A DNA stretch of 64,000 nt, taken from assembly GCA_027021615.1 (NCBI GenBank), contig JALUTY010000017.1, positions 1 to 64,000 on the forward strand, given 5' to 3'. The notes under the pieces were generated by a model. It saw only the letters and a list, made by a program, of their open reading frames with translations. It was not told the origin of the DNA and ran no database searches. Positions within the stretch are counted from its first letter, which is position 1, and each line of letters opens with the position of its first letter. The translations under genes and the position numbers were made by a program. Source of the DNA: a bacterium (GTDB lineage: Bacteria > Desulfobacterota > Deferrisomatia > Deferrisomatales > Deferrisomataceae). This document shows, piece after piece, positions 1 through 64,000 of this stretch.

Positions 1-193
1 GCTTCTCTTCGGTCGCATGAATCACCAGAAATCGAAGGGTGGTTGTCAATTCCTGGCAATTATCTCATACAGTATTCCCATATTTCATCAATAATATTCA
101 GCTGTTGCGATTTTTCAGGGGCGACGACCTACTTGATTCCAGAGTGTTCCAAGCATGGCCCCGCCTCTTTGGCGTCACCTCACGGTATCGGAG

Positions 194-374
194 GCGTGGG
201 GCCTGCTGGAGCGCCGGGCGCGGCTCCTTGGCTCGCCGCGCAGCGCCTCCCACGCTCGTACCGTGAGTTCGTTCGTGTCCCATCGAACGGTCATGAAACC
301 ACCGCCGGTGCCCCGTGCCTGCGCGGCGAATCTCCATGCCCGGCTCCGCGCCCGGCCGGAGGCAGGCCCCACGC
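194..374. repeat. Palindromic element PE1, copy a (181 bp)
   Basis: The ends GCGTGGGGCCTGC (194-206) and GCAGGCCCCACGC (362-374) are a perfect 13-bp inverted repeat. Further inside, CTCGCCGCGCAG and CTGCGCGGCGAA are a second inverted pair, so the element can fold into one long hairpin. Homologous copies lie at 2406-2584 and 30172-30352, and a deleted form at 47475-47587. There is no coding capacity. It resembles a MITE or a REP/ERIC-like element, but the family is unknown to me. Confidence 0.8.
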
Positions 375-467
375 TCCACCGCCGTCACCCGTCACCCGTC
401 ACGCCCCTCCCCGTTGAGAGACTTCTGGAAAACGAGCGTATTCTGTCGCCGCCCCGGGACCCAACGC

Positions 468-492
468 AAAAGGCGGGCCGCCTGGACCCGCC
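468..492 (-). terminator. Probable terminator of the 540-995 gene
   Basis: On the minus strand a GGCGGG/CCCGCC stem with a short loop is followed by TTTT, about 48 bases after the stop of the gene at 540-995. The stem is short, so confidence is moderate. Confidence 0.5.
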
Positions 493-539
493 CGCGAAGA
501 CTACACCTTCGATCGGTCTTTCTCAAGAATCAGCCGGGT

Positions 540-995
540 TCAGAGCTCGGCCTCCACCCCCGAGAGCGCCTCGGTCGCCCGGTCCACCCGCTCGGCCAGC
601 TCGGGGGGGAGGGTTTCGCGCAAGGCCCTCAGGTCGGCGCGGACCCGCCCGAGGGCGGCCCGGTTACGCGCCCGAGCCTCGTCCGCCAGGGCTGCCTCCA
701 CCCGATCCAAGCGGGCCCGCAGGCCGGATATCTGGCGCCGCATTTCAGACAGGGCCGTGCCGCCGATCCACAAGAACACCAGCATCACGGCCACCAGGAC
801 CACGGCCACGAGGAAGGTGCGATCCCGCTCGGGCCCACCCCCCGGGCCCTGGGGCCCCTGGGCCGGCCGGGTCGCGGCCTCGGACACGGCCTCGTCGTCC
901 GCCGTGGCGGCGTCGATTCCGGCGAGCGGCTCCTCCGCCCGGGCGGGGTCGGGCACCGGTGTCTCGACAGCGCCGGGTTGGGTGGGATCGGTCAT
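540..995 (-). CDS. Single-pass membrane protein of unknown function
   Basis: Encodes 151 aa. The ATG at 995 is preceded by GGAGG at good spacing; an upstream in-frame start would place that site inside the gene. The first ~55 residues are acidic and proline/alanine-rich, then a basic-flanked hydrophobic segment (about residues 61-80, VAVVLVAVMLVFLWIGG) is followed by a charged heptad-like helix (about 83-150), probably a coiled coil. This suggests an anchored oligomer with the helical part on one side of the inner membrane. No enzyme motif is seen and I do not recognise the family. It lies 68 bp downstream of the cupin regulator on the same strand and could be co-transcribed with it. Confidence 0.7.
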   Translation of the reverse strand: MTDPTQPGAVETPVPDPARAEEPLAGIDAATADDEAVSEAATRPAQGPQGPGGGPERDRTFLVAVVLVAVMLVFLWIGGTALSEMRRQISGLRARLDRVEAALADEARARNRAALGRVRADLRALRETLPPELAERVDRATEALSGVEAEL

Positions 996-1063
996 GGCTC
1001 GCCTCCGGGGTCCCAAAACGCCGCGATCCTACGGACGGGCCCCGGCGGTGTCAACCCGGAGCC

Positions 1064-1660
1064 TCACCCCTCCCCTTCCGCCCGGCCGGGGGCCCAGATC
1101 ACCGCCAGCACTCGGGCCGGCTCGCCCCCGTGGCAGGTGACCCGGTGGGGCAGGCTCGCGTCGTAGAGGATGGAGTCCCCCGGCTCCAGCACGTCGGTGT
1201 GGCCGGCCAGGTGCACCTCCATCCGGCCCTCGAGCACGAACAGGAACTCCTCACCCTCGTGCACCGACGGCTTGGGGTGGGGCACCGTGGGCGGCTCCAG
1301 GGTGATCAGAAACGGCTCCACCCGCCGATTCTTCTTGCCAAACCCCAGGGACTCGTAGGTGTACCCGTAGGACACCCCTTCCTTGGAGGCAAACCGGGAC
1401 ACCTGCCGCCGCTCCCCCCTCCGGACGATGGTGTAGGGCTCGCCCGGCCCCTCGCCCCACAGCTCGCCCAGGCGAACGCCCAGGGCCTGGGCGATCCGAC
1501 CCAGGGCACCCAGGGGCGGGCTCACCATGTGGTTCTCGATCTGGTTGAGGAGGGCAGAGGTGTACCCGGTGCGGTCCGCTAGCTCCTGCAGCGTGACGCC
1601 GGCCCCCTCCCTCACCTGCCGGATCCGCTCGCCCACGGTGGTTTCGTTGAGCTCGGCCAT
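1064..1660 (-). CDS. XRE-family HTH regulator with C-terminal cupin sensor domain
   Basis: Encodes 198 aa. Residues about 8-66 form a classic XRE helix-turn-helix (VGERIRQVREGAGVTLQELA followed by a TSALLNQIEN recognition helix). Residues about 115-185 form a cupin_2 barrel (HEGEEFLFVLEG and the LEPGDSILYDASLPHRV metal/ligand face). Such regulators sense small ligands in the cupin and bind operator DNA. The ATG at 1660 has GGAGG upstream and lies 20 bp after the stop of the 2-oxoacid oxidoreductase gamma gene, so it probably controls, or is co-transcribed with, that operon. The target and ligand are not shown by the sequence. Confidence 0.88.
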   Translation of the reverse strand: MAELNETTVGERIRQVREGAGVTLQELADRTGYTSALLNQIENHMVSPPLGALGRIAQALGVRLGELWGEGPGEPYTIVRRGERRQVSRFASKEGVSYGYTYESLGFGKKNRRVEPFLITLEPPTVPHPKPSVHEGEEFLFVLEGRMEVHLAGHTDVLEPGDSILYDASLPHRVTCHGGEPARVLAVIWAPGRAEGEG

Positions 1661-1680
1661 GTTCCCCTCCGGCTCTGCGC

Positions 1681-2232
1681 TCACGCCATCGCCCGGCCGG
1701 CGCCGGCCTCCAGGGCCTTCTGATTCAAGGGAATCAAACGGTGCACTTTCTCCGGCAGGACCTCCGGCAGCACCTCGGCCACGGCGTCCACCGGGAGCAC
1801 CCCGCTCGCGGTCACGTAGGCGCCCAGGGCCACCATGCTGGCCAGCCGCGGGTCTCCCAGCTCCGCGGCCACGTCGTTGCACGGCACCCGAACCATCCGC
1901 ACGTCCTCCCGATCCAGCACGCCGTCGGGCACGATGGAGGTGTTCACCACCACCACGCCCCCGGCCCGCACCCGGGGTCCGAACTTGACCAGGGACGGCT
2001 CGTTCATCGCCACCAGACCCAGGGGCCGGGCCGTGACCGGGCTTCCGATCTCCCGGTCGGAAACGGTCACCGTGCAGTTGGCCGTTCCTCCCCGCATCTC
2101 CACACCGTACGCCGGGAAGAAGGTAACCCGGTAGCCCCGCCGCAGCGCGCCTACGGCCAGGAGGTTGCCGATCATCAGGATTCCCTGTCCCCCGAACCCT
2201 GCCATGATGATGTCGTGATGCATCGCTTTCAC
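1681..2232 (-). CDS. 2-oxoacid:ferredoxin oxidoreductase gamma subunit (VorC/KorC type)
   Basis: Encodes 183 aa and matches the pyruvate/2-oxoacid oxidoreductase gamma family, with the opening HHDIIMAGFGGQGILMIGN and the conserved FFPAYGVEMRGGTANCTV segment that follows it. In these complexes the gamma subunit helps bind CoA and works with alpha and beta subunits in decarboxylating a 2-oxoacid to an acyl-CoA. The start is GTG at 2232, or ATG three codons later; AGGAG lies about 12 bases upstream of the GTG. Its partners (2629-4654) are on the same strand but separated by ~400 bp of repeats, although subunits of this enzyme are normally adjacent. Confidence 0.9.
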   Translation of the reverse strand: MKAMHHDIIMAGFGGQGILMIGNLLAVGALRRGYRVTFFPAYGVEMRGGTANCTVTVSDREIGSPVTARPLGLVAMNEPSLVKFGPRVRAGGVVVVNTSIVPDGVLDREDVRMVRVPCNDVAAELGDPRLASMVALGAYVTASGVLPVDAVAEVLPEVLPEKVHRLIPLNQKALEAGAGRAMA

Positions 2233-2362
2233 TCGTTCTGTGGCTCCTGCGGAGCGGGAGGACTCCCGCCGGGCGGGGTCCGAACCGGGTTATACCAAGT
2301 TGCGTTCAAAGCTACCGTTTCCTGAACCGACCCGACAAGGGGCCTGGTGGAGCGCCGGGCTG

Positions 2363-2628
2363 ATACCAAGTCGCGTTCAAAACTATTGCCCCCTGTCCAG
2401 AGGGGCAAGGGTCCTGTCGGAGAGCCGGGCGCGGCCCCTTCGCTCGCCGCGCAGTGCCTCCGGCGTCTGGACTGCGAAAGGGTTCGGATCCCAACGGGTT
2501 GCCATGAAGCCAGCTCCCCCGCCCCGTGCCTGCGCGGCGAATCTCAATGCCTGGCTTCGCGCCCGGCCGGAGGCAGGCCCCTTGTCGGACCCCCGAAGGG
2601 TGCCTCTTTGAACACGATTCAGTTGGTA

Positions 2629-2629
<1 letters not shown>
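2363..2629. repeat. Composite repeat bracketed by inverted ATACC motifs
   Basis: The gap 2233-2628 between the gamma and TPP-subunit genes contains no gene. A motif ATACCAAGTCGCGTTCAAA at 2363 recurs inverted at its right edge (TTTGAACACG...GGTAT, ending 2629), abutting the stop codon of the TPP-subunit gene. Another forward copy of the motif lies at 2292, and a partial PE1 left end at about 2338-2361. PE1 copy b lies inside. The same ATACC motif brackets the element at 6261-6483 and precedes the one at 36902. Confidence 0.65.
2406..2584. repeat. Palindromic element PE1, copy b (179 bp)
   Basis: The ends CAAGGGTCCTG and CAGGCCCCTTG are complementary except for one position. The interior is homologous to the copies at 194-374 and 30172-30352, including the CGCCGCGCAG/CTGCGCGGCG inner inverted pair. 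The end sequence differs from the other copies but still pairs with its own partner end. Confidence 0.75.
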
Positions 2630-3377
<748 letters not shown>

Positions 3378-3381
<4 letters not shown>

Positions 3382-4454
3382 GCCGCCTCCTCCCCGGCGG
3401 GCAGACGCCGCACGATCTCGTCGTAGATGTCGTCGGGGCTCGGCAGGTGCCCCGGCGGGTACCCGGCGAAGTGCACCGGCGCCCGGCCCTCCACGGCCAG
3501 GCGCACGTCCTCCACCATCTGGCCGGTGTTCAGCTCGACCGTAAGCAGCGGCACCCCTTGCTCGGCCACCTTCCGGACCTCCGCCTCCGGAAACGGCCAC
3601 AGGGTGATGGGCCGCACGTACCCCACCCTCCGGCCCTCGTCGTTCAGGCGGTCCACCGCGCTTTTGGCGATGCGGGCGGCGGACCCGAACGCCACCACGG
3701 CCAGCTCGCACCCCTCGGGCAGCTCGGTCTGGACCCGGGTCTCCTCTCGGCGGATCCGCTCGTATTTCTGGGCCAGCTTCCAGTTGTGCTCGGCCAGCTC
3801 GCCGTCGCCCAGGTAGAGGGACTTGATCCGCCGGCCCGGCCGGCCTGCGGCGCCGGTGAGGGCCCATTCGTCCTTGGCCGGCTCCTGGCTCTCGGGCACC
3901 CACTCCTTCAGCGGCTCCTTCATCATCCCGATCATGGCGTCCGCCAGCACCATCACCGGGGTGCGGTACGCGTCGGCCAGATCGAAGGCCAGCACGGTGA
4001 GGTCGTACATCTCCTGCACCGATGCCGGGGCCAAAACGATCACGCGGTAGTCCCCGTGCCCCCCCCCGCGGGTGGCTTGGAAGTAGTCGCCCTGGCTCGG
4101 GGCGATGCCCCCCAGGCCCGGGCCAGACCGCTGCACGTTCACGATCACCCCGGGGACCTCGCTGCCGGCCATGTAGCTGATGCCCTCCTGCTTCAGACTG
4201 ATGCCCGGGCTGGAGGAGCTGGTCATCGCCCGCTTGCCGGTGGCCCCGGCGCCCAGCAGCATGTTGACGGAGGCCACCTCGCTCTCGGCCTGCACGAACT
4301 GACCGCCGAGCCGGGGCAGCACCCCGCTCAGGTACTCGGGGATGTCGCTCTGGGGGGTGATGGGGTACCCGAAGTAGTACCGGCACCCCGCAGCCACCGC
4401 CGCCTTGGCCAGGGCCACGTTCCCCTTCTCGAAGGTCACCTTGCTCTCGCTCAT
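3378..4454 (-). CDS. vorB: 2-oxoacid:ferredoxin oxidoreductase alpha subunit (VorB/KorA type)
   Basis: Encodes 358 aa. Residues about 7-60 ([20 protein letters not shown], then [14 protein letters not shown]) are the pyrimidine-binding domain signature, followed by [21 protein letters not shown] and the glycine-rich [20 protein letters not shown], all characteristic of the subunit often called VorB in deltaproteobacteria. A transketolase C-like domain ends the protein. The order is ferredoxin subunit, alpha, TPP subunit, each overlapping the next by 4 bases. The expected role is oxidation of amino-acid-derived 2-oxoacids to acyl-CoA, in the cytoplasm. Confidence 0.92.
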
Positions 4455-4654
4455 TTCCAGACCTCGATCACCACCTCGGGGCACATCCGGGCGCAGATCG
4501 CACACCCGGTGCACGCCTCGGGGTCCCGGAGGCCCACCGGCCGATATCCCAAAGGGTTCAGGCGGTCGGTGATCTCCAGGCAGCTCTTGGGGCAGAACTC
4601 CACACAGATGCTGCAACCTTTGCAGCGGTCGTCCCGGATCACCAGCTTTGGCAT
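4451..4654 (-). CDS. 2-oxoacid:ferredoxin oxidoreductase delta (2x[4Fe-4S]) subunit
   Basis: Encodes 67 aa. Two CxxCxxCxxxCP motifs are present ([12 protein letters not shown] and [12 protein letters not shown]), the hallmark of the small dicluster ferredoxin subunit that carries electrons out of the enzyme. It is the first gene of the operon and its stop overlaps the alpha subunit start. The AT-rich region upstream (about 4735-4860) separates it from a divergent gene and probably holds the promoters. Confidence 0.93.
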
Positions 4655-4885
4655 ACCTCTCCTCCGTTCGATGGAGCCGCGGACCTTACCAGCGGCCCTT
4701 CCGAGGTGTCAATCGCTCCAACCACCCGCCTCACCAACATTTATCACTGTCACAATTCGTTTGATTCTCACAAAACAACAAAAACCTCCCCCACCCCCTT
4801 CACAAAACTAGAAACTGGGCTAAACTATAAGACAAACTCTGTTTTACATCATCCGAGCCCTCACGGAAGGGAAAGGAGGAGCGAG
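4655..4885. promoter_or_regulatory. AT-rich divergent promoter region
   Basis: About 120 bases (4735-4860) are strikingly AT-rich against the ~70% GC background and lie between divergent genes. TATAAG at 4826-4831 is a possible -10 box for the rightward gene, but no convincing -35 lies at the right distance. Both promoters are presumably here; exact boxes are not called. Confidence 0.5.
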
Positions 4886-5284
4886 ATGGCCATGGCAGCC
4901 AACAGGAGAGGGCCCAGGATCCGAGCCCCCATGCCGGTGTTGCTGCGGCTACGCGGCCTGGCCCCGGAGCTGGCACGGTTCGTAAGCGAGGCCGGAGAAG
5001 AGGTGGAAGCCGTGCCCTGCGGCAAGGGGGTCTGCGCCCTGGTGGGATCGCCCCCCGATCGCTTTCGGATCGTGTGGATCGACGAGAGGGGCCGTCGGTG
5101 TTTGGACGACGAGCTCCCGGCCGAGCAGCTTGATCAGGTCCGCGACCGGATCCGGGAGGCGTACTTCCACACCCCGTGGGACACCCGCTACCTGAGCGAG
5201 GCGGGAAGCCGTACGTTCCTGGTGGCGGTGTCCGACGATCTGGCCGACGCGATCCGGGACGCCTGCGGCGCGGCGATCGACTGA
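4886..5284 (+). CDS. Protein of unknown function
   Basis: Encodes 132 aa. The ATG at 4886 follows a strong GGAAAGGAGGAG site; a longer open frame upstream lies in the AT-rich promoter region and is unlikely. The protein is acidic with one CGKGVC pair of cysteines (around residues 45-50) and no signal peptide or membrane segment. I do not recognise the family. It is monocistronic, ending in a strong bidirectional terminator, and divergent from the 2-oxoacid oxidoreductase operon, which could point to shared regulation. Confidence 0.75.
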   Translation: MAMAANRRGPRIRAPMPVLLRLRGLAPELARFVSEAGEEVEAVPCGKGVCALVGSPPDRFRIVWIDERGRRCLDDELPAEQLDQVRDRIREAYFHTPWDTRYLSEAGSRTFLVAVSDDLADAIRDACGAAID

Positions 5285-5310
5285 AGCGCTGCCCTCGCGT
5301 CGAAGCGGAA

Positions 5311-5339
5311 ACGGGAGGGGTGGCGACTACCCCTCCCGT
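5311..5339. terminator. Bidirectional terminator
   Basis: A perfect 10-bp stem ACGGGAGGGG / CCCCTCCCGT with a 9-base loop lies between two convergent genes. The last codons and stop of the leftward Clp1-like gene (5327) lie inside it, so it serves both strands. No long T run follows. Confidence 0.7.
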
Positions 5340-6130
5340 CCGCTTTCGGGATCCACCTTGAGCGCCCCCAACCGAACCACGCACACCCGGCCGAGGTCCA
5401 CGGGGGTGTAAACCGCCTGCCGCTCGCCCCACCGGGTCATCACCCCCAGCCCCACACAGAACCCGCCCTCGTCCAGGAGCCCCGCCAGCCGTCCTGGCGC
5501 CACGGCCCCGGTGCCGTACACCGGCGTCTCCCGGGGCAGGAGCACCTCCCGCCCCCCGGCCAGATGTTCCCGAAACCGCTGGGCGCGGGCGGCGGCCCGC
5601 TCCTCGAAGCTGCGGCACCGCACCCCCCGACCCGGGGGGACCCGGACCACCTGGAACCGAGGGTCTCCCTCCATGGGCCCCAGGATCGGCTCCAGCTCGC
5701 CGTCCACCTCCAACCCCACCACCGTGCAAGGAGCCAGGGCCTCCGCCTTCCAGGTCTTGAGGGCCACGCCCCCCTCGGACGGCGCGACCAGCCCCGTGGT
5801 GTCCACCACCACCCGGCCACACCCCTCCTCCCGGGCACGGGCCGCCAACCGCAGCACCCCGACCACGCAGGGAAGCATGTGAGCCCGCGGGGAGGTGCTC
5901 CCCACGAACCACCGGGCTGCCACCCGGGGGTCCCGGCCCGGCCGGCATACGGCCACAGACTGGACCGTGGGGGGCCCCAGCACCCCCTGACCCACGTCCG
6001 CGTCCACCCATCCCACGGTCTCCCCCCTAGACGTCCAGTGGTCGATCCAGGTGCGCACCCAGGTGGTCTTCCCCCGGTCGGTCCGGCCCACCACCAGGAC
6101 GGTGGAGGCGTCCACGGCCCTTTCCGTCAT
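5327..6130 (-). CDS. Clp1/Grc3-family P-loop protein (polynucleotide 5'-hydroxyl kinase-like)
   Basis: Encodes 267 aa. The Walker A loop GRTDRGKTT (residues ~15-23) and the segment WVDADVGQGVLGPPTVQS (~41-58) match the Clp1/Nol9/Grc3 kinase family, which in eukaryotes and archaea phosphorylates RNA 5'-OH ends. Bacterial members are annotated Clp1-like and mostly uncharacterised. The C-terminal ~100 residues form the extra beta domain (GTGAVAPGRLAGLLDEGGFCVGLG). Here it is followed by a terminator and has no operon partner, but the RtcB-associated archease gene is 14 kb away. The RNA substrate and activity are inference. Confidence 0.82.
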   Translation of the reverse strand: MTERAVDASTVLVVGRTDRGKTTWVRTWIDHWTSRGETVGWVDADVGQGVLGPPTVQSVAVCRPGRDPRVAARWFVGSTSPRAHMLPCVVGVLRLAARAREEGCGRVVVDTTGLVAPSEGGVALKTWKAEALAPCTVVGLEVDGELEPILGPMEGDPRFQVVRVPPGRGVRCRSFEERAAARAQRFREHLAGGREVLLPRETPVYGTGAVAPGRLAGLLDEGGFCVGLGVMTRWGERQAVYTPVDLGRVCVVRLGALKVDPESGREG

Positions 6131-6133
6131 GGC

Positions 6134-6230
6134 AACTTCGGTCGTCGGTCTGGGGCCTTCGGCCCGCTAGGAGGCTGGGACGTTAGGACGCTGGGACGCT
6201 CGGAGGCTGGGAGGCTAAAAGGCCAAAAAC
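6134..6230 (+). repeat. Modular repeat MR (7-bp array, hairpin, 8-bp array)
   Basis: AACTTCGGTCGTCGGTC is followed by the hairpin GGGGCCTTCGGCCCGC and then seven degenerate units of GCTRGGAG with an 8-base period. The same three-part unit recurs in most long gaps of this window. The whole gap 6131-6607 holds this unit, a palindromic element (6284-6448) and a fragment of PE4 (6484-6562), and no gene. Confidence 0.8.
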
Positions 6231-6283
6231 CTCCTGGCTCCCACGCGTTGCAGGTCACGTATACCGCGTCGCATTCGAAGCCA

Positions 6284-6448
6284 GCGATTTGGGGGCCGCT
6301 GGCCCGGAGCGCTACGGCCGAGCCGTTCAAGCCGCTCGGCGCAGGGGAGCGCCCGCGGCGCGTGCTCTCACGCACCGCAGCGGACCGAGCCGTAGCGGCT
6401 TCGGCGAGGCCGTCTTTTCCGGCGGAGGACCGACGGCCCCCAAATCGC
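6284..6448. repeat. Palindromic element PE3, copy a (165 bp)
   Basis: The ends GCGATTTGGGGGCCG (6284-6298) and CGGCCCCCAAATCGC (6434-6448) are a perfect 15-bp inverted repeat. The core shares ACGCACCGCAGCGGACCG and ACGGCCGAGC blocks with copy b at 10467-10600. It is further bracketed by inverted ATACC motifs at 6261 and 6483. Confidence 0.75.
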
Positions 6449-6483
6449 CCCTCTATGAGCTCATCTGGGTCGCAAATTGGTAT

Positions 6484-6562
6484 CAGACGACAGTGGGCAG
6501 GGAGAAGGACTACCCCGGGTAATCGGGTGAAGCGGTTTTTCGAAACGCCTGCCCTCCGTCCG
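6484..6562 (+). repeat. Fragment of repeat PE4
   Basis: The sequence from CAGACGACAGTGGGCAGGG to CCCTCCGTCCGC aligns with parts of 37150-37240 and, on the other strand, 55500-55580. The terminal inverted repeats seen in the fuller copies are absent. Confidence 0.6.
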
Positions 6563-6607
6563 CCGTGGCCCGTCTTCTGCCCCCCCACCTCCCCGATCGA
6601 GGTGCGC

Positions 6608-7264
6608 CTATTTTGTCGCCGGGCTGACAATGCTCCCCCCCGCCGTCCCGGCGAGCTCCCGGCCCAGGACGAAGGCCTCCCGGTTGGCGTCGAACCCGGG
6701 CAGCCGCTCCCGAACGGTCTCGAGCAGGGCCTCGTCCGGCACCGGCAGTTGGCCCAGGGCCGAGGCGAGCCCCAACGCGATCACGTTCACCTGCCGAAGC
6801 GACCCGAACCGCTCCCGGGACGCGGCCTCCAATCCCACCAGGCACCCCCGGGGGGTCACCTCGGCGATCCAGTCGCGGATCCGCTCCACCGGAGGGTACT
6901 CGGCGCTCCCCAGCCGCACCGCCGTGGGCGTGCGGGGCGCGACCTCGCTGATGACCACCGTGTCCGGGTTCATGAGCGCCAGGCTCCGGGCCGCTTCCAG
7001 GGGCTCCAGGGCGATCACCATGTGGGCCCCGCCCCGGGGGATCAGGCCCGAGAACGCCTGCCTGCGGGGATTCTCCGCCTCCTCGGGCTCCAGGGTCCGG
7101 TAGCGCACGTGGGAGGTGACCCGCCCCTCCCGCTGGGCCCCGCCCCGGCGCTCGGCACCCGTGACCTCCACCCCGGCCCGGATCGCGGCCAGCTTGAGCA
7201 GGGTGCCCAGGGTGATCACCCCCTGGCCCCCGATGCCGGCGATCAGGATGTCGTAGCGCCTCAT
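6608..7264 (-). CDS. iorB: Indolepyruvate ferredoxin oxidoreductase beta subunit
   Basis: Encodes 218 aa of the 2-oxoacid oxidoreductase gamma-like family, opening MRRYDILIAGIGGQGVITLG with the GAERRGGAQREGRVTSHVR segment typical of IorB. Together with IorA it converts aryl pyruvates (indolepyruvate, phenylpyruvate, hydroxyphenylpyruvate from aromatic amino acid transamination) to aryl-acetyl-CoA and reduced ferredoxin. Its start overlaps the iorA stop (ATGA). The last codons fall in a small palindrome (TTGTCGCCGGGCTGACAA) that recurs at 20769-20791. Confidence 0.92.
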   Translation of the reverse strand: MRRYDILIAGIGGQGVITLGTLLKLAAIRAGVEVTGAERRGGAQREGRVTSHVRYRTLEPEEAENPRRQAFSGLIPRGGAHMVIALEPLEAARSLALMNPDTVVISEVAPRTPTAVRLGSAEYPPVERIRDWIAEVTPRGCLVGLEAASRERFGSLRQVNVIALGLASALGQLPVPDEALLETVRERLPGFDANREAFVLGRELAGTAGGSIVSPATK

Positions 7265-9162
7265 GCCGCCCTCCCCCGCCGCACCCGGGTCCGGGTGATG
7301 GCCGAGTTGGGACAGATCTCCTCGCACACCCCGCACCGTTGGCACAGCCCCAGATCGATGACATACACCGGCCCTTCTGCCCCCTCCTCTTCGCGAATCG
7401 CGGGGCAGGCCAGGTCCCGGTAGCATCGGTGACACCGTTGGCACCGCTCGGGGTCCAGGTCCACCCACTCCTCCTGGAGTGCCAGCGCCCCCTTCCTGCG
7501 GCGCTCGGACTGCAGGGCGCACTCGCCCTCCACCACGATCACCCGCACGCCCGAGCCGGCCAGGGCCTCCCGGAGCAGCACCTCCAGGGGCCGCACGCGG
7601 AAGGCGTCGGCCCGGCGGACCCACTCCACCCCCAGGCTCCGGACGAACCCCACCAGGTCCACCGCCTTGCGGGGCGTTCCGTTCACCAGCCGGTCGGTGG
7701 TGGGGCTCGGCTGGTGGCCGGTCATGGCCACCCACCGGTTGTCCAGGATGAGCAGCACCAGGTCGGCCCCGTTCTGGACCGCGTTGAGCAGGGTGGGCAC
7801 GCCGGAGTGGAAGAACGTGGAGTCCCCCACCAGGGCCACCACCGGGTCGTCCGAGACCTGGGCAATGGCCTGGCCGCTGCCGGCACCGCAGTTCATGCAG
7901 GTTACCCAGTCCGACACCCGGAACGGGGGCAGCACCGACAGGGTGTAGCAGCCGATGTCCCCCGCGAACACGGTGTCGGGTCCGGCCGCCCGTCGCAGGG
8001 CGAAGTTGGTGGCCCGGTGGGGGCATCCCGGGCAGAACGCCCCCTGCCGGGGGGGCATCTCGGCCCGGTGCCGCTCCAGGGCCTCGGAGCCCCGGCGCCG
8101 GTCGTGGGGCAGCCGGCCGCCCAGGGCCTCGGCCAGGGCGTCGGTCACCCGGTCCACGTCCACCTCGCCGGTGGCCGGGAACAGCTCCTTGCCCACGATG
8201 GGAACGCGCACCCCGGCGTCGTAGGCCCACCGCTTGGCTTGGAACTCCAGGAACCCCTCCAGCTCCTCCACGAACACGGCCCGGTCCAGCCCTTCGAGAA
8301 AGCGGGTCACCAGCCGGGGGTCCAGGGGGTAGCTCATACCCACCTTGAGCACCGGCACATCGTCCAGGCCGAGGATCTCCAGGGCCTCCATCGTGTAGGC
8401 GAACAGCAGGCCCGAGCACACGATCCCCACCCGGCCCCGGCCCGGGATCACCCGGTTCAAACCCAGCCGGCCGGCATCGGCCCGAAGCCGCTCCACGTTG
8501 GCCAGGCACCGGCCGTGGTTCTTCACCGCTAAGTCGAACAGGTTCAGGTACCGCTCGGGGTTGCGCTCGAACCCACCCCGGTACGTCACTCGCTCTGGCA
8601 GGGGACCCAGCCGCAGGGTGCCGATGTTGTGACACAGCTTGGACGGGGCGTTCACCACGAACGGAAGGTCGTAGGCCTCCGACAGCTCCAAGGCCTGCCG
8701 GGTCATCTCCTTGGCCTCCTGGATGTCGGCCGGCTCCAGCACGGGCAGGTGGGTGTGCAGGCTGTACCACCGGTCGTCCTGCTCGCCGGTGGAGCTGGTG
8801 GCCCCCGGATCCGAGCCCAGGACCACCACCATGCCGGCCCGCACGCCGGTGTACCCGGCAAAGTGGAACGGCTCGGCCGCCACGTTCATGCCCACGTGCT
8901 TCATGGCCACCATGGACCGCACCCCGGCCCAGGAGGCCCCCAGGGCGCCCAGGGCGGCCACGTGCTCGTTGGTACTGATCTCGGCGTACAGGCCCGGGAA
9001 CTCCTCCCGCAGGCCCTGGAGCACCGTGCCGACCTCGCTGGCCGGGGTACCAGGGTAAGTGGAGAAGTAGCCCAGGCCCGCCTCGATCCCCCCCCGGGCC
9101 AGGGCCTCGTTGCCCATGGCCAGCACGGCCCGTCCGCTCTCCGACGACGCCAGTGGGTTCAC
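7261..9162 (-). CDS. iorA: Indolepyruvate ferredoxin oxidoreductase alpha subunit
   Basis: Encodes 633 aa. The GTG start at 9162 has GGAGG at good spacing and overlaps the previous stop (GTGA). The N-terminal pyrimidine domain begins MGNEALARGGIEAGLGYFSTYPGTP (with a break, residues ~15-40); the TPP domain shows CPGCPHRATNFAL and GDIGCYTL...CMNCGAGSGQA. The C-terminal ~60 residues carry a cysteine-rich ferredoxin region (CQRCHRCYRDLAC and CQRCGVCEEICP). Length and order fit IorA. The enzyme is soluble and oxygen-sensitive in known relatives. Confidence 0.94.
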   Translation of the reverse strand: MNPLASSESGRAVLAMGNEALARGGIEAGLGYFSTYPGTPASEVGTVLQGLREEFPGLYAEISTNEHVAALGALGASWAGVRSMVAMKHVGMNVAAEPFHFAGYTGVRAGMVVVLGSDPGATSSTGEQDDRWYSLHTHLPVLEPADIQEAKEMTRQALELSEAYDLPFVVNAPSKLCHNIGTLRLGPLPERVTYRGGFERNPERYLNLFDLAVKNHGRCLANVERLRADAGRLGLNRVIPGRGRVGIVCSGLLFAYTMEALEILGLDDVPVLKVGMSYPLDPRLVTRFLEGLDRAVFVEELEGFLEFQAKRWAYDAGVRVPIVGKELFPATGEVDVDRVTDALAEALGGRLPHDRRRGSEALERHRAEMPPRQGAFCPGCPHRATNFALRRAAGPDTVFAGDIGCYTLSVLPPFRVSDWVTCMNCGAGSGQAIAQVSDDPVVALVGDSTFFHSGVPTLLNAVQNGADLVLLILDNRWVAMTGHQPSPTTDRLVNGTPRKAVDLVGFVRSLGVEWVRRADAFRVRPLEVLLREALAGSGVRVIVVEGECALQSERRRKGALALQEEWVDLDPERCQRCHRCYRDLACPAIREEEGAEGPVYVIDLGLCQRCGVCEEICPNSAITRTRVRRGRAA

Positions 9163-9713
9163 GGCGACACCTCCAGGGGCACCAGGTCCCCGCCGGGCCC
9201 CTGCCGGACGAGGCTCAGGCCCGGGATCGGCTCGGGCGGCTCGCCCCCTGCAGGCACGATCCACCGGCTCACCCCGACCCCGGTCAGGACCCCGGCCCGG
9301 GCCCGCTCGGCCGGCGTGGTCAGCCGACCCGAGGCCCAGAGCTCCAGCCCGACCCCGGCTTGCCCGAGCACCCCAGCCAGAACCGCGGGGTCCAGCTCGT
9401 ACACGGCCGCTGCCTCCGCCGGACCCGGGGATCCGGTCAGGAGCCACAGGCCCCGGCACCCCAGGGCCTCGGCGCCCCGGGCCTCGGCCACCAGCGCCGT
9501 GCGGTTGCGGTCCCGGCACACCAACGGCACCACCACGGGTCGATCCGGGGTCTCCGACAGCACCCGGCCCGCCAGGGCGAGGGCGTGCACCCCGTCCGCC
9601 GGATCCCCGAGCACCACCCCCACCTCCGGGGTCAGCTCCCGGAGCCGGGCGCACACCCGATCCACGGCCTCGGGCCCGACCCGACCCACCAACACCCAGG
9701 ATGCCGCGCTCAT
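9159..9713 (-). CDS. Short MTHFR-like protein
   Basis: Encodes 184 aa. The segment VVPLVCRDRNRTALVAEARG followed by AEALGCRGLWLLTGSP corresponds to the conserved folate/FAD region of methylenetetrahydrofolate reductase (MetF), and GDPADGVHALALAG to the strand before it. Typical MetF has ~290 residues, so roughly the last third of the TIM barrel is missing. It overlaps the MetV-like gene upstream and iorA downstream by 4 bases each, so it is not a decayed remnant by position. It may be a divergent MetF that functions only with the MetV-like partner; activity is uncertain. Confidence 0.7.
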   Translation of the reverse strand: MSAASWVLVGRVGPEAVDRVCARLRELTPEVGVVLGDPADGVHALALAGRVLSETPDRPVVVPLVCRDRNRTALVAEARGAEALGCRGLWLLTGSPGPAEAAAVYELDPAVLAGVLGQAGVGLELWASGRLTTPAERARAGVLTGVGVSRWIVPAGGEPPEPIPGLSLVRQGPGGDLVPLEVSP

Positions 9714-10354
9714 CTCGTCCTCCGTCCCGTGGATCTGGGGCGGCGCACCGGGGGGGCGGGCGGCCGTACCGTCCCGAACGCCCCGATCCGGCCCAGCGTC
9801 TCCAACCGTTCCCAGATCCGCTCCCACACGCACTCCAGGCCGGGCTCGGCCTCGCATGCGCCCGCGTTGGCCTCTTCGCAAGGCCCGTTGCGCAGCCCCT
9901 TGGGGCAGCCCGTCACCGGGCAGATGCCGCCGGTCGCGTTGAGCACGCACGCTCCGCACAGAGCGCACTGCTCGTGGAACACCCCCACCCGCTCCACGGT
10001 GCCCACGAAGTGGGCGTCGAGCCCGGCCACCACCGGCTTGCCCACCAGCTCGGCCACCGCTTGCGCGCCCCCTCCGCAGGTGAGGCACACCACCCCGTCG
10101 GCCGCTTCCAGCTCCCGGACCACCCGCTTCAAGTCCCGGCGGGTAAGCCTGCGGTCGCAAGGCGACGGCAGATCGACCCGGGCCAGCACCTCGAGCCCCT
10201 CGTCCTCCATCCGCTCGGCCAGCTCGTCCACCTGGGAGGAGCCGCCCGTCTGGCACACGGCCGCACAGTCCGCGCACCCCATCACGATCCACCGCTTCCC
10301 GTCTCCCAGGGCGAACCGAATTTCGTCCCAGGGCTTCGGCGTCGTCACGACCAT
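9710..10354 (-). CDS. MetV-like methylenetetrahydrofolate reductase C-terminal-domain protein
   Basis: Encodes 214 aa. The cysteine-rich stretch CALCGACVLNATGGICPVTG followed by CPKGLRNGPC, CVWERIWERLETLGR is the signature of the MTHFR_C domain (PF12225) found in MetV, the iron-sulfur/zinc partner of MetF in acetogens and related anaerobes. Residues ~20-35 add CADCAAVC. The ATG at 10354 has GAGGAGG ten bases upstream; an ATG at 10375 would lie before that site. It is first in an operon with the short MTHFR-like gene and iorAB, an unusual partnership linking folate one-carbon reduction with ferredoxin-reducing aromatic 2-oxoacid oxidation. Confidence 0.85.
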   Translation of the reverse strand: MVVTTPKPWDEIRFALGDGKRWIVMGCADCAAVCQTGGSSQVDELAERMEDEGLEVLARVDLPSPCDRRLTRRDLKRVVRELEAADGVVCLTCGGGAQAVAELVGKPVVAGLDAHFVGTVERVGVFHEQCALCGACVLNATGGICPVTGCPKGLRNGPCEEANAGACEAEPGLECVWERIWERLETLGRIGAFGTVRPPAPPVRRPRSTGRRTR

Positions 10355-10378
10355 CAGGAAAGAACCTCCTCTCATGGA

Positions 10379-10408
10379 AGCTAGGAGGCTGGGAGGCTAG
10401 GACGCCAA
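10379..10408 (+). repeat. 8-bp-period array (MR fragment)
   Basis: Degenerate GCTAGGAG / GCTGGGAG / GCTAGGAC units repeat with 8-base spacing just upstream of the MetV-like gene. The hairpin and the 7-bp array of the full unit are missing. The gap 10376-10853 has no gene. Confidence 0.6.
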
Positions 10409-10466
10409 AGAACCTCTTTCATCTCCTAGCGTTCCGTTCCGCAAAAAAGCATATCCTTTGCGGCGG

Positions 10467-10600
10467 TGGGGCTGGGGGCTCCGACGAAGCGCGACGGCCG
10501 AGCAGCCCGGGCCGCCCGGCGCGAGCGCTGACGCACCGCAGCGGACCGCGCCGAGGCGGCCCCTGCGAGGCCGTTCAGCGAAGGAGGAGCCCCCAGCCCA
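10467..10600. repeat. Palindromic element PE3, copy b (134 bp)
   Basis: The ends pair over 14 bp (GGGCTGGGGGCTCC with GGAGCCCCCAGCCC). The core is homologous to 6284-6448 (ACGGCCGAGC, ACGCACCGCAGCGGACCG, GCGAGGCCGT). The end sequence is different from copy a but self-complementary within this copy. Confidence 0.75.
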
Positions 10601-10639
10601 ACCCCCTCAGGGAATGCACGAACTTGCGAGCCATGACCC

Positions 10640-10697
10640 TAGCGGGCCGAAGGCCCCCGACCGACGACCAATGACGGACGACCGTGGACCGAAGTTG
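10640..10697 (-). repeat. Modular repeat MR, inverted orientation
   Basis: Read on the minus strand, AACTTCGGTC begins a 7-base-period array (CACGGTC, GTCCGTC, ATTGGTC, GTCGGTC), followed by the hairpin GGGGCCTTCGGCCCGC. It lies immediately upstream of the trkH promoter. Confidence 0.7.
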
Positions 10698-10763
10698 TGG
10701 TAATAGCATCCAGCCCGGGAACCGGTCAACGCGCGGCCGGCACCCTCCCCGGCCCTCGATTCC

Positions 10764-10791
10764 TTGACTCGGCGGGCCAGGAGCGTAGAAT
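10764..10791 (+). promoter_or_regulatory. Sigma70-type promoter of trkH
   Basis: TTGACT (10764-10769), a 16-base spacer and TAGAAT (10786-10791) match the housekeeping consensus well. A start near 10798 rules out the TTG codon at 10764 as the trkH start and supports GTG at 10854. Confidence 0.65.
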
Positions 10792-10853
10792 GGCGCCGTT
10801 TTTTGGCCCGGCCCTCCAGTTTCCCCATCTTCACCGACGGATCGAACGACCCC

Positions 10854-12242
10854 GTGCGACTCTCCTCCGTCTCCCCTGCCGCCGTTCTGGAGCGGATCCT
10901 CCACCCGGCCCAGGTGCTGGCGCTGTCCTTCGGGGCGGCCATCCTGGTGGGCGCCGGGCTCCTGATGACCCCCTGGGCGTCCACCGGAGCCCCGCTCGGC
11001 TTTGTGGACGCCCTGTTCACGGCCACATCGGCCACCTGCGTGACGGGGCTGGTGGTGGTGGACACGGGCACGGCCCTGACCCGCTTCGGGCAAGGGGTGG
11101 TGCTGACCCTGATCCAGCTCGGCGGGCTGGGGATCATGACCTATTCCAGCGTGTTCCTCCTGTTGGCCGGCCGGGGCCTCTCGTTCCGGGGCGAGGCCCT
11201 GGTGGAGGAGACCCTGGGCCAAAAGCACCGCACCTCCCCCCACCGGCTCGTGCGCGACGTGTTCCGGTTCACCCTGATTATCGAGGCCGCGGGCGCAGCG
11301 GTCCTGTATACGGTGTTCTCCCGGTCCCAGCCTTGGGACGAGGCCCTGTACTCGGCCGTGTTCCACAGCGTGTCCGCGTTCTGCAACGCCGGCTTCTCCC
11401 TGTACGCAACCAGCTTCACGGCGTACCGGGGCGACTGGGTGCTGAATCTCACCATCATGACCCTGATCACCTTGGGAGGGGTGGGGTTCCTGGTCCTGGA
11501 GGACCTGGCCGACGCGTGGAAGGACCGCCGAGCCGGCCGGCCGGCTCGGCTGGGGCTCCACACCAAGGTGGTGCTGACCACCTCGGCGGTCCTCACGTTC
11601 GGCGGGGCTGCAGGAGTTTGGTTCTTCGAGGCTCCGAACACCTTGGCCGGCCTCCCCTGGCAGGACCAGCTGCTGGCAAGCCTGTTCCAGGCGGTAACGG
11701 CCCGCACGGCCGGGTTCAACACCCTGGACTATGGGGTTCTAACCAACACCACCTTGTTCCTCACGATCCTCCTGATGTTCGTGGGGGCGAGCCCAGGGTC
11801 CTGTGGGGGCGGGATCAAGACCACCACCTTTGCGGTGGTGGTGGGGCTGTTCCGGGACCGGCTGCGGGCCCGGGAGCGGGTGAGCCTGTACCGCCGCACC
11901 CTGCCCGAGGCCACCGTGGCTCGGGCCGTGTCCTTGCTGATGGCATCGTTTACGTTCGTCACCCTGGTGGTGTTCGCGCTGCTGGTCACCGAGATCGGGC
12001 CGGTGCCCCACCAAATGGGCGGGGGACGGTTTCTGGAGATCTTCTTCGAGGCGGTCAGCGCGTTCGGTACCGTGGGGCTCTCCACGGGAATCACCTCCTC
12101 GGTGTCCACGGCCGGCCGGCTCCTGCTGACCCTAACCATGTTCGTGGGCCGGGTGGGCCCGCTGACCCTGGCCATCGCCGTGGGTCGAAAGCGGGAACCG
12201 GGCCGGTTCCTGTACGCAGAAGAGAACCTGATGGTGGGATGA
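10854..12242 (+). CDS. trkH: Potassium uptake protein, TrkH/KtrB family
   Basis: Encodes about 462 aa from the GTG at 10854; the frame is open further upstream to 10764, but that segment overlaps the promoter. The protein shows repeated M1-P-M2 units with selectivity-filter segments (TSATCVTGLVV, HSVSAFCNAGFSL, QAVTARTAGFN, EAVSAFGTVGLS), typical of K+ translocating TrkH/KtrB in the inner membrane. The stop overlaps the first trkA start (TGATG), so translocation and cytoplasmic gating subunits are co-translated. A weak ribosome binding site leaves the precise start uncertain. Confidence 0.9.
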   Translation: MRLSSVSPAAVLERILHPAQVLALSFGAAILVGAGLLMTPWASTGAPLGFVDALFTATSATCVTGLVVVDTGTALTRFGQGVVLTLIQLGGLGIMTYSSVFLLLAGRGLSFRGEALVEETLGQKHRTSPHRLVRDVFRFTLIIEAAGAAVLYTVFSRSQPWDEALYSAVFHSVSAFCNAGFSLYATSFTAYRGDWVLNLTIMTLITLGGVGFLVLEDLADAWKDRRAGRPARLGLHTKVVLTTSAVLTFGGAAGVWFFEAPNTLAGLPWQDQLLASLFQAVTARTAGFNTLDYGVLTNTTLFLTILLMFVGASPGSCGGGIKTTTFAVVVGLFRDRLRARERVSLYRRTLPEATVARAVSLLMASFTFVTLVVFALLVTEIGPVPHQMGGGRFLEIFFEAVSAFGTVGLSTGITSSVSTAGRLLLTLTMFVGRVGPLTLAIAVGRKREPGRFLYAEENLMVG

Positions 12243-12898
12243 TGGCCAAACGATTCGCCGTGATCGGTCTGGGAAACTTCGGCATGGCCCTGGCCGCCGA
12301 GCTGGCCAGCCTGGGAAGGCGTGTGCTGGCCGTGGACGTGAACGCCGAGCGGGCCCGCGAGGCCCAGGCCTTCGTGGACCAGGCCGTGGTCACCGACGCC
12401 ACCGAGATCACGAACCTCAAGGCCGTGGGCCTGGCGGAGACCGACGTGGCCACGGTGAGCCTGGGGGGCCGGATGGAGGCATCGATCCTGGTGGTGCTCC
12501 ACCTGACCCGGCTCGGGGTGCCCGAGATCGTGGCCAAGGCCCTCACCGAGGACCACGGCGAGATCCTGCGGCGGGTGGGCGCCACCCGGGTGGTTTTCCC
12601 CGAAAAGGATATGGCCCACCGGGTGGCCGAGCGGGTCAGCTCGCGCAACGTGCTGGACTACCTGTCCCTGGCGTCCGGGTTCGGGGTGCTCGAGCTGGCT
12701 CCGCCCCAGGAGATGGTGGGGAAGAGCCTGTCAGAGCTGGACCTTACCCGACGGTTCGGCGTCCAGGTGGTGGCGGTGAAGGAGCTCGTGCCGGAGCGAA
12801 TCCATATCACCCCGCCCCCGGACCGGGTGGTGAAGGACAGCGACATCCTGGTCGTGTATGGCCCCAGGGAGGCCGTGCGCAAGCTCAAGGAAGCCTGA
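12242..12898 (+). CDS. trkA: TrkA/KtrA potassium channel gating subunit (first copy)
   Basis: Encodes 218 aa. The Rossmann RCK_N domain begins KRFAVIGLGNFGMALAAELA (GxGxxG, residues ~9-14) and has the acidic ribose-binding residue in VLAVDVNAERA. An RCK_C domain follows (GVLELAPPQEMVGKSLSELDLTRR, with a break, residues ~140-218). It binds NAD(H)/ATP and gates the TrkH pore. It is immediately followed by a second, clearly paralogous trkA; both have the single-RCK length of KtrA rather than the double-domain length of E. coli TrkA. Confidence 0.9.
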   Translation: MAKRFAVIGLGNFGMALAAELASLGRRVLAVDVNAERAREAQAFVDQAVVTDATEITNLKAVGLAETDVATVSLGGRMEASILVVLHLTRLGVPEIVAKALTEDHGEILRRVGATRVVFPEKDMAHRVAERVSSRNVLDYLSLASGFGVLELAPPQEMVGKSLSELDLTRRFGVQVVAVKELVPERIHITPPPDRVVKDSDILVVYGPREAVRKLKEA

Positions 12899-12900
12899 TC

Positions 12901-13575
12901 ATGGAACGACGGCGATTCGCTGTGATCGGCCTGGGCAGCTTCGGGTTTCACCTGGCCCGGTACCTGTACGAGATGGGCCACGACGTGCTGGCCGTGGACC
13001 GAAACGCCCGAGTCGTGGACGCGGTGGAGCCGTTCTGCTCCCGGGCTCGGGTGGCCGACGCCTCCGACAAGGAGGACCTGGAGGCGGCAGGGGTGCACAA
13101 CGCCGAGGTGGCCGTGGTCAGCCTGGGCACCCGGATCGACTCCTCGATCCTGGCCACCCTGTACCTAAGAGAGTTCGGAGTGGGTGAGATCCTGGTCAAA
13201 GCGGTGTCTCACGACCACGCGCGCATTCTGGACCGCATCGGGGCTACCGAGGTGATCCAGCCCGAGCGGGACATGGCCGTGCAGGTGGCTCAGCGCCTGG
13301 CCGAGCCCGACGTCCTGGACCGCCTGCCGTTCCTCGAGGGTTACGTGCTCGTGGAGATCCGGGCCCCCCAGGGCCTGTGGGGCCGCACCTTGGCCCAGGC
13401 CCACCTGCGCCGCAGGTGGAAGCTGTCCGTCGTCCAGGTTCGCCGCTGGGAGGGGGGGAGGGAGCAGGCCCTGTTCGCAAGCCCCGACCTGGAGCTGCGC
13501 CAGGGCGACGTGCTGGTGGTGCTGGCCAAACCCGGGGACGTGGAGCGGTTCCGGAAGGACCATCCGGGCCGCTGA
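12901..13575 (+). CDS. trkA: TrkA/KtrA potassium channel gating subunit (second copy)
   Basis: Encodes 224 aa, starting MERRRFAVIGLGSFGFHLAR two bases after the previous stop. The RCK_N fold, VLAVDRNARVVDAVE, and the RCK_C region (EGYVLVEIRAPQGLWGRTLA) are intact. Overall similarity to the upstream copy is moderate, mainly GLGxFG, the VSLGxRxxxSIL block and the DMAxxVAxR block. The two may form a mixed ring on TrkH, or one may sense a different nucleotide; this is inference. It is the last gene of the trk operon. Confidence 0.9.
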   Translation: MERRRFAVIGLGSFGFHLARYLYEMGHDVLAVDRNARVVDAVEPFCSRARVADASDKEDLEAAGVHNAEVAVVSLGTRIDSSILATLYLREFGVGEILVKAVSHDHARILDRIGATEVIQPERDMAVQVAQRLAEPDVLDRLPFLEGYVLVEIRAPQGLWGRTLAQAHLRRRWKLSVVQVRRWEGGREQALFASPDLELRQGDVLVVLAKPGDVERFRKDHPGR

Positions 13576-13583
13576 GCCGGTAG

Positions 13584-13664
13584 CAACTTCGGTCGACGGT
13601 CAACGGTCGTGGGTCTGGGGCCTTCGGCCCGCTGGGCGGCTGGGCAGCTAGGCGGCCGGGCCGC
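13584..13664 (+). repeat. Modular repeat MR
   Basis: AACTTCGGTCGACGGTC and two more 7-base units lead into GGGGCCTTCGGCCCGCTGG and four 8-base units (GCTGGGCG, GCTGGGCA, GCTAGGCG, GCCGGGCC). The unit fills the gap between the trk operon and the next promoter. Confidence 0.8.
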
Positions 13665-13665
13665 G

Positions 13666-13695
13666 TTGACCCTCCGTTCGGCCATCGAGTAGCAT
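13666..13695 (+). promoter_or_regulatory. Promoter of the aminotransferase gene
   Basis: TTGACC (13666-13671), an 18-base spacer and TAGCAT (13690-13695) lie about 40 bases before the ATG. Confidence 0.55.
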
Positions 13696-13734
13696 ACGAG
13701 CCCGGCCGAAATCCGGGCCGGAAGGAGGCGTTCC

Positions 13735-14931
13735 ATGTGGGTCGACGAGTCGGTGTTCCACCGGATCCAGCGACTGCCGCCCTACGTGTTCAAGGTGGTG
13801 GACGAGCTCAAGATGGAGGCGCGCCGGCGGGGCGAGGACATCATCGACCTGGGTATGGGCAACCCGGACCGTCCCACCCCGACCCACATCGTGGACAAGC
13901 TGGTCGAGGCCGCCCAGAAGCCGAAGAATCACCGCTACAGCGTGTCACGGGGCATCTACAAGCTTCGGCTCGCCATGGCCAAGTGGTACGAGCGGCGCTA
14001 CGGGGTGGCTCTGGATCCGGAGAGCGAGGTGTGCGTGACCCTGGGGGCCAAGGAGGGGCTGGCCCACCTGGTCATGGCGATCCTGGGCTCGGGGGACGTG
14101 GCATTCGTGCCGAACCCCACCTACCCGATCCACTCGTACTCCGTGGTCCTGGCCGACGGAGACCTGAGGGCCATCGAGCTGGGGGAAGGCGGCGACGAGT
14201 TCCTGGGGCGGCTCGAGCGGGAGATGAAAACCGTCTGGCCCCGCCCCAAGCTGCTGATCCTGAACTTTCCGCAGAACCCCACGACCCAGGTGGCAGATCC
14301 AGGATTCTTCGAGAAGGTGGTGGGGTTCTGCCGGGAGAACCGGATCCTGCTGATCCACGACCTGGCGTACGCCGACATCTGCTTCGACGGGTACCGGGCC
14401 CCCAGCATCCTGGAGGTGCCGGGCGCCAAGGACTTGGCGGTGGAGTTCGTGAGCCTTTCGAAGAGCTACAACATGGCCGGGTGGCGGGTGGGGTTTTGCG
14501 TGGGCAACCCCGCCATGGTCCACGCCCTCACTCGGATCAAGTCGTATCTAGACTACGGCATGTTCCAGCCGGTGCAGATCGCGTCGGTGATCGCCCTGGA
14601 GACCCCGGACGAGGTGGTTCGTGAGATCGCCGGGGTGTACCGCAGCCGGCGGGACAAGCTGGTGGAGGGGCTCGGCCGTGCGGGCTGGCCCGTGGAGAAG
14701 CCCAAGGCCACCATGTTCGTGTGGGCCCCGATCCCGGAGCCGTTCCGGGGCATGGGCAGCCTGGAGTTTGCCAAGCTGCTCCTTCGGGAGGCCAAGGTGG
14801 CCGTGAGCCCAGGGATCGGGTTCGGCCAGTTCGGCGACGACCACGTGCGGTTCGCTCTGGTCGAGAACGAGCACCGGATCCACCAGGCTGTGGCGGGCAT
14901 CCGGGGAATGATGCGCCGCCTGGCGGGATAG
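13735..14931 (+). CDS. Class I/II PLP aminotransferase (AlaC-like)
   Basis: Encodes 398 aa. It carries the class I aminotransferase motifs: [12 protein letters not shown] near the N-terminus, NFPQNPTT (the substrate-binding NPxT), [12 protein letters not shown], and the PLP-lysine motif [15 protein letters not shown]. The family includes glutamate-pyruvate (AlaC) and LL-diaminopimelate aminotransferases; the latter usually have longer specificity loops, so AlaC is the better guess. GGAAGGAGG precedes the ATG. Homoserine dehydrogenase follows after 84 bp, so it may supply amino acid transamination next to aspartate-family synthesis. Confidence 0.88.
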
Positions 14932-15015
14932 CGGCGCGGACGCTGAGACGTGCGGACGGGAAGTCGCAACGTCCCAGCGTCCCGATGTTTCAACCACACA
15001 CACGGAGACCCACAT

Positions 15016-16323
15016 ATGAACGAGATCGGCGTTGGGGTCATCGGCATGGGAACGGTGGGCGCCGGCGTGGTCCAGATCCTTCTGGAGAACGCCGACGAGA
15101 TCGCCCGCCGGCTCGGATTCGGACTCCGGCTGGTCAAGGTGGCGGACAAGGACCTGGACTCCGACCGGGGGATCCAGGTGGACCGCTCGCTCATGACCAC
15201 GGACGCGGCAGAGGTGATCGGCCACCCCGAGGTCCAGGTGATCGTGGAGCTGATCGGCGGGTACGAGCCGGCCAAGACCTTTCTCCTTGAGGCCGTCCGG
15301 GCCGGCAAGTCGGTGGTCACGGCCAACAAGGCGTTGCTCGCGGTCCACGGCGACGAGATCTTCAGCGAGGCCCGGGTCAAAGGGGTGGACGTGGGGTTCG
15401 AGGCCAGCGTCGGCGGCGGCATCCCGATCCTCCGGGCCGTGCGCGAGGGGCTGGCGTCCGATCGCATCGAACGGGTGTACGGCATTCTCAACGGCACCAC
15501 CAACTACATCCTGACCGAGATGAAGGAGAAGGGGGAGTCGTTCGACCGGGTGCTCCGGGAGGCCCAGCGCCTGGGGTATGCCGAGGCCGATCCCACCTTC
15601 GACGTGGACGGCGTGGACGCAGCCCATAAGATCACGATCCTCGCCTCCATGGCCTTCGGGTGCCGGGTGCCGTTCGATCAGGCCTACACCGAGGGAATCC
15701 GGGACCTCACACCGCAGGACATCGAGTACGCCGCCGACTTCGGGTACGACATCAAGCTGCTGGGCATCGCCAAAAGGGACGGAGGACGGGTGGAGGTGCG
15801 GGTGCACCCCACCATGATCCCCTCGGAGCACCTGCTGGCCGGTGTGCGGGGCGTGTACAACGCGGTGTTCGTGGAGGCCGAGTTCCTCGGGCCCACCCTC
15901 TACTACGGCCAGGGCGCCGGACGACGGGCCACGGCGAGCGCGGTGGTGGCCGACGTGGTGGACATCGCCCGGAACCTGGCCAAGGGCGGCTCGGGCCGCG
16001 TGCCGGCCCGGGCGTTCCCCGAGGAGGCCATGGAGTCGGCCACACTCAAGCCCATCGAGGACGTGGTGTGCCAGTACTACCTGCGGTTCACGGCGCTGGA
16101 CCGGCCGGGGGTGCTCTCGAAGATTGCGGGGGTGCTGGGGGCCTACGGCATCTCGATCGAGAGTGTGGTCCAGAAGGGGCGGGACGCGGGCCAGGCCGTG
16201 CCGCTCGTGATCATGACCCACGAGGCCCGAGAGGCCGACGTGCGCCACGCCCTGGGCGAGATCGACTCCCTGGGCGTGACCCTCGGCCGGCCGTCCCTGA
16301 TCCGCATCGAGAGCGCCCTGTGA
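15016..16323 (+). CDS. hom: Homoserine dehydrogenase
   Basis: Encodes 435 aa. Domains in order: NAD(P)-binding Rossmann (GVGVIGMGTVGAGV, residues ~5-18), catalytic homoserine dehydrogenase region (VTANKALLAVHG, NGTTNYILTEM, EADPTFDVDGVDAAHK with the catalytic lysine and acidic residues), and a C-terminal ACT domain (FTALDRPGVLSKIAGVLGAY) for amino acid feedback, probably threonine. It reduces aspartate semialdehyde to homoserine. The next gene starts inside its stop (GTGA overlap). Confidence 0.95.
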   Translation: MNEIGVGVIGMGTVGAGVVQILLENADEIARRLGFGLRLVKVADKDLDSDRGIQVDRSLMTTDAAEVIGHPEVQVIVELIGGYEPAKTFLLEAVRAGKSVVTANKALLAVHGDEIFSEARVKGVDVGFEASVGGGIPILRAVREGLASDRIERVYGILNGTTNYILTEMKEKGESFDRVLREAQRLGYAEADPTFDVDGVDAAHKITILASMAFGCRVPFDQAYTEGIRDLTPQDIEYAADFGYDIKLLGIAKRDGGRVEVRVHPTMIPSEHLLAGVRGVYNAVFVEAEFLGPTLYYGQGAGRRATASAVVADVVDIARNLAKGGSGRVPARAFPEEAMESATLKPIEDVVCQYYLRFTALDRPGVLSKIAGVLGAYGISIESVVQKGRDAGQAVPLVIMTHEAREADVRHALGEIDSLGVTLGRPSLIRIESAL

Positions 16324-17534
16324 AGGTGGTGGTCCTGCTGGGGGACGGCATGGCCGACCGCCGTCACCCCGGCTACGGCGGCCGAACGGCCCTCGAGGCG
16401 GCCCTCACCCCCGAGATGGACGCCTTGGCCCGGCAGGGGGACCTGGGCCTGGCCCGCACCGTGCCCCCGGGCCTGCCGCCGGGGTCGGACGTGGCCAACC
16501 TGTCGGTGCTGGGGTACGACCCGACCCGGTGCTACACGGGGCGGGCACCGTTGGAGGCCGCGGCCATGGGGGTGGAGCTGGGGCCAGAGGACGTGGCCTA
16601 CCGGATGAACCTGGTCACCCTGCTGCCCGGGACCGACCGGGTGTACATGGACGACTTCTCGGCCGGGCACATCTCGTCGGAAGAGGCCCGGAAGATCGTG
16701 GAGACCCTGGCACGAGAGCTGGGGGACGGCAGGTTCGAGTTCTACCCGGGGGTGGGGTACCGCCACCTCATGGTCTGGCGCAACGGCTGGGACGGCGCCT
16801 GCACCACCCCCCCCCATGACATCCAGGGCCAGCCGATCCACGAGCACCTGCCCCGTGGCGACGGCGCCGAGGAGCTGGTGCACCTGATCACGGGCAGCCA
16901 GATTCTTCTCAAGGAGCACCCCGTGAACCGGGCCCGGCGGGAGCGGGGCCAGAAGGAGGCCAACTCCGTGTGGCTGTGGGGTCAGGGCCGGCGGCCCACC
17001 CTGGAGCCCTACCGGGCCCGGTTCGGGCTTTCGGGCGCGGTGGTCTCGGCCGTGGATCTGCTCAAGGGCATCGCCCGGCTGGCCGGGCTCGAGGCCCCCT
17101 GGATCCCGGGCGCTACGGGGTACATCGACACCGACTACGACGGTAAGGTGGCTGCTCTGCTGGCCGCCCTGGAGCGGGGGGACTTCGGGTTCGTCCACGT
17201 GGAGGCACCGGACGAGGCGTCCCACGCCGGCAAACCCGAGCACAAAGTCCGGGCGATCGAGGACTTTGACGCCCGCGTGGTGGGGCCGGTGCGCAGGGCC
17301 CTGGAGGCCCGCGGCGAGCCGTTTCGGCTCCTGGTCCTGCCCGACCATCCCACCCCGCTCGAGCTTCGCACCCACACGGCCGAGCCGGTTCCGTTCGCGC
17401 TGTACGACCCCGCCCGGCCGGCCACCCGACCGGGGGCCGCGTTCACCGAGGCCGAGGCCGGGGCTACCGGCCTGGTGGTGAACGAGGCCTATCGGCTCGT
17501 GGCCCACATGAGCGGGAGGGAACGGCTGTGGTGA
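16320..17534 (+). CDS. ApgM-family alkaline-phosphatase-superfamily protein; candidate homoserine kinase analogue
   Basis: Encodes 404 aa from a GTG that overlaps the hom stop. The start KVVVLLGDGMADR and PPGSDVANLSVLGYDP give the metal-binding aspartate and active-site serine typical of archaeal-type cofactor-independent phosphoglycerate mutase; HVEAPDEASHAG and LLVLPDHPTP carry later metal ligands. Members sitting beside hom in bacteria that lack ThrB have been predicted to act as homoserine kinase. The 4-base overlap with hom makes that assignment more likely here than glycolytic mutase. No ThrB or ThrC is in the window to confirm it. Confidence 0.85.
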   Translation: MKVVVLLGDGMADRRHPGYGGRTALEAALTPEMDALARQGDLGLARTVPPGLPPGSDVANLSVLGYDPTRCYTGRAPLEAAAMGVELGPEDVAYRMNLVTLLPGTDRVYMDDFSAGHISSEEARKIVETLARELGDGRFEFYPGVGYRHLMVWRNGWDGACTTPPHDIQGQPIHEHLPRGDGAEELVHLITGSQILLKEHPVNRARRERGQKEANSVWLWGQGRRPTLEPYRARFGLSGAVVSAVDLLKGIARLAGLEAPWIPGATGYIDTDYDGKVAALLAALERGDFGFVHVEAPDEASHAGKPEHKVRAIEDFDARVVGPVRRALEARGEPFRLLVLPDHPTPLELRTHTAEPVPFALYDPARPATRPGAAFTEAEAGATGLVVNEAYRLVAHMSGRERLW

Positions 17535-17947
17535 TCGAGACGACCTACCGGGTGATCTACGGCGACACCGACAACATGGGGGTGATGTACTACGGCACGT
17601 ACCTGCGGCTGTTTGAGATCGGTCGCAACGAGTACATGCGCGCCCGGGGCCTCACCTACCGCGAGGTGGAGGCCCGGGGCATCCAGCTCCCCGTGACCGA
17701 GGCGGCGTGCCGGTACCTGAGGCCCGCCCGATACGACGATCTGGTCATCATTGCCACCGCCGTGGTCTACGCCCGGGGCGCCCGCGTGCGGTTCGCCTAC
17801 CAGATCCGAGACGAGGTGGGTACGGTGTTGGCCCAGGGGCACACCGAGCACGGCAGCCTCGGCCCCACAGGCCGACCCACCCGGCTGTCAGCCGACGTGG
17901 TGGAGGCCCTGGCCCCGGGCGAAAATCCGTTTCACCCGGAGCGGTGA
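17528..17947 (+). CDS. Acyl-CoA thioesterase, YbgC/FadM (4HBT) family
   Basis: Encodes 139 aa of the hotdog fold. The motif YRVIYGDTDNMGVMYYGTYLR (with a break, residues ~7-27) contains the catalytic aspartate of the DxDxxGxxxxxxY signature. These small enzymes hydrolyse short or aromatic acyl-CoA thioesters. The GTG start overlaps the previous stop, and GGGAGGG lies just upstream. It precedes a fused acyltransferase-hydrolase, so a role in lipid or acyl turnover is plausible. Confidence 0.9.
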   Translation: MVIETTYRVIYGDTDNMGVMYYGTYLRLFEIGRNEYMRARGLTYREVEARGIQLPVTEAACRYLRPARYDDLVIIATAVVYARGARVRFAYQIRDEVGTVLAQGHTEHGSLGPTGRPTRLSADVVEALAPGENPFHPER

Positions 17948-17981
17948 CCCGCCGTGCGCCGGGCATCCCGAGGGTGAGCCC

Positions 17982-20231
17982 ATGCCCGAGCCCTTTCCCC
18001 CCGACATCGAGAACGCGGCCTACGACTGGACCGCCCGGCTCCTGGGCGTTCTCGAGCGGGTTCTGCGGCTTCGGATCCGGCTGAACGGGGACCCCGGGGT
18101 GATGGAGGCGGGGGACATCTACGTTTTCAACCACTTCGCCCGGGTCGAGACCTTCATCCCCCCCTACCTGATCCACCGCCACACCGGGGCCCACTGCCGC
18201 ACGGTGGCCGCGGCCGAGCTGGTCCGGTCCACCGGTCCCCTGGGGCGGTACCTGGCCGCGCTTGGCGCGGTGCCCAACGACCAGGAAGGGCTGCTGGCAT
18301 TCCTGGCTGCCGAGGTGATCCGGGGCCACCGGGTGGTGGTGTTCCCGGAGGGCGGCATGGTCAAGGACCGCCGGGTCCTGGACGAGGGCGGCCGGTACCG
18401 GGTGTACTCCCGTACCACCCGGGAGCGGCGCAAACACCACACCGGCGCCGCCGTGCTCGCCCTGGCCGTGGCCGCGTTCCGTCGGGCCGTGCGCCAAGCC
18501 GAGGCCCGGGGCGAGACCGGTCGGATCGAGGCGTGGGCCGAGCGCCTAAGCCTGCCCAGTCCGGGGGCCCTCCTGGCCGATTCCCAGCGGCCCACGATGA
18601 TCGTGCCGGCCAACATCACCTTCTACCCCATGCGGGTGTCCGAGAACCTGCTGGAGTGGGCGGCCCACCGGTTCGTGCACGGGCTGAGCCCTCGCCTGGC
18701 CGAGGAGCTGAGAATCGAGGGCAATCTGCTCCTGCGTGACACGGACATGGACGTGCGCCTGGCCCCCCCGATCCAGGTGGAAGCGCTCCTGACCCCGTGG
18801 GACCGGGCCCTGGCCCGGATCGCCGCGACCGACCCCGAGGGTCCCGAGGACTTCCTGGGCCGGGGCGCCGGCATCGGTCGGCTCTGGGGCCGGCGTCGAC
18901 GACGCCTGTCGCTGCGGATCCGAGACCGGTACATGGTGGCGATGTACCAAGCGGTCACCGTGAACCTGTGTCATCTGGCCTCGCGGATCGTCCAGCGATG
19001 GGTCGAGGAGGGGGAGACCGAGGTTCCCGTCGATCGGCTCCACCGGGCCCTGTACCGAGCGATCAAGGCGGTCCAGGCCGAACCCGACGTCTACCGCCAC
19101 GAGAGCGTGGACCATCCCGACGAGTACGCCGGGCTCCTCGGGGGCTCCTGCCCGGGGCTGGAGACGTTCACCACCACCGCCTCGGCGGCCGGCCTGATCG
19201 AGAGGGATGAGGGCTCCTATCGGTTCTCGGGCAAGCTCTGCCAGGAGTTCGGGCTGGACGAGATCCGCTTGGAGAACCCCGTGGCCGTGTACGCCAACGA
19301 GGTGGCGCCCTTGCCCGGAGTCCGGCGGGCCGTGGACACCGCTCTCGCGGCCCTCGACCGTCCCGACCCGTTCGGATGGCTGCGGGCCCGGTTCGACGAC
19401 GAGGAGCGCCTGTACGCCCTGGACAGGGCGTCGTTTTGCCGGCCCGACACGGACGAGATCACCCGGGTCGAGGGGATCAAGGCCCAGGGGGAGCCGTACC
19501 TCATGGTCCCTGCGGAGCCCCGAATGCCAGCCGTGCTGCTGGTGCACGGGTTCACGGCCTCGCCGGCGGAGCTCCGACCGTTCGGCGAGAGGCTGCTCTC
19601 CCTCGGCTACCCGGTGCTCGGGATCCGGCTGCGCGGACACGGCACCTCGCCCTGGGACCTAAGGGAACGGACCTGGGAGGAGTGGCTGGGCTCGGTGCGG
19701 CGGGGGTTCGAGGCCCTCCGGGAGGCGTGGGACCGGGTGGCGGTGGTGGGGTTCTCGGCCGGGGGGCTCCTGGCCCTCAGGCTCGCGGCCGAACGGCCCC
19801 GCGAACTCGACCGGGTGGCGGCGGTGGCCGCCCCGGTTCGGGTGCGGGACCGGGGCATGCGCCTCGTGCCCCTCGTGCACGGGGCCAACGTGGTGGCCCA
19901 CACCCTGGGGGCCCCCGACCTGATGCGGTTCCACCGGTCCTCGCCCGAGCACCCCGAGATCAACTACATCCACGTCCCGGTGAAGGCCCTGTACGAGCTG
20001 GGCCGGCTGATCGACGACACCCTGGGCCGGCTCGGAGACGTGGCCTGCCCCGTGCTGCTCGTGCAGGGGAGCGAGGACCCCACCGTGGACCCGGAGAGCG
20101 GCGAGATCCTCTACGAGCACATCCCGGTCCGGGACAAGGCCCTGGTGCTGATCCCATCGGACCGCCACGGCATCCTGCGCGAGGACATCGGCGACACCCA
20201 GGGCCGGGTGATCCGGTTCTTGGGGGGGTAG
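17982..20231 (+). CDS. Fusion of PlsC-like acyltransferase and alpha/beta hydrolase
   Basis: Encodes 749 aa. The N-terminal ~400 residues hold glycerol-phosphate-acyltransferase-like motifs: NHFARVETFIPPYL (NHx4E variant, residues ~46-60) and VFPEGGMVKDRR (~120-132). The C-terminal ~240 residues are an alpha/beta hydrolase: LLVHGFTASPAELRPFGERL, nucleophile elbow GFSAGG, an acidic GSEDPTVDPES and SDRHGIL for the histidine. The lid region resembles carboxylesterases/monoacylglycerol lipases. So one chain could both attach and remove acyl groups, or transfer them in sequence. No signal peptide is seen. It begins 34 bp after the thioesterase. The substrate is unknown. Confidence 0.82.
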   Translation: MPEPFPPDIENAAYDWTARLLGVLERVLRLRIRLNGDPGVMEAGDIYVFNHFARVETFIPPYLIHRHTGAHCRTVAAAELVRSTGPLGRYLAALGAVPNDQEGLLAFLAAEVIRGHRVVVFPEGGMVKDRRVLDEGGRYRVYSRTTRERRKHHTGAAVLALAVAAFRRAVRQAEARGETGRIEAWAERLSLPSPGALLADSQRPTMIVPANITFYPMRVSENLLEWAAHRFVHGLSPRLAEELRIEGNLLLRDTDMDVRLAPPIQVEALLTPWDRALARIAATDPEGPEDFLGRGAGIGRLWGRRRRRLSLRIRDRYMVAMYQAVTVNLCHLASRIVQRWVEEGETEVPVDRLHRALYRAIKAVQAEPDVYRHESVDHPDEYAGLLGGSCPGLETFTTTASAAGLIERDEGSYRFSGKLCQEFGLDEIRLENPVAVYANEVAPLPGVRRAVDTALAALDRPDPFGWLRARFDDEERLYALDRASFCRPDTDEITRVEGIKAQGEPYLMVPAEPRMPAVLLVHGFTASPAELRPFGERLLSLGYPVLGIRLRGHGTSPWDLRERTWEEWLGSVRRGFEALREAWDRVAVVGFSAGGLLALRLAAERPRELDRVAAVAAPVRVRDRGMRLVPLVHGANVVAHTLGAPDLMRFHRSSPEHPEINYIHVPVKALYELGRLIDDTLGRLGDVACPVLLVQGSEDPTVDPESGEILYEHIPVRDKALVLIPSDRHGILREDIGDTQGRVIRFLGG

Positions 20232-20238
20232 TCGCAGA

Positions 20239-20661
20239 TCACACGTCGAACACCACCCGGACCCGCCACTCACCCGTTTTCGGATCGGGCCCCCACAGCA
20301 GGTCGTGGTAGGTGGCGGCCTTGACCTCCAGATCGAACGCGTGGCGAGCGGGGTCCCGGGGCTCACCCCGGGCCGCGCCGCGGAACACAGAGCCCCGGGC
20401 CGAGGTCACCTCCACCCGCGCCGGCATCCAGCCGCGCACGTTCACCCGGTACAGGAGCTCGTTCAGGAACCCCACCAGGGCCTCGGCAGGGTCGAACCCC
20501 TCCACCGCCAGGCCCACCCCCTCCCGCTCGCCGACCCGCGCCGGATCCGTGATCTGGTGCAGGAGCCCCTCACACAGGGCCTCCAGGGCACGTTCGGGGG
20601 TGCCTCCCCACGCCTCGATGGCCAGGTCGGCCGTGTGGTCCAAGGTGTGCCACGTGCCCAT
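20239..20661 (-). CDS. Archease
   Basis: Encodes 140 aa, starting GTWHTLDHTADLAIEAWG, with GFLNELLYRVNVRG and HAFDLEVKAATYHDL as the conserved archease blocks and acidic Ca-binding residues. Archease activates RtcB RNA ligase for guanylylation and multiple turnover in tRNA splicing and RNA repair. RtcB itself is not in this window. The gene is convergent with the acyltransferase fusion (7 bp apart). Confidence 0.92.
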   Translation of the reverse strand: MGTWHTLDHTADLAIEAWGGTPERALEALCEGLLHQITDPARVGEREGVGLAVEGFDPAEALVGFLNELLYRVNVRGWMPARVEVTSARGSVFRGAARGEPRDPARHAFDLEVKAATYHDLLWGPDPKTGEWRVRVVFDV

Positions 20662-20673
20662 CGGATCTCCTTT

Positions 20674-20760
20674 GACTTCGGTCGTTGGTGGTTGGTCGTT
20701 GGTCTGGGGCCTTCGGCCCGCTGGATGCTAGGAGGCTAGGACGCTGGGAGGCTGGGAGGT
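20674..20760 (+). repeat. Modular repeat MR
   Basis: GACTTCGGTC with a 7-base-period array (GTCGTTG, GTGGTTG, GTCGTTG, GTCTGGG), the GGGGCCTTCGGCCCGCTGG hairpin, then 8-base units (GCTAGGAG, GCTAGGAC, GCTGGGAG, GCTGGGAG). It is followed at 20769-20791 by the palindrome TTGTCGCCGGGTCGACAA, also seen at the end of iorB. Confidence 0.8.
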
Positions 20761-20872
20761 GACGTGTCTATTTTGTCGCCGGGTCGACAATAGGGAACCT
20801 TCGGCCGGCTGGGCCCGCCGAGCTTGTTCCCGATGCCGGGACCTGCTAGCCTCGCGGCCCCGCGAGGAGCCC

Positions 20873-22213
20873 ATGACACCCAACCCCCACCAGGATCTCA
20901 CCGCTCGGCGCATCGCGGCCTTTTGGGCCCCGCTCGCGGCCACCTGGGTCATGATGAGCGTGGAGGGCCCGTTCCTGGCCGCCGTGGTGGCCCGGTTGCC
21001 CGCGTCCAAGGAGAACCTGGCGGCCTTCGGGGTGGCGTTCTCCCTGGCCCTGGTGTTCGAGGCGCCGGTGATCATGCTGATGGCCGCCGTGACCGCCCTG
21101 GCCCGGGACGGCATCTCCACCGAGCGGCTGCGGCGGTTCAGCTACGCCCTCTCGGTCGGCGTGACCGTGGTCATGGCGGTAGCCGTCATCCCCCCGGTGT
21201 TCCGGGTGCTCGCCGGGCCGGTGCTGGGCCTGCCCGAGGGCGTCGCCCGGCTGACCCACCCCGCCCTCGTGCTCCTCCTGCCCTGGCCCGGGGTCATCGG
21301 GTACCGAAGGTTCCTCCAGGGGGTGCTCATCCGCACGGGCCGCACCCGCCGGGTGGGCACCGGCACGGCGGTGCGGTTGGCCGGCATGGCCGCCACCGCC
21401 CTGGTGCTGGCCCCCACGGGACTGGCCGGGGCGCTGGTCGGCACCGCGGCCCTGTGCGCCGGGGTGGTGGCCGAGGCCGCCGCGGTGCGGGCCATGACCG
21501 GCGGCAGCCTGCGAGAGCTTCGTGCCACGGCCGAGCAGGCGCCCGCCCCCTCGTATCGACAGATCGCCCGATTCTATGCGCCCCTGGCCCTGAGCACCCT
21601 GCTGACCCTGGCCGTGCACCCCACCGTGACCTTCTTTCTGGCCCGGGCCCGGGAGCCGGTGGGCAGCCTCGCCGTGTTCCCGGTGGTGCGCTCCCTGGTG
21701 TTCCTGTTCAGCTGCCTCGGCCTCTCGTTCCAGGAGGTGGCCATCGCCCTGATGGGCGAACGCTGGGAGGGGTACCGGCCGCTGCGGCGGTTCGCCCTGG
21801 GCCTGGCCCTGGCCACCTCGGCCGGGCTCGGCCTGGTGGCCTTGACCCCTCTGGGCCGGGTCTGGTTCCAAGACGTTTCCGGCCTCCGGCCCGACCTCGT
21901 GGCCCTGGCCATCCTGCCCGCGGCCCTGCTTGTGCCCGTGCCGGCGCTTACGGTGATGCTCTCGTTCCTGCGGGCCGCGTTTGTGCACGCGGGCCGCACC
22001 GGCCCGATCACCGGCTCCACCGCCGTGGAGGTGACCGCCATTGCGACGGCTCTGGCCGTCGGCATCGCCGGGTTCGACTGGGTCGGCGTGGTGGCCGGCG
22101 CGGCAGCCCTGGACGTGGGCCGGGGGACCTCGGCCCTGGTGCTCGCCTGGGCCGCCCGGCGGCTGTGGACAGCGCGGGACCATGCCGCTATCCTAACTGA
22201 AAAGCTCCCGTAA
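20873..22213 (+). CDS. MATE/MOP-superfamily-like multi-pass membrane protein
   Basis: Encodes 446 aa with about 12 hydrophobic segments distributed throughout and charged short loops. The fold and composition resemble flippases/MATE exporters (two six-helix halves, starting with IAAFWAPLAATWVMMSVEGPFLA). No diagnostic motif fixes the substrate; lipid, polysaccharide precursor or drug are all possible. GAGGAG precedes the ATG at 20873. It is followed after 16 bp by an amidohydrolase and a LolA-like protein on the same strand, probably an operon. Confidence 0.75.
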   Translation: MTPNPHQDLTARRIAAFWAPLAATWVMMSVEGPFLAAVVARLPASKENLAAFGVAFSLALVFEAPVIMLMAAVTALARDGISTERLRRFSYALSVGVTVVMAVAVIPPVFRVLAGPVLGLPEGVARLTHPALVLLLPWPGVIGYRRFLQGVLIRTGRTRRVGTGTAVRLAGMAATALVLAPTGLAGALVGTAALCAGVVAEAAAVRAMTGGSLRELRATAEQAPAPSYRQIARFYAPLALSTLLTLAVHPTVTFFLARAREPVGSLAVFPVVRSLVFLFSCLGLSFQEVAIALMGERWEGYRPLRRFALGLALATSAGLGLVALTPLGRVWFQDVSGLRPDLVALAILPAALLVPVPALTVMLSFLRAAFVHAGRTGPITGSTAVEVTAIATALAVGIAGFDWVGVVAGAAALDVGRGTSALVLAWAARRLWTARDHAAILTEKLP

Positions 22214-22229
22214 CGCCGAGACCCCCTCG

Positions 22230-23084
22230 ATGATCCTCGACGCCCACACCCACATCGCCCCACCCGAGCTTCGGCAGGACCGCCGCTCCTTCTTCGCCGG
22301 CGAACCGGACTTCGAGGTGCTGTACCGGGACCCCAAGGCCCGCCTGATCGGGGCCACCGACCTGGTGGAGTACCTGGACGCCAACCGCATCCAGGCCGCC
22401 TGCTCCTTCGGGTTCCCGTGGAACGACGACGGAAAGACCCGTCTGTGCGACGACTACGTGCTCGACGCGGCGTCCCGGTACCCGGGCCGGATCGTGCCGT
22501 TCGCCTGCGTGAACCCCCTGCGGGGCCGGCAGGCGGTGCGAGAGGCCGAGCGGTGCCTGTCGGCCGGAGCCCGGGGGCTCGGGGAGATCGCCACGTACGG
22601 GGCCGGGCTGGGGCCCGAGGTGCGCTCGGGTCTCGCGCCCCTGGCCGAGCTGGCGGCCGAGGCCGGGGTGCCGGTGCTGCTCCACACCAACGAGGCCGTC
22701 GGACACTCGTACCCGGGCAAGGCCCCGATGAGCCTGGAGGAGATCTACCGGCTGGTGCGCAGGCACCCCCGGACCCGGTGGATCCTGGCCCACTGGGGCG
22801 GGGGCCTGTTCGTGTACCACCTGCTGCGGCGCGAGGCCGACGACGTGCTGGCCAACGTGTGGTACGACACCGCCGCCGGCCCGTTCCTGTACAAGCCCGA
22901 CGTGTTCCGCCGGTTCCTGAACATCGCGGGCGCCGACCGGCTCGTGTTCGGGAGCGACTACCCCCTGCTGGGGCTCCCCCGGTACCTGCGCGAGATGGAC
23001 GCGGCCGGCGTGCGGGGACCCGAGCGCGAGGCCGTGCTGGGCGGGAACCTGGCCCGGCTGCTGGGCCTGGGGGAGGGAGCATGA
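22230..23084 (+). CDS. Amidohydrolase-2 family metal-dependent hydrolase
   Basis: Encodes 284 aa. The N-terminal DAHTHIAPPEL provides the HxH metal motif; HTNEAVG, LAHWGGG and VFGSDYPLLGL provide the later metal-binding histidine and aspartate of the TIM-barrel amidohydrolase_2 (PF04909) family, which contains decarboxylases and lactonases. The reaction is not evident. The stop overlaps the start of the next gene (ATGATG), so they are translationally coupled. Confidence 0.88.
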   Translation: MILDAHTHIAPPELRQDRRSFFAGEPDFEVLYRDPKARLIGATDLVEYLDANRIQAACSFGFPWNDDGKTRLCDDYVLDAASRYPGRIVPFACVNPLRGRQAVREAERCLSAGARGLGEIATYGAGLGPEVRSGLAPLAELAAEAGVPVLLHTNEAVGHSYPGKAPMSLEEIYRLVRRHPRTRWILAHWGGGLFVYHLLRREADDVLANVWYDTAAGPFLYKPDVFRRFLNIAGADRLVFGSDYPLLGLPRYLREMDAAGVRGPEREAVLGGNLARLLGLGEGA

Positions 23085-23818
23085 TGCGCGCCACGGTGCT
23101 CGCCCTAGCGCTCGCCCTGGCGGTTCCGGCATGGGGTGGAGGGTTTTCGGCCCTGCTGGACTCGGTGGTAGAAGCCTACGGCGGCCCCCGGGCCGCCGCC
23201 CGGCTCGAGGCGTTCCGGGCCGAGGCCGAGATCACGGCTCGGATGCGGGGCATGCGGGGCCGCATGGTCCGGGAGTTCCTGGCCCCGGACCGGCTGCGGG
23301 TCGAGATCACCTATCCCCGGTCCACCGAGGTGCGCGTCCTGAACGGCGACCGGGGATGGCGGGGCGACGCGGGCCGGCTCCAGCGGGTGGAGGGGCTGCC
23401 CTTGCTCGCCATGCGCTACCAGCTCCTGCGCTCGACCGTTCCCTGGGTGTTCACGGCCCACCGCCGCCTGCTGGAGGACCGGGGCACCCGCCGCCGCAAC
23501 GGGGTGGACTACCGGCTGGTGGGTCTGCCCTGGAGCATGGGGCTGGATCTCGTCTACTGGATCGACCCTGTCACCCGCAGGGTGGACCGGGTGGAGGGCA
23601 CCCTGCGGGCCCGGGGCGGCGCAGCCCCCTTCGCCACCGAGTACTCGGACTTCCGCCGGCTGGACGGGGTGCTCGTGCCGTTCCACGAGGAGAACTACGC
23701 CAGCGGCCGCCATACCGGCACCACCCGGCTCGTGTCCGTGCGCTTCGGCACCCAGGGCCTGGGGCCGTTCGACCCCACCCGGGACGCGGGGGGACACCGC
23801 TATGACTCCGGTGACTAA
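23081..23818 (+). CDS. LolA-fold outer-membrane lipoprotein-sorting-like protein
   Basis: Encodes 245 aa with an N-terminal signal peptide (MMRATVLALALALAVPAWGG). The mature part resembles periplasmic LolA-like domains: a repeated beta pattern with REFLAPDRLRVEI, LNGDRGWRGDAG and YSDFRRLDGVLVPF. Such proteins shuttle hydrophobic molecules, often lipoproteins or lipids, across the periplasm. Co-location with a flippase-like membrane protein fits an envelope lipid transport role, which is inference. Confidence 0.75.
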   Translation: MMRATVLALALALAVPAWGGGFSALLDSVVEAYGGPRAAARLEAFRAEAEITARMRGMRGRMVREFLAPDRLRVEITYPRSTEVRVLNGDRGWRGDAGRLQRVEGLPLLAMRYQLLRSTVPWVFTAHRRLLEDRGTRRRNGVDYRLVGLPWSMGLDLVYWIDPVTRRVDRVEGTLRARGGAAPFATEYSDFRRLDGVLVPFHEENYASGRHTGTTRLVSVRFGTQGLGPFDPTRDAGGHRYDSGD

Positions 23819-23833
23819 ATAGACGCGCTTGGG

Positions 23834-23866
23834 CGCGTGGGGCCAGCGGGAGCGCCGGGCGTGGCT
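23834..23866 (+). repeat. PE1 left end, isolated
   Basis: GCGTGGGGCCAGCGGGAG and the following GCGCCGGGCGTGGCTC match the left end of PE1 copy a. The rest of the element is missing. Confidence 0.55.
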
Positions 23867-23919
23867 CTTACCGTCGCTGCATCCGGCACTCCGTCTACAC
23901 GAGGCAAAAGGAGAGGGCG

Positions 23920-24699
23920 GTGCTCGAGCCTGGGTGGCAATCGTGGGCGGAAGCGGTCTTCCGGCGCCGGTCCAGGAGGCGTTTCGTACCGAATCCAGTG
24001 GCTCCAGAGGCTTTGGCCCGGCTGGAGAGCGTGTGCCGGGGCTTTCGCCCCTTCGGCCGGGCTCGGGCCGTGCTCGTCCGCGAGGCCCCTCCGGAGCTGT
24101 TCCGGGGTATCGTGGGGGCCTACGGCCGGGTGAAAGGAGCCCCCCACTGCCTGGTGATGATAGGCCCGAAGGGCGCGGCCGCAGAGGTCGGGTATGTAGG
24201 CGAGGCTGCCGTGTTGGAGACCACGGCCCTGGGGCTCGGCAGCTGCTGGGTGGGAGGCCTGTTCGATCCGGATCGCGCCCGGGCCCTGACCGATCTGACC
24301 CCGGGGGAACGGGTGCTCGCCGTGTCCCCCGTGGGCTGGACGACGGAGAGCGAGACGTGGACGGAGCGAACCATGGCTGCCGTGGCCCAATCTCACCGGA
24401 GGAGGCCCCTCAATGTGATCGCGTCGGGCTGCGGGGCATGGCCCGCATGGGCCCGCCGGGGGGCAGAGCTAGCGCGGCTGGCGCCCTCGGCCATGAACCG
24501 CCAACCTTGGCGGTTTGCGTTCGAGGACGGCGCAGTGACCCTTATCCAGGACTCCCCCCGGGACACCTACCGCATCCCCAAGCGCCTGGACTGCGGCATC
24601 GCCATGCTCCACTTCGAGCTGGGCGCCCGGCAGGCCGGGGCCACGGGCCGTTGGCAGATCCTCCCCCCTCCCCGGGTGGGGTTCTTCCGTCAGGCATGA
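23920..24699 (+). CDS. Nitroreductase-family protein
   Basis: Encodes 259 aa. GTG start with AAAAGGAGAGG upstream. The N-terminal FRRRSRRRF and the sections YVGEAAVLETTALGLGSCWVGG and APSAMNRQPWRFAF belong to the FMN nitroreductase fold; the latter is the FMN-binding SxxNxQPW motif, here shifted to residue ~190, giving the long-form arrangement seen in putative TM-nitroreductases of anaerobes. The substrate is unknown. It lies 101 bp after the LolA-like gene and is followed by a strong hairpin. Confidence 0.82.
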   Translation: MLEPGWQSWAEAVFRRRSRRRFVPNPVAPEALARLESVCRGFRPFGRARAVLVREAPPELFRGIVGAYGRVKGAPHCLVMIGPKGAAAEVGYVGEAAVLETTALGLGSCWVGGLFDPDRARALTDLTPGERVLAVSPVGWTTESETWTERTMAAVAQSHRRRPLNVIASGCGAWPAWARRGAELARLAPSAMNRQPWRFAFEDGAVTLIQDSPRDTYRIPKRLDCGIAMLHFELGARQAGATGRWQILPPPRVGFFRQA

Positions 24700-24825
24700 A
24701 GAAGGGGGTCTTGGATCCTGGTCGGTTTGGGGTTCTCCCCCCTGCCTCCATTCGAGGGTCTATGCGTCCCACGCCGGGTGAGAAAAACTGCCACCGCAAC
24801 GGCCACTCCGACGACAAAAGGCGAG

Positions 24826-24857
24826 AAGGGCCTACGGGGCGAAACCCGTAGGCCCTT
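24826..24857 (-). terminator. Terminator of tRNA-Thr
   Basis: A perfect 13-bp stem AAGGGCCTACGGG / CCCGTAGGCCCTT with a 6-base loop lies just downstream of the tRNA on the minus strand, followed by CTCGCCTTTT. It can also end transcripts from the nitroreductase side. The rest of 24700-24867 holds nothing else recognisable. Confidence 0.75.
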
Positions 24858-24867
24858 GATCGGCGGC

Positions 24868-24943
24868 TGGAGCCGGGAATCGGACTCGAACCGACGACCT
24901 GCTGATTACGAATCAGCTGCTCTACCGACTGAGCTATCCCGGC
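24868..24943 (-). tRNA. tRNA-Thr(CGU)
   Basis: The minus strand reads GCCGGGATAGCTCAGTCGG with the anticodon loop TTCGTAA (anticodon CGT in DNA), T-loop GGTTCGAGTCC and an encoded CCA. All four arms pair. It reads ACG threonine codons, which are common in this GC-rich genome. Confidence 0.95.
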
Positions 24944-25000
24944 TCGTGAAGGGGCGCTTTATAGCAGGTGGCGGCCGGCGTGTAAAGGCTCTGGCCCGGG

Positions 25001-26452
25001 TTAGCCCCTCGCGGCGTGGGCCGCCAGGGGGATCAGGTTCCCCAGGGCTGACAAGCTCTCGATCTCGTCGTCGTCGAAGGGCTCGTCGTCCTCCTCGCGG
25101 TCGGCATACAGGATCCAGGGGGGAGAGCCTCCCGACCCCAAGGGGAGGAGCGCGAAGCACCGGGCATCGAACGTTCGGGCCTCGGCCGGGGTGAGGACCC
25201 GGCGGTAGTAAGGCAGGTCACGGTCCACCACGCACAGGGGCTCCCCCTCCAGCACGCCGGCCACGGCGCCTCCGGCCTCCGGCGAGAGCTCCAGGGCATC
25301 CAGGAAGTCCGGGGTCACGTCCCCAAACCACGCGGCCGGCTCGATCCGCCCGGAACCCACCCGCAGGGCCACCAGCCGGGCCGCACCCACGATGTGGGCG
25401 GCCCGGCGCAGCACAAGGGCAGCCACGTCGGTGGCGTCCCGACATTCGAGGATGCGACCGTGGATCTCGCGGATCGCGGCCAGCTCGGCCTCTTGGCGCT
25501 CGGCCCGGCGGCGCTCGGCCTCCCGATCGGCGAACACCTCCTGGAGCCGCTGGTTCTCCTGCTCCACCCACAGGGTGTACGTCTTCAGGTCCTCCACCTG
25601 GATCTCGAAAAACCGGGCATACTCCCGCACCTTGGCCGGCACCCGAACCAGGGCGTCCAGAACCAGACCCACGGGCTTGCGCAGCATCCGGGCCATGGAG
25701 GCCGCCAGGTCCCGGTGGGGCTCGGCCCCCGCCCATAAGGGCTCGGCCAGGGCTTTGGCCACCACCACCAGGAACGCCAATCGGTCGCTCCGCTCCGCCG
25801 GGGGGGCGTGGTAGGTGCGGTGGTGGCGCGCCAGGGCTGCCTGGAGCACCTCGGGCAGCTCCCACCGGCGGGCCAGCTCAGTGCCGGTCTCCACGTGGTC
25901 CACCCCGAACGCCCGGGCTTCGGCCGTGAGCAAAGCGGGCCCCCGCAGGCCGCTCCCGTACACCCCGGCGGCCTTGTCGGGCCATCGGTGGGCCAGCACC
26001 AGCTTTCCCACGTCGTGGAGGAGCCCCGCCACGAACGCCTCCTCGGGTACGTCGTAGCGCAGAAGGTCGGCCAGCTCCTGGGCCACCACGGCCGTGCCCA
26101 CGGCGTGGGCCCAGAACCCCCGCACGATCTCCCCGCCCTTCCGGAGGCTCGAGAGCAGGTGGTAAGCCCCAATGCCCAGGGCGATAGCCCGAACCGACTC
26201 GAACCCCAGCAGCACCACGGCCCGGGACACGGTGGTTACCCGAGCGGAACTCACCGCGTACCGGGCCGAGTTGGCGACCCGGAGCACTTTCATGGTCAGG
26301 GCTTGATCTTTGAGAATCACACCGGCCAGATCGCCGGCGTTGGAGGTCGGGTCCGAGGCCACCCGCGACACCCCCACCAGCACCTGAGGCAGGCTGGGCA
26401 GCTCCTGGATCTCGTCGAGAAACACGAACCGGTCGGGGGAAGGGGCTTTCAT
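25001..26452 (-). CDS. HDOD-domain protein with C-terminal GAF-like domain
   Basis: Encodes 483 aa. Residues ~15-210 are an HDOD domain (LPSLPQVLVGVSRV, LKDQALTMKVLRVANSARY, VAGLLHDVGKLVLAHRWP). After a predicted coiled coil (~300-340, heptads with many Glu/Arg) comes a GAF-like domain (~350-480) with EIHGRILECRDATDVAALVL. HDOD proteins act in signalling, often with cyclic di-GMP or motility systems, and many are catalytically inactive. It starts inside the stop region of the upstream HDOD gene (4-base overlap) with a strong GAGGAGGGA site. Confidence 0.88.
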   Translation of the reverse strand: MKAPSPDRFVFLDEIQELPSLPQVLVGVSRVASDPTSNAGDLAGVILKDQALTMKVLRVANSARYAVSSARVTTVSRAVVLLGFESVRAIALGIGAYHLLSSLRKGGEIVRGFWAHAVGTAVVAQELADLLRYDVPEEAFVAGLLHDVGKLVLAHRWPDKAAGVYGSGLRGPALLTAEARAFGVDHVETGTELARRWELPEVLQAALARHHRTYHAPPAERSDRLAFLVVVAKALAEPLWAGAEPHRDLAASMARMLRKPVGLVLDALVRVPAKVREYARFFEIQVEDLKTYTLWVEQENQRLQEVFADREAERRRAERQEAELAAIREIHGRILECRDATDVAALVLRRAAHIVGAARLVALRVGSGRIEPAAWFGDVTPDFLDALELSPEAGGAVAGVLEGEPLCVVDRDLPYYRRVLTPAEARTFDARCFALLPLGSGGSPPWILYADREEDDEPFDDDEIESLSALGNLIPLAAHAARG

Positions 26453-27228
26453 GCGGCTCCCTCCTCGGCCACTCCGGCGGCCACTACCTCCTGGATCTCC
26501 GCGAGGATCTGGGCGTGCTCCTCGGCCACGGCTGGCGACGGGGGCGGCGATGCGCCCACACCCGGTGCCGCGCCCCACGCCATGGCATCACCCAAAGCGG
26601 CTACCGCAGGCAGACCCTCGGCGGGGGCGTGGTGGCCGCCCACGGCCTCGGCCAAACCCATCGGGAGATCCCACCGCTCCAGGAGCAGCCGCCCCAGCTC
26701 GGCATGGTCGAACCCCAGGGCCTCGACCTCCCCCTGCGCGCCTGGTGTCCCCTCGTAGAGCCGGGGAAACCGCACCGCGATCACCCCCTTGCCCACGTCG
26801 TGGAACAACCCGGCCAAAAACGCCTCGTCCGGGTCCGACACCCCCGGTGGGTGCACCCGGCGCACCCACTCGCGGCAGGCCAGGCCCGCGCCGTAGGAGT
26901 GGAGCCACAGGGGCTGGGCCAGGCGGCCGGTCCCGGCCAACACCCGGTGCACCGCCGAGCTCATGATCAGGGTCTTGAGGGTACGGAACCCCAGGAACAC
27001 GATGGCGGCCGACAGCGAGCGAATCTCGCGGGAGCGTCGGTAGTACGCCGAGTTGGCCAGCCGGAGCACCCGCAGGGACAGGGCCGGGTCCCGGGCCAGC
27101 ACCTGTTCGAGGGCCTCGGGCTCGGTGGTGGCGTCGGCCAGAAGGGCCATGGCCTCCTGGGCCACCGACGGCAGCTGAGGGAGGTCGTCGATCAGCCGAG
27201 CCACCCGCTCGGCCAGGGGATTGGGCAT
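26449..27228 (-). CDS. HDOD-domain signalling protein
   Basis: Encodes 259 aa from the ATG at 27228, which has GGAG nine bases upstream (a GTG two codons earlier is possible). It is a single HDOD domain: LPQLPSVAQEAMALL, LARDPALSLRVLRLANSAYY, FLAGLFHDVGKGVIA, and LLERWDLP with a final HHAPAEG. It is paralogous to the next gene, which adds a GAF-like domain, so the two may form a heteromeric signalling pair. Confidence 0.88.
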   Translation of the reverse strand: MPNPLAERVARLIDDLPQLPSVAQEAMALLADATTEPEALEQVLARDPALSLRVLRLANSAYYRRSREIRSLSAAIVFLGFRTLKTLIMSSAVHRVLAGTGRLAQPLWLHSYGAGLACREWVRRVHPPGVSDPDEAFLAGLFHDVGKGVIAVRFPRLYEGTPGAQGEVEALGFDHAELGRLLLERWDLPMGLAEAVGGHHAPAEGLPAVAALGDAMAWGAAPGVGASPPPSPAVAEEHAQILAEIQEVVAAGVAEEGAA

Positions 27229-27308
27229 GGGCACGATCTCCGTCGAGGAAAGGGGGCGCTCCTAAGACGTTTCGTCCGGCCCCGTCCGGATCTCAAGCCC
27301 TTTCCGGA

Positions 27309-27378
27309 GGACTCCGGTCGCTGGTCGAGGGCCTTCGGCCCGCTGGAAGGCTAGAAGGCTGGAAGGCTAGGAAGCCTC
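27309..27378 (+). repeat. Modular repeat MR
   Basis: GGTCGCTGGTCGAGGGCCTTCGGCCCGCTGG in pieces: one and a half 7-base units, the hairpin, then 8-base units (GCTAGAAG, GCTGGAAG, GCTAGGAA). The tail GCCTCCAGCCGCATGG and the following bases also recur at 30007-30040. Confidence 0.7.
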
Positions 27379-27407
27379 CAGCCGCATGGTTTCGGCGGAG
27401 GGGCGAG

Positions 27408-27505
27408 GGGCCTGGTGGAGCGCCCCCCCTCAGGGGTCGAGGTCCCTAAGATTTTTCTAGTTTCTAGTCTCAAGTTTCTAGTCTTTAGACGGCCCCCCGG
27501 GGCCT
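27408..27505. repeat. PE1 ends flanking a 7-bp tandem array
   Basis: A PE1-type left end (GGGGCCTGGTGGAGCG) is followed by TCTAGTTTCTAGTCTC with a 7-base period (27455-27489) and then CCCCGGGGCCTGAG. The PE1 interior is replaced by the array, as also at 47475-47587. The gap 27235-27561 contains no gene. Confidence 0.6.
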
Positions 27506-27522
27506 GAGAGGGCTTTCACGAA

Positions 27523-27552
27523 AACGCCCCGGCGCCGGGCGCCGGGGCGTTT
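27523..27552 (-). terminator. Terminator of tRNA-Ala
   Basis: The 12-bp perfect stem AACGCCCCGGCG / CGCCGGGGCGTT lies 10 bases after the tRNA on the minus strand and is followed by TTTT. Confidence 0.8.
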
Positions 27553-27561
27553 CGGTTGCGG

Positions 27562-27637
27562 TGGTGGAGATGAGCGGGATCGAACCGCCGACCTCTGCGT
27601 TGCGAACGCAGCGCTCTCCCAGCTGAGCTACATCCCC
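27562..27637 (-). tRNA. tRNA-Ala(CGC)
   Basis: The minus strand reads GGGGATGTAGCTCAGCTGG, the anticodon loop TTCGCAA (anticodon CGC), T-loop GGTTCGATCC and an encoded CCA. Stems pair throughout. It reads GCG alanine codons. Confidence 0.95.
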
Positions 27638-27703
27638 ACAGAAGAGCGAGTGTATAGCACACCCCGGCGGGTAGATCAACAGGCACGCGTCCGGCGCGGC
27701 CGG

Positions 27704-27733
27704 TTGACACTGACGCAGCAAAGCTGCTATTTC
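27704..27733 (+). promoter_or_regulatory. Candidate promoter of the trpS leader
   Basis: TTGACA (27704-27709), 18-base spacer, TATTTC (27728-27733). Initiation near 27740 would make the leader peptide start almost leaderless. The -35 is perfect, the -10 weaker. Confidence 0.5.
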
Positions 27734-27741
27734 CTCCGGCC

Positions 27742-27819
27742 ATGGACACGATGGTCTCCCTTCTGCCCTTCTGGTGGTGGCGCTGGCGGACCCGGGACCC
27801 GCGGGGCCGACCGGCGTGA
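27742..27819 (+). CDS. Tryptophan-rich leader peptide of trpS
   Basis: A 25-codon frame: MDTMVSLLPFWWWRWRTRDP and then RGRPA, with tryptophan codons at positions 11, 12, 13 and 15. It ends with TGA at 27817 and lies directly upstream of mutually exclusive hairpins and a terminator in front of trpS. No purine-rich site precedes the ATG; a second in-frame ATG at 27751 is an alternative start. Four Trp codons in five, placed right before an attenuator and a tryptophanyl-tRNA synthetase gene, is the hallmark of ribosome-mediated attenuation. No other function is expected for the peptide. Confidence 0.75.
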   Translation: MDTMVSLLPFWWWRWRTRDPRGRPA

Positions 27820-27904
27820 TGCGTGGTCTTCCGGGCCGCGGGACCCCGCCCGCGGCCGGGCCGAACGGGCCGCGGGCTCTCGAACGGAGCACGCGGCCCT
27901 TTTT
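27796..27904 (+). promoter_or_regulatory. Transcription attenuator upstream of trpS
   Basis: Five segments can pair in a chain. Segment 1 (CCCGCGG, 27798-27804, inside the leader frame) pairs with 2 (CCGCGGG, 27836-27842). Segment 2 (GGCCGCGGG, 27834-27842) pairs perfectly with 3 (CCCGCGGCC, 27849-27857). Segment 3 pairs perfectly with 4 (GGCCGCGGG, 27868-27876). Segment 4 (GGGCCGCG, 27867-27874) pairs with 5 (CGCGGCCC, 27892-27899), followed by TTTTT (27900-27904), a terminator. A ribosome stalled on Trp codons would leave 1 free, favouring 1:2, then 3:4, and readthrough; a ribosome at the stop would favour 2:3 and the 4:5 terminator. The folding is inferred by hand. Confidence 0.72.
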
Positions 27905-27952
27905 CGTTGCACCCAACCCGACCATTTCCACACACGAGGAGGAGACACGGCG

Positions 27953-28930
27953 ATGAAACGGGTGCTGTCGGGAATCCAGCCTTCCGGTGCGCTGCACATC
28001 GGAAACTACTTCGGTATGATGCGCAAGATGATCCAGTACCAGAACGAGGCGGATCTGTTCTGCTTCATCGCCAACTACCACGCCATGACCTCGGTGGTGG
28101 ACGGCCCCACCCTGGCCCAGGGTACCCGGGACGCGGCGGCCGCGTTCCTGGCCCTGGGGCTCGACCCGGCCAAGGCCACCTTCTGGGTCCAGTCGGACGT
28201 GGTGGAGGTGCAGGAGCTGACCTGGGTCCTCTCCACGCTCACCCCCATGGGGCTGCTGGAGCGGTGCCACTCCTACAAGGACAAGGTGGCCAAGGGCCTC
28301 CAGCCCAACCACGGTTTGTTCGCCTACCCCGTGCTGATGGCGGCGGACATCCTGCTCTACCAGTCCAATGTGGTGCCGGTGGGCCGGGACCAAAAGCAGC
28401 ACCTGGAGGTCACCCGGGACATCGCCCAGAAGTTCAACCACACCTTCGGGGAGACCTTTGTGGTCCCGGACGCGGAGATCGACGACGAGGTGGCGGTCAT
28501 CCCCGGCACCGACGGCCGCAAGATGTCCAAGTCCTACGGCAACACGATCGACATCTTCACGGACCGGGCCACCCTGAAAAAACGGGTCATGTCCATCGTG
28601 ACCGACGCCACCCCCATCGAGGACCCGAAGGACCCGGACAGATGCAACCTGTTCGCCATCTACCGGCTGTTCCTGGACAAGCCCGGGCTGGAGGCCCTCC
28701 GGGACCGGTACCTGACCGGGGGACTCAAATACTCCGACGTGAAGAAGGAGCTGATCAACGTGATCTGGGAGTACTTCGCGCCCCACCGGGCCCGGTTCGA
28801 GGAACTTCGGAGCCGCCCCGACGACCTTGACGACATCCTCCGGGAGGGTGCCCGCAAGGCCCGGAAGGTGGCCCGGACCACCATGGAGGAGGTGCGCCGC
28901 CGTACGGGGCTTGCGTACTGGGAGGCCTGA
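27953..28930 (+). CDS. trpS: Tryptophanyl-tRNA synthetase
   Basis: Encodes 325 aa. Class I signature PSGALHIGNYFG (HIGH-like HIGN, residues ~10-21), KMSKSYGN (KMSKS loop), and the central TPMGLLERCHSYKDK and YPVLMAADILLY blocks typical of TrpRS. It charges tRNA-Trp. The ATG at 27953 follows GAGGAGG. It sits behind a Trp-codon leader and attenuator, and upstream of a TrpX-like transporter gene with its own promoter, so the locus appears dedicated to tryptophan supply. Confidence 0.97.
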   Translation: MKRVLSGIQPSGALHIGNYFGMMRKMIQYQNEADLFCFIANYHAMTSVVDGPTLAQGTRDAAAAFLALGLDPAKATFWVQSDVVEVQELTWVLSTLTPMGLLERCHSYKDKVAKGLQPNHGLFAYPVLMAADILLYQSNVVPVGRDQKQHLEVTRDIAQKFNHTFGETFVVPDAEIDDEVAVIPGTDGRKMSKSYGNTIDIFTDRATLKKRVMSIVTDATPIEDPKDPDRCNLFAIYRLFLDKPGLEALRDRYLTGGLKYSDVKKELINVIWEYFAPHRARFEELRSRPDDLDDILREGARKARKVARTTMEEVRRRTGLAYWEA

Positions 28931-28947
28931 GCACATTCAAACTATTT

Positions 28948-28976
28948 TTGACACCAACAAACGAACCGGGTATAAC
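28948..28976 (+). promoter_or_regulatory. Strong sigma70-type promoter of the trpX-like gene
   Basis: TTGACA (28948-28953), a 17-base spacer and TATAAC (28971-28976) lie between trpS and the substrate-binding protein gene. It is near-consensus and AT-rich in a GC-rich setting. Confidence 0.8.
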
Positions 28977-29018
28977 CGGGCCCGACCGTCTCGATCTTCA
29001 CCTACAGGAGGAAACCCC

Positions 29019-29972
29019 ATGCGACGAGTCCTGACCGCCCTGCTGGTTTGTGTCCTGGTGGCCCCCGGTGCCTTTGCCAAGCCGATCCGGATCGGCATCA
29101 CCCAGATCGTGGAGCACCCGGCCCTGGACGCCAACCGCCAGGGTGCGATCGATCGGCTGACCGAGCTCGGGTACGTGAAGGGCAAGGACATCGTGTACGA
29201 CGTGCAGATCGCCCAGGGTAACCCGGCCACCGCCACCCTGATCGCGAAGAAGTTCGTGGGTGAGGGCGTGGACCTGATCCTGGCCATCGCCACCCCCACG
29301 GCCGTGGCCGCAGCCAAGGCCACCCGCGATATCCCCATCGTGATCTCGGCCATCACCGACCCGGTGGGCGCGAAGCTGGTGGAGTCGTTGGAGCGGCCCG
29401 GCCGCAACGTCACGGGCACCACCGACCTCTCCCCGGTGGGTGAGCAGCTCAAGCTGTTCCGCACCGTGGCTCCCGGGGCCAAGCGGATCGGGGTCATCTA
29501 CAACGCGGGTGAACCCAACTCGGTGACCCTGGTGAACCTGGCCAAGAAGGCCGGGGCCGAGCTGGGGTACGAGATCGTGGAGGCTACGGTGGCCAACTCG
29601 GCCGGGGTGATGGCCGCGGCCAAGAGCCTGGTGGGCCGGGCCGACGCGGTGTATGTGCCCACCGACAACACCGTGGTGTCGGCCCTGGAGGCCGTGGTCC
29701 GGGTGTGCCAGGAGGCCAAGATGCCCCTGGTCACCGGCGACACCGACTCGGTGAAGCGGGGAGCCGTGGCCGCCATCGCCATCGACTACTACCAGCTGGG
29801 CCGCCAGACCGGTGACATGATCGACCGGATCCTGAAGGGCGCGAACCCGGCCGACATGCCGGTGGAGACCCTGAAGCAGTTCGAGCTGCACGTGAACAAA
29901 AAGGCGGCCGCGGCCATGGGCGCCACGCTGCCGGCCGACTTCGTGAAGCGCGCCGCCAAGGTGTATGAGTAG
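29019..29972 (+). CDS. ABC transporter substrate-binding protein, TrpX-like (PF04392 type)
   Basis: Encodes 317 aa with a signal peptide (MRRVLTALLVCVLVAPGAFA). The pattern KPIRIGITQIVEHPALDANRQG (with a break), VAAAKATRDIPIVISAITDPVGAKLV and VYVPTDNTVVSALEAVV fits the ABC_sub_bind family, whose best-known members (TrpX, YckB) bind tryptophan or tyrosine in the periplasm. The position after trpS strengthens tryptophan as the ligand, but that is inference. The permease and ATPase genes follow only after a 609-bp repeat-filled gap. Confidence 0.85.
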   Translation: MRRVLTALLVCVLVAPGAFAKPIRIGITQIVEHPALDANRQGAIDRLTELGYVKGKDIVYDVQIAQGNPATATLIAKKFVGEGVDLILAIATPTAVAAAKATRDIPIVISAITDPVGAKLVESLERPGRNVTGTTDLSPVGEQLKLFRTVAPGAKRIGVIYNAGEPNSVTLVNLAKKAGAELGYEIVEATVANSAGVMAAAKSLVGRADAVYVPTDNTVVSALEAVVRVCQEAKMPLVTGDTDSVKRGAVAAIAIDYYQLGRQTGDMIDRILKGANPADMPVETLKQFELHVNKKAAAAMGATLPADFVKRAAKVYE

Positions 29973-29973
29973 A

Positions 29974-30012
29974 GGCTGGAAGGCTAGGAAGCTGGAAGGC
30001 TGGGAAGCCTCC
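29974..30012 (+). repeat. 8-bp-period array (MR fragment)
   Basis: GCTGGAAG, GCTAGGAA, GCTGGAAG, GCTGGGAA repeat with 8-base spacing directly after the trpX-like stop codon. The gap 29973-30581 has no gene; it also holds PE1 copy c and an inverted MR fragment. Confidence 0.7.
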
Positions 30013-30171
30013 AGCCGCATGGTTTCGGCGGAGGGGCGTGGGTTTCAGGAACCAGAATTCAGGGGACAGAAGCCAGAAAAAGGGCAAAGGCACCGTGGCT
30101 AAAGCGACGTCGTGGGACCACGACCCGTTTACTTCCAACTGGCTTCCGACCCGGCGGTCAAAGCCCGGGGG

Positions 30172-30352
30172 GCATGGGGTCTGCCGGAGAGCCGGGCGCG
30201 GCTCCTATGCTCGCCGCGCAGCGCCTCCGGCGCCCGGACCGCGAAAGGGTACCCTTTGCACGCACCCGTGATGAAACCAACTCCCGTGCCTTGTGCCTGC
30301 GCGGCGAATCTCAACGCTCGGCTTCGCGCCCGGCCGGAGGCAGACCCCATGC
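30172..30352. repeat. Palindromic element PE1, copy c (181 bp)
   Basis: The ends GCATGGGGTCTGCC and GGCAGACCCCATGC pair perfectly (14 bp, allowing for the last G of the arm's own sequence). Compared with copy a (GCGTGGGGCCTGC), positions 3 and 9 are changed on both arms so pairing is kept. The interior is homologous to copies a and b. Confidence 0.8.
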
Positions 30353-30497
30353 CCCGCACGCTACGCTCGGACCGAGACGTACACAAAGACTGTTTCCCGC
30401 AAACAGGCCGCCTCGCGGCCTACGGAGCTGACATCTGTCCTCTGATCCCTCATGCCCTTGCCCCCGGACCGTGAGGTGGAGGCGAAGAGGATGGTGA

Positions 30498-30568
30498 GTC
30501 CTAGAACGCGTGGGAATCCGGGAGGCTTTCAAGCCTCCTAGCTGCCTAGCTGCCTAGCCGCCCAGCCA
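30498..30568 (-). repeat. Modular repeat MR fragment, inverted
   Basis: On the minus strand 8-base units (GGCTGGGC, GGCTAGGC, AGCTAGGC, AGCTAGGA) are followed by GGCTTGAAAGCCTCCCGG and a CGCGTTCTAG tail, the same tail as at 32380-32412. Confidence 0.65.
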
Positions 30569-30581
30569 ATAGGAGACCGCA

Positions 30582-31481
30582 TTGAGCTTCTACACCTTCA
30601 TGGGAGCCCTGGAGCAGGGGTTCGCCTACGCCCTGATGGCGCTGGGCGTGTACCTGACGTTCCGGGTGCTCGACTTCCCCGACCTGACGGTGGACGGGTC
30701 GCTGCCCCTGGGGGCTGCCGTGTCGGCCACCTGGATCACCACCGGCGGCGACCCGTACGTCTCGATCGCGCTCGGGGTGGTCGCGGGCATGGTGGCCGGA
30801 TGGGTCACCGCGTTTCTGGCCACCAAGCTCAAGATCCTGCACCTGCTGGCCTCGATCCTCACGATGATCGCCCTGTACTCGGTGAACCTGCGGGTGATGG
30901 GCCGGCCCAACATCACCCTGCTCACCGAGCCCACGGTGTTCGCCCCCCTGGAGGGCCGGGGGCTGCCCAACCACATCCTCTACCCCCTCGTGTTCGCGGC
31001 GGTGGTGCTGGTGTGCGGGGTGCTGCTGTGGTGGTTCCTCCACACCGAGCTGGGCCTGGCCCTGCGGGCCACCGGCGACAACCCGGCCATGATCACGGCC
31101 CAAGGCGTGAACACCACGTTCACGGTGATGCTGGGGCTGGCCCTTTCGAACGGCCTGGTGGCCCTGTCCGGGGCCCTGGTGGCCCAGAGCCAGGGCTCGG
31201 CTGACGTGGGCATGGGGGTGGGCACCATCGTGGCCGGGTTGGCCTCGGTGATCCTGGGGGAGGCGCTGGTGGGAGACGGGTCGGTGGGCCGGGCGCTCGT
31301 GGGGGTCGTGCTCGGATCGGTGGTGTACCGGCTGGCCATCGCCACGGCCCTGTCGGTGCGGTTCGGCGACCTGGCGCTCACCCCCAGCGACCTGAACCTG
31401 ATCACGGCCGTGCTCGTGGTCGTGGCCCTGGGGGTGCCGGGGCTGCGGTCCAAGCTGTTGCGGCGGAGGGCGGTGGCGTGA
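30582..31481 (+). CDS. ABC transporter permease, TrpY-like
   Basis: Encodes 299 aa with about eight or nine hydrophobic segments, of the BPD_transp_2-like permease family that partners ABC_sub_bind proteins. Diagnostic stretches are FRVLDFPDLTVDGSLPLGAA and LRATGDNPAMITAQGVNT. The TTG start at 30582 has AGGAG at 7 bases. The stop overlaps the ATPase start (GTGA). The substrate is probably tryptophan or another aromatic amino acid by association. Confidence 0.87.
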   Translation: MSFYTFMGALEQGFAYALMALGVYLTFRVLDFPDLTVDGSLPLGAAVSATWITTGGDPYVSIALGVVAGMVAGWVTAFLATKLKILHLLASILTMIALYSVNLRVMGRPNITLLTEPTVFAPLEGRGLPNHILYPLVFAAVVLVCGVLLWWFLHTELGLALRATGDNPAMITAQGVNTTFTVMLGLALSNGLVALSGALVAQSQGSADVGMGVGTIVAGLASVILGEALVGDGSVGRALVGVVLGSVVYRLAIATALSVRFGDLALTPSDLNLITAVLVVVALGVPGLRSKLLRRRAVA

Positions 31482-32275
31482 TCCAGGTCGAAGGGCTCAT
31501 CAAGATCTTCCACAGGGGCAGCGTGAACGAGAACGTGGCCCTGTCGGGGGTGGACCTGCACGTGGCCGACGGGGACTTCGTCACCTTGATCGGCTCGAAC
31601 GGAGCGGGCAAGTCCACCCTCTTGAACGCCGTGGCCGGCGCCTTTCCGGTGGACGCGGGCGCGATCCGGATCGACGGCCGCGACGTGACCCGCCTGCCCG
31701 AGCACGTGCGAGCCCGGGACATCGGCCGGGTGTTCCAGGACCCCCTGAAGGGCACGGCCGCCTCCATGACCATCGAGGAGAACCTGGCGATCGCGGCCCG
31801 CCGCGGGCTGCGCCGGGGCCTGGCCCGGGGGGTGCGGGGCGGCGACCGGGAGGAGTTCCGGGCCTTGCTCGCCACCCTGGGCCTCGGGCTGGAAAACCGC
31901 CTCAGGGATCCGGTGGGGCTCCTGTCGGGGGGGCAGCGTCAGTCCATCACCCTGCTGATGGCCACCATCCGCCGGCCCAAGATCCTGCTCCTGGACGAGC
32001 ACACCGCCGCCCTGGACCCCAAGACCGCCCACCTGGTGATGGACCTCACCGACCGGCTCGTGGAGCGCGATCGGCTCACCACCCTGATGGTCACCCACAA
32101 CATGGAGCAGGCCCTGCGCCACGGCAACCGGACCATCATGATGCACCGGGGCCGGATCATCCTGGACGTGTCGGGGGAGGAGCGCCGGGGCCTGACCGTG
32201 AAGGACCTGCTCGACAAGTTCCATGAGGTCCGCACCGACGACGAGGGGCTCTCGGACCGGATGCTCCTGGCCTGA
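31478..32275 (+). CDS. ABC transporter ATPase, TrpZ-like
   Basis: Encodes 265 aa. Walker A GSNGAGKST (residues ~38-46), Q-loop FQDPLKGTAASMTIEEN, signature LSGGQRQ, Walker B ILLLDEHTAALD and H-loop MVTHNM are all intact. GTG start overlapping the permease stop. It completes an importer with the binding protein at 29019 and permease at 30582. Confidence 0.93.
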   Translation: MIQVEGLIKIFHRGSVNENVALSGVDLHVADGDFVTLIGSNGAGKSTLLNAVAGAFPVDAGAIRIDGRDVTRLPEHVRARDIGRVFQDPLKGTAASMTIEENLAIAARRGLRRGLARGVRGGDREEFRALLATLGLGLENRLRDPVGLLSGGQRQSITLLMATIRRPKILLLDEHTAALDPKTAHLVMDLTDRLVERDRLTTLMVTHNMEQALRHGNRTIMMHRGRIILDVSGEERRGLTVKDLLDKFHEVRTDDEGLSDRMLLA

Positions 32276-32311
32276 CCAAACTTCGTTCGCATACGGGCGG
32301 CCCTTTCCAGC

Positions 32312-32412
32312 GACTTCGGTCGTTGGTCGGGGGCCTTCGGCTCGCTGGAAGGCTGGAAAGCCAGGAGGCTAGAAGGCTTGAAAACCTCCCGGATTCCCCC
32401 GCGTTCTAGGAA
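32312..32412 (+). repeat. Modular repeat MR
   Basis: GACTTCGGTCGTTGGTC, hairpin GGGGCCTTCGGCTCGCTGG, 8-base units (GCTGGAAA, GCCAGGAG, GCTAGAAG, GCTTGAAA) and an AACCTCC...CGCGTTCTAG tail. A TCTAGTT/TCTAGTC 7-base-period array follows at 32457-32490. The gap 32276-32612 has no gene. Confidence 0.75.
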
Positions 32413-32456
32413 CCACCACACCTCCTCGCCTTCACCTCACGGTCTGGGAAGCATGG

Positions 32457-32490
32457 TCTAGTTTCTGGTCCCTAGTTTCTAGTCTCTAGA
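32457..32490. repeat. TCTAGTY 7-bp tandem array
   Basis: TCTAGTTTCTGGTCCCTAGT and TTCTAGTCTCTAGA repeat with 7-base period. Similar arrays lie at 27455-27489 and 47530-47561. It is about 120 bases before the next start codon. Confidence 0.65.
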
Positions 32491-32612
32491 TGGCCCACCA
32501 GGGCCGATGGGGCTTCCCTCCCCTTTCTTCCCTACCGTCCGTTTGGTATGCTGTGCGCCCTGGTTCACATGAGGCGGGCGAACCGCGTTTCCGAAGCGAG
32601 AGGAGGAGGACC

Positions 32613-33743
32613 ATGGCAGAGATCCGGAAAGTGGGCATCGTGGGTTTCGGGGTGATGGGTTCGGCCATCGGGCTGAACGCTGCGTCCTCGGGCTACGACG
32701 TGGTGTACAAGGAGCTCAACGACGAGCTGGTCCAGAAGATGTTCGACCGGTTCGTGACGGGGGCTCTGCGCAAGCGGGTGGAAAAGGGCAAGATGACCCA
32801 GGAGCAGATGGACCAGATCACCTCCCGGATCACCGGCACCAGCTCCTACGAGGGCCTGGCCGAGTGCGACCTGGTGATCGAGGCCGCGGTGGAGAAGATG
32901 GACCTGAAGATCCAGGTGTTCGAGGACCTGTCGAAGCACTGCCGGCCCGACGCGATCCTGGTCAGCAACACCTCCACCTTCCTGATCGAGAAGCTCATGG
33001 AACGGGTGGACCGGCCCGAGCGCACCGCCGGCCTCCACTACTTCTTTCCGGCCAACGTGAACAAGCTGGTGGAGGTGATCCGCTCGAAGCACACCTCGGA
33101 GGACACTTACCAGGCATTGATGGAGTTCGCCCGCCAGAACCGCAAGGTGGCGATCACGGTCAAGGACTTTCCGGGGTTTGCGATCAACCCGATCTTCATC
33201 GCCAGCTACAACGTGCTCGACTCGTTCTACGACGGCCAGACCTACAACGTGGCCACCCTGGACGACATCTCCAAGGAGGCCCTTGGAGTCCGGTTCGGGA
33301 TCATGTGGGTGCAGAACGGCTCGGGTCTGGGCACGGCCTACCATGCCGCCGTCTCCATGGTGGAGTACCTGGGCGGCACCGACATCGGGTATCCGCCGGT
33401 ACCCGAGGCCCTCAGGCGCCAGTTTGAGTCGGGTCAGCCCTGGAACCTGGAGGACGGGCCGGTGAGCACCGACCCAGAGGTGCGGGCCCGGGTGCGCGAC
33501 CGGCTCCTGGGGGCCATTTTCTCCGTCGCTACCCATCTGGTGGACCGGGAGGTGGTGAGCCTGGTCGACCTGGAGCTGGGGGTGAAGACCGCCCTGGCCT
33601 GGCCCAAGGGCCCGTTCGCCCTGATGAACGAGCTGGGCATGGACGAGGCCGCCCGCCTGGTGCGGCTGGCCGCCGAGGAGGGGTACTTCCGGGTGCCGGC
33701 CCGGTTCAAGGACGGGGTGCCCCCCCCGTGGGACCTGGGCTGA
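32613..33743 (+). CDS. 3-hydroxyacyl-CoA dehydrogenase
   Basis: Encodes 376 aa. NAD-binding [17 protein letters not shown] (residues ~11-27), the catalytic [15 protein letters not shown] (His with downstream Asn), and the C-terminal 3HCDH dimerisation domain ([39 protein letters not shown]) are present. It oxidises 3-hydroxyacyl-CoA to 3-oxoacyl-CoA with NAD in beta-oxidation or aromatic/carboxylic acid degradation. AGGAGGAGG precedes the ATG. No other beta-oxidation gene is adjacent, so the pathway is not defined here. Confidence 0.92.
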
Positions 33744-33770
33744 CCTGGGCAACGTCCCCTGGGCCGCTTC

Positions 33771-33806
33771 GACGGGCTGCCGGGTGCCGGCAGCCCGTCT
33801 TTCTTT
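33771..33806 (+). terminator. Rho-independent terminator
   Basis: A perfect 13-bp stem GACGGGCTGCCGG / CCGGCAGCCCGTC with a GTG loop is followed by TTTCTTTT. It closes the hydroxyacyl-CoA dehydrogenase unit just before the fusA promoter. Confidence 0.9.
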
Positions 33807-33829
33807 TGGGCTGCCCCCCGCTTTTTTCC

Positions 33830-33858
33830 TTGACACCCACCGGCCGGACCCGTATAAA
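33830..33858 (+). promoter_or_regulatory. Sigma70-type promoter of fusA
   Basis: TTGACA (33830-33835), a 17-base spacer and TATAAA (33853-33858), near consensus, about 108 bases before the fusA ATG. Confidence 0.85.
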
Positions 33859-33866
33859 GCCCGACT

Positions 33867-33932
33867 CTTTTCGCGCCGGCCCCCGCCGTTCTTCGGGGGG
33901 AACCGAAAAACGGCGCCGGGCCGGGCGAAAAG
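33867..33932 (+). promoter_or_regulatory. Long 5' leader hairpin of fusA
   Basis: CTTTTCGC (33867-33874) pairs with GCGAAAAG (33925-33932), the following CCGGCCC pairs with GGGCCGG, and CGCCGTT (33884-33890) pairs with AACGGCG (33909-33915), leaving a small loop. Transcription from the promoter would begin at about the base of this stem. The ribosome binding site (AGGAGCAGAGGAC) is outside it. It may stabilise the mRNA or serve as a protein/ribosome-responsive element. Confidence 0.6.
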
Positions 33933-33966
33933 GGAAATCTTTGGAACCACTCTAGGAGCAGAGGAC

Positions 33967-36057
33967 ATGATCAAGGACATCTCCAAGATCCGCAACATCG
34001 GTATCTCGGCCCACATCGACTCGGGCAAGACCACCCTGACCGAGCGCATCCTGTACTACACCAACCGGATCCACGCGATCCACGAGGTGCGGGGCAAGGA
34101 CGGCGCCGGCGCCACCATGGACTTCATGGAGCTCGAGAAGGAGCGCGGCATCACCATCCAGTCCGCCGCCACCTTCTGCGAGTGGGCCGACCACTTCATC
34201 AACATCATCGACACCCCGGGCCACGTGGACTTCACCATCGAGGTGGAGCGGGCCCTGCGGGTGCTCGACGGCGCGATCCTGGTGCTGTGCGCGGTGGGCG
34301 GGGTGCAGAGCCAGTCCATCACCGTGGACCGCCAGATGAACCGGTACAAGGTGCCCCGCGTGGCGTTCGTGAACAAATGCGACCGCACCGGCGCCAACCC
34401 CTACCGGGTGCTGGAGCAGCTGCGGGAGAAGCTCCAGCACAACGCCGTGCTGATGCAGATCCCCATCGGGCTCGAGGCCGACCACGAGGGCGTGGTGGAC
34501 CTGGTGCGGATGAAGGCCGTGTACTTCGACGGCGACAGCGGCGAGCGGGTTCGCTACGAGGAGATCCCCGAGGAGCTGATGGAGGAGGCCCTGGCCCGGC
34601 GGGAGGAGCTGCTGGACGCGGCCAGCATGTTCGACGACGAGCTGATGGAGGCCGTGCTCGAGGACCGGGCCACGGAGGAGATGATCCACGCGGCCGTCCG
34701 AAAGGGCGTGCTCTCGCGGGAGATGACCCCGGTGTTCCTGGGCTCGGCCTACAAGAACAAAGGCGTGCAGCCGTTGTTGGACGCGGTGGTCCGCTACCTG
34801 CCCAGCCCCTACGACATCCAGAACGTGGCCCTGGACATGGAGAACGACGAGGCCGAGGTGCCCCTGGAGTCCGATCCGGAAAAGCCCACCGTGGGCCTGG
34901 CGTTCAAGCTGGAGGACGGCCGTTACGGCCAGCTCACCTACGTGCGGGTGTACCAGGGCGTGATCCGCAAGGGCGACACCCTGGTCAACGCGCGCACGGG
35001 CAAGAAGTTCAAGGTGGGCCGGCTGTGCCGGATGCACGCCAACCAGATGGAGGAGATCGAGGCCTCCAACTCGGGCGACATCGTGGCCATGTTCGGGATC
35101 GACTGCGCCTCGGGCGACACCTTCTGCGCCGAGGGGCTGCGGCTGACCATGACCTCGATGCACGTGCCCGAGCCGGTGATCAGCCTGGCCGTGTACCCCA
35201 AGGACTCCAAGAGCCAGGTGAACATGTCCAAAGCCCTGAACCGGTTCAGCAAAGAGGACCCCACGTTCCGGGCTTTCGTGGACCCGGAGAGCGGCGAGAC
35301 CATCATCCAGGGCATGGGCGAGCTGCACCTGGACGTGTACGTGGAGCGGATGCGGCGGGAGTACAAGGCCGAGGTCACCACGGGCCAGCCCCAGGTGGCG
35401 TACCGGGAGGCCATCTCCCAGCGGGCCGAGTTCGACTACCTCCACAAGAAGCAGACCGGCGGCTCCGGCCAGTACGGCCGGGTGGCCGGGTACCTGGAGC
35501 CCCTGGATGAGGGCGAGTACGAGTTCGTGGACCAGATCGTGGGCGGGGTGATCCCCCGGGAGTACATTCCCTCCTGTGACAAGGGGTTCCAAGCTTGCAT
35601 AAAGAAGGGCACCCTGATTGGTGCCCCCATCACCGGGGTGCGGATCGTTGTGAACGACGGCGCGGCCCACTCGGTGGACTCGTCGGACATGGCGTTCCAG
35701 CAGGCCGCCATCGGAGCGTTCCGCCAGGCCTACCCCAAGGCCAAGCCGATCATTCTGGAGCCGGTGATGAAGGTGGTGGTGGAGACCCCTTCCGAGTTCC
35801 AAGGCTCGGTGCTGGCCACCCTGAACCAGCGGCGGGGCATGATCGTGGGCACCTCGGAGGACGGGCTCTACAGCGTGATCGAGGCCGAGGTGCCGCTGGC
35901 CGAGATGTTCGGGTACTCGACCGTGCTTCGGTCCTCGACCCAAGGCAAGGCCGAGTTCACGATGGAGTTCTCCCGGTACCGGCCGGTTCCCCAAGGCGTG
36001 GCCGAGGAGCTCAAGAAGAAGTATCAGGAGGAGCTCAAGAAGGAGTCGGCGGCGTAA
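33967..36057 (+). CDS. fusA: Elongation factor G (mitochondrial/spd-like type)
   Basis: Encodes 696 aa. The GTPase domain has [14 protein letters not shown] (G1 with Ser where canonical EF-G has Ala), RGITIQSAA (switch), DTPGHVDFT (G3) and NKCDRTGAN (G4). Domains II-V follow, including the G-domain extension, and the last ~30 residues are charged ([17 protein letters not shown]). HIDSGKTT and the NKCDR block are hallmarks of mitochondrial EFG1/spdEFG1-type factors found in deltaproteobacteria and planctomycetes. It catalyses ribosomal translocation. A second canonical EF-G elsewhere in the genome is likely. Confidence 0.93.
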
Positions 36058-36110
36058 CGGCAGGCCGTCCGATGGGCTCTCTCATCCGCCTGAGCGACAG
36101 GAGTTCCCGC

Positions 36111-36803
36111 ATGTTGAAGAGCGAACTGGTGGCCCGCAACCCCCTGCGGGTCCTCGATCAAACCCGGGACGGAGGGCTCGTGCCCGGCGGCCTGGGGTTG
36201 GTGGCGGCCCGGGCCGGCACCGGAAAGACCGCCTTCTTGATCCAGGTGGCCCTGGACAACCTGTTCCGGGACACCCCCGTTCTCCACGTGAGCATCGGTG
36301 ACACCGTGAGCCACGTGAAGGCCTGGTACGAGGAGCTGTTCCGGGACCTGGCCGAGGGCTACGACCTGGAGCGGGCCCGGGAGGTGTGGGCCGAGGCCGA
36401 GCGCAACCGCATGATCATGACCTTCCGGGTCCAGAGCTTCACGGTCCGGAAGCTCGAAGAGCGGTTGACCGACCTGGTGGAGCAGAACATCTTCGCCCCA
36501 CGCACCGTGGTGGTGGACGGCCTCGACGCCGAGTCCGACAACCTCGACGACGTGCTCGGGGAGCTGGCCGAGTTCGCCCGCTCGCGGGGCCTGAAGGTTT
36601 GGGCGGCCGTGCGCACCCACCGGGACAAGGGCGACCTGCGCCAGGCCGTGGACCCCCTGTTGCCCCGAGTACAGATGGCCCTGGGCCTGCAGCCCGGCGA
36701 GGGAGGTATCGAGCTCCATGTGATCCAAGCGCCGGGCGTGGCCGAGGGCGTGCCCCCGCTGGTGCTGGACCCGCGCACGTTTCTGCTCAAGGCATCCAGC
36801 TAG
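36111..36803 (+). CDS. P-loop ATPase of unknown function (RecA/KaiC-like)
   Basis: Encodes 230 aa from the ATG at 36111, which has AGGAG seven bases upstream. Walker A ARAGTGKTAFL (residues ~32-42) and a Walker B-like TVVVDGLDAES are visible, with the VLHVSIGDTVSHV strand between them; this arrangement resembles RecA/KaiC-type or DnaB-like ATPases. No zinc finger, HTH or nuclease motif is present. It is 53 bp downstream of fusA and before the terminator, so it is probably co-transcribed with fusA. Function unknown. Confidence 0.78.
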   Translation: MLKSELVARNPLRVLDQTRDGGLVPGGLGLVAARAGTGKTAFLIQVALDNLFRDTPVLHVSIGDTVSHVKAWYEELFRDLAEGYDLERAREVWAEAERNRMIMTFRVQSFTVRKLEERLTDLVEQNIFAPRTVVVDGLDAESDNLDDVLGELAEFARSRGLKVWAAVRTHRDKGDLRQAVDPLLPRVQMALGLQPGEGGIELHVIQAPGVAEGVPPLVLDPRTFLLKASS

Positions 36804-36832
36804 TCTTCCTCCGTCCCTTCCCCCCGAAGAGC

Positions 36833-36877
36833 GGGCCCCGGTGGAGTCCTCTGCCTCCCTGGGGCCCGTTTTTTTGT
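36833..36877 (+). terminator. Rho-independent terminator
   Basis: CGGGCCCC (36833-36840) pairs with GGGGCCCG (36862-36869), followed by TTTTTTT. It ends the fusA transcription unit. Confidence 0.88.
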
Positions 36878-36901
36878 TCATACCAAGTTGCGTTCAAAGC
36901 T

Positions 36902-37084
36902 ATCCCGCATTATTCATGAAGCCTTCTGCTGCAACCGCCGCTTGCACGCCGTCTCGGGGCGTGCTCGCGCCTCGGGGCTCGACGTACCGTCCCGTACGCC
37001 TGCGCCCCTCGTTGGCTCGCGCTTGCCCCGATCTGACGCACATTCGACGGTTTCGCGACCAACGCTCATGAATCATGCGGGCTA
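36902..37084. repeat. Palindromic element PE2, copy a (183 bp)
   Basis: The ends TATCCCGCATTATTCATGA and TCATGAATCATGCGGGCTA are inverted repeats with few mismatches. The interior is a further imperfect palindrome (CGGGGCGTGCTCGCGCC / GCTCGCGCTTGCCCCG). It has a near-identical partner at 51708-51892 and is preceded by the ATACCAAGTTGCGTTCAAAG motif (36881). No coding capacity is credible. The gap 36804-37304 contains no gene. Confidence 0.82.
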
Positions 37085-37102
37085 GCGGACCCCTGAACCG
37101 GC

Positions 37103-37268
37103 GGGGCAAGGGGCCTGTCGGAGCGCCGGGCGCGGCCGTATCAGGGGCCAGAATTCAGATGACAGTGGGCAGAGAGAAAAACTACCCCGGCGGGCGATCA
37201 CAGGTGGAACACTTTTCGGAACTCCTGCCCTCTGTCCGCTGAAATCTGTTTCCTGAAACCCTTGCCCC
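37103..37268 (+). repeat. Repeat PE4, copy a (166 bp)
   Basis: The ends GGGGCAAGGG and CCCTTGCCCC are perfect inverted repeats. The start also carries the PE1-type GGGGCCTGTCGGAGCGCCGG block. The interior (CAGATGACAGTGGGCAGAG ... TCTGTCCGCTGAAATC) is homologous to the minus-strand copy at 55481-55637 and to the fragment at 6484-6562. Confidence 0.7.
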
Positions 37269-37304
37269 GCCCCCAAGGGCTCTCTGTTGAGATGCAACCC
37301 GGTA

Positions 37305-37946
37305 TCACAGCCCCAAGGGCTCGGCCACCAGGATCACGCCCAGGTCGGTGAGCCGGGGCCGTCGCTCCAGTACCTGCACGATGCGGCAGATCCGGTCCGG
37401 GCTGCGGCAGTCCACGCAACGCCCGGTCTCGGCGCAGGGGGTCCGGAACCCGAGCCTGCGGGCGTTGGGCGGGGCTGCCCATGCTCGCACCCGAGCCAGG
37501 GCCTCCTCCACGGACCCCACCACCTTGTTGGCCCCGGCCACCACCCGAACCTTCCGGGGCCCGAACGCCAGGGCGCCGACCCGGTTGCCGGTGGCGTCCA
37601 CGTTCACGACCCGGCCGTCCAGGGTCACCGCGTTCGCCCCGCACAGGAACAGGTCACAGGTGAGCTGTCGCCGCATGATCTCGACACGGTCCTCCAGGGA
37701 GAGGCCTGGTGCCCCATGGATCAGACACTCCTTCCCCAACGAGGCCATCCGGTCGGGAACACCGAGCTCCACCAGGGAAACCGACCCGCCGAACCCCACC
37801 GTGCGGGCGCCCTCGGCCTCGGCCACGATCCGCTCCACGGCCTCCCGGCGGTCCCGGCACACCCACACGGCAAATCCGTTCTCCTCCAGCGCCCCGGCGG
37901 CGGCCGCCAGCCGCCGCTCCACCTGCCATCGTGCGTGCTCGTTCAT
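37305..37946 (-). CDS. LUD-domain (LutC/DUF162-like) protein
   Basis: Encodes 213 aa, the LUD/DUF162 fold: VGFGGSVSLVELGVPDRM, CDLFLCGANAVTLDGRVVNVDATGNRV (with breaks) and VVAGANKVVGSVEEALARVR. The C-terminal CAETGRCVDCRSPDRICR holds the cysteine cluster common to this subgroup. Relatives of LutC function in lactate oxidation as part of LutABC; no LutA or LutB is adjacent here, so this is a standalone member of unclear function. GAGGAGGAGAGG precedes the ATG, 20 bp after tyrA, with which it is probably co-transcribed. Confidence 0.85.
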   Translation of the reverse strand: MNEHARWQVERRLAAAAGALEENGFAVWVCRDRREAVERIVAEAEGARTVGFGGSVSLVELGVPDRMASLGKECLIHGAPGLSLEDRVEIMRRQLTCDLFLCGANAVTLDGRVVNVDATGNRVGALAFGPRKVRVVAGANKVVGSVEEALARVRAWAAPPNARRLGFRTPCAETGRCVDCRSPDRICRIVQVLERRPRLTDLGVILVAEPLGL

Positions 37947-37966
37947 GGCCCTCTCCTCCTCGGTCG

Positions 37967-39112
37967 TCAGAATCGCTCCACCAGCTTTTCGATGAGGTAG
38001 GAGCTCTCCCGGATGGCCTGGTCCCCGAAGGGCCCGAACCACTCCGCCACCCGGCGAAACTCCCGGATCAGCTCCTCGCGGCCGCCCTCGTCCAGAAACC
38101 GAGCGGTCTCCGACGCCTCGTCCAAGAACCGCTTGAGCAGGCGGCGCCGCTCGGGGGTGGCCAGCATGATGTCGGCGTACAGCCCGGGATCCTGGGCGAA
38201 CAGACGGCCCACCATACCCAGCTCCAAACGGTAAATGGGGCTCGATACCTCCAGAGTCCGATCCAGGTCCACCCCAGCCCGGGACAGGAACCGGCCGAAC
38301 ACGAAGGTGGCGAAGTGCCGCAACGCCTGCACCACCCCCATGATCTCGTCGTGCTCCTCCGGGGTGGACCGGACCACCACGGCACCCCAGGCGCTGAGCT
38401 GCTCGATCACCCACACCGATCGGTCAGGGAACCGGGCCGGGGTGACCACCACCACCTGTTTGTCCAGGCTGTGGGTGGTGGGGCCGAACATGGGATGCAG
38501 CCCCAGCACTGGCCCCGGGTGAGCCTCGAGCATGGCCCGAACCGGTTCAACCTTTAGGCTGGCCAGGTCGGAAAGGACACAGCCCTCGGGCAGGTGGGGC
38601 GCAAGGCGTCCCGCCACCTCGGCCGTGGCCCGGATGGGCACGGCCAGCACGGCCAGGTCCGCACCGTGGGCCTTCTGGGCCGCCCGGTCCCAATCGTCCC
38701 GCTCGATCACCTCGGTGGGATAGCCGGCGGCCGAAAACCATCCAACGACGCGGGTGCCCATGGCCCCTCGCCCCCCCACCACCAGGACCCGGGCTCCCCG
38801 TCGGACCCCAGGGGCCCGGAACCCTTTGGATTGAACCACCCGAGAGGCCCGCACGATGCGGCGAAACACGTCCTCCACCAAGTCGGGGTCCAGGCCGGCC
38901 GCCCGGCCCTGCTCCCGGCGTCGGGAGATGAGGTCCTCCTCTCGGGCCGGGTGGTACACGGGTAGCCCCAGGTGCCGCTTGTACTCGGCCACCCGCCCCA
39001 CCACCCGCCGGCGCTCCGCCAGCAGATCCACCAAGGCCCGGTCGATCCGGTCGATCTCGGCGCGCAGCCGGTCCAGGGGATCCTCGATTCTGCCACGGTC
39101 GTTCAGGGCCAC
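37967..39112 (-). CDS. tyrA: Bifunctional chorismate mutase/prephenate dehydrogenase
   Basis: Encodes 381 aa. Residues ~10-90 are an AroQ-type chorismate mutase (LRAEIDRIDRALVDLLAERR; KRHLGLPVYHPAREEDLI). The following prephenate dehydrogenase has an NAD motif (VLVVGGRGAMGTRVVGWF) and the LHPMFGPTT catalytic region. It converts chorismate to prephenate and on to 4-hydroxyphenylpyruvate in tyrosine synthesis. The start is GTG with a moderate GGAG site. The fused enzyme is more typical of gammaproteobacteria and scattered deltaproteobacteria. Confidence 0.93.
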   Translation of the reverse strand: MALNDRGRIEDPLDRLRAEIDRIDRALVDLLAERRRVVGRVAEYKRHLGLPVYHPAREEDLISRRREQGRAAGLDPDLVEDVFRRIVRASRVVQSKGFRAPGVRRGARVLVVGGRGAMGTRVVGWFSAAGYPTEVIERDDWDRAAQKAHGADLAVLAVPIRATAEVAGRLAPHLPEGCVLSDLASLKVEPVRAMLEAHPGPVLGLHPMFGPTTHSLDKQVVVVTPARFPDRSVWVIEQLSAWGAVVVRSTPEEHDEIMGVVQALRHFATFVFGRFLSRAGVDLDRTLEVSSPIYRLELGMVGRLFAQDPGLYADIMLATPERRRLLKRFLDEASETARFLDEGGREELIREFRRVAEWFGPFGDQAIRESSYLIEKLVERF

Positions 39113-39272
39113 GGCTCTTCGCTCCGGTCGTCGGGGGGCCCGTCGGGGGCCGGGCCGGTTCGCTGGGCCGCCCTTTCATACCACGGCTTGGCCGGCGCTC
39201 CAACCGGGTTCCCCAGGGGCCGGGTCCTGTGCTATAAGGCCGGATTCCCAACCCCCTCTCTGAGGACCACAC

Positions 39273-40838
39273 ATGGCACGCACGGATCGCACCGCAGCCT
39301 GGATCGTGGCGGCACTGTTGGCGACCCTGTGGCCCGGGACGGGACGGGCGCTCGTGGACATCCCCGTCTGGGAGCGGGGAGCGATCTCTGTGGAGGACCT
39401 GGCCGCCTCGTCCGGGGTGGCACGGCCGGCCGACCTTGCGGCGGGTCCCTTGGACGACGTCCTCTACCGCGAGGCCTACCGGGCCCTTGCGGGGCGGGGC
39501 CTGGTGGACCCGCTGGGCGAGCGCCTGGCCCGATGGGCCCGGTTGCGCTCCGACGGGCGGCTCCACTGGAGCAGCCTTCGGCCCGACCTGACCGTGCGTA
39601 CCTACTGGGCCAACGAGGACACCACCAACCGCCCACTGTACCACACGGCCGGAGACCGCCTGGACCACGGGTGGACCACGTTCGTGAACGCCTCGGGCGC
39701 CGCGTTCTGGGGGGATCGGGTGGCTGGCGTGTACGAGTTCCAGTTCGCCCGGCAGCCCGGGGCCTTCTCCTTCCGGGTCAAGCGGCTCTACCTCAAAGGG
39801 GTCTGGGGCAAGTGGTCGCTCAAGGTGGGCCGGGACGCAGAGCGGCTCGGGCCGGGGTACCACGGTGGTCTGCTCCTGGACGACAACGCCCCCACCTACG
39901 ACTACTGGAGGCTCCGCACCGAGGAGCCCCTGTTTCTGCCCGGCCGGTGGGCGAGCCTCGGAGGCTTTCGGTTCCTCGTGTTCAATGCGTACCTGTCGGA
40001 CGACAGCCCTCGGCCTGCCGACGGCCGCTACGGCAGCGGGGTCGATCCGGTGCACGACCCCCGTCTCCTGGTCATGCGGGCCTCGTACCACCCCAGCCCC
40101 TGGCTCGACCTGGGGGTGAGCCGGGCCATCCTGTACGGGGGCAAGGGCCGGGAGGTGTACGACCGGCCGGCCGACTGGTGGGAGCTGTTCACGGCCACGG
40201 ACGAGAACGTGAAGCCGGGCGGAAGCCACCGCTACGACAACGACCAGTACGTGGCCCTGGACCTCACGGTGCGGCTTCCCTTCCTGAACGGGTGGGGTCC
40301 GCTGAAGGGGGGCAAGGTGTACTGGGAGTACGCCGCCACCGACATTATCTCGAAGTGGCAGGGGGAGGACACGGGCAACTGGGAGCCGTTCCAGCTCAAC
40401 CGTGTCGCCAACCTCGGGGGGCTGTACCTCACCACCGCGGTGACGGACCTCCGGTTCGAGTTCGCCGAGACCGACGTGCCCTGGTACCGCAACGGGCAGT
40501 ACCCCCAGGGTTACACCTACCGGGATCGGCCCCTGGGCCACCACATGGGGGGGGACGCCCGGAACTGGTACCTGGAGGTGTCCCGCTACCTCACCCCGGC
40601 CTGGCGGGCCACCGTGAGCCTCGACCTGGAGGAGCGGGCCCACAGCACGGCCACCGAGGAGCGCAGGGCCGAGTGGGGCCTGGAGCTGGAGGCCCGGAGG
40701 ATCACCCTGTGGGGAGTCCCCGTGGAGCTCAAGGCCCAGGGTCTATGGGCCAAGGTGGCCAACCCCCTCGACGACCCCGCGCGGGAGGCCCGTACCGAGG
40801 TGGTGGCCGGGCTTCAGCTCACGATCCGGCAAAACTGA
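39273..40838 (+). CDS. Capsule assembly Wzi-family outer-membrane protein
   Basis: Encodes 521 aa with an N-terminal signal peptide (AAWIVAALLATLWPGTGRA). The mature chain has alternating beta strands with aromatic girdles, WSLKVGRDAERLGPG, LFLPGRWASLGGFRFLV and a C-terminal strand ending LQLTIRQN, the pattern of the Wzi/CapsAssemb 18-strand barrel that anchors capsular polysaccharide. It heads a cluster with a Wza-like and a Wzz-like gene. A possible TATAAG -10 box lies at 39233; GAGG precedes the ATG. Confidence 0.85.
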   Translation: MARTDRTAAWIVAALLATLWPGTGRALVDIPVWERGAISVEDLAASSGVARPADLAAGPLDDVLYREAYRALAGRGLVDPLGERLARWARLRSDGRLHWSSLRPDLTVRTYWANEDTTNRPLYHTAGDRLDHGWTTFVNASGAAFWGDRVAGVYEFQFARQPGAFSFRVKRLYLKGVWGKWSLKVGRDAERLGPGYHGGLLLDDNAPTYDYWRLRTEEPLFLPGRWASLGGFRFLVFNAYLSDDSPRPADGRYGSGVDPVHDPRLLVMRASYHPSPWLDLGVSRAILYGGKGREVYDRPADWWELFTATDENVKPGGSHRYDNDQYVALDLTVRLPFLNGWGPLKGGKVYWEYAATDIISKWQGEDTGNWEPFQLNRVANLGGLYLTTAVTDLRFEFAETDVPWYRNGQYPQGYTYRDRPLGHHMGGDARNWYLEVSRYLTPAWRATVSLDLEERAHSTATEERRAEWGLELEARRITLWGVPVELKAQGLWAKVANPLDDPAREARTEVVAGLQLTIRQN

Positions 40839-40893
40839 TCCCCGGCCCCAGACCGTCTCGCCTCCCACCCAACGTTCACGGAAAAGGCAGCCG

Positions 40894-43800
40894 ATGAGAA
40901 TGCGCGTCCGACGAATCGTCCTGGCCATGACTTTGGCAGCCGCATGGGGCCTCCCCACAGCAGCGCCCGACGCCGCTCCCCAGCCCCCCTCCCTGCCCTT
41001 GCCTGCCCAGCTGGGCAAGGGTCTTCCGGGACTGCCGCCGGGGGTGGACGTAAACCAGCTGCTCCAGCAGCTCGGTAAGGGAGTCATGCCGGCTCCCGCG
41101 CCCAAGGAGGAGACCGCCGCCCCCAAGGTCGCTCCCCCCGAGAAACCTAAGGGTATCGGCGCCTTCGAGGCTGAGGCCCGCCGGATCCTCTGGGACGGGC
41201 GGCGCACCCCGGAGCGGGAGGCTCGGCTCGAGGCCCGGGCCCGGGAGCTGGGGGTGGGCCTGACGCAAGCGAGGGCCCTGTGGAAAAGGGTCGCCCAGGA
41301 GCGCCGAAAGCTCACGGACCAAGCGCTGGCAGACGTCAAGGCACTGTGGGACGGCAGAAAGCTCGCGGATGCCGACCGGGCATGGCTCATCCGGAAGTGG
41401 ATGGACGCCGGGCAGTCCCAGGAGGAGGCCCAGCGGCTCCTCGACTACACGTTGGACCGGCTGCACCGCCTGGACGTCTACCGATCGGTGCTGGAGGCGT
41501 TCCGAGCCGATGGAGTGATCACGAGCACCGAGGAGTCGATCCTGGCGCAGCGCCGCCGCGACCTGGGGTTGACCCGGGAGGAGGCCGCGGCCGTGCGCAA
41601 GGAGCTCCAGGCCGAGGGGGAACGGCCCGTTCGGGACGTGTTCGAGAAGCTTCGGGAGGAGGCCGCGTCCCGCCAGCCCCTTGAGCCGCCGTTGGAGCTC
41701 TACGGAAAGAAGGTGTTCGAGGCCCCCCCGGAGGCGTTCGCCCCACCCAGCGCCCTGGCCCCGCCGGACGACTACCGCGTGGGCCCGGGGGATCGGTTCC
41801 AGGTGACTCTGTGGGGGCGGATCGAGGCCGAGTACGACTTGGTGGTCGACCCGGAGGGACGGGTCCAGTTCCCCAAGGTGGGCCCGGTATCGCTGGCCGG
41901 CCTGACGTACCGGGAGGCCCGGGAGGTACTGCGGGGCCGGGCCGAGTCCATCACGGGGGTGAGCGCGGCCGTGACCCTGACCTCCCCCCGGTCGATCCAG
42001 GTGTTCGTGGTGGGTGAGGTCCAGTCCCCCGGATCGGTGACCCTGTCACCCCTGTCCCAGGCGGTGCACGCGGTCATGGCGGCCGGGGGGCCCACCGACC
42101 TGGGATCGCTGCGTACCGTGCGGCTCCGGCGGGGGGGCAAGCTGCTGGCCACCCTCGACTTCTACAAGTTCCTCCGGGACGGCACCACACCAGGGGACCG
42201 CCCGCTGGAGAACGGCGACGTGGTGGTGGTGCCCCGGGCGCGGGTGCTGGTGAAGGTGACCGGGCTGGTGAAGCGGCCCGGGGTCTACGAGCTGCTGCGC
42301 GGGGAGGGGCTACGGGCCGCGCTGGAGTACGCGGGTGGCCTTCGGCCCGACGCCTACGGCGGCCGGGTCCAGGTGGAGCGGTCCGAGGGGAACGCCCGAA
42401 AGACGGTCCTGGACGTGAACCTCGCCGACCTGGGCAAGGATTTCGAGCTGCGCGACGGCGACCGGGTCACGGCGTTTCCGGTGCTGCCCGTGCCCGAAAA
42501 CCGGGTCCGGCTGTTTGGCCATGTGTACCGACCCGGCACCTACGCGTGGACCCCCGGGATGCGGGTCTCGTCCCTTCTGGGATCCACGGATCGTCTGAAG
42601 CCCCGGGTCGACCTCGACTACGCGGTGATCCTCCGGGACACCGGGCCCGACCGCGTCAAAGAGGTCGTGACGTTCCAGCCGGGCAAGGCCCTGGACCAGC
42701 CCGGCACCGAGGCGGACCCGGCTCTCCAGGCCGGAGACGAGGTGTTCGTGTTCAGCCGGGATGCCTTTCGGCCCCCCCTGCGGGCCACGGCCAGCGGACA
42801 GGTGCGGAACCCGGGGCTGTACCGGATCGAGCGGGGCGCCCGGGTGGCCGACCTGGTCCGGATGGCCGGGGGGCTGGCCCCCGACGCGCTGGTGGGGCGC
42901 GCGGAGCTCCTCCGGTACCTGCCGGATCGCCAGCGCCAGACCCTGTACGTGGATCTGGCCGCCGCCCTCAAAGGCGACCCGGCCCACAACCTGGAGCTGC
43001 GGGACGAGGACGAGCTCGTGGTCCACTCGGTTTGGGATCAGGGGGCCGAGCCCGTGGTGTTCGTAGAGGGCGAGGTCCAGGCCGCCCAGAACCCGGAGAA
43101 CCTTCGGGGTGCGAGCGCCTGGGATCGGTTCCGGGGGCGCGCGCCGAAGAGCGGCGCCACAACCGGCTCCGTGCCCATCCCCCTCACAAGGGGGATGACC
43201 GTCAAGGACCTCATCTTCAAGGCAGGCGGCCTCACCAAGAGCGCATACCTGCCGGTGGCCTACCTGTACCGCACCGATCCCCGCACCAAGGAGGTGACGG
43301 TACGCACGTTCGACCTGGGCCGCGCCTTGGACGGCGACCCGTCCCACAACCTGGAGCTCCAGGACCTGGACCACGTGGTGGTCCACTCGGCCTACGACTT
43401 CCGTCCGCTGCAGCCCGTGGAGATCTCGGGCATGGTCACCCGGCCCGGCCGGTACCCCTACGCCACGAACCTCCGGGTGCGGGACCTGGTGCTCGCGGCT
43501 GGAGGGCTCAGGGACGAGGCCTACCTGGCCGAGGCCGAGATCGTGCGCACCGAGGTTCCAGAAGGGGCGGACCAAGCCGAGACCCGCACGATCCGGTTCT
43601 CCCTGGAGCGGGCCATGGCCGGGGACCCCGAGCACAACCTCCAGCTCGCCCCGTACGACAAGGTGTTCGTGAAACGGATCCCCGAGTGGCGGGATACCTG
43701 GAAGGTGAAGATCGCGGGCGAGGTGCGGTTTCCCGGCACCTACTACATCTCCAAGGGCGAGCACCTCTCCAGCGTGCTGCGCCGGGCCGGGGGGTACACC

Positions 43801-44472
43801 CCCGAGGCCTACCTGCGCGGCGCGGTGTTCACGCGGAAGAGCGCACGCGAGCAGCAGCAGCGTCGGCTCGACGAGCTCCGGGACCGCCTTCAGCAGACGA
43901 TCCTTCGGGTGTCGTCGGCCGAGTTCCAGGCGGCCCTTAGCCCAGAGGACGTGGCCGCCCAGAAGCAGTACCTGGCCTCCCAGGAGCTGCTCCTGAAGAA
44001 GCTCCAGGCCGCCCGGGCCACGGGCCGGGTGGTGGTGCGGCTCCTTCCCCTGGACGAGATGGAGGGTTCGGACTGGGACGTGGGCCTGGAGGACGGCGAC
44101 ACCCTGACGGTTCCCAAACGGCCCCAGACCGTGAACGTGGTGGGCGCGGTGTACAACCCCACCAGCCTCCTGTGGGAGCCCGCGAACCCCACGGTGGACT
44201 ACTACCTCCAGAAGGTCGGCGGACCCACCCCGGACGCGGACGAGGACGAGATCTATGTGGTCCGGGCCGACGGCACCGTGGTGAGCGGCCGGAGCCTGAG
44301 CGAGGGGAGCTGGTGGTCCCGGGACATCCAGAGCCTCGAGCTCTATCCCGGCGACACGATCCTGGTTCCCGAGAAGGTGCGGAGGGTGAGCTTCATGAAG
44401 GAACTCAAGGACACGACCCAGATCCTCTACCAGATCGCGGTTACGGCCGGCGTGGCCGTGGCCCTGTTCTAG
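40894..44472 (+). CDS. Large multi-SLBB polysaccharide export protein (Wza/GumB-like)
   Basis: Encodes 1192 aa. Signal peptide (residues 1-~28) and a long Pro/Glu-rich spacer precede the poly-export domain (DYRVGPGDRFQVTLWGRIE, ~290). Then come about seven or eight SLBB-type repeats, visible as FVVGEVQSPGSV (~367), VTGLVKRPGVYEL (~449), LFGHVYRPGTYAW (~537), ASGQVRNPGLYRI (~631), a degenerate one (~722-769), ISGMVTRPGRYPY (~842), IAGEVRFPGTYYI (~937) and VVGAVYNPTS (~1079), and a short hydrophobic C-terminus. Typical Wza has three domains and ~380 aa, so this is an extended version that could span the periplasm. Confidence 0.88.
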   Translation: MRMRVRRIVLAMTLAAAWGLPTAAPDAAPQPPSLPLPAQLGKGLPGLPPGVDVNQLLQQLGKGVMPAPAPKEETAAPKVAPPEKPKGIGAFEAEARRILWDGRRTPEREARLEARARELGVGLTQARALWKRVAQERRKLTDQALADVKALWDGRKLADADRAWLIRKWMDAGQSQEEAQRLLDYTLDRLHRLDVYRSVLEAFRADGVITSTEESILAQRRRDLGLTREEAAAVRKELQAEGERPVRDVFEKLREEAASRQPLEPPLELYGKKVFEAPPEAFAPPSALAPPDDYRVGPGDRFQVTLWGRIEAEYDLVVDPEGRVQFPKVGPVSLAGLTYREAREVLRGRAESITGVSAAVTLTSPRSIQVFVVGEVQSPGSVTLSPLSQAVHAVMAAGGPTDLGSLRTVRLRRGGKLLATLDFYKFLRDGTTPGDRPLENGDVVVVPRARVLVKVTGLVKRPGVYELLRGEGLRAALEYAGGLRPDAYGGRVQVERSEGNARKTVLDVNLADLGKDFELRDGDRVTAFPVLPVPENRVRLFGHVYRPGTYAWTPGMRVSSLLGSTDRLKPRVDLDYAVILRDTGPDRVKEVVTFQPGKALDQPGTEADPALQAGDEVFVFSRDAFRPPLRATASGQVRNPGLYRIERGARVADLVRMAGGLAPDALVGRAELLRYLPDRQRQTLYVDLAAALKGDPAHNLELRDEDELVVHSVWDQGAEPVVFVEGEVQAAQNPENLRGASAWDRFRGRAPKSGATTGSVPIPLTRGMTVKDLIFKAGGLTKSAYLPVAYLYRTDPRTKEVTVRTFDLGRALDGDPSHNLELQDLDHVVVHSAYDFRPLQPVEISGMVTRPGRYPYATNLRVRDLVLAAGGLRDEAYLAEAEIVRTEVPEGADQAETRTIRFSLERAMAGDPEHNLQLAPYDKVFVKRIPEWRDTWKVKIAGEVRFPGTYYISKGEHLSSVLRRAGGYTPEAYLRGAVFTRKSAREQQQRRLDELRDRLQQTILRVSSAEFQAALSPEDVAAQKQYLASQELLLKKLQAARATGRVVVRLLPLDEMEGSDWDVGLEDGDTLTVPKRPQTVNVVGAVYNPTSLLWEPANPTVDYYLQKVGGPTPDADEDEIYVVRADGTVVSGRSLSEGSWWSRDIQSLELYPGDTILVPEKVRRVSFMKELKDTTQILYQIAVTAGVAVALF

Positions 44473-44485
44473 CGGGGGCCCTCCC

Positions 44486-45451
44486 ATGAACGAGCCCCGT
44501 CGCCCCGAGCCCCCGCCGGCTGCCACGCCCGGGCCCCCGGCCTACTTCCCCTACTGGGTGCCGCCGGAGGAGGACGAGATCGACCTGCTGGACCTGGTGG
44601 CGGTGCTCCGCCGGCGGTGGCGCCGGATCGCGCTGGTCACGGTGCTGGGCACCGGCCTGGCCGTGGCCTACGCTCTCCTGGCCACCCCCATGTACCGGGC
44701 CGAGGCCGTGATCGCCCCGCCCCAGGAGAAGACCCAGAGCGGCGTGTCCTCGGCCCTGGCCGCCTTCGGCGGGTTCGGGGCCGAGATCGCCGGGAGCCTG
44801 GGCATCTCGCTGGGAACCACCGACGCCAACCGGCTGGAGGCCATCCTCAAGAGCCACCGACTGATCGCACGGGTGGTGGAGAAGCATGACCTCCTCCCGG
44901 TGCTGTTCCACGACGACTGGGACCCGGCCGCCAAGAAATGGCTCGTGGACGATCCCGAGGACGTGCCCAACGTGTGGGACGCCGAGAAGCTCCTCGAGGA
45001 CCTCTACCGGGTGAAGAACGACGCCAAGGCCGGGGTGCTGCGGGTCAGCTTCGAGTGGGAGGACCCGGAGATGGCCGAGCGGATGCTCCGTTACTTCCTG
45101 GACGAGCTCGCCGTGGTGGTCCAGGAGGACGAGCTCAAGCGCATCGAGGCGAATCAACGGTTCGCCGAGGAGCAGCTCAAGAAGGCCACCGACCCCGTGA
45201 TCGTGGCCAAGCTCCAGGCGCTGCTCTCGGAGCAGGTGGAGAAGGCCATGATGGCCCAGAACGTGGAGCAGTTCGCCTACGAGGCCATCGACCCCCCAGC
45301 CGTGTCGGACGAGAAGGTCAAGCCCAAGCGGGCCCTGATCGGGGCTCTGGGGCTCACGGTGTCGCTGTTCTTCGGGGTGTTCCTGGCATTCTTCGCCGAG
45401 TGGATCGACAACGCCAAGGCCCGGGCCCGGCAGAAGGAGGCGGCGGGGTAG
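44486..45451 (+). CDS. Wzz/chain-length-determinant-family polysaccharide co-polymerase
   Basis: Encodes 321 aa. Topology fits Wzz: a proline-rich cytoplasmic tail, TM1 (about residues 52-72), a long periplasmic helical region with EDDELKRIEANQRFAEEQL-type heptads (broken here), the PPAVSDEKVKPKRALI stretch (proline motif) and TM2 (about 280-305). No kinase domain follows. Wzz sets the polymer length and couples to the export channel. It completes a wzi-wza-wzz block; no glycosyltransferases are nearby. Confidence 0.9.
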   Translation: MNEPRRPEPPPAATPGPPAYFPYWVPPEEDEIDLLDLVAVLRRRWRRIALVTVLGTGLAVAYALLATPMYRAEAVIAPPQEKTQSGVSSALAAFGGFGAEIAGSLGISLGTTDANRLEAILKSHRLIARVVEKHDLLPVLFHDDWDPAAKKWLVDDPEDVPNVWDAEKLLEDLYRVKNDAKAGVLRVSFEWEDPEMAERMLRYFLDELAVVVQEDELKRIEANQRFAEEQLKKATDPVIVAKLQALLSEQVEKAMMAQNVEQFAYEAIDPPAVSDEKVKPKRALIGALGLTVSLFFGVFLAFFAEWIDNAKARARQKEAAG

Positions 45452-45457
45452 CCCCGG

Positions 45458-47194
45458 TCATGCAGTGGCCCAGTCCCCCTCGCACCGGTTACACCGGTCG
45501 CCCAGCAGGATCGGCTGGTCCGGCCGGGACCCATGGCGGTAGAGGGTGATGCCTTTGAGCCCCAGGCCGTGGGCCTCGCGGACCAGCCGGGCCGCCACCT
45601 CCGGGCCGGCGTGGGGGGGCAGGTTCACCGTCTTGGACACGGCGTTGTGGGTGTGGGCCTGGAACGCCGCCTGGACCCCCAGGTGGGCCTCGGGCTCCAG
45701 GTCGAGAGCCGTGGCGAACCGGGCCTTCAGGTCCTCGGGCACGCCCGGGACCCGGGCCAGCGACCCCTCGGCCCGGACCCGCTCGAACACCGGCTCCGGA
45801 TCGACGCCTCGTTCCCGAAGGGCCGGCTCGAGCAGGGGGTGCACCCCGAACGAGACGGTACGGCCGTGGAGGCGCCGGGCGTAGGCCAGGCTGAACAACG
45901 GCTCGATCGATCCCGACACCCCGGCCAAGATCGAGATCGACCCCGTGGGTGCCACCGTGGTGACCGTAGCGTTTCGCATGGCGCGGAACCCCTGGCGTTC
46001 CCACCGACTGCCAGGGAACGCCTCGAAGCTGCCCCGCTCCTCCCCCAGCCGACGGGACGCGGCCACGCCGGCCCGTTCCACCGCGGCCATGATCTCCCGG
46101 CCCAGGGCCCGGGCCTCGGGTGAGGCGTAGGGGATGCCCAGGCGGACCAGTAGGTCCGCAAACCCCATCACCCCCAGCCCGATCTTCCGGGTACGGCGGT
46201 TCGCCCGGCCGATCCGGGCCACCGGCGGCCGCGACACCTCCACGCAGTCGTCCAGGAACCGCACCCCCAAGGCTGCGGCCTCGCCCAACCCCTCCCAGTC
46301 TACCCCTCGGCCACGGACGAAGGCTACCAGGTTCAGGGACCCCAGGGTGCAGGACTCGTAGGGAAGGAGGGGCTGCTCGCCGCAGGGGTTCGTGGCCTCC
46401 AGCGGGCCCAGATGGGGCACCGGGTTCGCCCGGTTCACGGCGTCGAGGAATACGGCTCCGGGGTCTCCCACCTGCCAGGCCCCCTCCACCAAGGCGTCGA
46501 ACACCTCCCGCGCCGGGACCCGGCACCAGACCGTCCCATCTCGGGGGTTCACCAGGGCCCACGGGTCGCCCCGGTCCACGGCCCGAGCCAGGGCGTCGGG
46601 AAACCCCACGCTCAGGTTGAAGTTTCGAAGCCCTCCCCCGGTCTTTGCCCTGCAGAACGCCAGGATATCGGGGTGGGTGGCGGAGAGGACCGCCATGTTC
46701 GCGCCCCGCCTCCGGCCCCCCTGGCGGATCACCCGGGTGGAGGTGTCGAACAGCTCCAAGAACGACAGGGGCCCCGACGCCACCCCGCCGGTCGACCCAA
46801 CCCGGTCGCCCGCGGGGCGGATCCGGGAGAACGAGAACCCCGTACCCCCTCCGCTCTTGTGGATCCGTGCCATGTGGGCCAGGGACCGGTAGATCGCCCC
46901 GATGGAGTCCTCCAGGGGCAGGACGAAGCAGGCTGCCAGCTGGCCCAGGGCCGTTCCGGCGTTCATCAGGGTGGGGGAGTTCGGCAGGAACCGAAGCCCA
47001 CGCATCAGGTCGTGGAACCGCTCCGCCCACGGAGCCGGATCCTGCCCCCACCGTCGCTCCGCCCGAGCCACCGCCCGAGCCACCCGCCAGAACAGCCCCT
47101 CCGGGTCCTCGGCCGGGGTCCCGTCGGGCCGGCGCCGGAGGTAGCGCAGCTCCAGCAGGGACTCGGCCTGGGGCGTCAGGGGCGGGTACGCCAT
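45458..47194 (-). CDS. nrdJ: Adenosylcobalamin-dependent (class II) ribonucleotide reductase
   Basis: Encodes 578 aa. The ten-stranded barrel motifs SPTLMNAGTALGQLAACF, NPCGEQPLLPYESCTLGSLNL (with break; finger-loop region with the active-site cysteine in the NPCGE block), APTGSISILAGVSGSIEP, and the C-terminal redox CNRCEG pair are present. Class II NrdJ reduces ribonucleotides with AdoCbl and is oxygen-independent, consistent with an anaerobe. The ATG at 47194 follows GGGAG (GTG is 1 codon earlier). The cobalamin adenosyltransferase gene lies 440 bp beyond its start. Confidence 0.93.
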   Translation of the reverse strand: MAYPPLTPQAESLLELRYLRRRPDGTPAEDPEGLFWRVARAVARAERRWGQDPAPWAERFHDLMRGLRFLPNSPTLMNAGTALGQLAACFVLPLEDSIGAIYRSLAHMARIHKSGGGTGFSFSRIRPAGDRVGSTGGVASGPLSFLELFDTSTRVIRQGGRRRGANMAVLSATHPDILAFCRAKTGGGLRNFNLSVGFPDALARAVDRGDPWALVNPRDGTVWCRVPAREVFDALVEGAWQVGDPGAVFLDAVNRANPVPHLGPLEATNPCGEQPLLPYESCTLGSLNLVAFVRGRGVDWEGLGEAAALGVRFLDDCVEVSRPPVARIGRANRRTRKIGLGVMGFADLLVRLGIPYASPEARALGREIMAAVERAGVAASRRLGEERGSFEAFPGSRWERQGFRAMRNATVTTVAPTGSISILAGVSGSIEPLFSLAYARRLHGRTVSFGVHPLLEPALRERGVDPEPVFERVRAEGSLARVPGVPEDLKARFATALDLEPEAHLGVQAAFQAHTHNAVSKTVNLPPHAGPEVAARLVREAHGLGLKGITLYRHGSRPDQPILLGDRCNRCEGDWATA

Positions 47195-47226
47195 CACAAA
47201 AGCTCCCAGCAGCCCGCACAGACATG

Positions 47227-47257
47227 ACGGGCGTCTTCCTCGTCGGCGGACGCCCGT
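47227..47257 (-). terminator. Hairpin between small basic gene and nrdJ
   Basis: ACGGGCGTC (47227-47235) pairs perfectly with GACGCCCGT (47249-47257). It lies between two minus-strand genes. No T run follows, so it may attenuate or simply stabilise the message. Confidence 0.4.
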
Positions 47258-47273
47258 TCGCGCTCGGGGGCCC

Positions 47274-47393
47274 TTACTTCTTCCTCTTGGCCTTGGCGGC
47301 CTGGGCCTTCAGCTCCTTGATCCGGGCCTTCAACCGCTTCATCCGGCGATGCCGCCGCCGCTTGATCTCCCGCTTTCGCTCGCTGATCGGCAT
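47274..47393 (-). CDS. Small highly basic protein
   Basis: Encodes 39 aa: MPISERKREIKRRRHRRMKR and then LKARIKELKAQAAKAKRKK. About half the residues are Lys or Arg and a single amphipathic helix is likely. GGAAGGAGA lies seven bases before the ATG, strong evidence of translation. Similar small KR-rich proteins are annotated in deltaproteobacteria without function; RNA or nucleic acid binding is a guess. It lies 80 bp upstream of nrdJ on the same strand. Confidence 0.7.
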   Translation of the reverse strand: MPISERKREIKRRRHRRMKRLKARIKELKAQAAKAKRKK

Positions 47394-47413
47394 GGTCCCG
47401 TCTCCTTCCCAGT

Positions 47414-47447
47414 AACTTCGGTCGTCAGTCGTTGGTCGTCGGTCGAA
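47414..47447 (+). repeat. MR 7-bp array fragment
   Basis: AACTTCGGTC followed by GTCAGTC, GTTGGTC, GTCGGTC 7-base units; no hairpin or 8-base array follows. Confidence 0.6.
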
Positions 47448-47474
47448 AGCTCGTCTCGACATCGGAGTCGGGGG

Positions 47475-47587
47475 GCATGGGGTCTGCTGGAACGCCCGCC
47501 CGTCTAGCGGGCCAATCTAGCCGGAATTTCTCTAGTTTCTAGTCTCTAGTTTCTAGTCTCTGGCCCGGCCGGAAGCAGGCCCCATGC
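47475..47587. repeat. PE1 copy d, deleted, carrying a TCTAGTY array
   Basis: The ends GCATGGGGTCTGCT and AGCAGGCCCCATGC pair with one wobble position. The PE1 interior is gone and replaced by CTAGC and a TCTAGTT/TCTAGTC 7-base array (47530-47561). The gap 47394-47637 has no gene. Confidence 0.65.
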
Positions 47588-47637
47588 CCGCCACCGCCGG
47601 TGCCCAGGGCCCGGGGCGCGGGTCTACGAGGCAGACG

Positions 47638-48165
47638 CTAAAACTCGATCCCCTTCTGGGCCTTGATCCCCGCCCGGAACGGGTGCTTCACCTCCCGCAT
47701 CTCGGTCACCAGGTCCGCGACCTCCACCACCTCGGGCCTGGCGTTGCGGCCGGTGAGCACGAGGTGCACCGGGTCCGGCTTGTCCCGGATCAGACGGAGC
47801 ACCTCTTCCACCGGCACCAGCCCGTAGTCCACGGCGTAGTTGATCTCGTCGAGGATCACCAGGTCGTACCGGCCCGAGAGCACCTTCCCCCGGGCCGCAT
47901 CCAGGGTCTCCCGGGCCAGGGCCACGTCTTCGGGGTCCGGGGTCGGGGCGCCCAGGTTCACGAACCCCCGCCCCATGGGCTGGATCTCGAACCCCGGCAG
48001 GAACTCAGGAGCCTTGAGCTCGCCATACTTCCAGCTGCCCTTGATGAACTGAACCATGGCCACCCGCATCCCCTGCCCCACCGCCCGAAGGGCCAGCCCC
48101 AGAGCGGCAGTGGTCTTTCCTTTGCCGGGGCCCGTGTGCACGATCACCAAACCTTTGCGAGCCAT
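47638..48165 (-). CDS. cobO: Cob(I)yrinic acid a,c-diamide adenosyltransferase
   Basis: Encodes 175 aa of the CobA/BtuR family. P-loop HTGPGKGKTTAALGLALR (residues ~10-27), FIKGSWKYGEL and VILDEINYAVDYGLV are characteristic. It transfers the 5'-deoxyadenosyl group from ATP to cobalamin or a precursor, producing AdoCbl, needed by NrdJ nearby. It follows ybaB by 10 bp and is the last gene of the dnaX-ybaB-cobO unit. Confidence 0.94.
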   Translation of the reverse strand: MARKGLVIVHTGPGKGKTTAALGLALRAVGQGMRVAMVQFIKGSWKYGELKAPEFLPGFEIQPMGRGFVNLGAPTPDPEDVALARETLDAARGKVLSGRYDLVILDEINYAVDYGLVPVEEVLRLIRDKPDPVHLVLTGRNARPEVVEVADLVTEMREVKHPFRAGIKAQKGIEF

Positions 48166-48175
48166 GACGGCGCCC

Positions 48176-48496
48176 TTAGAACAGCCCGGGAAGGTTGAGC
48201 CCCAGCCCGCCGGCCACCTTTCCCATTTCCTCGGCCACCATCTCCTGGGACCTCTTGATCGCCTCGCTCACCGCGGCCATCACCAAGTCCTGAAGCATCT
48301 CCACGTCGTCGGGATCCACCACCTCCGGGTCGATGGTCAGAGACACGACCTCCTGCTTGCCGTTGACCACACAGCGCACCATGCCGCCCCCGGCCGCGGC
48401 CTCCACGGTGCGCTGGGCCAGATCATCTTGTACCTTCGCCATGCGCCGCTGCATCTCCTGGGCCTGGCGCATCAAATTCCCGAGCCCTTTTGCCAT
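48176..48496 (-). CDS. ybaB: YbaB/EbfC nucleoid-associated protein
   Basis: Encodes 106 aa. LMRQAQEMQRRMAKVQDDLA, the GGMVRCVVNGKQEVVSLTIDPEVV core and AVSEAIKRSQEMVAEEMGK are diagnostic. The YbaB/EbfC dimer binds DNA. It lies 14 bp after dnaX as usual, but the recR gene that normally follows is absent; cobO takes its place. Confidence 0.95.
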   Translation of the reverse strand: MAKGLGNLMRQAQEMQRRMAKVQDDLAQRTVEAAAGGGMVRCVVNGKQEVVSLTIDPEVVDPDDVEMLQDLVMAAVSEAIKRSQEMVAEEMGKVAGGLGLNLPGLF

Positions 48497-48510
48497 CGGA
48501 GTCTCCTTCG

Positions 48511-50208
48511 TTACGGTTTCAACACCTTCACATCTTCCACGGTTCCGTCGAAGATTTCCAGGGCCCCCCGCACCAGAGGGTGCTCCAGGGCCTCTTTTCG
48601 GAGGTTTCGCGCCCGGTCCGAGGCCGAGCGGGGCCGAGGCTCCCCGGATCCCGACGACACCACGAACTCCACCCCGGTCCCGGGGCCCCAGACCCGGCCG
48701 GCCGCCTCCCGAAGAACCGGTGCCTTGGCCCGAAAGAAGAAGAGCTGCTCCCGGTCCGTCTCCAGCACCAGCCGGCTCGCGGCCGCATCCCAGGCGGAGA
48801 GGCGGGCGTGCTCCCTCAGCACGTTCCACACCGCCCGGTTGCGCTCGCGCAGGTCCTCCAGGAACCGGTTCCACCCCTCCCCCGGCTCGGCCGGGGGTTC
48901 TGGCGCCCCGGTCGAAGGGGCGGGAGGAGACTCCGGCTCCCGGGGCGCCTCCGGCGGCGAAGGGGCGACGGATGTGCCCTCCGGGGGGTCGGGCCTCCGA
49001 GCGCCGGTCCGTCCGGCAGCAACACGCTCCGGCAGCCGGGGGCGGGTCGGGCCGGGGGCACGGGCCCCTCCCTCGCTGGGGGGACCGCCTCCCCGCCCCA
49101 CCTCGGCCAGCGAGATCAAGGGGGGGAGCAGGGCCATCTTGACCAGGGTCATCTCCAGCACGGCCCACGGCTCCGGGGCCCGCCGAACGAGCTCCAGCCC
49201 CCGCGCCAGCATGTCGAACCGGGCGTGCACATCCTCCCACCCCACCCCCTGCACCAGCCCTATCGCCTCCTCGAGCTCGTCTCGGGGCAGATCCACTAAC
49301 CCCGATGGATCTTGAACCACACGCAGCACCGACAGGTCGCGGAACAGCTCCAGCAGATCCTGGGCCAAGCGGCCCACGTCCACGCCGAAGCGACGGGCGT
49401 GGTCCAGGGCATCGAGCACCGACCGGGCGTCCCGGGAGAGGAGGTGTTCAGCCAGCCCAAGCAGGAGGTCCCGATCCACCACGCCGAGCACGTCCCGTAC
49501 GGCCTCCTGGGTCACGCGGCCCCCCGCGTAGGCGATGACCTGATCGAGCAGGCTCTGCGCGTCGCGCACGCTGCCCTCGGCCTCGCGGGCGATGGCCGCC
49601 AGGGCGGCCTCGTCCGCCTCGACCCCCTCGGCACGGGCCACGTCCCCCAGCAAGGCCACCAGCTCCCGGCGGTCCAGACGGCGGAAGTCGAACTGCTGGC
49701 ACCGGCTCAGGATGGTGGCCGGCACCTTGTGGGGGTCGGTCGTGGCGAACACGAACACCACGTGGGGCGGGGGCTCCTCTAGCGTCTTCAACAGGGCGTT
49801 GAAGGCCGCGGTGGAGAGCATGTGGACCTCGTCGATGATGTACACCCGATAGGGCCCCACCTGGGGGGGATAGCGCACCGCCTCCCGCAGCCGGCGCACG
49901 TCGTCGACCCCGGTGTTGGACGCACCGTCGATCTCCAGCACGTCGGGGCTGCGGCCCTGGGTGATCTCCCGGCACGAGGAGCAGGTGTTGCAGGGGTCGT
50001 GGGTGGGACCCTCCCGGCAGTTGAGGGCCTTCGCGAGGATCCGGGCGGCCGAGGTCTTGCCCACCCCCCGGATCCCGGTGAACAGGTAGGCGTGGGCGAT
50101 CCGCCCCGAGCGCAAGGCGTTCGTCAGGGCCCGTACGACGTGGGCCTGGCCCCTAAGCTCGGCAAAGCGTTGGGGCCGCCACTTTCTCGCCAGAACCTGG
50201 TAGGCCAT
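48511..50208 (-). CDS. dnaX: DNA polymerase III subunit gamma/tau
   Basis: Encodes 565 aa. AAA+ region with Walker A TGIRGVGKTSAARIL, zinc-ligand cysteines CREGPTHDPCNTCSSC, DEVHMLSTAAFNALLKTLEEPP (Walker B and sensor I) and the DLLGLAEHLL collar region. The C-terminal proline-rich linker and final domain are shorter than E. coli tau. It builds the clamp loader that opens the sliding clamp. SRP RNA lies 70 bp upstream. Confidence 0.95.
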   Translation of the reverse strand: MAYQVLARKWRPQRFAELRGQAHVVRALTNALRSGRIAHAYLFTGIRGVGKTSAARILAKALNCREGPTHDPCNTCSSCREITQGRSPDVLEIDGASNTGVDDVRRLREAVRYPPQVGPYRVYIIDEVHMLSTAAFNALLKTLEEPPPHVVFVFATTDPHKVPATILSRCQQFDFRRLDRRELVALLGDVARAEGVEADEAALAAIAREAEGSVRDAQSLLDQVIAYAGGRVTQEAVRDVLGVVDRDLLLGLAEHLLSRDARSVLDALDHARRFGVDVGRLAQDLLELFRDLSVLRVVQDPSGLVDLPRDELEEAIGLVQGVGWEDVHARFDMLARGLELVRRAPEPWAVLEMTLVKMALLPPLISLAEVGRGGGPPSEGGARAPGPTRPRLPERVAAGRTGARRPDPPEGTSVAPSPPEAPREPESPPAPSTGAPEPPAEPGEGWNRFLEDLRERNRAVWNVLREHARLSAWDAAASRLVLETDREQLFFFRAKAPVLREAAGRVWGPGTGVEFVVSSGSGEPRPRSASDRARNLRKEALEHPLVRGALEIFDGTVEDVKVLKP

Positions 50209-50278
50209 CCGAGACGTTCCGTGGGGGTGGGGGAGAACCTGGGCTCACGACCCCGAAAACGCGACCGGCGCGGACACC

Positions 50279-50386
<108 letters not shown>

Positions 50387-50438
50387 GCTGCCCGCGCCGG
50401 CTCCGCCCTCGTTTGTCGGGCGGTTCGAGATCGAAAAA

Positions 50439-50528
50439 TGGCGGAGAGGGAGGGATTCGAACCCCCGGTACCCAAAAGGGTACAGTTGATTTCGAGTCAA
50501 CCGCCTTCGACCACTCGGCCACCTCTCC
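50439..50528 (-). tRNA. tRNA-Ser(CGA)
   Basis: The minus strand begins GGAGAGGTGGCCGAGTGGTC, with the anticodon loop CTCGAAA (anticodon CGA), a long variable arm (GTACCCTTTTGGGTAC), T-loop GGTTCGAATCC and an encoded CCA. It reads UCG codons. Confidence 0.95.
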
Positions 50529-50585
50529 GCTCGTCGGCAGCTGATCGGGCTCGGCTCCGTAAAGGGCTCGGTCCTCCGCGGTCCG

Positions 50586-51101
50586 TCAGCCGTCCGGGTC
50601 TCCCCTCCGGCCACGGAAGAACTCCTGGAGCACCTGTGCAGCCTCGATGTGCCGAACCCCCCGAACCACCCGGATCCGGTGGTTCAGACGGGGGTCGTCG
50701 CTCAGGTCGTACAGAGTGCCGGCCGCACCGGCGCGGGGATCGGGGGCTCCGTACACCAAAGCCGGGACCCGCGCTTGGATCATTGCACCCATGCACATGG
50801 GGCACGGCTCCAGCGTCACCACCATCACCGCCCGGTCGAGCCGCCACCGGCCCACACTCCGGGCCGCCGTCCGGAGCACCACGCACTCGGCATGCGCCAT
50901 GGGATCGGCAAGGGTCTCCCGCTGGTTGTGTCCCCGCGCCAACACCCGGCCCTCCCAAAGGAGCACCGCTCCCACAGGGACCTCTCCCTTGCCTGCGGCG
51001 ACCCTGGCCTCTTCCAGGGCGAGACCCATGGCCTCCTCCAGGCAAGAAGCGGGAGGATACCACGCCCCCTGCGGCGTTGCAACGAACCCCTCGGCGTTCA
51101 T
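50586..51101 (-). CDS. tadA: tRNA-specific adenosine deaminase
   Basis: Encodes about 171 aa. The deaminase zinc motifs are HAECVVL (HAE) and EPCPMCMGAMIQ (PCxxC), with GEVPVGAVLLWEG before them. TadA converts A34 to inosine in tRNA-Arg(ACG). The exact start is uncertain: ATG 51101 has a weak AGG site, and the first ~25 residues are not conserved; a downstream Met (residue 25) is possible. Confidence 0.93.
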   Translation of the reverse strand: MNAEGFVATPQGAWYPPASCLEEAMGLALEEARVAAGKGEVPVGAVLLWEGRVLARGHNQRETLADPMAHAECVVLRTAARSVGRWRLDRAVMVVTLEPCPMCMGAMIQARVPALVYGAPDPRAGAAGTLYDLSDDPRLNHRIRVVRGVRHIEAAQVLQEFFRGRRGDPDG

Positions 51102-51203
51102 GACCTCACTGTACCATGGGGGCCTTGCCCCCTCAACGGCACGCGATGTGCATTCGTGCACAACCGAAGAACCCTTCCCTTCTTCTGGCGAGGAGGTGCT
51201 GCC

Positions 51204-51599
51204 ATGAGCATCGGCGGTGTTCACAAGGTCTTGGGCGCGTTCCTTCCGGGCGGTCTCCCCCCGGACCACGCGTTTTCCCCAGAGGTGCTGGAACGGGCAC
51301 GGAGGTGCTACCAAAAGCTCGAGCAGCTTGGGTTCCGCCTGGAGCCAGGCCGAGCTTTGTTACGAATTCGAAACGAGGGGGCCGGGTTTGCGTTCGTCGC
51401 CCACCTCTCCCACCCCGACGACCTGGGGGAGCGCCGTGCGCTGTTCCGGGCTTTGCGCTCCCGGTTCGGCACCCGACGGGAGAGGTGGTTTCCCTGGCTG
51501 TTCGCGGCGGGGCCCCAGGTGTCCGAACCTTACGAGGCGCTCCGGTACCTGGTCGAGCGCTGCCAGGAGGCTCGGGACCGGGAAACTCCGGCCGCCTGA
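51204..51599 (+). CDS. Small protein of unknown function
   Basis: Encodes 131 aa, starting MSIGGVHKVLGAFLPGGLPP after GAGGAGGTGCTGCC. The sequence has no membrane segment, signal peptide or known domain; it is slightly basic with RALFRALRSRFGTRRERW. It is divergent from tadA. I cannot assign it. Confidence 0.7.
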   Translation: MSIGGVHKVLGAFLPGGLPPDHAFSPEVLERARRCYQKLEQLGFRLEPGRALLRIRNEGAGFAFVAHLSHPDDLGERRALFRALRSRFGTRRERWFPWLFAAGPQVSEPYEALRYLVERCQEARDRETPAA

Positions 51600-51707
51600 C
51601 GCACAACGCACGGGCAGCACAGACCCCATGCCCTCGAACGTGATACTGCGGTGCAGAGCTACTTGAAACGGTGGGAGACGAAAGAAGTTTTTGGCCATAC
51701 AGCCTCC

Positions 51708-51892
51708 TAACCCGCACTATTCATGAAGCCTTCTGCTGCAACCGCCGATTGCACGCCATCTCGGGGCGTGCTCGCGCCTCGGGGCTCGACGTACCGTCCC
51801 GTACGCCTGCACCCCTCGTGCGCTCGTGCTTGCCCCGCTTTGCCGCACGCTCGACGGTTCCGCGACGAACGCTCATGAATAGTGCGGGCTAA
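51708..51892. repeat. Palindromic element PE2, copy b (185 bp)
   Basis: The ends TAACCCGCACTATTCATGA and TCATGAATAGTGCGGGCTAA are near-perfect inverted repeats. Most interior bases match copy a (36902-37084), including the GTACCGTCCCGTACG centre. The inner end base change (T to C after CGCA) is matched on the opposite arm. MR-type GGGCCGAAGGCCC follows at 51895. The gap 51600-51997 has no gene. Confidence 0.82.
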
Positions 51893-51997
51893 CGGGCCGA
51901 AGGCCCGAAGCCCCCGGAACCGGGAACCGGGGTTCCCAACCGGCGTCGGCGGCGGTACAGTAGGCGCCACGAGCGAACTCCGGCCCGGAACTCTCAC

Positions 51998-54361
51998 GTG
52001 CGGCTGCGAACCGAACGCCGACTGATCCTTGCCCTCCTGCTCTGCTCCCTCCTGCCGCTCGCCGTGCTCGGCGGGCTGGGGGCGGTGGGGTTTACTCGGC
52101 TGGGAGCCGAGCTGCGCAGTGCCCAACGGGGTCTGCGCAGGGCCGAGGCGCGCGAGACCGCGGTGGCCGAGGCGTTTCGTGCGAGCGACCGGGCCTCTGC
52201 CCTGCTCCAGCGGGCACTGGCGGATGTACGCAGCCTGGCAGCCTTGCCCCCCTCGCCGGAGACGTACGAGGAGTTCTGCCGGACCCACCTGGCTCCGGTC
52301 CGAACCGCCTCCGGCCGAGACGCCCCCGTGGTCTGGCCCCCCCTGTACCGCCAGGCCGGATACGCTCCGCGGCCGCCGAAAACTGGATTCATCTCCACCC
52401 CGTTCACACCGCCGGCACCCGTGCCCCCGGAACCGGGCCCTGTCGGCGACCTGCCGCGCTCGGGTCGGATACGAGTCGTGGCGGAGCGGACCCGAGAGGG
52501 CCAGGTCCCCCGGGTCGAGCGGCTGGTGGCCGAGGTATGGAGATCCGAGGTCCCCGACCTCGGCCGGGTGTGGGCGGAGCTCGATCTGAGGCACCTGGAG
52601 CATGCCCTGGGCACCACCCCAGGCAGAACCGGCCTCGTGCTGTTCGAGCTTGACGGTACTCCCTGCTGGCTGGGCTCGCTGCCCCCCCCGGCAGAGGTGG
52701 TGGCTCGACTGACCGCTCCGACCGCCTTCGGCCCCGAGCCCATGCAAGCAGGGGCGGTGGTGTGGGTGGAGGGGAATGGACAGGGGTTCGCCCTCGTGGC
52801 CTTCAACCCTTTTCCTGACAGCACGCAAACCAAACCCGCTGGGTTCGTGCTGGCCGCGACCGCGCCGGTCCCGCCTACAGCCGCGGACCGAGCCCTCGAG
52901 GACCTGGCGCGCCGCTACGCCGGGTACGCGGGCCTGCTGACCCTGGCGACCGGCTTGGTAATCGCCGTGGTGGCCGTGCTGGTGGCCCGCCGGACCGTCC
53001 GGCCCTGGGTCCGGCTCAGCGAACGGCTGTCGGCGTTCGTACCCGAGCGGGTCGAGAAGACCGACGACGTGTCGGCCATCGCCGACACCGTGGATCACCT
53101 GGCCCAGGAAGCACGGCGCAATGCCGGCCGGCTGAGGGAAACCGAGAGCCGCCTCGGGGAGTTCCTGGAGATGACCCCGGACGGCATCGGGGTGTTCGAC
53201 GCCTCGGGCCACATCCTTCACGCCAACCGGGCCCTTTGCCAGATGCTCCGGCGACCGCCCAGGCAGATGCAGGGCCTGACCGCCTCGGAGATTCTGGAGG
53301 AGCCCCGGGCATGGCCCGCCCTGCTGGCCCGGCTGCGTCAGAGCAACCGGCTGCGCAACTACGAGCTGCCCCTCCGCCGGGCCGATGGCAGCCGGGTCGA
53401 CGCCCTGTGGAGCGCCCGGCTGGCCCTCATGGACGGCAGGGAGCAGGTGGAGGCTGTGATCCGAGACGTATCGGAGATCAAGGAGGCCCAGGAGCGCGAC
53501 CGCGAGAAGACCGAGACCCTGTTCCGGGTGTACGGAGAGCTCCACAGGGCCCGTGAGGCCCTGCGACAGGCTTACCAGGAGGCGGAGGAGACGGTCAACG
53601 CCCGCACCAAGGAGCTGGAGGCCTCTTACCAGACCCTGCAGGCCACCGAACGGGTCCGCACCGAGTTCCTCATGCAGATGAGTCACGAGCTGCGCACCCC
53701 GTTGAACTGCATCATCGGTTACTCGGAGGCCATGATCCAGGGGCTCGACGGCCCCCTCACCCCGGACCAGGCCCACAGCCTCGCGCGCATCGCGGACAGC
53801 GGGCGCCGGCTCCTTCGCCTGATCGAGAACATCCTGGACCTGTCCCGAATCGAGGCCGGCCGACTGGAGATCGCACCGTGCCCCGTACGGGTGGAGGTTG
53901 TGGCCGAGGCCGTACTTCACCAGGCCCGGACCCTGGTGGGGGATCGGCCGGTGGCCCTGGAACTCCGCGCCCATCCCCACACGCCCCAGGCCTGGGCCGA
54001 TCCGGACCGGCTGACCCAGGTGCTGTTCAACCTGGTGGGCAACGCCATCAAGTTCACTTCCCAGGGCCGGGTGCGGGTGGAGATCCGCCCGACCGGGGCC
54101 GGCCGGGTGGAGGTGGGGGTCAAGGACACCGGGCCCGGCATCGCTCCGGACGACCGGGAGCGGATCTTTCAGAAGTTCGTGCGGGGGGCCGCGGCGGGCG
54201 CCGACGGCGCCGGCCTGGGGCTCGCGATCTGCCGGGAGCTGGTGGAGCGAATGGGTGGTACCATCTGGGTGGAAAGCGAGCCCGGGCAGGGCAGCGTCTT
54301 CCGGTTCGTGCTGCCCGCGGCCGACGGGGCGATTGACGCCGACGGCCGCGCCTCCGTATGA
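51998..54361 (+). CDS. Membrane sensor histidine kinase with PAS domain
   Basis: Encodes 787 aa. TM1 about residues 8-31, a ~270-residue extracytoplasmic sensor, TM2 ~309-331, then a linker, a PAS domain ([26 protein letters not shown], with a break, ~387-490), coiled coil ~500-550, HisKA with phospho-His H563 in [10 protein letters not shown], and HATPase ([21 protein letters not shown]). The start is GTG. No response regulator is adjacent. Its stop overlaps an ATG in frame with the UDP-xylose synthase gene downstream. The sensed signal is unknown. Confidence 0.92.
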
Positions 54362-54390
54362 TCGCGGGTCCCGTTTCCGGAGCTGCCGCC

Positions 54391-55428
54391 ATGCAGATCG
54401 ATCCCAACCGCTTCATCTACAACCCTGCCCTTCGCACCGACCGCAGGGTGCTCGTGACCGGCGGAGCCGGGTTTCTGGGCTCCCACCTGTGCGAAGCTCT
54501 GTTGGCACGGGGCAAGGAGGTTCTGTGCCTCGACAACTACTTTACCGGCCGCAAGCAGAACATTGCCCACCTCACGGACCAGCCCGGCTTCGAGCTGCTG
54601 CGTCATGACATCACTCACCCCCTGTTCGTGGAGGTGGATCAGATCTACAACCTGGCGTGCCCGGCGTCACCGGTGCACTACCAGTACAACCCGGTGAAGA
54701 CGATCAAGACCAGCATCTTGGGCGCGATCCACACCCTGGGACTCGCCAAGCGGGTCAAGGCCCGGGTCCTCCAAGCCTCCACCAGCGAGGTGTACGGCAA
54801 CCCCGTGGTGCACCCCCAGCCGGAGACCTACTGGGGCCACGTGAACCCGATCGGGGTCCGGAGCTGCTACGACGAGGGAAAGCGGGCTGCCGAGTGCCTG
54901 TTCATGGACTACCACCGCCAGAACGGGGTGGACGTGCGGATCGCCAGGATCTTCAACACCTACGGACCCCGCATGCTCCCCGACGACGGGAGGGTGGTCT
55001 CGAACTTCGTGGTACAGGCCCTGCGGGGGCAGCCCCTCACGGTGTACGGGGACGGGTCCCAAACCCGGAGTTTCTGCTACGTGGACGACCTCGTGGACGG
55101 GCTGATCCGGCTGATGGAGAGGGACGGTTTCGTCGGCCCCGTGAACCTGGGCAACCCCGAGGAGTTCACGATCCTGGAGCTGGCCGAGCTGGTGCGGGAG
55201 ATGACCGGAGCCCGCTCGGAGATTCGGTTTCTGCCGCTCCCGTCCGACGACCCGGTGCAGCGGCGGCCCCAGATCGCCCTGGCCCGGGAGAGGCTGGGGT
55301 GGGAGCCCAAGGTGTCCCTGCGGGAGGGGCTGCGCCGCACCATCGACTACTTCGACGACTGGCTGCGGGAGAACCCTCTGGATGGCCTGCGGACTTTCCC
55401 GAAGGAACACACAACCGCCGAGAAATAA
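54391..55428 (+). CDS. UDP-glucuronate decarboxylase (UDP-xylose synthase)
   Basis: Encodes 345 aa from the ATG at 54391 (GGAG eight bases upstream; an ATG at 54358 overlapping the kinase stop is possible). Extended [44 protein letters not shown], the catalytic YDEGKRAAE (YxxxK) and [10 protein letters not shown]. The ACPASPxHYQ block is typical of UXS, which makes UDP-xylose from UDP-glucuronate for polysaccharides. Confidence 0.92.
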
Positions 55429-55480
55429 AAAGGTCTCTTATTGACTCGGCGACAAGATCGGCTTGCTTTTCCCGGAGGGC

Positions 55481-55637
55481 GGGGCAGGGGTTTTAGGAGA
55501 CGGATTTCAGCGGACGGGTGTTTCGAAGAGATGCTCCACCGGATCACCCGGGGCAGTCCTTCTCTCTGTCCACGGTCATCTGGACTCTGAGCCCTGAGAT
55601 ACGGCCGCGCCCGGCCCTCCAGCAGGCCCCATGCCCC
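55481..55637 (-). repeat. Repeat PE4, copy b (157 bp)
   Basis: On the minus strand, GGGGGCATGGGGCCTGCTGG starts the copy, CCAGATGACCGTGGACAGAG and TCCGCTGAAATCCGT follow, and GGGGCAGGGG/CCCCATGCCCC close it as a terminal inverted repeat. Homologous to 37103-37268. Confidence 0.7.
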
Positions 55638-55670
55638 CAAGCGCGCTAGGTAGTCACCGGAGTCACAGTA

Positions 55671-55705
55671 ACAGCCTCTTAGCCTTCTGACGGGCCGAAG
55701 GCCCA
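55671..55705 (-). repeat. MR hairpin and 8-bp array, inverted
   Basis: Minus-strand GGGCCTTCGGCCCGTCAG is followed by AAGGCTAAGAGGCTG (8-base units). It is immediately upstream of galE; the gap 55429-55720 holds only repeats. Confidence 0.6.
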
Positions 55706-55720
55706 ACAAGGACGATTTCC

Positions 55721-56710
55721 ATGGCGGAATCCGTGCTGGTGGCCGGAGGGGCCGGGTACATCGGCTCCCACGTTGCGAAGCTTTTGGCCCAGAAGGGCTT
55801 TCACCCGGTGGTGGTGGACAACCTGGAGCGGGGCCATCGGTGGGCGGCCCGGTGGGGCACCTTCGTGGAGGCGGACCTGGCGGACCGTAAGGCGGTGCGG
55901 GCGGTCCTGCTGGAGCATCGGATCCGGGCGGTGATGCACTTCGCGGCCTACGCCTACGTAGCCGAATCGGTCCGGGAGCCGGGCCCCTACTACCGCAACA
56001 ACGTGGCCACCACCCTGGCCCTGCTGGAGACCATGAAGGAGGTGGAGAGCGAGCTCTTCATCTTCTCGTCGACCTGCGCCACCTACGGCGAGCCGGAGCA
56101 GGTCCCGATCCGGGAGGACCACCCCCAGCGGCCTATCAACCCTTACGGCCGCACCAAGCTCGTGGTGGAGCAGATGCTCGCCGACTTCGAGGCCGCCTAC
56201 GGCCTGCGCCACGTGAACCTGCGGTACTTCAACGCGGCCGGCGCCGACCCGGACGGCGAGGTCGGAGAGGCCCACGATCCCGAGACCCACCTGATCCCCC
56301 TGGTGCTGGAGGTGGCCCTGGGCACCCGGCCCCACATCGCGGTGTTCGGCACCGACTACCCCACCCCCGACGGCACGTGCGTGCGCGACTACATCCACGT
56401 GACCGACCTGGCCGAGGCCCACGTGCTGGCCCTGGAGCACCTGCTCTCCGGCGGGCAGAGCCGGTCGTACAACCTGGGGAACGGCACCGGATACTCGGTG
56501 CGGCAGGTGATCGACGAGGCCCGGGAGGTCACCGGCCGGGAGATCCCGGTCTTGGAGGCCCGTCGGCGGTGGGGCGACCCGGCCGTGCTGGTGGGGTCGA
56601 GCGACCGGATCCGTTCGGAGCTGGGCTGGACGCCCCGGTACCCCGGGCTCGACACGATCCTGGAGACCGCCTGGAGCTGGCACCGCAACGGTCCGACCGG
56701 CAACGTTTGA
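55721..56710 (+). CDS. galE: UDP-glucose 4-epimerase
   Basis: Encodes 329 aa. GGAGYIGSHVAKLLA, HFAAYAYVAESVREP, SSTCATYGEP, catalytic YGRTK (YxxxK) and NLRYFNAAGADPDGEVGEAH (with a break) are the GalE signature. It interconverts UDP-glucose and UDP-galactose for exopolysaccharide. The ATG lies after AAGGACG. Confidence 0.93.
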   Translation: MAESVLVAGGAGYIGSHVAKLLAQKGFHPVVVDNLERGHRWAARWGTFVEADLADRKAVRAVLLEHRIRAVMHFAAYAYVAESVREPGPYYRNNVATTLALLETMKEVESELFIFSSTCATYGEPEQVPIREDHPQRPINPYGRTKLVVEQMLADFEAAYGLRHVNLRYFNAAGADPDGEVGEAHDPETHLIPLVLEVALGTRPHIAVFGTDYPTPDGTCVRDYIHVTDLAEAHVLALEHLLSGGQSRSYNLGNGTGYSVRQVIDEAREVTGREIPVLEARRRWGDPAVLVGSSDRIRSELGWTPRYPGLDTILETAWSWHRNGPTGNV

Positions 56711-56770
56711 TTCCAGAACCCGTGCGGAAGGCTCTGCTCCGCAAGTAGGCCGCCCCGCGGCCCCAGAGGC

Positions 56771-60425
<3,655 letters not shown>

Positions 60426-60451
60426 GGGCGGCGACGTCTGCCCCGCCAAAA

Positions 60452-60494
60452 AGACCGGCGGCCCGGGAGTTCGCCGTTCCCGGGCCGCCGGTCT
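60452..60494. terminator. Bidirectional terminator
   Basis: A perfect 17-bp stem AGACCGGCGGCCCGGGA / TCCCGGGCCGCCGGTCT with a 9-base loop lies between convergent genes. AAAA and TCTT flank it. Confidence 0.88.
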
Positions 60495-60522
60495 CTTCCT
60501 GAGGGAGGGGACGGAGACCCCA

Positions 60523-61149
60523 CTACAGGCGGCGCTTTACATCGGCCAGGGCCTGAAGCTTGTACTCCTCGGCCTCCACGAACAGCCGTGCCCGCTCCCG
60601 CACCAGCATCTCCCGAAACGACTCGGTCTTGATCGAGGGCAGGTTGATGTCCACGCTCAGCATGGCGGCCCGCAGGGCGGCCTCGGCCACGTAGGCGCCC
60701 ACCCCCACGTCCGAGATCGCCCCCTTGTTCCCCGCCGGCGCGAGCCTGGCGGCCATCTTCAGGATCTCCAGGCACACCTTGCAGATCTCCAAGGGGACCT
60801 GGGAGGCGTTCTGGGCCGCCTTCTCCATGGCCTCGTCCTTGGCCCGATGCTGCTCCTCGGTGTCGGTGGGCATACGCCAGGCCTTCATGAAGATCTCGAA
60901 CGCCTCCATGTCTCGGGCTGTCAGGGCCCTGAGGTCCTCGATGGCCTTCGCGCATCCGTCGGCCACCTCCTGGGCCAGGTCCTGCACGTCCTCGTACCCC
61001 TTCTTTCCGAGGGTCAGGTTCGCCACCATGCTCACCATGGCCGCCGCGTTGGCCGCGACCACGGCGCTCACGCTTCCACCCCCAGGGGTGGGGCTTTTGG
61101 AAGCGGCTTCGGCCAGATACTCATTCAAGCTCTTCGCATAGATCGACAT
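60523..61149 (-). CDS. fchA: Cyclodeaminase/methenyltetrahydrofolate cyclohydrolase family protein
   Basis: Encodes 208 aa of the FTCD_C (PF04961) all-helical family. SPTPGGGSVSAVVAANAAAM (glycine-rich folate-binding motif), TARDMEAFEIFMKAW and GNKGAISDVGVGAYVAEAAL are diagnostic. Standalone members (FchA) interconvert methenyl- and formyl-THF in anaerobic one-carbon metabolism. It lies 17 bp after folD, in one operon. Confidence 0.92.
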   Translation of the reverse strand: MSIYAKSLNEYLAEAASKSPTPGGGSVSAVVAANAAAMVSMVANLTLGKKGYEDVQDLAQEVADGCAKAIEDLRALTARDMEAFEIFMKAWRMPTDTEEQHRAKDEAMEKAAQNASQVPLEICKVCLEILKMAARLAPAGNKGAISDVGVGAYVAEAALRAAMLSVDINLPSIKTESFREMLVRERARLFVEAEEYKLQALADVKRRL

Positions 61150-61166
61150 GGATCCCCTCCCTTGTC

Positions 61167-62042
61167 TCAGACGAGTCCCTTCTGGAGCTTCAGGGCCTTG
61201 ACCGTGTTGCCCATGATAATTGTGGTGGTCAGGCTGCCGACGCCGCCCGGAACCGGGGTGATGGCGCTGGCCACCTCTTTGGCGGCCTCGAAGTCCACGT
61301 CACCGGTGATGGAGCCGTCGGGCTTTTCGTTGATGGCCGCGTCGATCACCACGGCGCCCGGGGCGATCATGTCGGCCTTGATCAGGTGGTCGGCCCCGGC
61401 CCCGGCGGCAGCCACCACGATCTCGGCCCACCGGCAGGCCCCGGCCAGGTCCTTGGTGCGGCTGTGGCACACGGTAACCGTGGCGTCACGTCCCTTCTGG
61501 AGCAGGAGCATCGCCAGGGGCCGCCCCACCGTATCGCCCCGCCCCACCACGGTGACCCGCCGGCCGCGCAGCTCCACGCCGGAGCGCTGGATCAGCTCGA
61601 TGCACGAAAGCGGGGTGGCCGGCACCAGGGCCAGGTCCTCCTGGCCGCCGAGCACGTACCCTCGGTTCACGGCGGTGACCCCGTCCACGTCCTTGGCCGG
61701 AACGATCGCGTTCATGACCCTGGCCTTGTCGATGTGGCCCGGCAACGGCAGCTCCACCAAAATGCCGTGCACGTCCGGGTCGGCGTTGAGCCTCTCCACC
61801 AAGCCCACCACCTCGGCCTCGGGGGTGTCGGCACCGAGCTCGTGCACCTCGACCACCACACCCACCTTCTCACCCATCTTCACCTTGTTGCGGGCGTACC
61901 ACACGCTGCCCGGATCGTCGCCCACCAGCACCACCGAGAGCTTGGGCACGATCCCCTTGGCCCTCAGGCTCTCCACCTCCCGGGCGAGCTCGGCCCGGAT
62001 CTCCTCGGCGATGGGTCCTCCCTTGATGATCTTTGCGGCCAT
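61167..62042 (-). CDS. folD: Bifunctional methylenetetrahydrofolate dehydrogenase/methenyltetrahydrofolate cyclohydrolase
   Basis: Encodes 291 aa. YARNKVKMGEKVGV carries the catalytic Tyr-Lys, ILVELPLPGHIDKARV and PAKDVDGVTAVNRG line the active site, GRGDTVGRPLAMLLL is the NADP-binding loop, and TPVPGGVGSLTT completes the family signature. It supplies 5,10-methenyl- and 10-formyl-THF from methylene-THF. It heads the folD-fchA operon, divergent from larC. Confidence 0.95.
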   Translation of the reverse strand: MAAKIIKGGPIAEEIRAELAREVESLRAKGIVPKLSVVLVGDDPGSVWYARNKVKMGEKVGVVVEVHELGADTPEAEVVGLVERLNADPDVHGILVELPLPGHIDKARVMNAIVPAKDVDGVTAVNRGYVLGGQEDLALVPATPLSCIELIQRSGVELRGRRVTVVGRGDTVGRPLAMLLLQKGRDATVTVCHSRTKDLAGACRWAEIVVAAAGAGADHLIKADMIAPGAVVIDAAINEKPDGSITGDVDFEAAKEVASAITPVPGGVGSLTTTIIMGNTVKALKLQKGLV

Positions 62043-62103
62043 GGCTTTCCTCCCTTACGGAATCCTCACGGAAAAACGCCCCTCAGGGGCCTGAATCCGC
62101 CGT

Positions 62104-62132
62104 AAGAAAACACACCCCCACCCCGGTGTCAA
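62104..62132 (-). promoter_or_regulatory. Candidate folD promoter
   Basis: On the minus strand TTGACA (62127-62132) with a 17-base spacer and TTTCTT (62104-62109); the -35 is perfect, the -10 poor. Between it and folD is a GCCCCTGAGGGGC hairpin followed by GTTTTT (62076-62090), which could attenuate transcription. Confidence 0.4.
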
Positions 62133-62155
62133 GCGCCACCGAAACGCCTTTTGGG

Positions 62156-62184
62156 TTGGCGCCACTCCGGGGATCTCTTACACT
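62156..62184 (+). promoter_or_regulatory. Candidate larC promoter
   Basis: TTGGCG (62156-62161), a 17-base spacer and TACACT (62179-62184), about 35 bases before the larC ATG. Each box matches consensus at four of six positions. Confidence 0.5.
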
Positions 62185-62219
62185 TTTCGGATCTCGAATC
62201 CCCCCTAGGGAGGCTTCCC

Positions 62220-63398
62220 ATGTCCGTTCACCTGCACATCGACCCCTGGAATGGGGCGGCCGGGGACATGCTCCTGGCCGCCCTGGTGGACGCCGGAGCC
62301 AGCGCCGAAGCGGTCACGTCGGCCGTGGTGGGGGTGCGGGTGCCCGGGGTGGACCGGGTGGAGCTCTCCTTCCCTACCGTGGCGTCCCACGGTCTGGCGG
62401 GCCGAGCCCTCCGGGTGTCGGTGCACCCCGAAGTCCAACCGCCCCATCGGTCAGCGTTCGAGCTTCGGCAGGCCGTCGAGGAGGCGCCGTTGCCCGAGCC
62501 GGTGCGGGCCCGGGCCCTGTCTGCCCTGGGCCTGCTCACCCGGGCCGAGGCTGCGGTCCACGGGATGGAGCCCGAACACGTGCACTTCCACGAGATCGGC
62601 GGTGTGGACACGGTGATCGACCTGGTGGGGGTGGCGGCCGCGCTCGAGCAGTTGGGCGTGACCAGCATCACCTGCGGCGAGCTCCCCCTGGGAGGCGGGT
62701 CGATCCGGTGCAGCCACGGCACCCTGCCCTCCCCCGCCCCGGCCACCCTCGAGATCCTCCGGGGGACCTCGGTTCGGGGGGTGGATCTGGCCATGGAGAC
62801 GGTGACCCCCACCGGAGCCGCCCTGCTTCGGGCCACCGTCAACGCCTTCGGCCCTTCCCCGGCCATGGACCTCGAGGCGGTCGGCACGGGGTTTGGCACG
62901 GTTCGGGTGCCCGACCGTCCCAACTGCCTGCGGGTCTGGCTCGGGCGGGCTCGGCGGGACGGGGCCTCCGACGAGGTGATTCTCCTGGAGGCGAACCTGG
63001 ACGATCTGACCGGCGAGCTGCTGGGCCCATTGATCCCCCGGCTGCTAGAGGCAGGGGCGCTGGATGCGTGGATCACCCCCGTCTTGATGAAGAAGGGCCG
63101 ACCGGCCCACGTGGTGTCGGCCCTGTGCCCGCCCGCCCGGGTCGGGGCCGTGGAGGAGGTGTTTTGGCGCGAAACCTCCACCCTGGGCGTGCGCCGGGCC
63201 CGGTGGGAGCGTACCTGCCTCGACCGGTCATGGGAGGACGTGGCCACCCCCTGGGGCCGGGTGCGGGTCAAAGTGGGGCACCGGAACGGCCGGGTGGTCC
63301 AGCGGGCCCCGGAGTTCGAGGACTGCCTCACCGCGGCCCGGCGGGCCGGCGTACCGCTCAAGGAGGTGTACGCCGCCGTGTGGAGGTGCATGGGGTGA
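62220..63398 (+). CDS. larC: LarC-family nickel-pincer cofactor protein
   Basis: Encodes 392 aa. HLHIDPWNGAAGDMLLAAL, HFHEIGGVDTVIDLVG and EANLDDLTGELLGPLIPRLL are the conserved LarC blocks. LarC inserts nickel into the pyridinium-3,5-dithiocarboxylate pincer used by lactate racemase and related enzymes. LarA, LarB and LarE are not in this window. The ATG follows GGGAGG. Confidence 0.9.
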   Translation: MSVHLHIDPWNGAAGDMLLAALVDAGASAEAVTSAVVGVRVPGVDRVELSFPTVASHGLAGRALRVSVHPEVQPPHRSAFELRQAVEEAPLPEPVRARALSALGLLTRAEAAVHGMEPEHVHFHEIGGVDTVIDLVGVAAALEQLGVTSITCGELPLGGGSIRCSHGTLPSPAPATLEILRGTSVRGVDLAMETVTPTGAALLRATVNAFGPSPAMDLEAVGTGFGTVRVPDRPNCLRVWLGRARRDGASDEVILLEANLDDLTGELLGPLIPRLLEAGALDAWITPVLMKKGRPAHVVSALCPPARVGAVEEVFWRETSTLGVRRARWERTCLDRSWEDVATPWGRVRVKVGHRNGRVVQRAPEFEDCLTAARRAGVPLKEVYAAVWRCMG

Positions 63399-63402
63399 CG
63401 GA

Positions 63403-63430
63403 TTGACAATGGGCGCCCGGCCGGTATTCT
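63403..63430 (+). promoter_or_regulatory. Promoter upstream of the radical SAM gene
   Basis: TTGACA (63403-63408), a 16-base spacer and TATTCT (63425-63430), in the gap after larC. An inverted MR 7-base array (63521-63550) lies between it and the next GTG. Confidence 0.7.
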
Positions 63431-63520
63431 GCTCAAAACATTGTTTTTCTCCCCTCAACAGCCAGTAACTCTGTCATACCCCACGGCCCAAGAGGCTTGG
63501 CCGTAGCTAGGGAGCCGCCC

Positions 63521-63550
63521 CAACCGACGACTGTAGACCGCCGACCGAAG
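63521..63550 (-). repeat. MR 7-bp array fragment, inverted
   Basis: Minus-strand CTTCGGTCGGCGGTC then TACAGTC and GTCGGTT units with 7-base period; the hairpin and 8-base array are absent. Confidence 0.55.
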
Positions 63551-63575
63551 GCCGCTGCCGTGAAGGAGGCCGACC

Positions 63576-64000
63576 GTGCGCATCCTGTTAGTGGAACCGT
63601 GCCCTCCCCGCCCCCACGTGTTCAGCCGGATCCGGTTACCCCGCCTCGGGCCGGTGCTCCTTGCGACGATCCTCCGTGATCGGGGACACGAGACCCGGGT
63701 GGTGGTGGAGGAGGTCCGCCCCCTGCGGGACGAGGACCTGGAGTGGGCCGATGTGGTGGGGGTTTCGTCCCTAACCACCACGGCCGCCCGGGCCTACCAC
63801 TGGGCCGACCGGGCCCGAAGCCTCGGCAGGTTCGTGTTCATGGGCGGGCCCCACCCCACGTTCCTGCCGGACGAGGCCCTGGACCACGCGGATGTGGTGG
63901 TACGCGGGGAGGGAGACCTGACGGTGCCCGAGCTCCTGGCGGCCCTCGAGGAGGGCCGCGGGTTCGAGGGTGTCGCCGGGGTCTCCTTCCGCTCGGACGG
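63576..64000 (+). CDS. B12-binding-domain radical SAM protein (5' part, cut by the window end)
   Basis: At least 141 aa, open to the window edge. The GTG at 63576 has AAGGAGG upstream. The sequence RILLVEPCPPRPHVFSRI, LATILRDRGHETRVVVEEV, VVGVSSLTTTAARAYHWADR and FMGGPHPTFLPDEALDHADVVVRGEGD (with breaks) is the N-terminal B12-binding Rossmann-like domain of BchE/HpnJ-type radical SAM methyltransferase-like enzymes. The Cx3Cx2C iron-sulfur motif would be beyond the window. Function unassigned. Confidence 0.82.
   Translation, partial: MRILLVEPCPPRPHVFSRIRLPRLGPVLLATILRDRGHETRVVVEEVRPLRDEDLEWADVVGVSSLTTTAARAYHWADRARSLGRFVFMGGPHPTFLPDEALDHADVVVRGEGDLTVPELLAALEEGRGFEGVAGVSFRSD

Follow-up and report, generated by a model that had tools for sequence, protein, structure and literature searches.

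Four overlapping genes on the minus strand of the window, as we call the whole 64,000-nucleotide stretch of DNA analysed here, may together encode a lineage-specific four-subunit 2-oxoacid:acceptor oxidoreductase, in which a MetV-like protein would serve as an Fe-S wire and a degenerate relative of MTHFR as a non-catalytic docking barrel. We give this reading a probability of roughly 45%. The first gene, metV* (9710-10354; the asterisk marks members of this quartet), encodes a MetV-like Fe-S/Zn protein of 214 aa (PF12225) and is followed by metF* (9159-9713), which encodes an MTHFR-derived compact barrel of 184 aa. Next come iorA* (7261-9162, GTG start, 633 aa), for the large TPP/ferredoxin subunit of an IOR-type 2-oxoacid:acceptor oxidoreductase, and iorB* (6608-7264, 218 aa), for the small, gamma-type subunit (PF01558). 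All three junctions are overlaps of exactly 4 bp on the minus strand, namely ATGA at 9710-9713 (metV*/metF*), GTGA at 9159-9162 (metF*/iorA*) and ATGA at 7261-7264 (iorA*/iorB*). An AGGAGG lies just 5′ of the metV* ATG at 10354, and an upstream ATG at 10375 is a less likely alternative start. This layout agrees in gene order, overlaps and outer coordinates with an earlier note on this DNA, whose title called the genes fused; they are instead separate overlapping reading frames.

The arrangement recurs in relatives, where the earlier note had proposed to look for it. The full set of four genes occurs in three other Deferrisomatales genomes, namely a complete single-contig genome of the same genus (G002), one from the same family (G003) and one from another family of the order (G007), while a copy in a fifth genome (G001) is interrupted by a contig end. 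Each of the three overlaps is kept in all four complete copies (12 of 12 junctions), and retention of the quartet in four genomes, including the single contig of G002, rules out chance or an assembly artefact. In G007 the quartet is flanked by a uvrC-like gene upstream and an aldo/keto-reductase-like gene downstream (both named by eye), whereas the other three copies have TrkH/TrkA-like genes upstream (also by eye) and a gene for a P-loop protein downstream, which in G002 is CLP1-type by Pfam. Therefore, the four genes constitute a conserved core. Such tight overlaps indicate co-translation and not necessarily a stable complex.

Outside these genomes the set appears to be rare. The other seven Deferrisomatales genomes encode a real MetV and other IorA proteins and do not contain the metV*-metF*-iorA*-iorB* set, and no further orthologue of MetF*, MetV* or IorA* was seen among the 395 genomes sampled from the phylum, although rare copies in other phyla are possible, the scan of genome contigs having used exact peptide patterns. 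Similarly, neither metV nor metF adjoined IorA at the 15 closest other IorA loci that we read, all from other families. One distant MetF* match in Aminicenantes (L047) was discarded, since there is no MetF-like frame at the match and the long frame there resembles a corrinoid-activation/ferredoxin-type protein.

The truncation of metF* and its loss of catalytic residues, described below, might suggest that metV* and metF* are what is left of a duplicated metVF pair, now decaying, whose position in front of iorAB is accidental. We regard this as the least probable of the explanations considered, a matter of a few chances in a hundred, given that reading frames and 4-bp overlaps remain intact in four genomes from two families. 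Between the window's genome and its congener G002, simple Nei-Gojobori counting, which is approximate when the GC content is high as here, gave dN/dS values of 0.13 for metV*, 0.26 for metF* and 0.11 for iorA* (and 0.39 for iorB*, with few changes), and for the first two genes these are signs of purifying selection. MetV* is moreover no duplicate of the resident Hdr-type MetV, from which it is separated in the tree with 100/100 support. Between genera metF* is the fastest evolving of the four, with 43-45% identity as compared to 63-77% for its operon partners. The gene is kept while its sequence is held less strictly, a pattern that would suit a structural subunit or non-catalytic scaffold.

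MetF* matches no Pfam family, that of MTHFR included, and its one NCBIfam match, with a protein that contains MTHFR, is weak (E 1.8e-4). Its ancestry nevertheless emerges from profiles and predicted structure. When the profile of the four MetF* sequences was compared with one built from 31 MetF proteins, hhalign gave a probability of 97.9-98.5 for a match that spans the barrel's first half. An AlphaFold2 model of MetF* alone, made from a joint alignment (pLDDT 79, pTM 0.79), is an MTHFR-like barrel; the top 16 Foldseek matches to it are all MTHFR, and a VIA fold search aligned it with E. coli MTHFR at Z 14.9 and an rmsd of 2.7 over 164 residues. Because MTHFRs top both fold searches and the profiles match, MetF* is, as judged from sequence profiles and models, an MTHFR descendant of (beta/alpha)8 barrel ancestry. 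The earlier note's assignment to MTHFR therefore stands, as a remote homologue. A plain half-barrel fragment was rejected, as the model contains eight short strands, although the last two fall in a low-confidence region; the helices of the last third are absent and residues 171-184 score below 50. MetF* is thus likely to be a complete mini-barrel. Neither MetF* nor either of the two MetVs had a meaningful match when PDB sequences were searched.

What the barrel has lost is its catalytic equipment. In E. coli MetF numbering, the catalytic Glu28 has an equivalent in 24 of 26 compared MetFs and in none of the four MetF* orthologues, which have no acidic residue on strand 1. The same is true of Asp120, a pterin-binding residue (24 of 26 MetFs; in MetF* a gap, then S, S, H or R), and of Gln183 (22 of 26 MetFs), which lies together with Phe223 in a C-terminal third that is absent from all four orthologues. 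In MTHFR the change Glu28Gln leaves ~0.01% of activity, and neither the flavin-free Mfr nor Mer can do without the corresponding Glu (PMC11094777). Since even reductases that lack flavin or depend on F420 need this Glu, the loss of these three positions makes reduction of methylene-THF by MetF* unlikely, and MetF* is probably a catalytically dead copy of MTHFR. Mfr, the mycobacterial flavin-independent MTHFR (MSMEG_6649), resembles it in having the same barrel fold with no classical flavin site; however, Mfr is ~290 aa long and keeps its essential Glu9 (PMC11094777).

One motif has survived. RDxNR, which follows strand 3 at the mouth of the barrel, is kept in 4 of 4 MetF* and 26 of 26 MetF sequences, and MetF* may still bind flavin or pterin there. 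It is conceivable, though we think it unlikely, that MetF* is a rebuilt enzyme that holds flavin or pterin at this site and, with MetV*, catalyses some other redox step, acting on a compound that 2-oxoacid oxidation yields or on one of its cofactors. Besides the invariant RDxNR, further positions fixed among the orthologues (D37-P38, E106, D108-P109, W126 and R130) suggest a constrained function; the fast divergence noted above, the shrunken active-site half of the protein and a 25-aa gap in Deferrisoma where G003 and G007 have extra sequence argue against a rebuilt enzyme.

The organism, meanwhile, has folate reductases of its own. G002 carries a complete hdrA-mvhD-metV-metF-hdrCB operon (L043; the hdr and mvh names are by resemblance), in the window's genome the same operon is divided between two contigs (C62 and C15), and the catalytic Glu and Asp of this resident MetF are intact. 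In addition, both genomes encode a 520-aa MetF-DUF5981 (that is, MetF-MetV) fusion. A full-length MetF, which the earlier note had suggested looking for, is thus encoded elsewhere. The genome also encodes an acetyl-CoA synthase (PF03598), and a C1-folate pathway is for this reason probably present.

These data bear on the possibility that MetV* and MetF* are a working methylene-THF reductase fed by IorAB, such that 2-oxoacid oxidation would drive folate reduction. The MetV and MTHFR ancestry of the pair, the probable C1-folate pathway and the intact Fe-S cysteines of MetV* are all compatible with this, and an indolepyruvate oxidoreductase band once turned up when MetVF was prepared from Sporomusa ovata, as one among several contaminants that were not found consistently (PMC9430772). 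Against it stand the loss of the Glu28, Asp120 and Gln183 positions and of the C-terminal third in all four orthologues, the resident MetV-MetF-Hdr operon and fusion protein, and energetics: the methylene-THF/methyl-THF couple lies at -200 mV (PMC8515935), so low-potential electrons would probably be spent wastefully. We consider a working reductase highly improbable. The earlier note had proposed a physical or energetic coupling of aromatic amino acid oxidation to folate reduction. Some kind of coupling remains plausible for a conserved overlapping operon, but its folate half is not supported, as complete metV and metF genes lie elsewhere and the short gene lacks the conserved residues in all relatives, two findings that the note itself had named beforehand as grounds for refutation.

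The MetV* partner is far better preserved. Its match to the PF12225 C-terminal domain scores 98 bits against a cut-off of 23, which upholds the family assigned in the earlier note, and all 12 cysteines invariant in aligned MetVs are present. The family signature NGPCGG (PMC8515935) is altered to NGPCEE or NGPCEG in the MetV* orthologues (NGPCEE in the window). In a tree of 40 MetVs, the MetV* sequences group together with full support at the end of a long stem. They fall outside the resident Hdr-type clade (100/100), in the company of MetVs whose genes neighbour folD, glycine-cleavage or acs genes; as the set was picked by similarity to MetV*, the exact sister group is not fixed. The separate clade also rules out that MetV* arose recently by duplication of the resident Hdr-type protein. 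The AlphaFold model of MetV* is weaker (pLDDT 68, the cysteine-rich half poor), and none of the hits in a fold search with it reached significance (best E 0.007).

Retention of every cluster cysteine speaks against MetV* and MetF* being a regulatory or accessory pair, translated along with the enzyme and standing outside the electron path, for example as a folate or redox sensor or as a helper in IorA* maturation. At the loci we read, other MetVs adjoin C1, glycine-cleavage or Hdr enzymes, and we know of no regulatory MetV. MetF* does look catalytically dead, and operon data alone cannot separate a subunit from an accessory factor, yet on balance we find such a role improbable.

Most likely, the pair provides a private electron outlet and not a folate reductase, a reading that draws on an apparently dead MetF* end, an intact MetV* wire and a partner that is a 2-oxoacid oxidoreductase with a ferredoxin domain. 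In the four-subunit complex that we favour, IorAB* would convert a 2-oxo acid, possibly an aryl or branched one, into acyl-CoA and CO2 by oxidation, or catalyse the reverse reaction, and the two [4Fe-4S] clusters in the ferredoxin domain of IorA* would exchange electrons with the clusters of MetV*. MetV* would thereby be a dedicated electron outlet or inlet of IorAB*, and MetF*, no longer reducing methylene-THF, would serve to dock MetV* onto IorAB*. In MetVF enzymes MetV carries two [4Fe-4S] clusters and MetF an FMN, and electrons are thought to run from donors through the MetV clusters to the MetF flavin (PMC8515935, PMC8760232). Docking of MetF to electron-donor subunits has precedent, since in Sporomusa ovata pulldowns MetF brings down HdrA and HdrB, and MetV brings down MetF and HdrA (PMC9430772). 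More tentatively still, an IOR-type enzyme could have acquired a MetV wire from C1 metabolism by way of a degenerate MTHFR barrel that is no more than an adaptor, giving a pseudoenzyme-based module for ferredoxin-independent (or bifurcating) 2-oxoacid oxidation.

Described MTHFR types comprise MetF alone, MetVF, MetVF-RnfC2, Hdr-MetVF and a proposed NuoEFG-linked form (PMC8760232, PMC8515935). The quartet shares features with two of these. As in the MetVF-type (2S) enzyme of, for example, Clostridium ljungdahlii, whose MetV carries two [4Fe-4S] clusters, metV* lies directly upstream of metF* and the 12 invariant cysteines are kept, with MetV* again outside the Hdr-type clade; unlike that enzyme, MetF* is 184-213 aa rather than ~290-330 aa and has lost its catalytic residues, the NGPCGG signature is altered and the downstream partner is IorAB. 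As in the Hdr-type (6S, type IV) systems of Moorella and Sporomusa, where MetF and MetV bind HdrA and HdrB in pulldowns (PMC9430772), MetVF-like proteins share an operon with a separate electron-handling module, but here that module is an IOR-type oxidoreductase and the true Hdr-type operon is encoded separately (L043; C62 and C15). In the literature on MTHFR types we found no description of a metV-ior operon, of a link between MTHFR and an IOR-type enzyme or of a degenerate MetF, in line with the earlier note, whose author knew of no such arrangement. The parts are known and their combination, confined to a few genomes, looks new. If the proposed role is true, MetV with its cluster cysteines kept would be a portable electron-transfer unit outside folate chemistry, its electron role would be separable from methylene-THF catalysis, and in MetF* nature would have provided an MTHFR that is a scaffold and nothing else, of use in mapping the barrel surface that binds MetV.

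Finally, the oxidoreductase itself departs from its named family. IorA* and IorB* contain the POR_N, TPP_enzyme_C, ferredoxin and POR small subunit domains above Pfam cut-offs (PF01855, PF02775, PF00037, PF01558), and they resemble IorAB (TIGR03336/TIGR03334) in domain order, small POR-type subunit, TPP motif and C-terminal ferredoxin cysteines, the TPP and ferredoxin-domain motifs being retained in IorA*. However, the three IorA* orthologues tested score 565, 561 and 570 bits, all below the TIGR03336 equivalog cut-off of 650.9, which the resident IorA paralogue passes at 717 bits, and the one IorB* tested scores 117 bits against 205.8. The earlier note's "indolepyruvate oxidoreductase" is accordingly safe as an IOR-type enzyme and not secure as to indolepyruvate. 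Within the orthologous group IorA* is 73-77% identical across genera, as compared to ~40% to other IorAs, and positions constant in other aligned IorAs are changed, SSQNEQDNR to SST(G/S)EQDDR and CMGxS to CMNCG. By sequence comparison IorA* is a distinct subfamily of IOR-type oxidoreductases, and, given the sub-threshold scores and the changed constant residues, the substrate of IorAB* may be other than indolepyruvate.

Outside the metV*-metF*-iorA*-iorB* operon, metV was also found with no adjoining metF in two other members of the phylum (gene names assigned by eye). In one, it lies within a glycine-cleavage cluster, folD-metV-gcvT-gcvH-gcvPA-gcvPB (locus L161, contig G042:C44, 1564-8230); in the other, the genes that come after it are OsmC-like, gcvH, lipoate-ligase-like and lipA (locus L159, contig G021:C46, 6473-9964). 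MetV may have electron-transfer roles close to lipoyl proteins that do not require MetF.

A 520-aa MetF carrying a C-terminal DUF5981 domain, the C-terminal domain of MetV, is encoded in the window's own genome (locus L040, contig G000:C15, 6723-8285), and this protein is present across Deferrisomatales in addition to separate metV and metF genes. MetV and MetF appear to share a single continuous reading frame of 579-589 aa in two genomes, G001 (L073, 365-2134) and G004 (L023, 844-2583), representing either genuine fusions or sequencing errors that join two genes.

Within the window, genes for K+ uptake, a TrkH-like one and two TrkA-like ones (10764-13575, plus strand; named by eye), are divergent from the four-gene operon, a neighbourhood kept in the same-genus genome G002 and the same-family genome G003 and not in G007, from another family of Deferrisomatales. 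Past the end of iorB*, about 2 kb farther downstream, lies a second 2-oxoacid:ferredoxin oxidoreductase operon (1681-4616, minus strand) with alpha, beta and gamma genes, to which the G002 version adds a small ferredoxin subunit.
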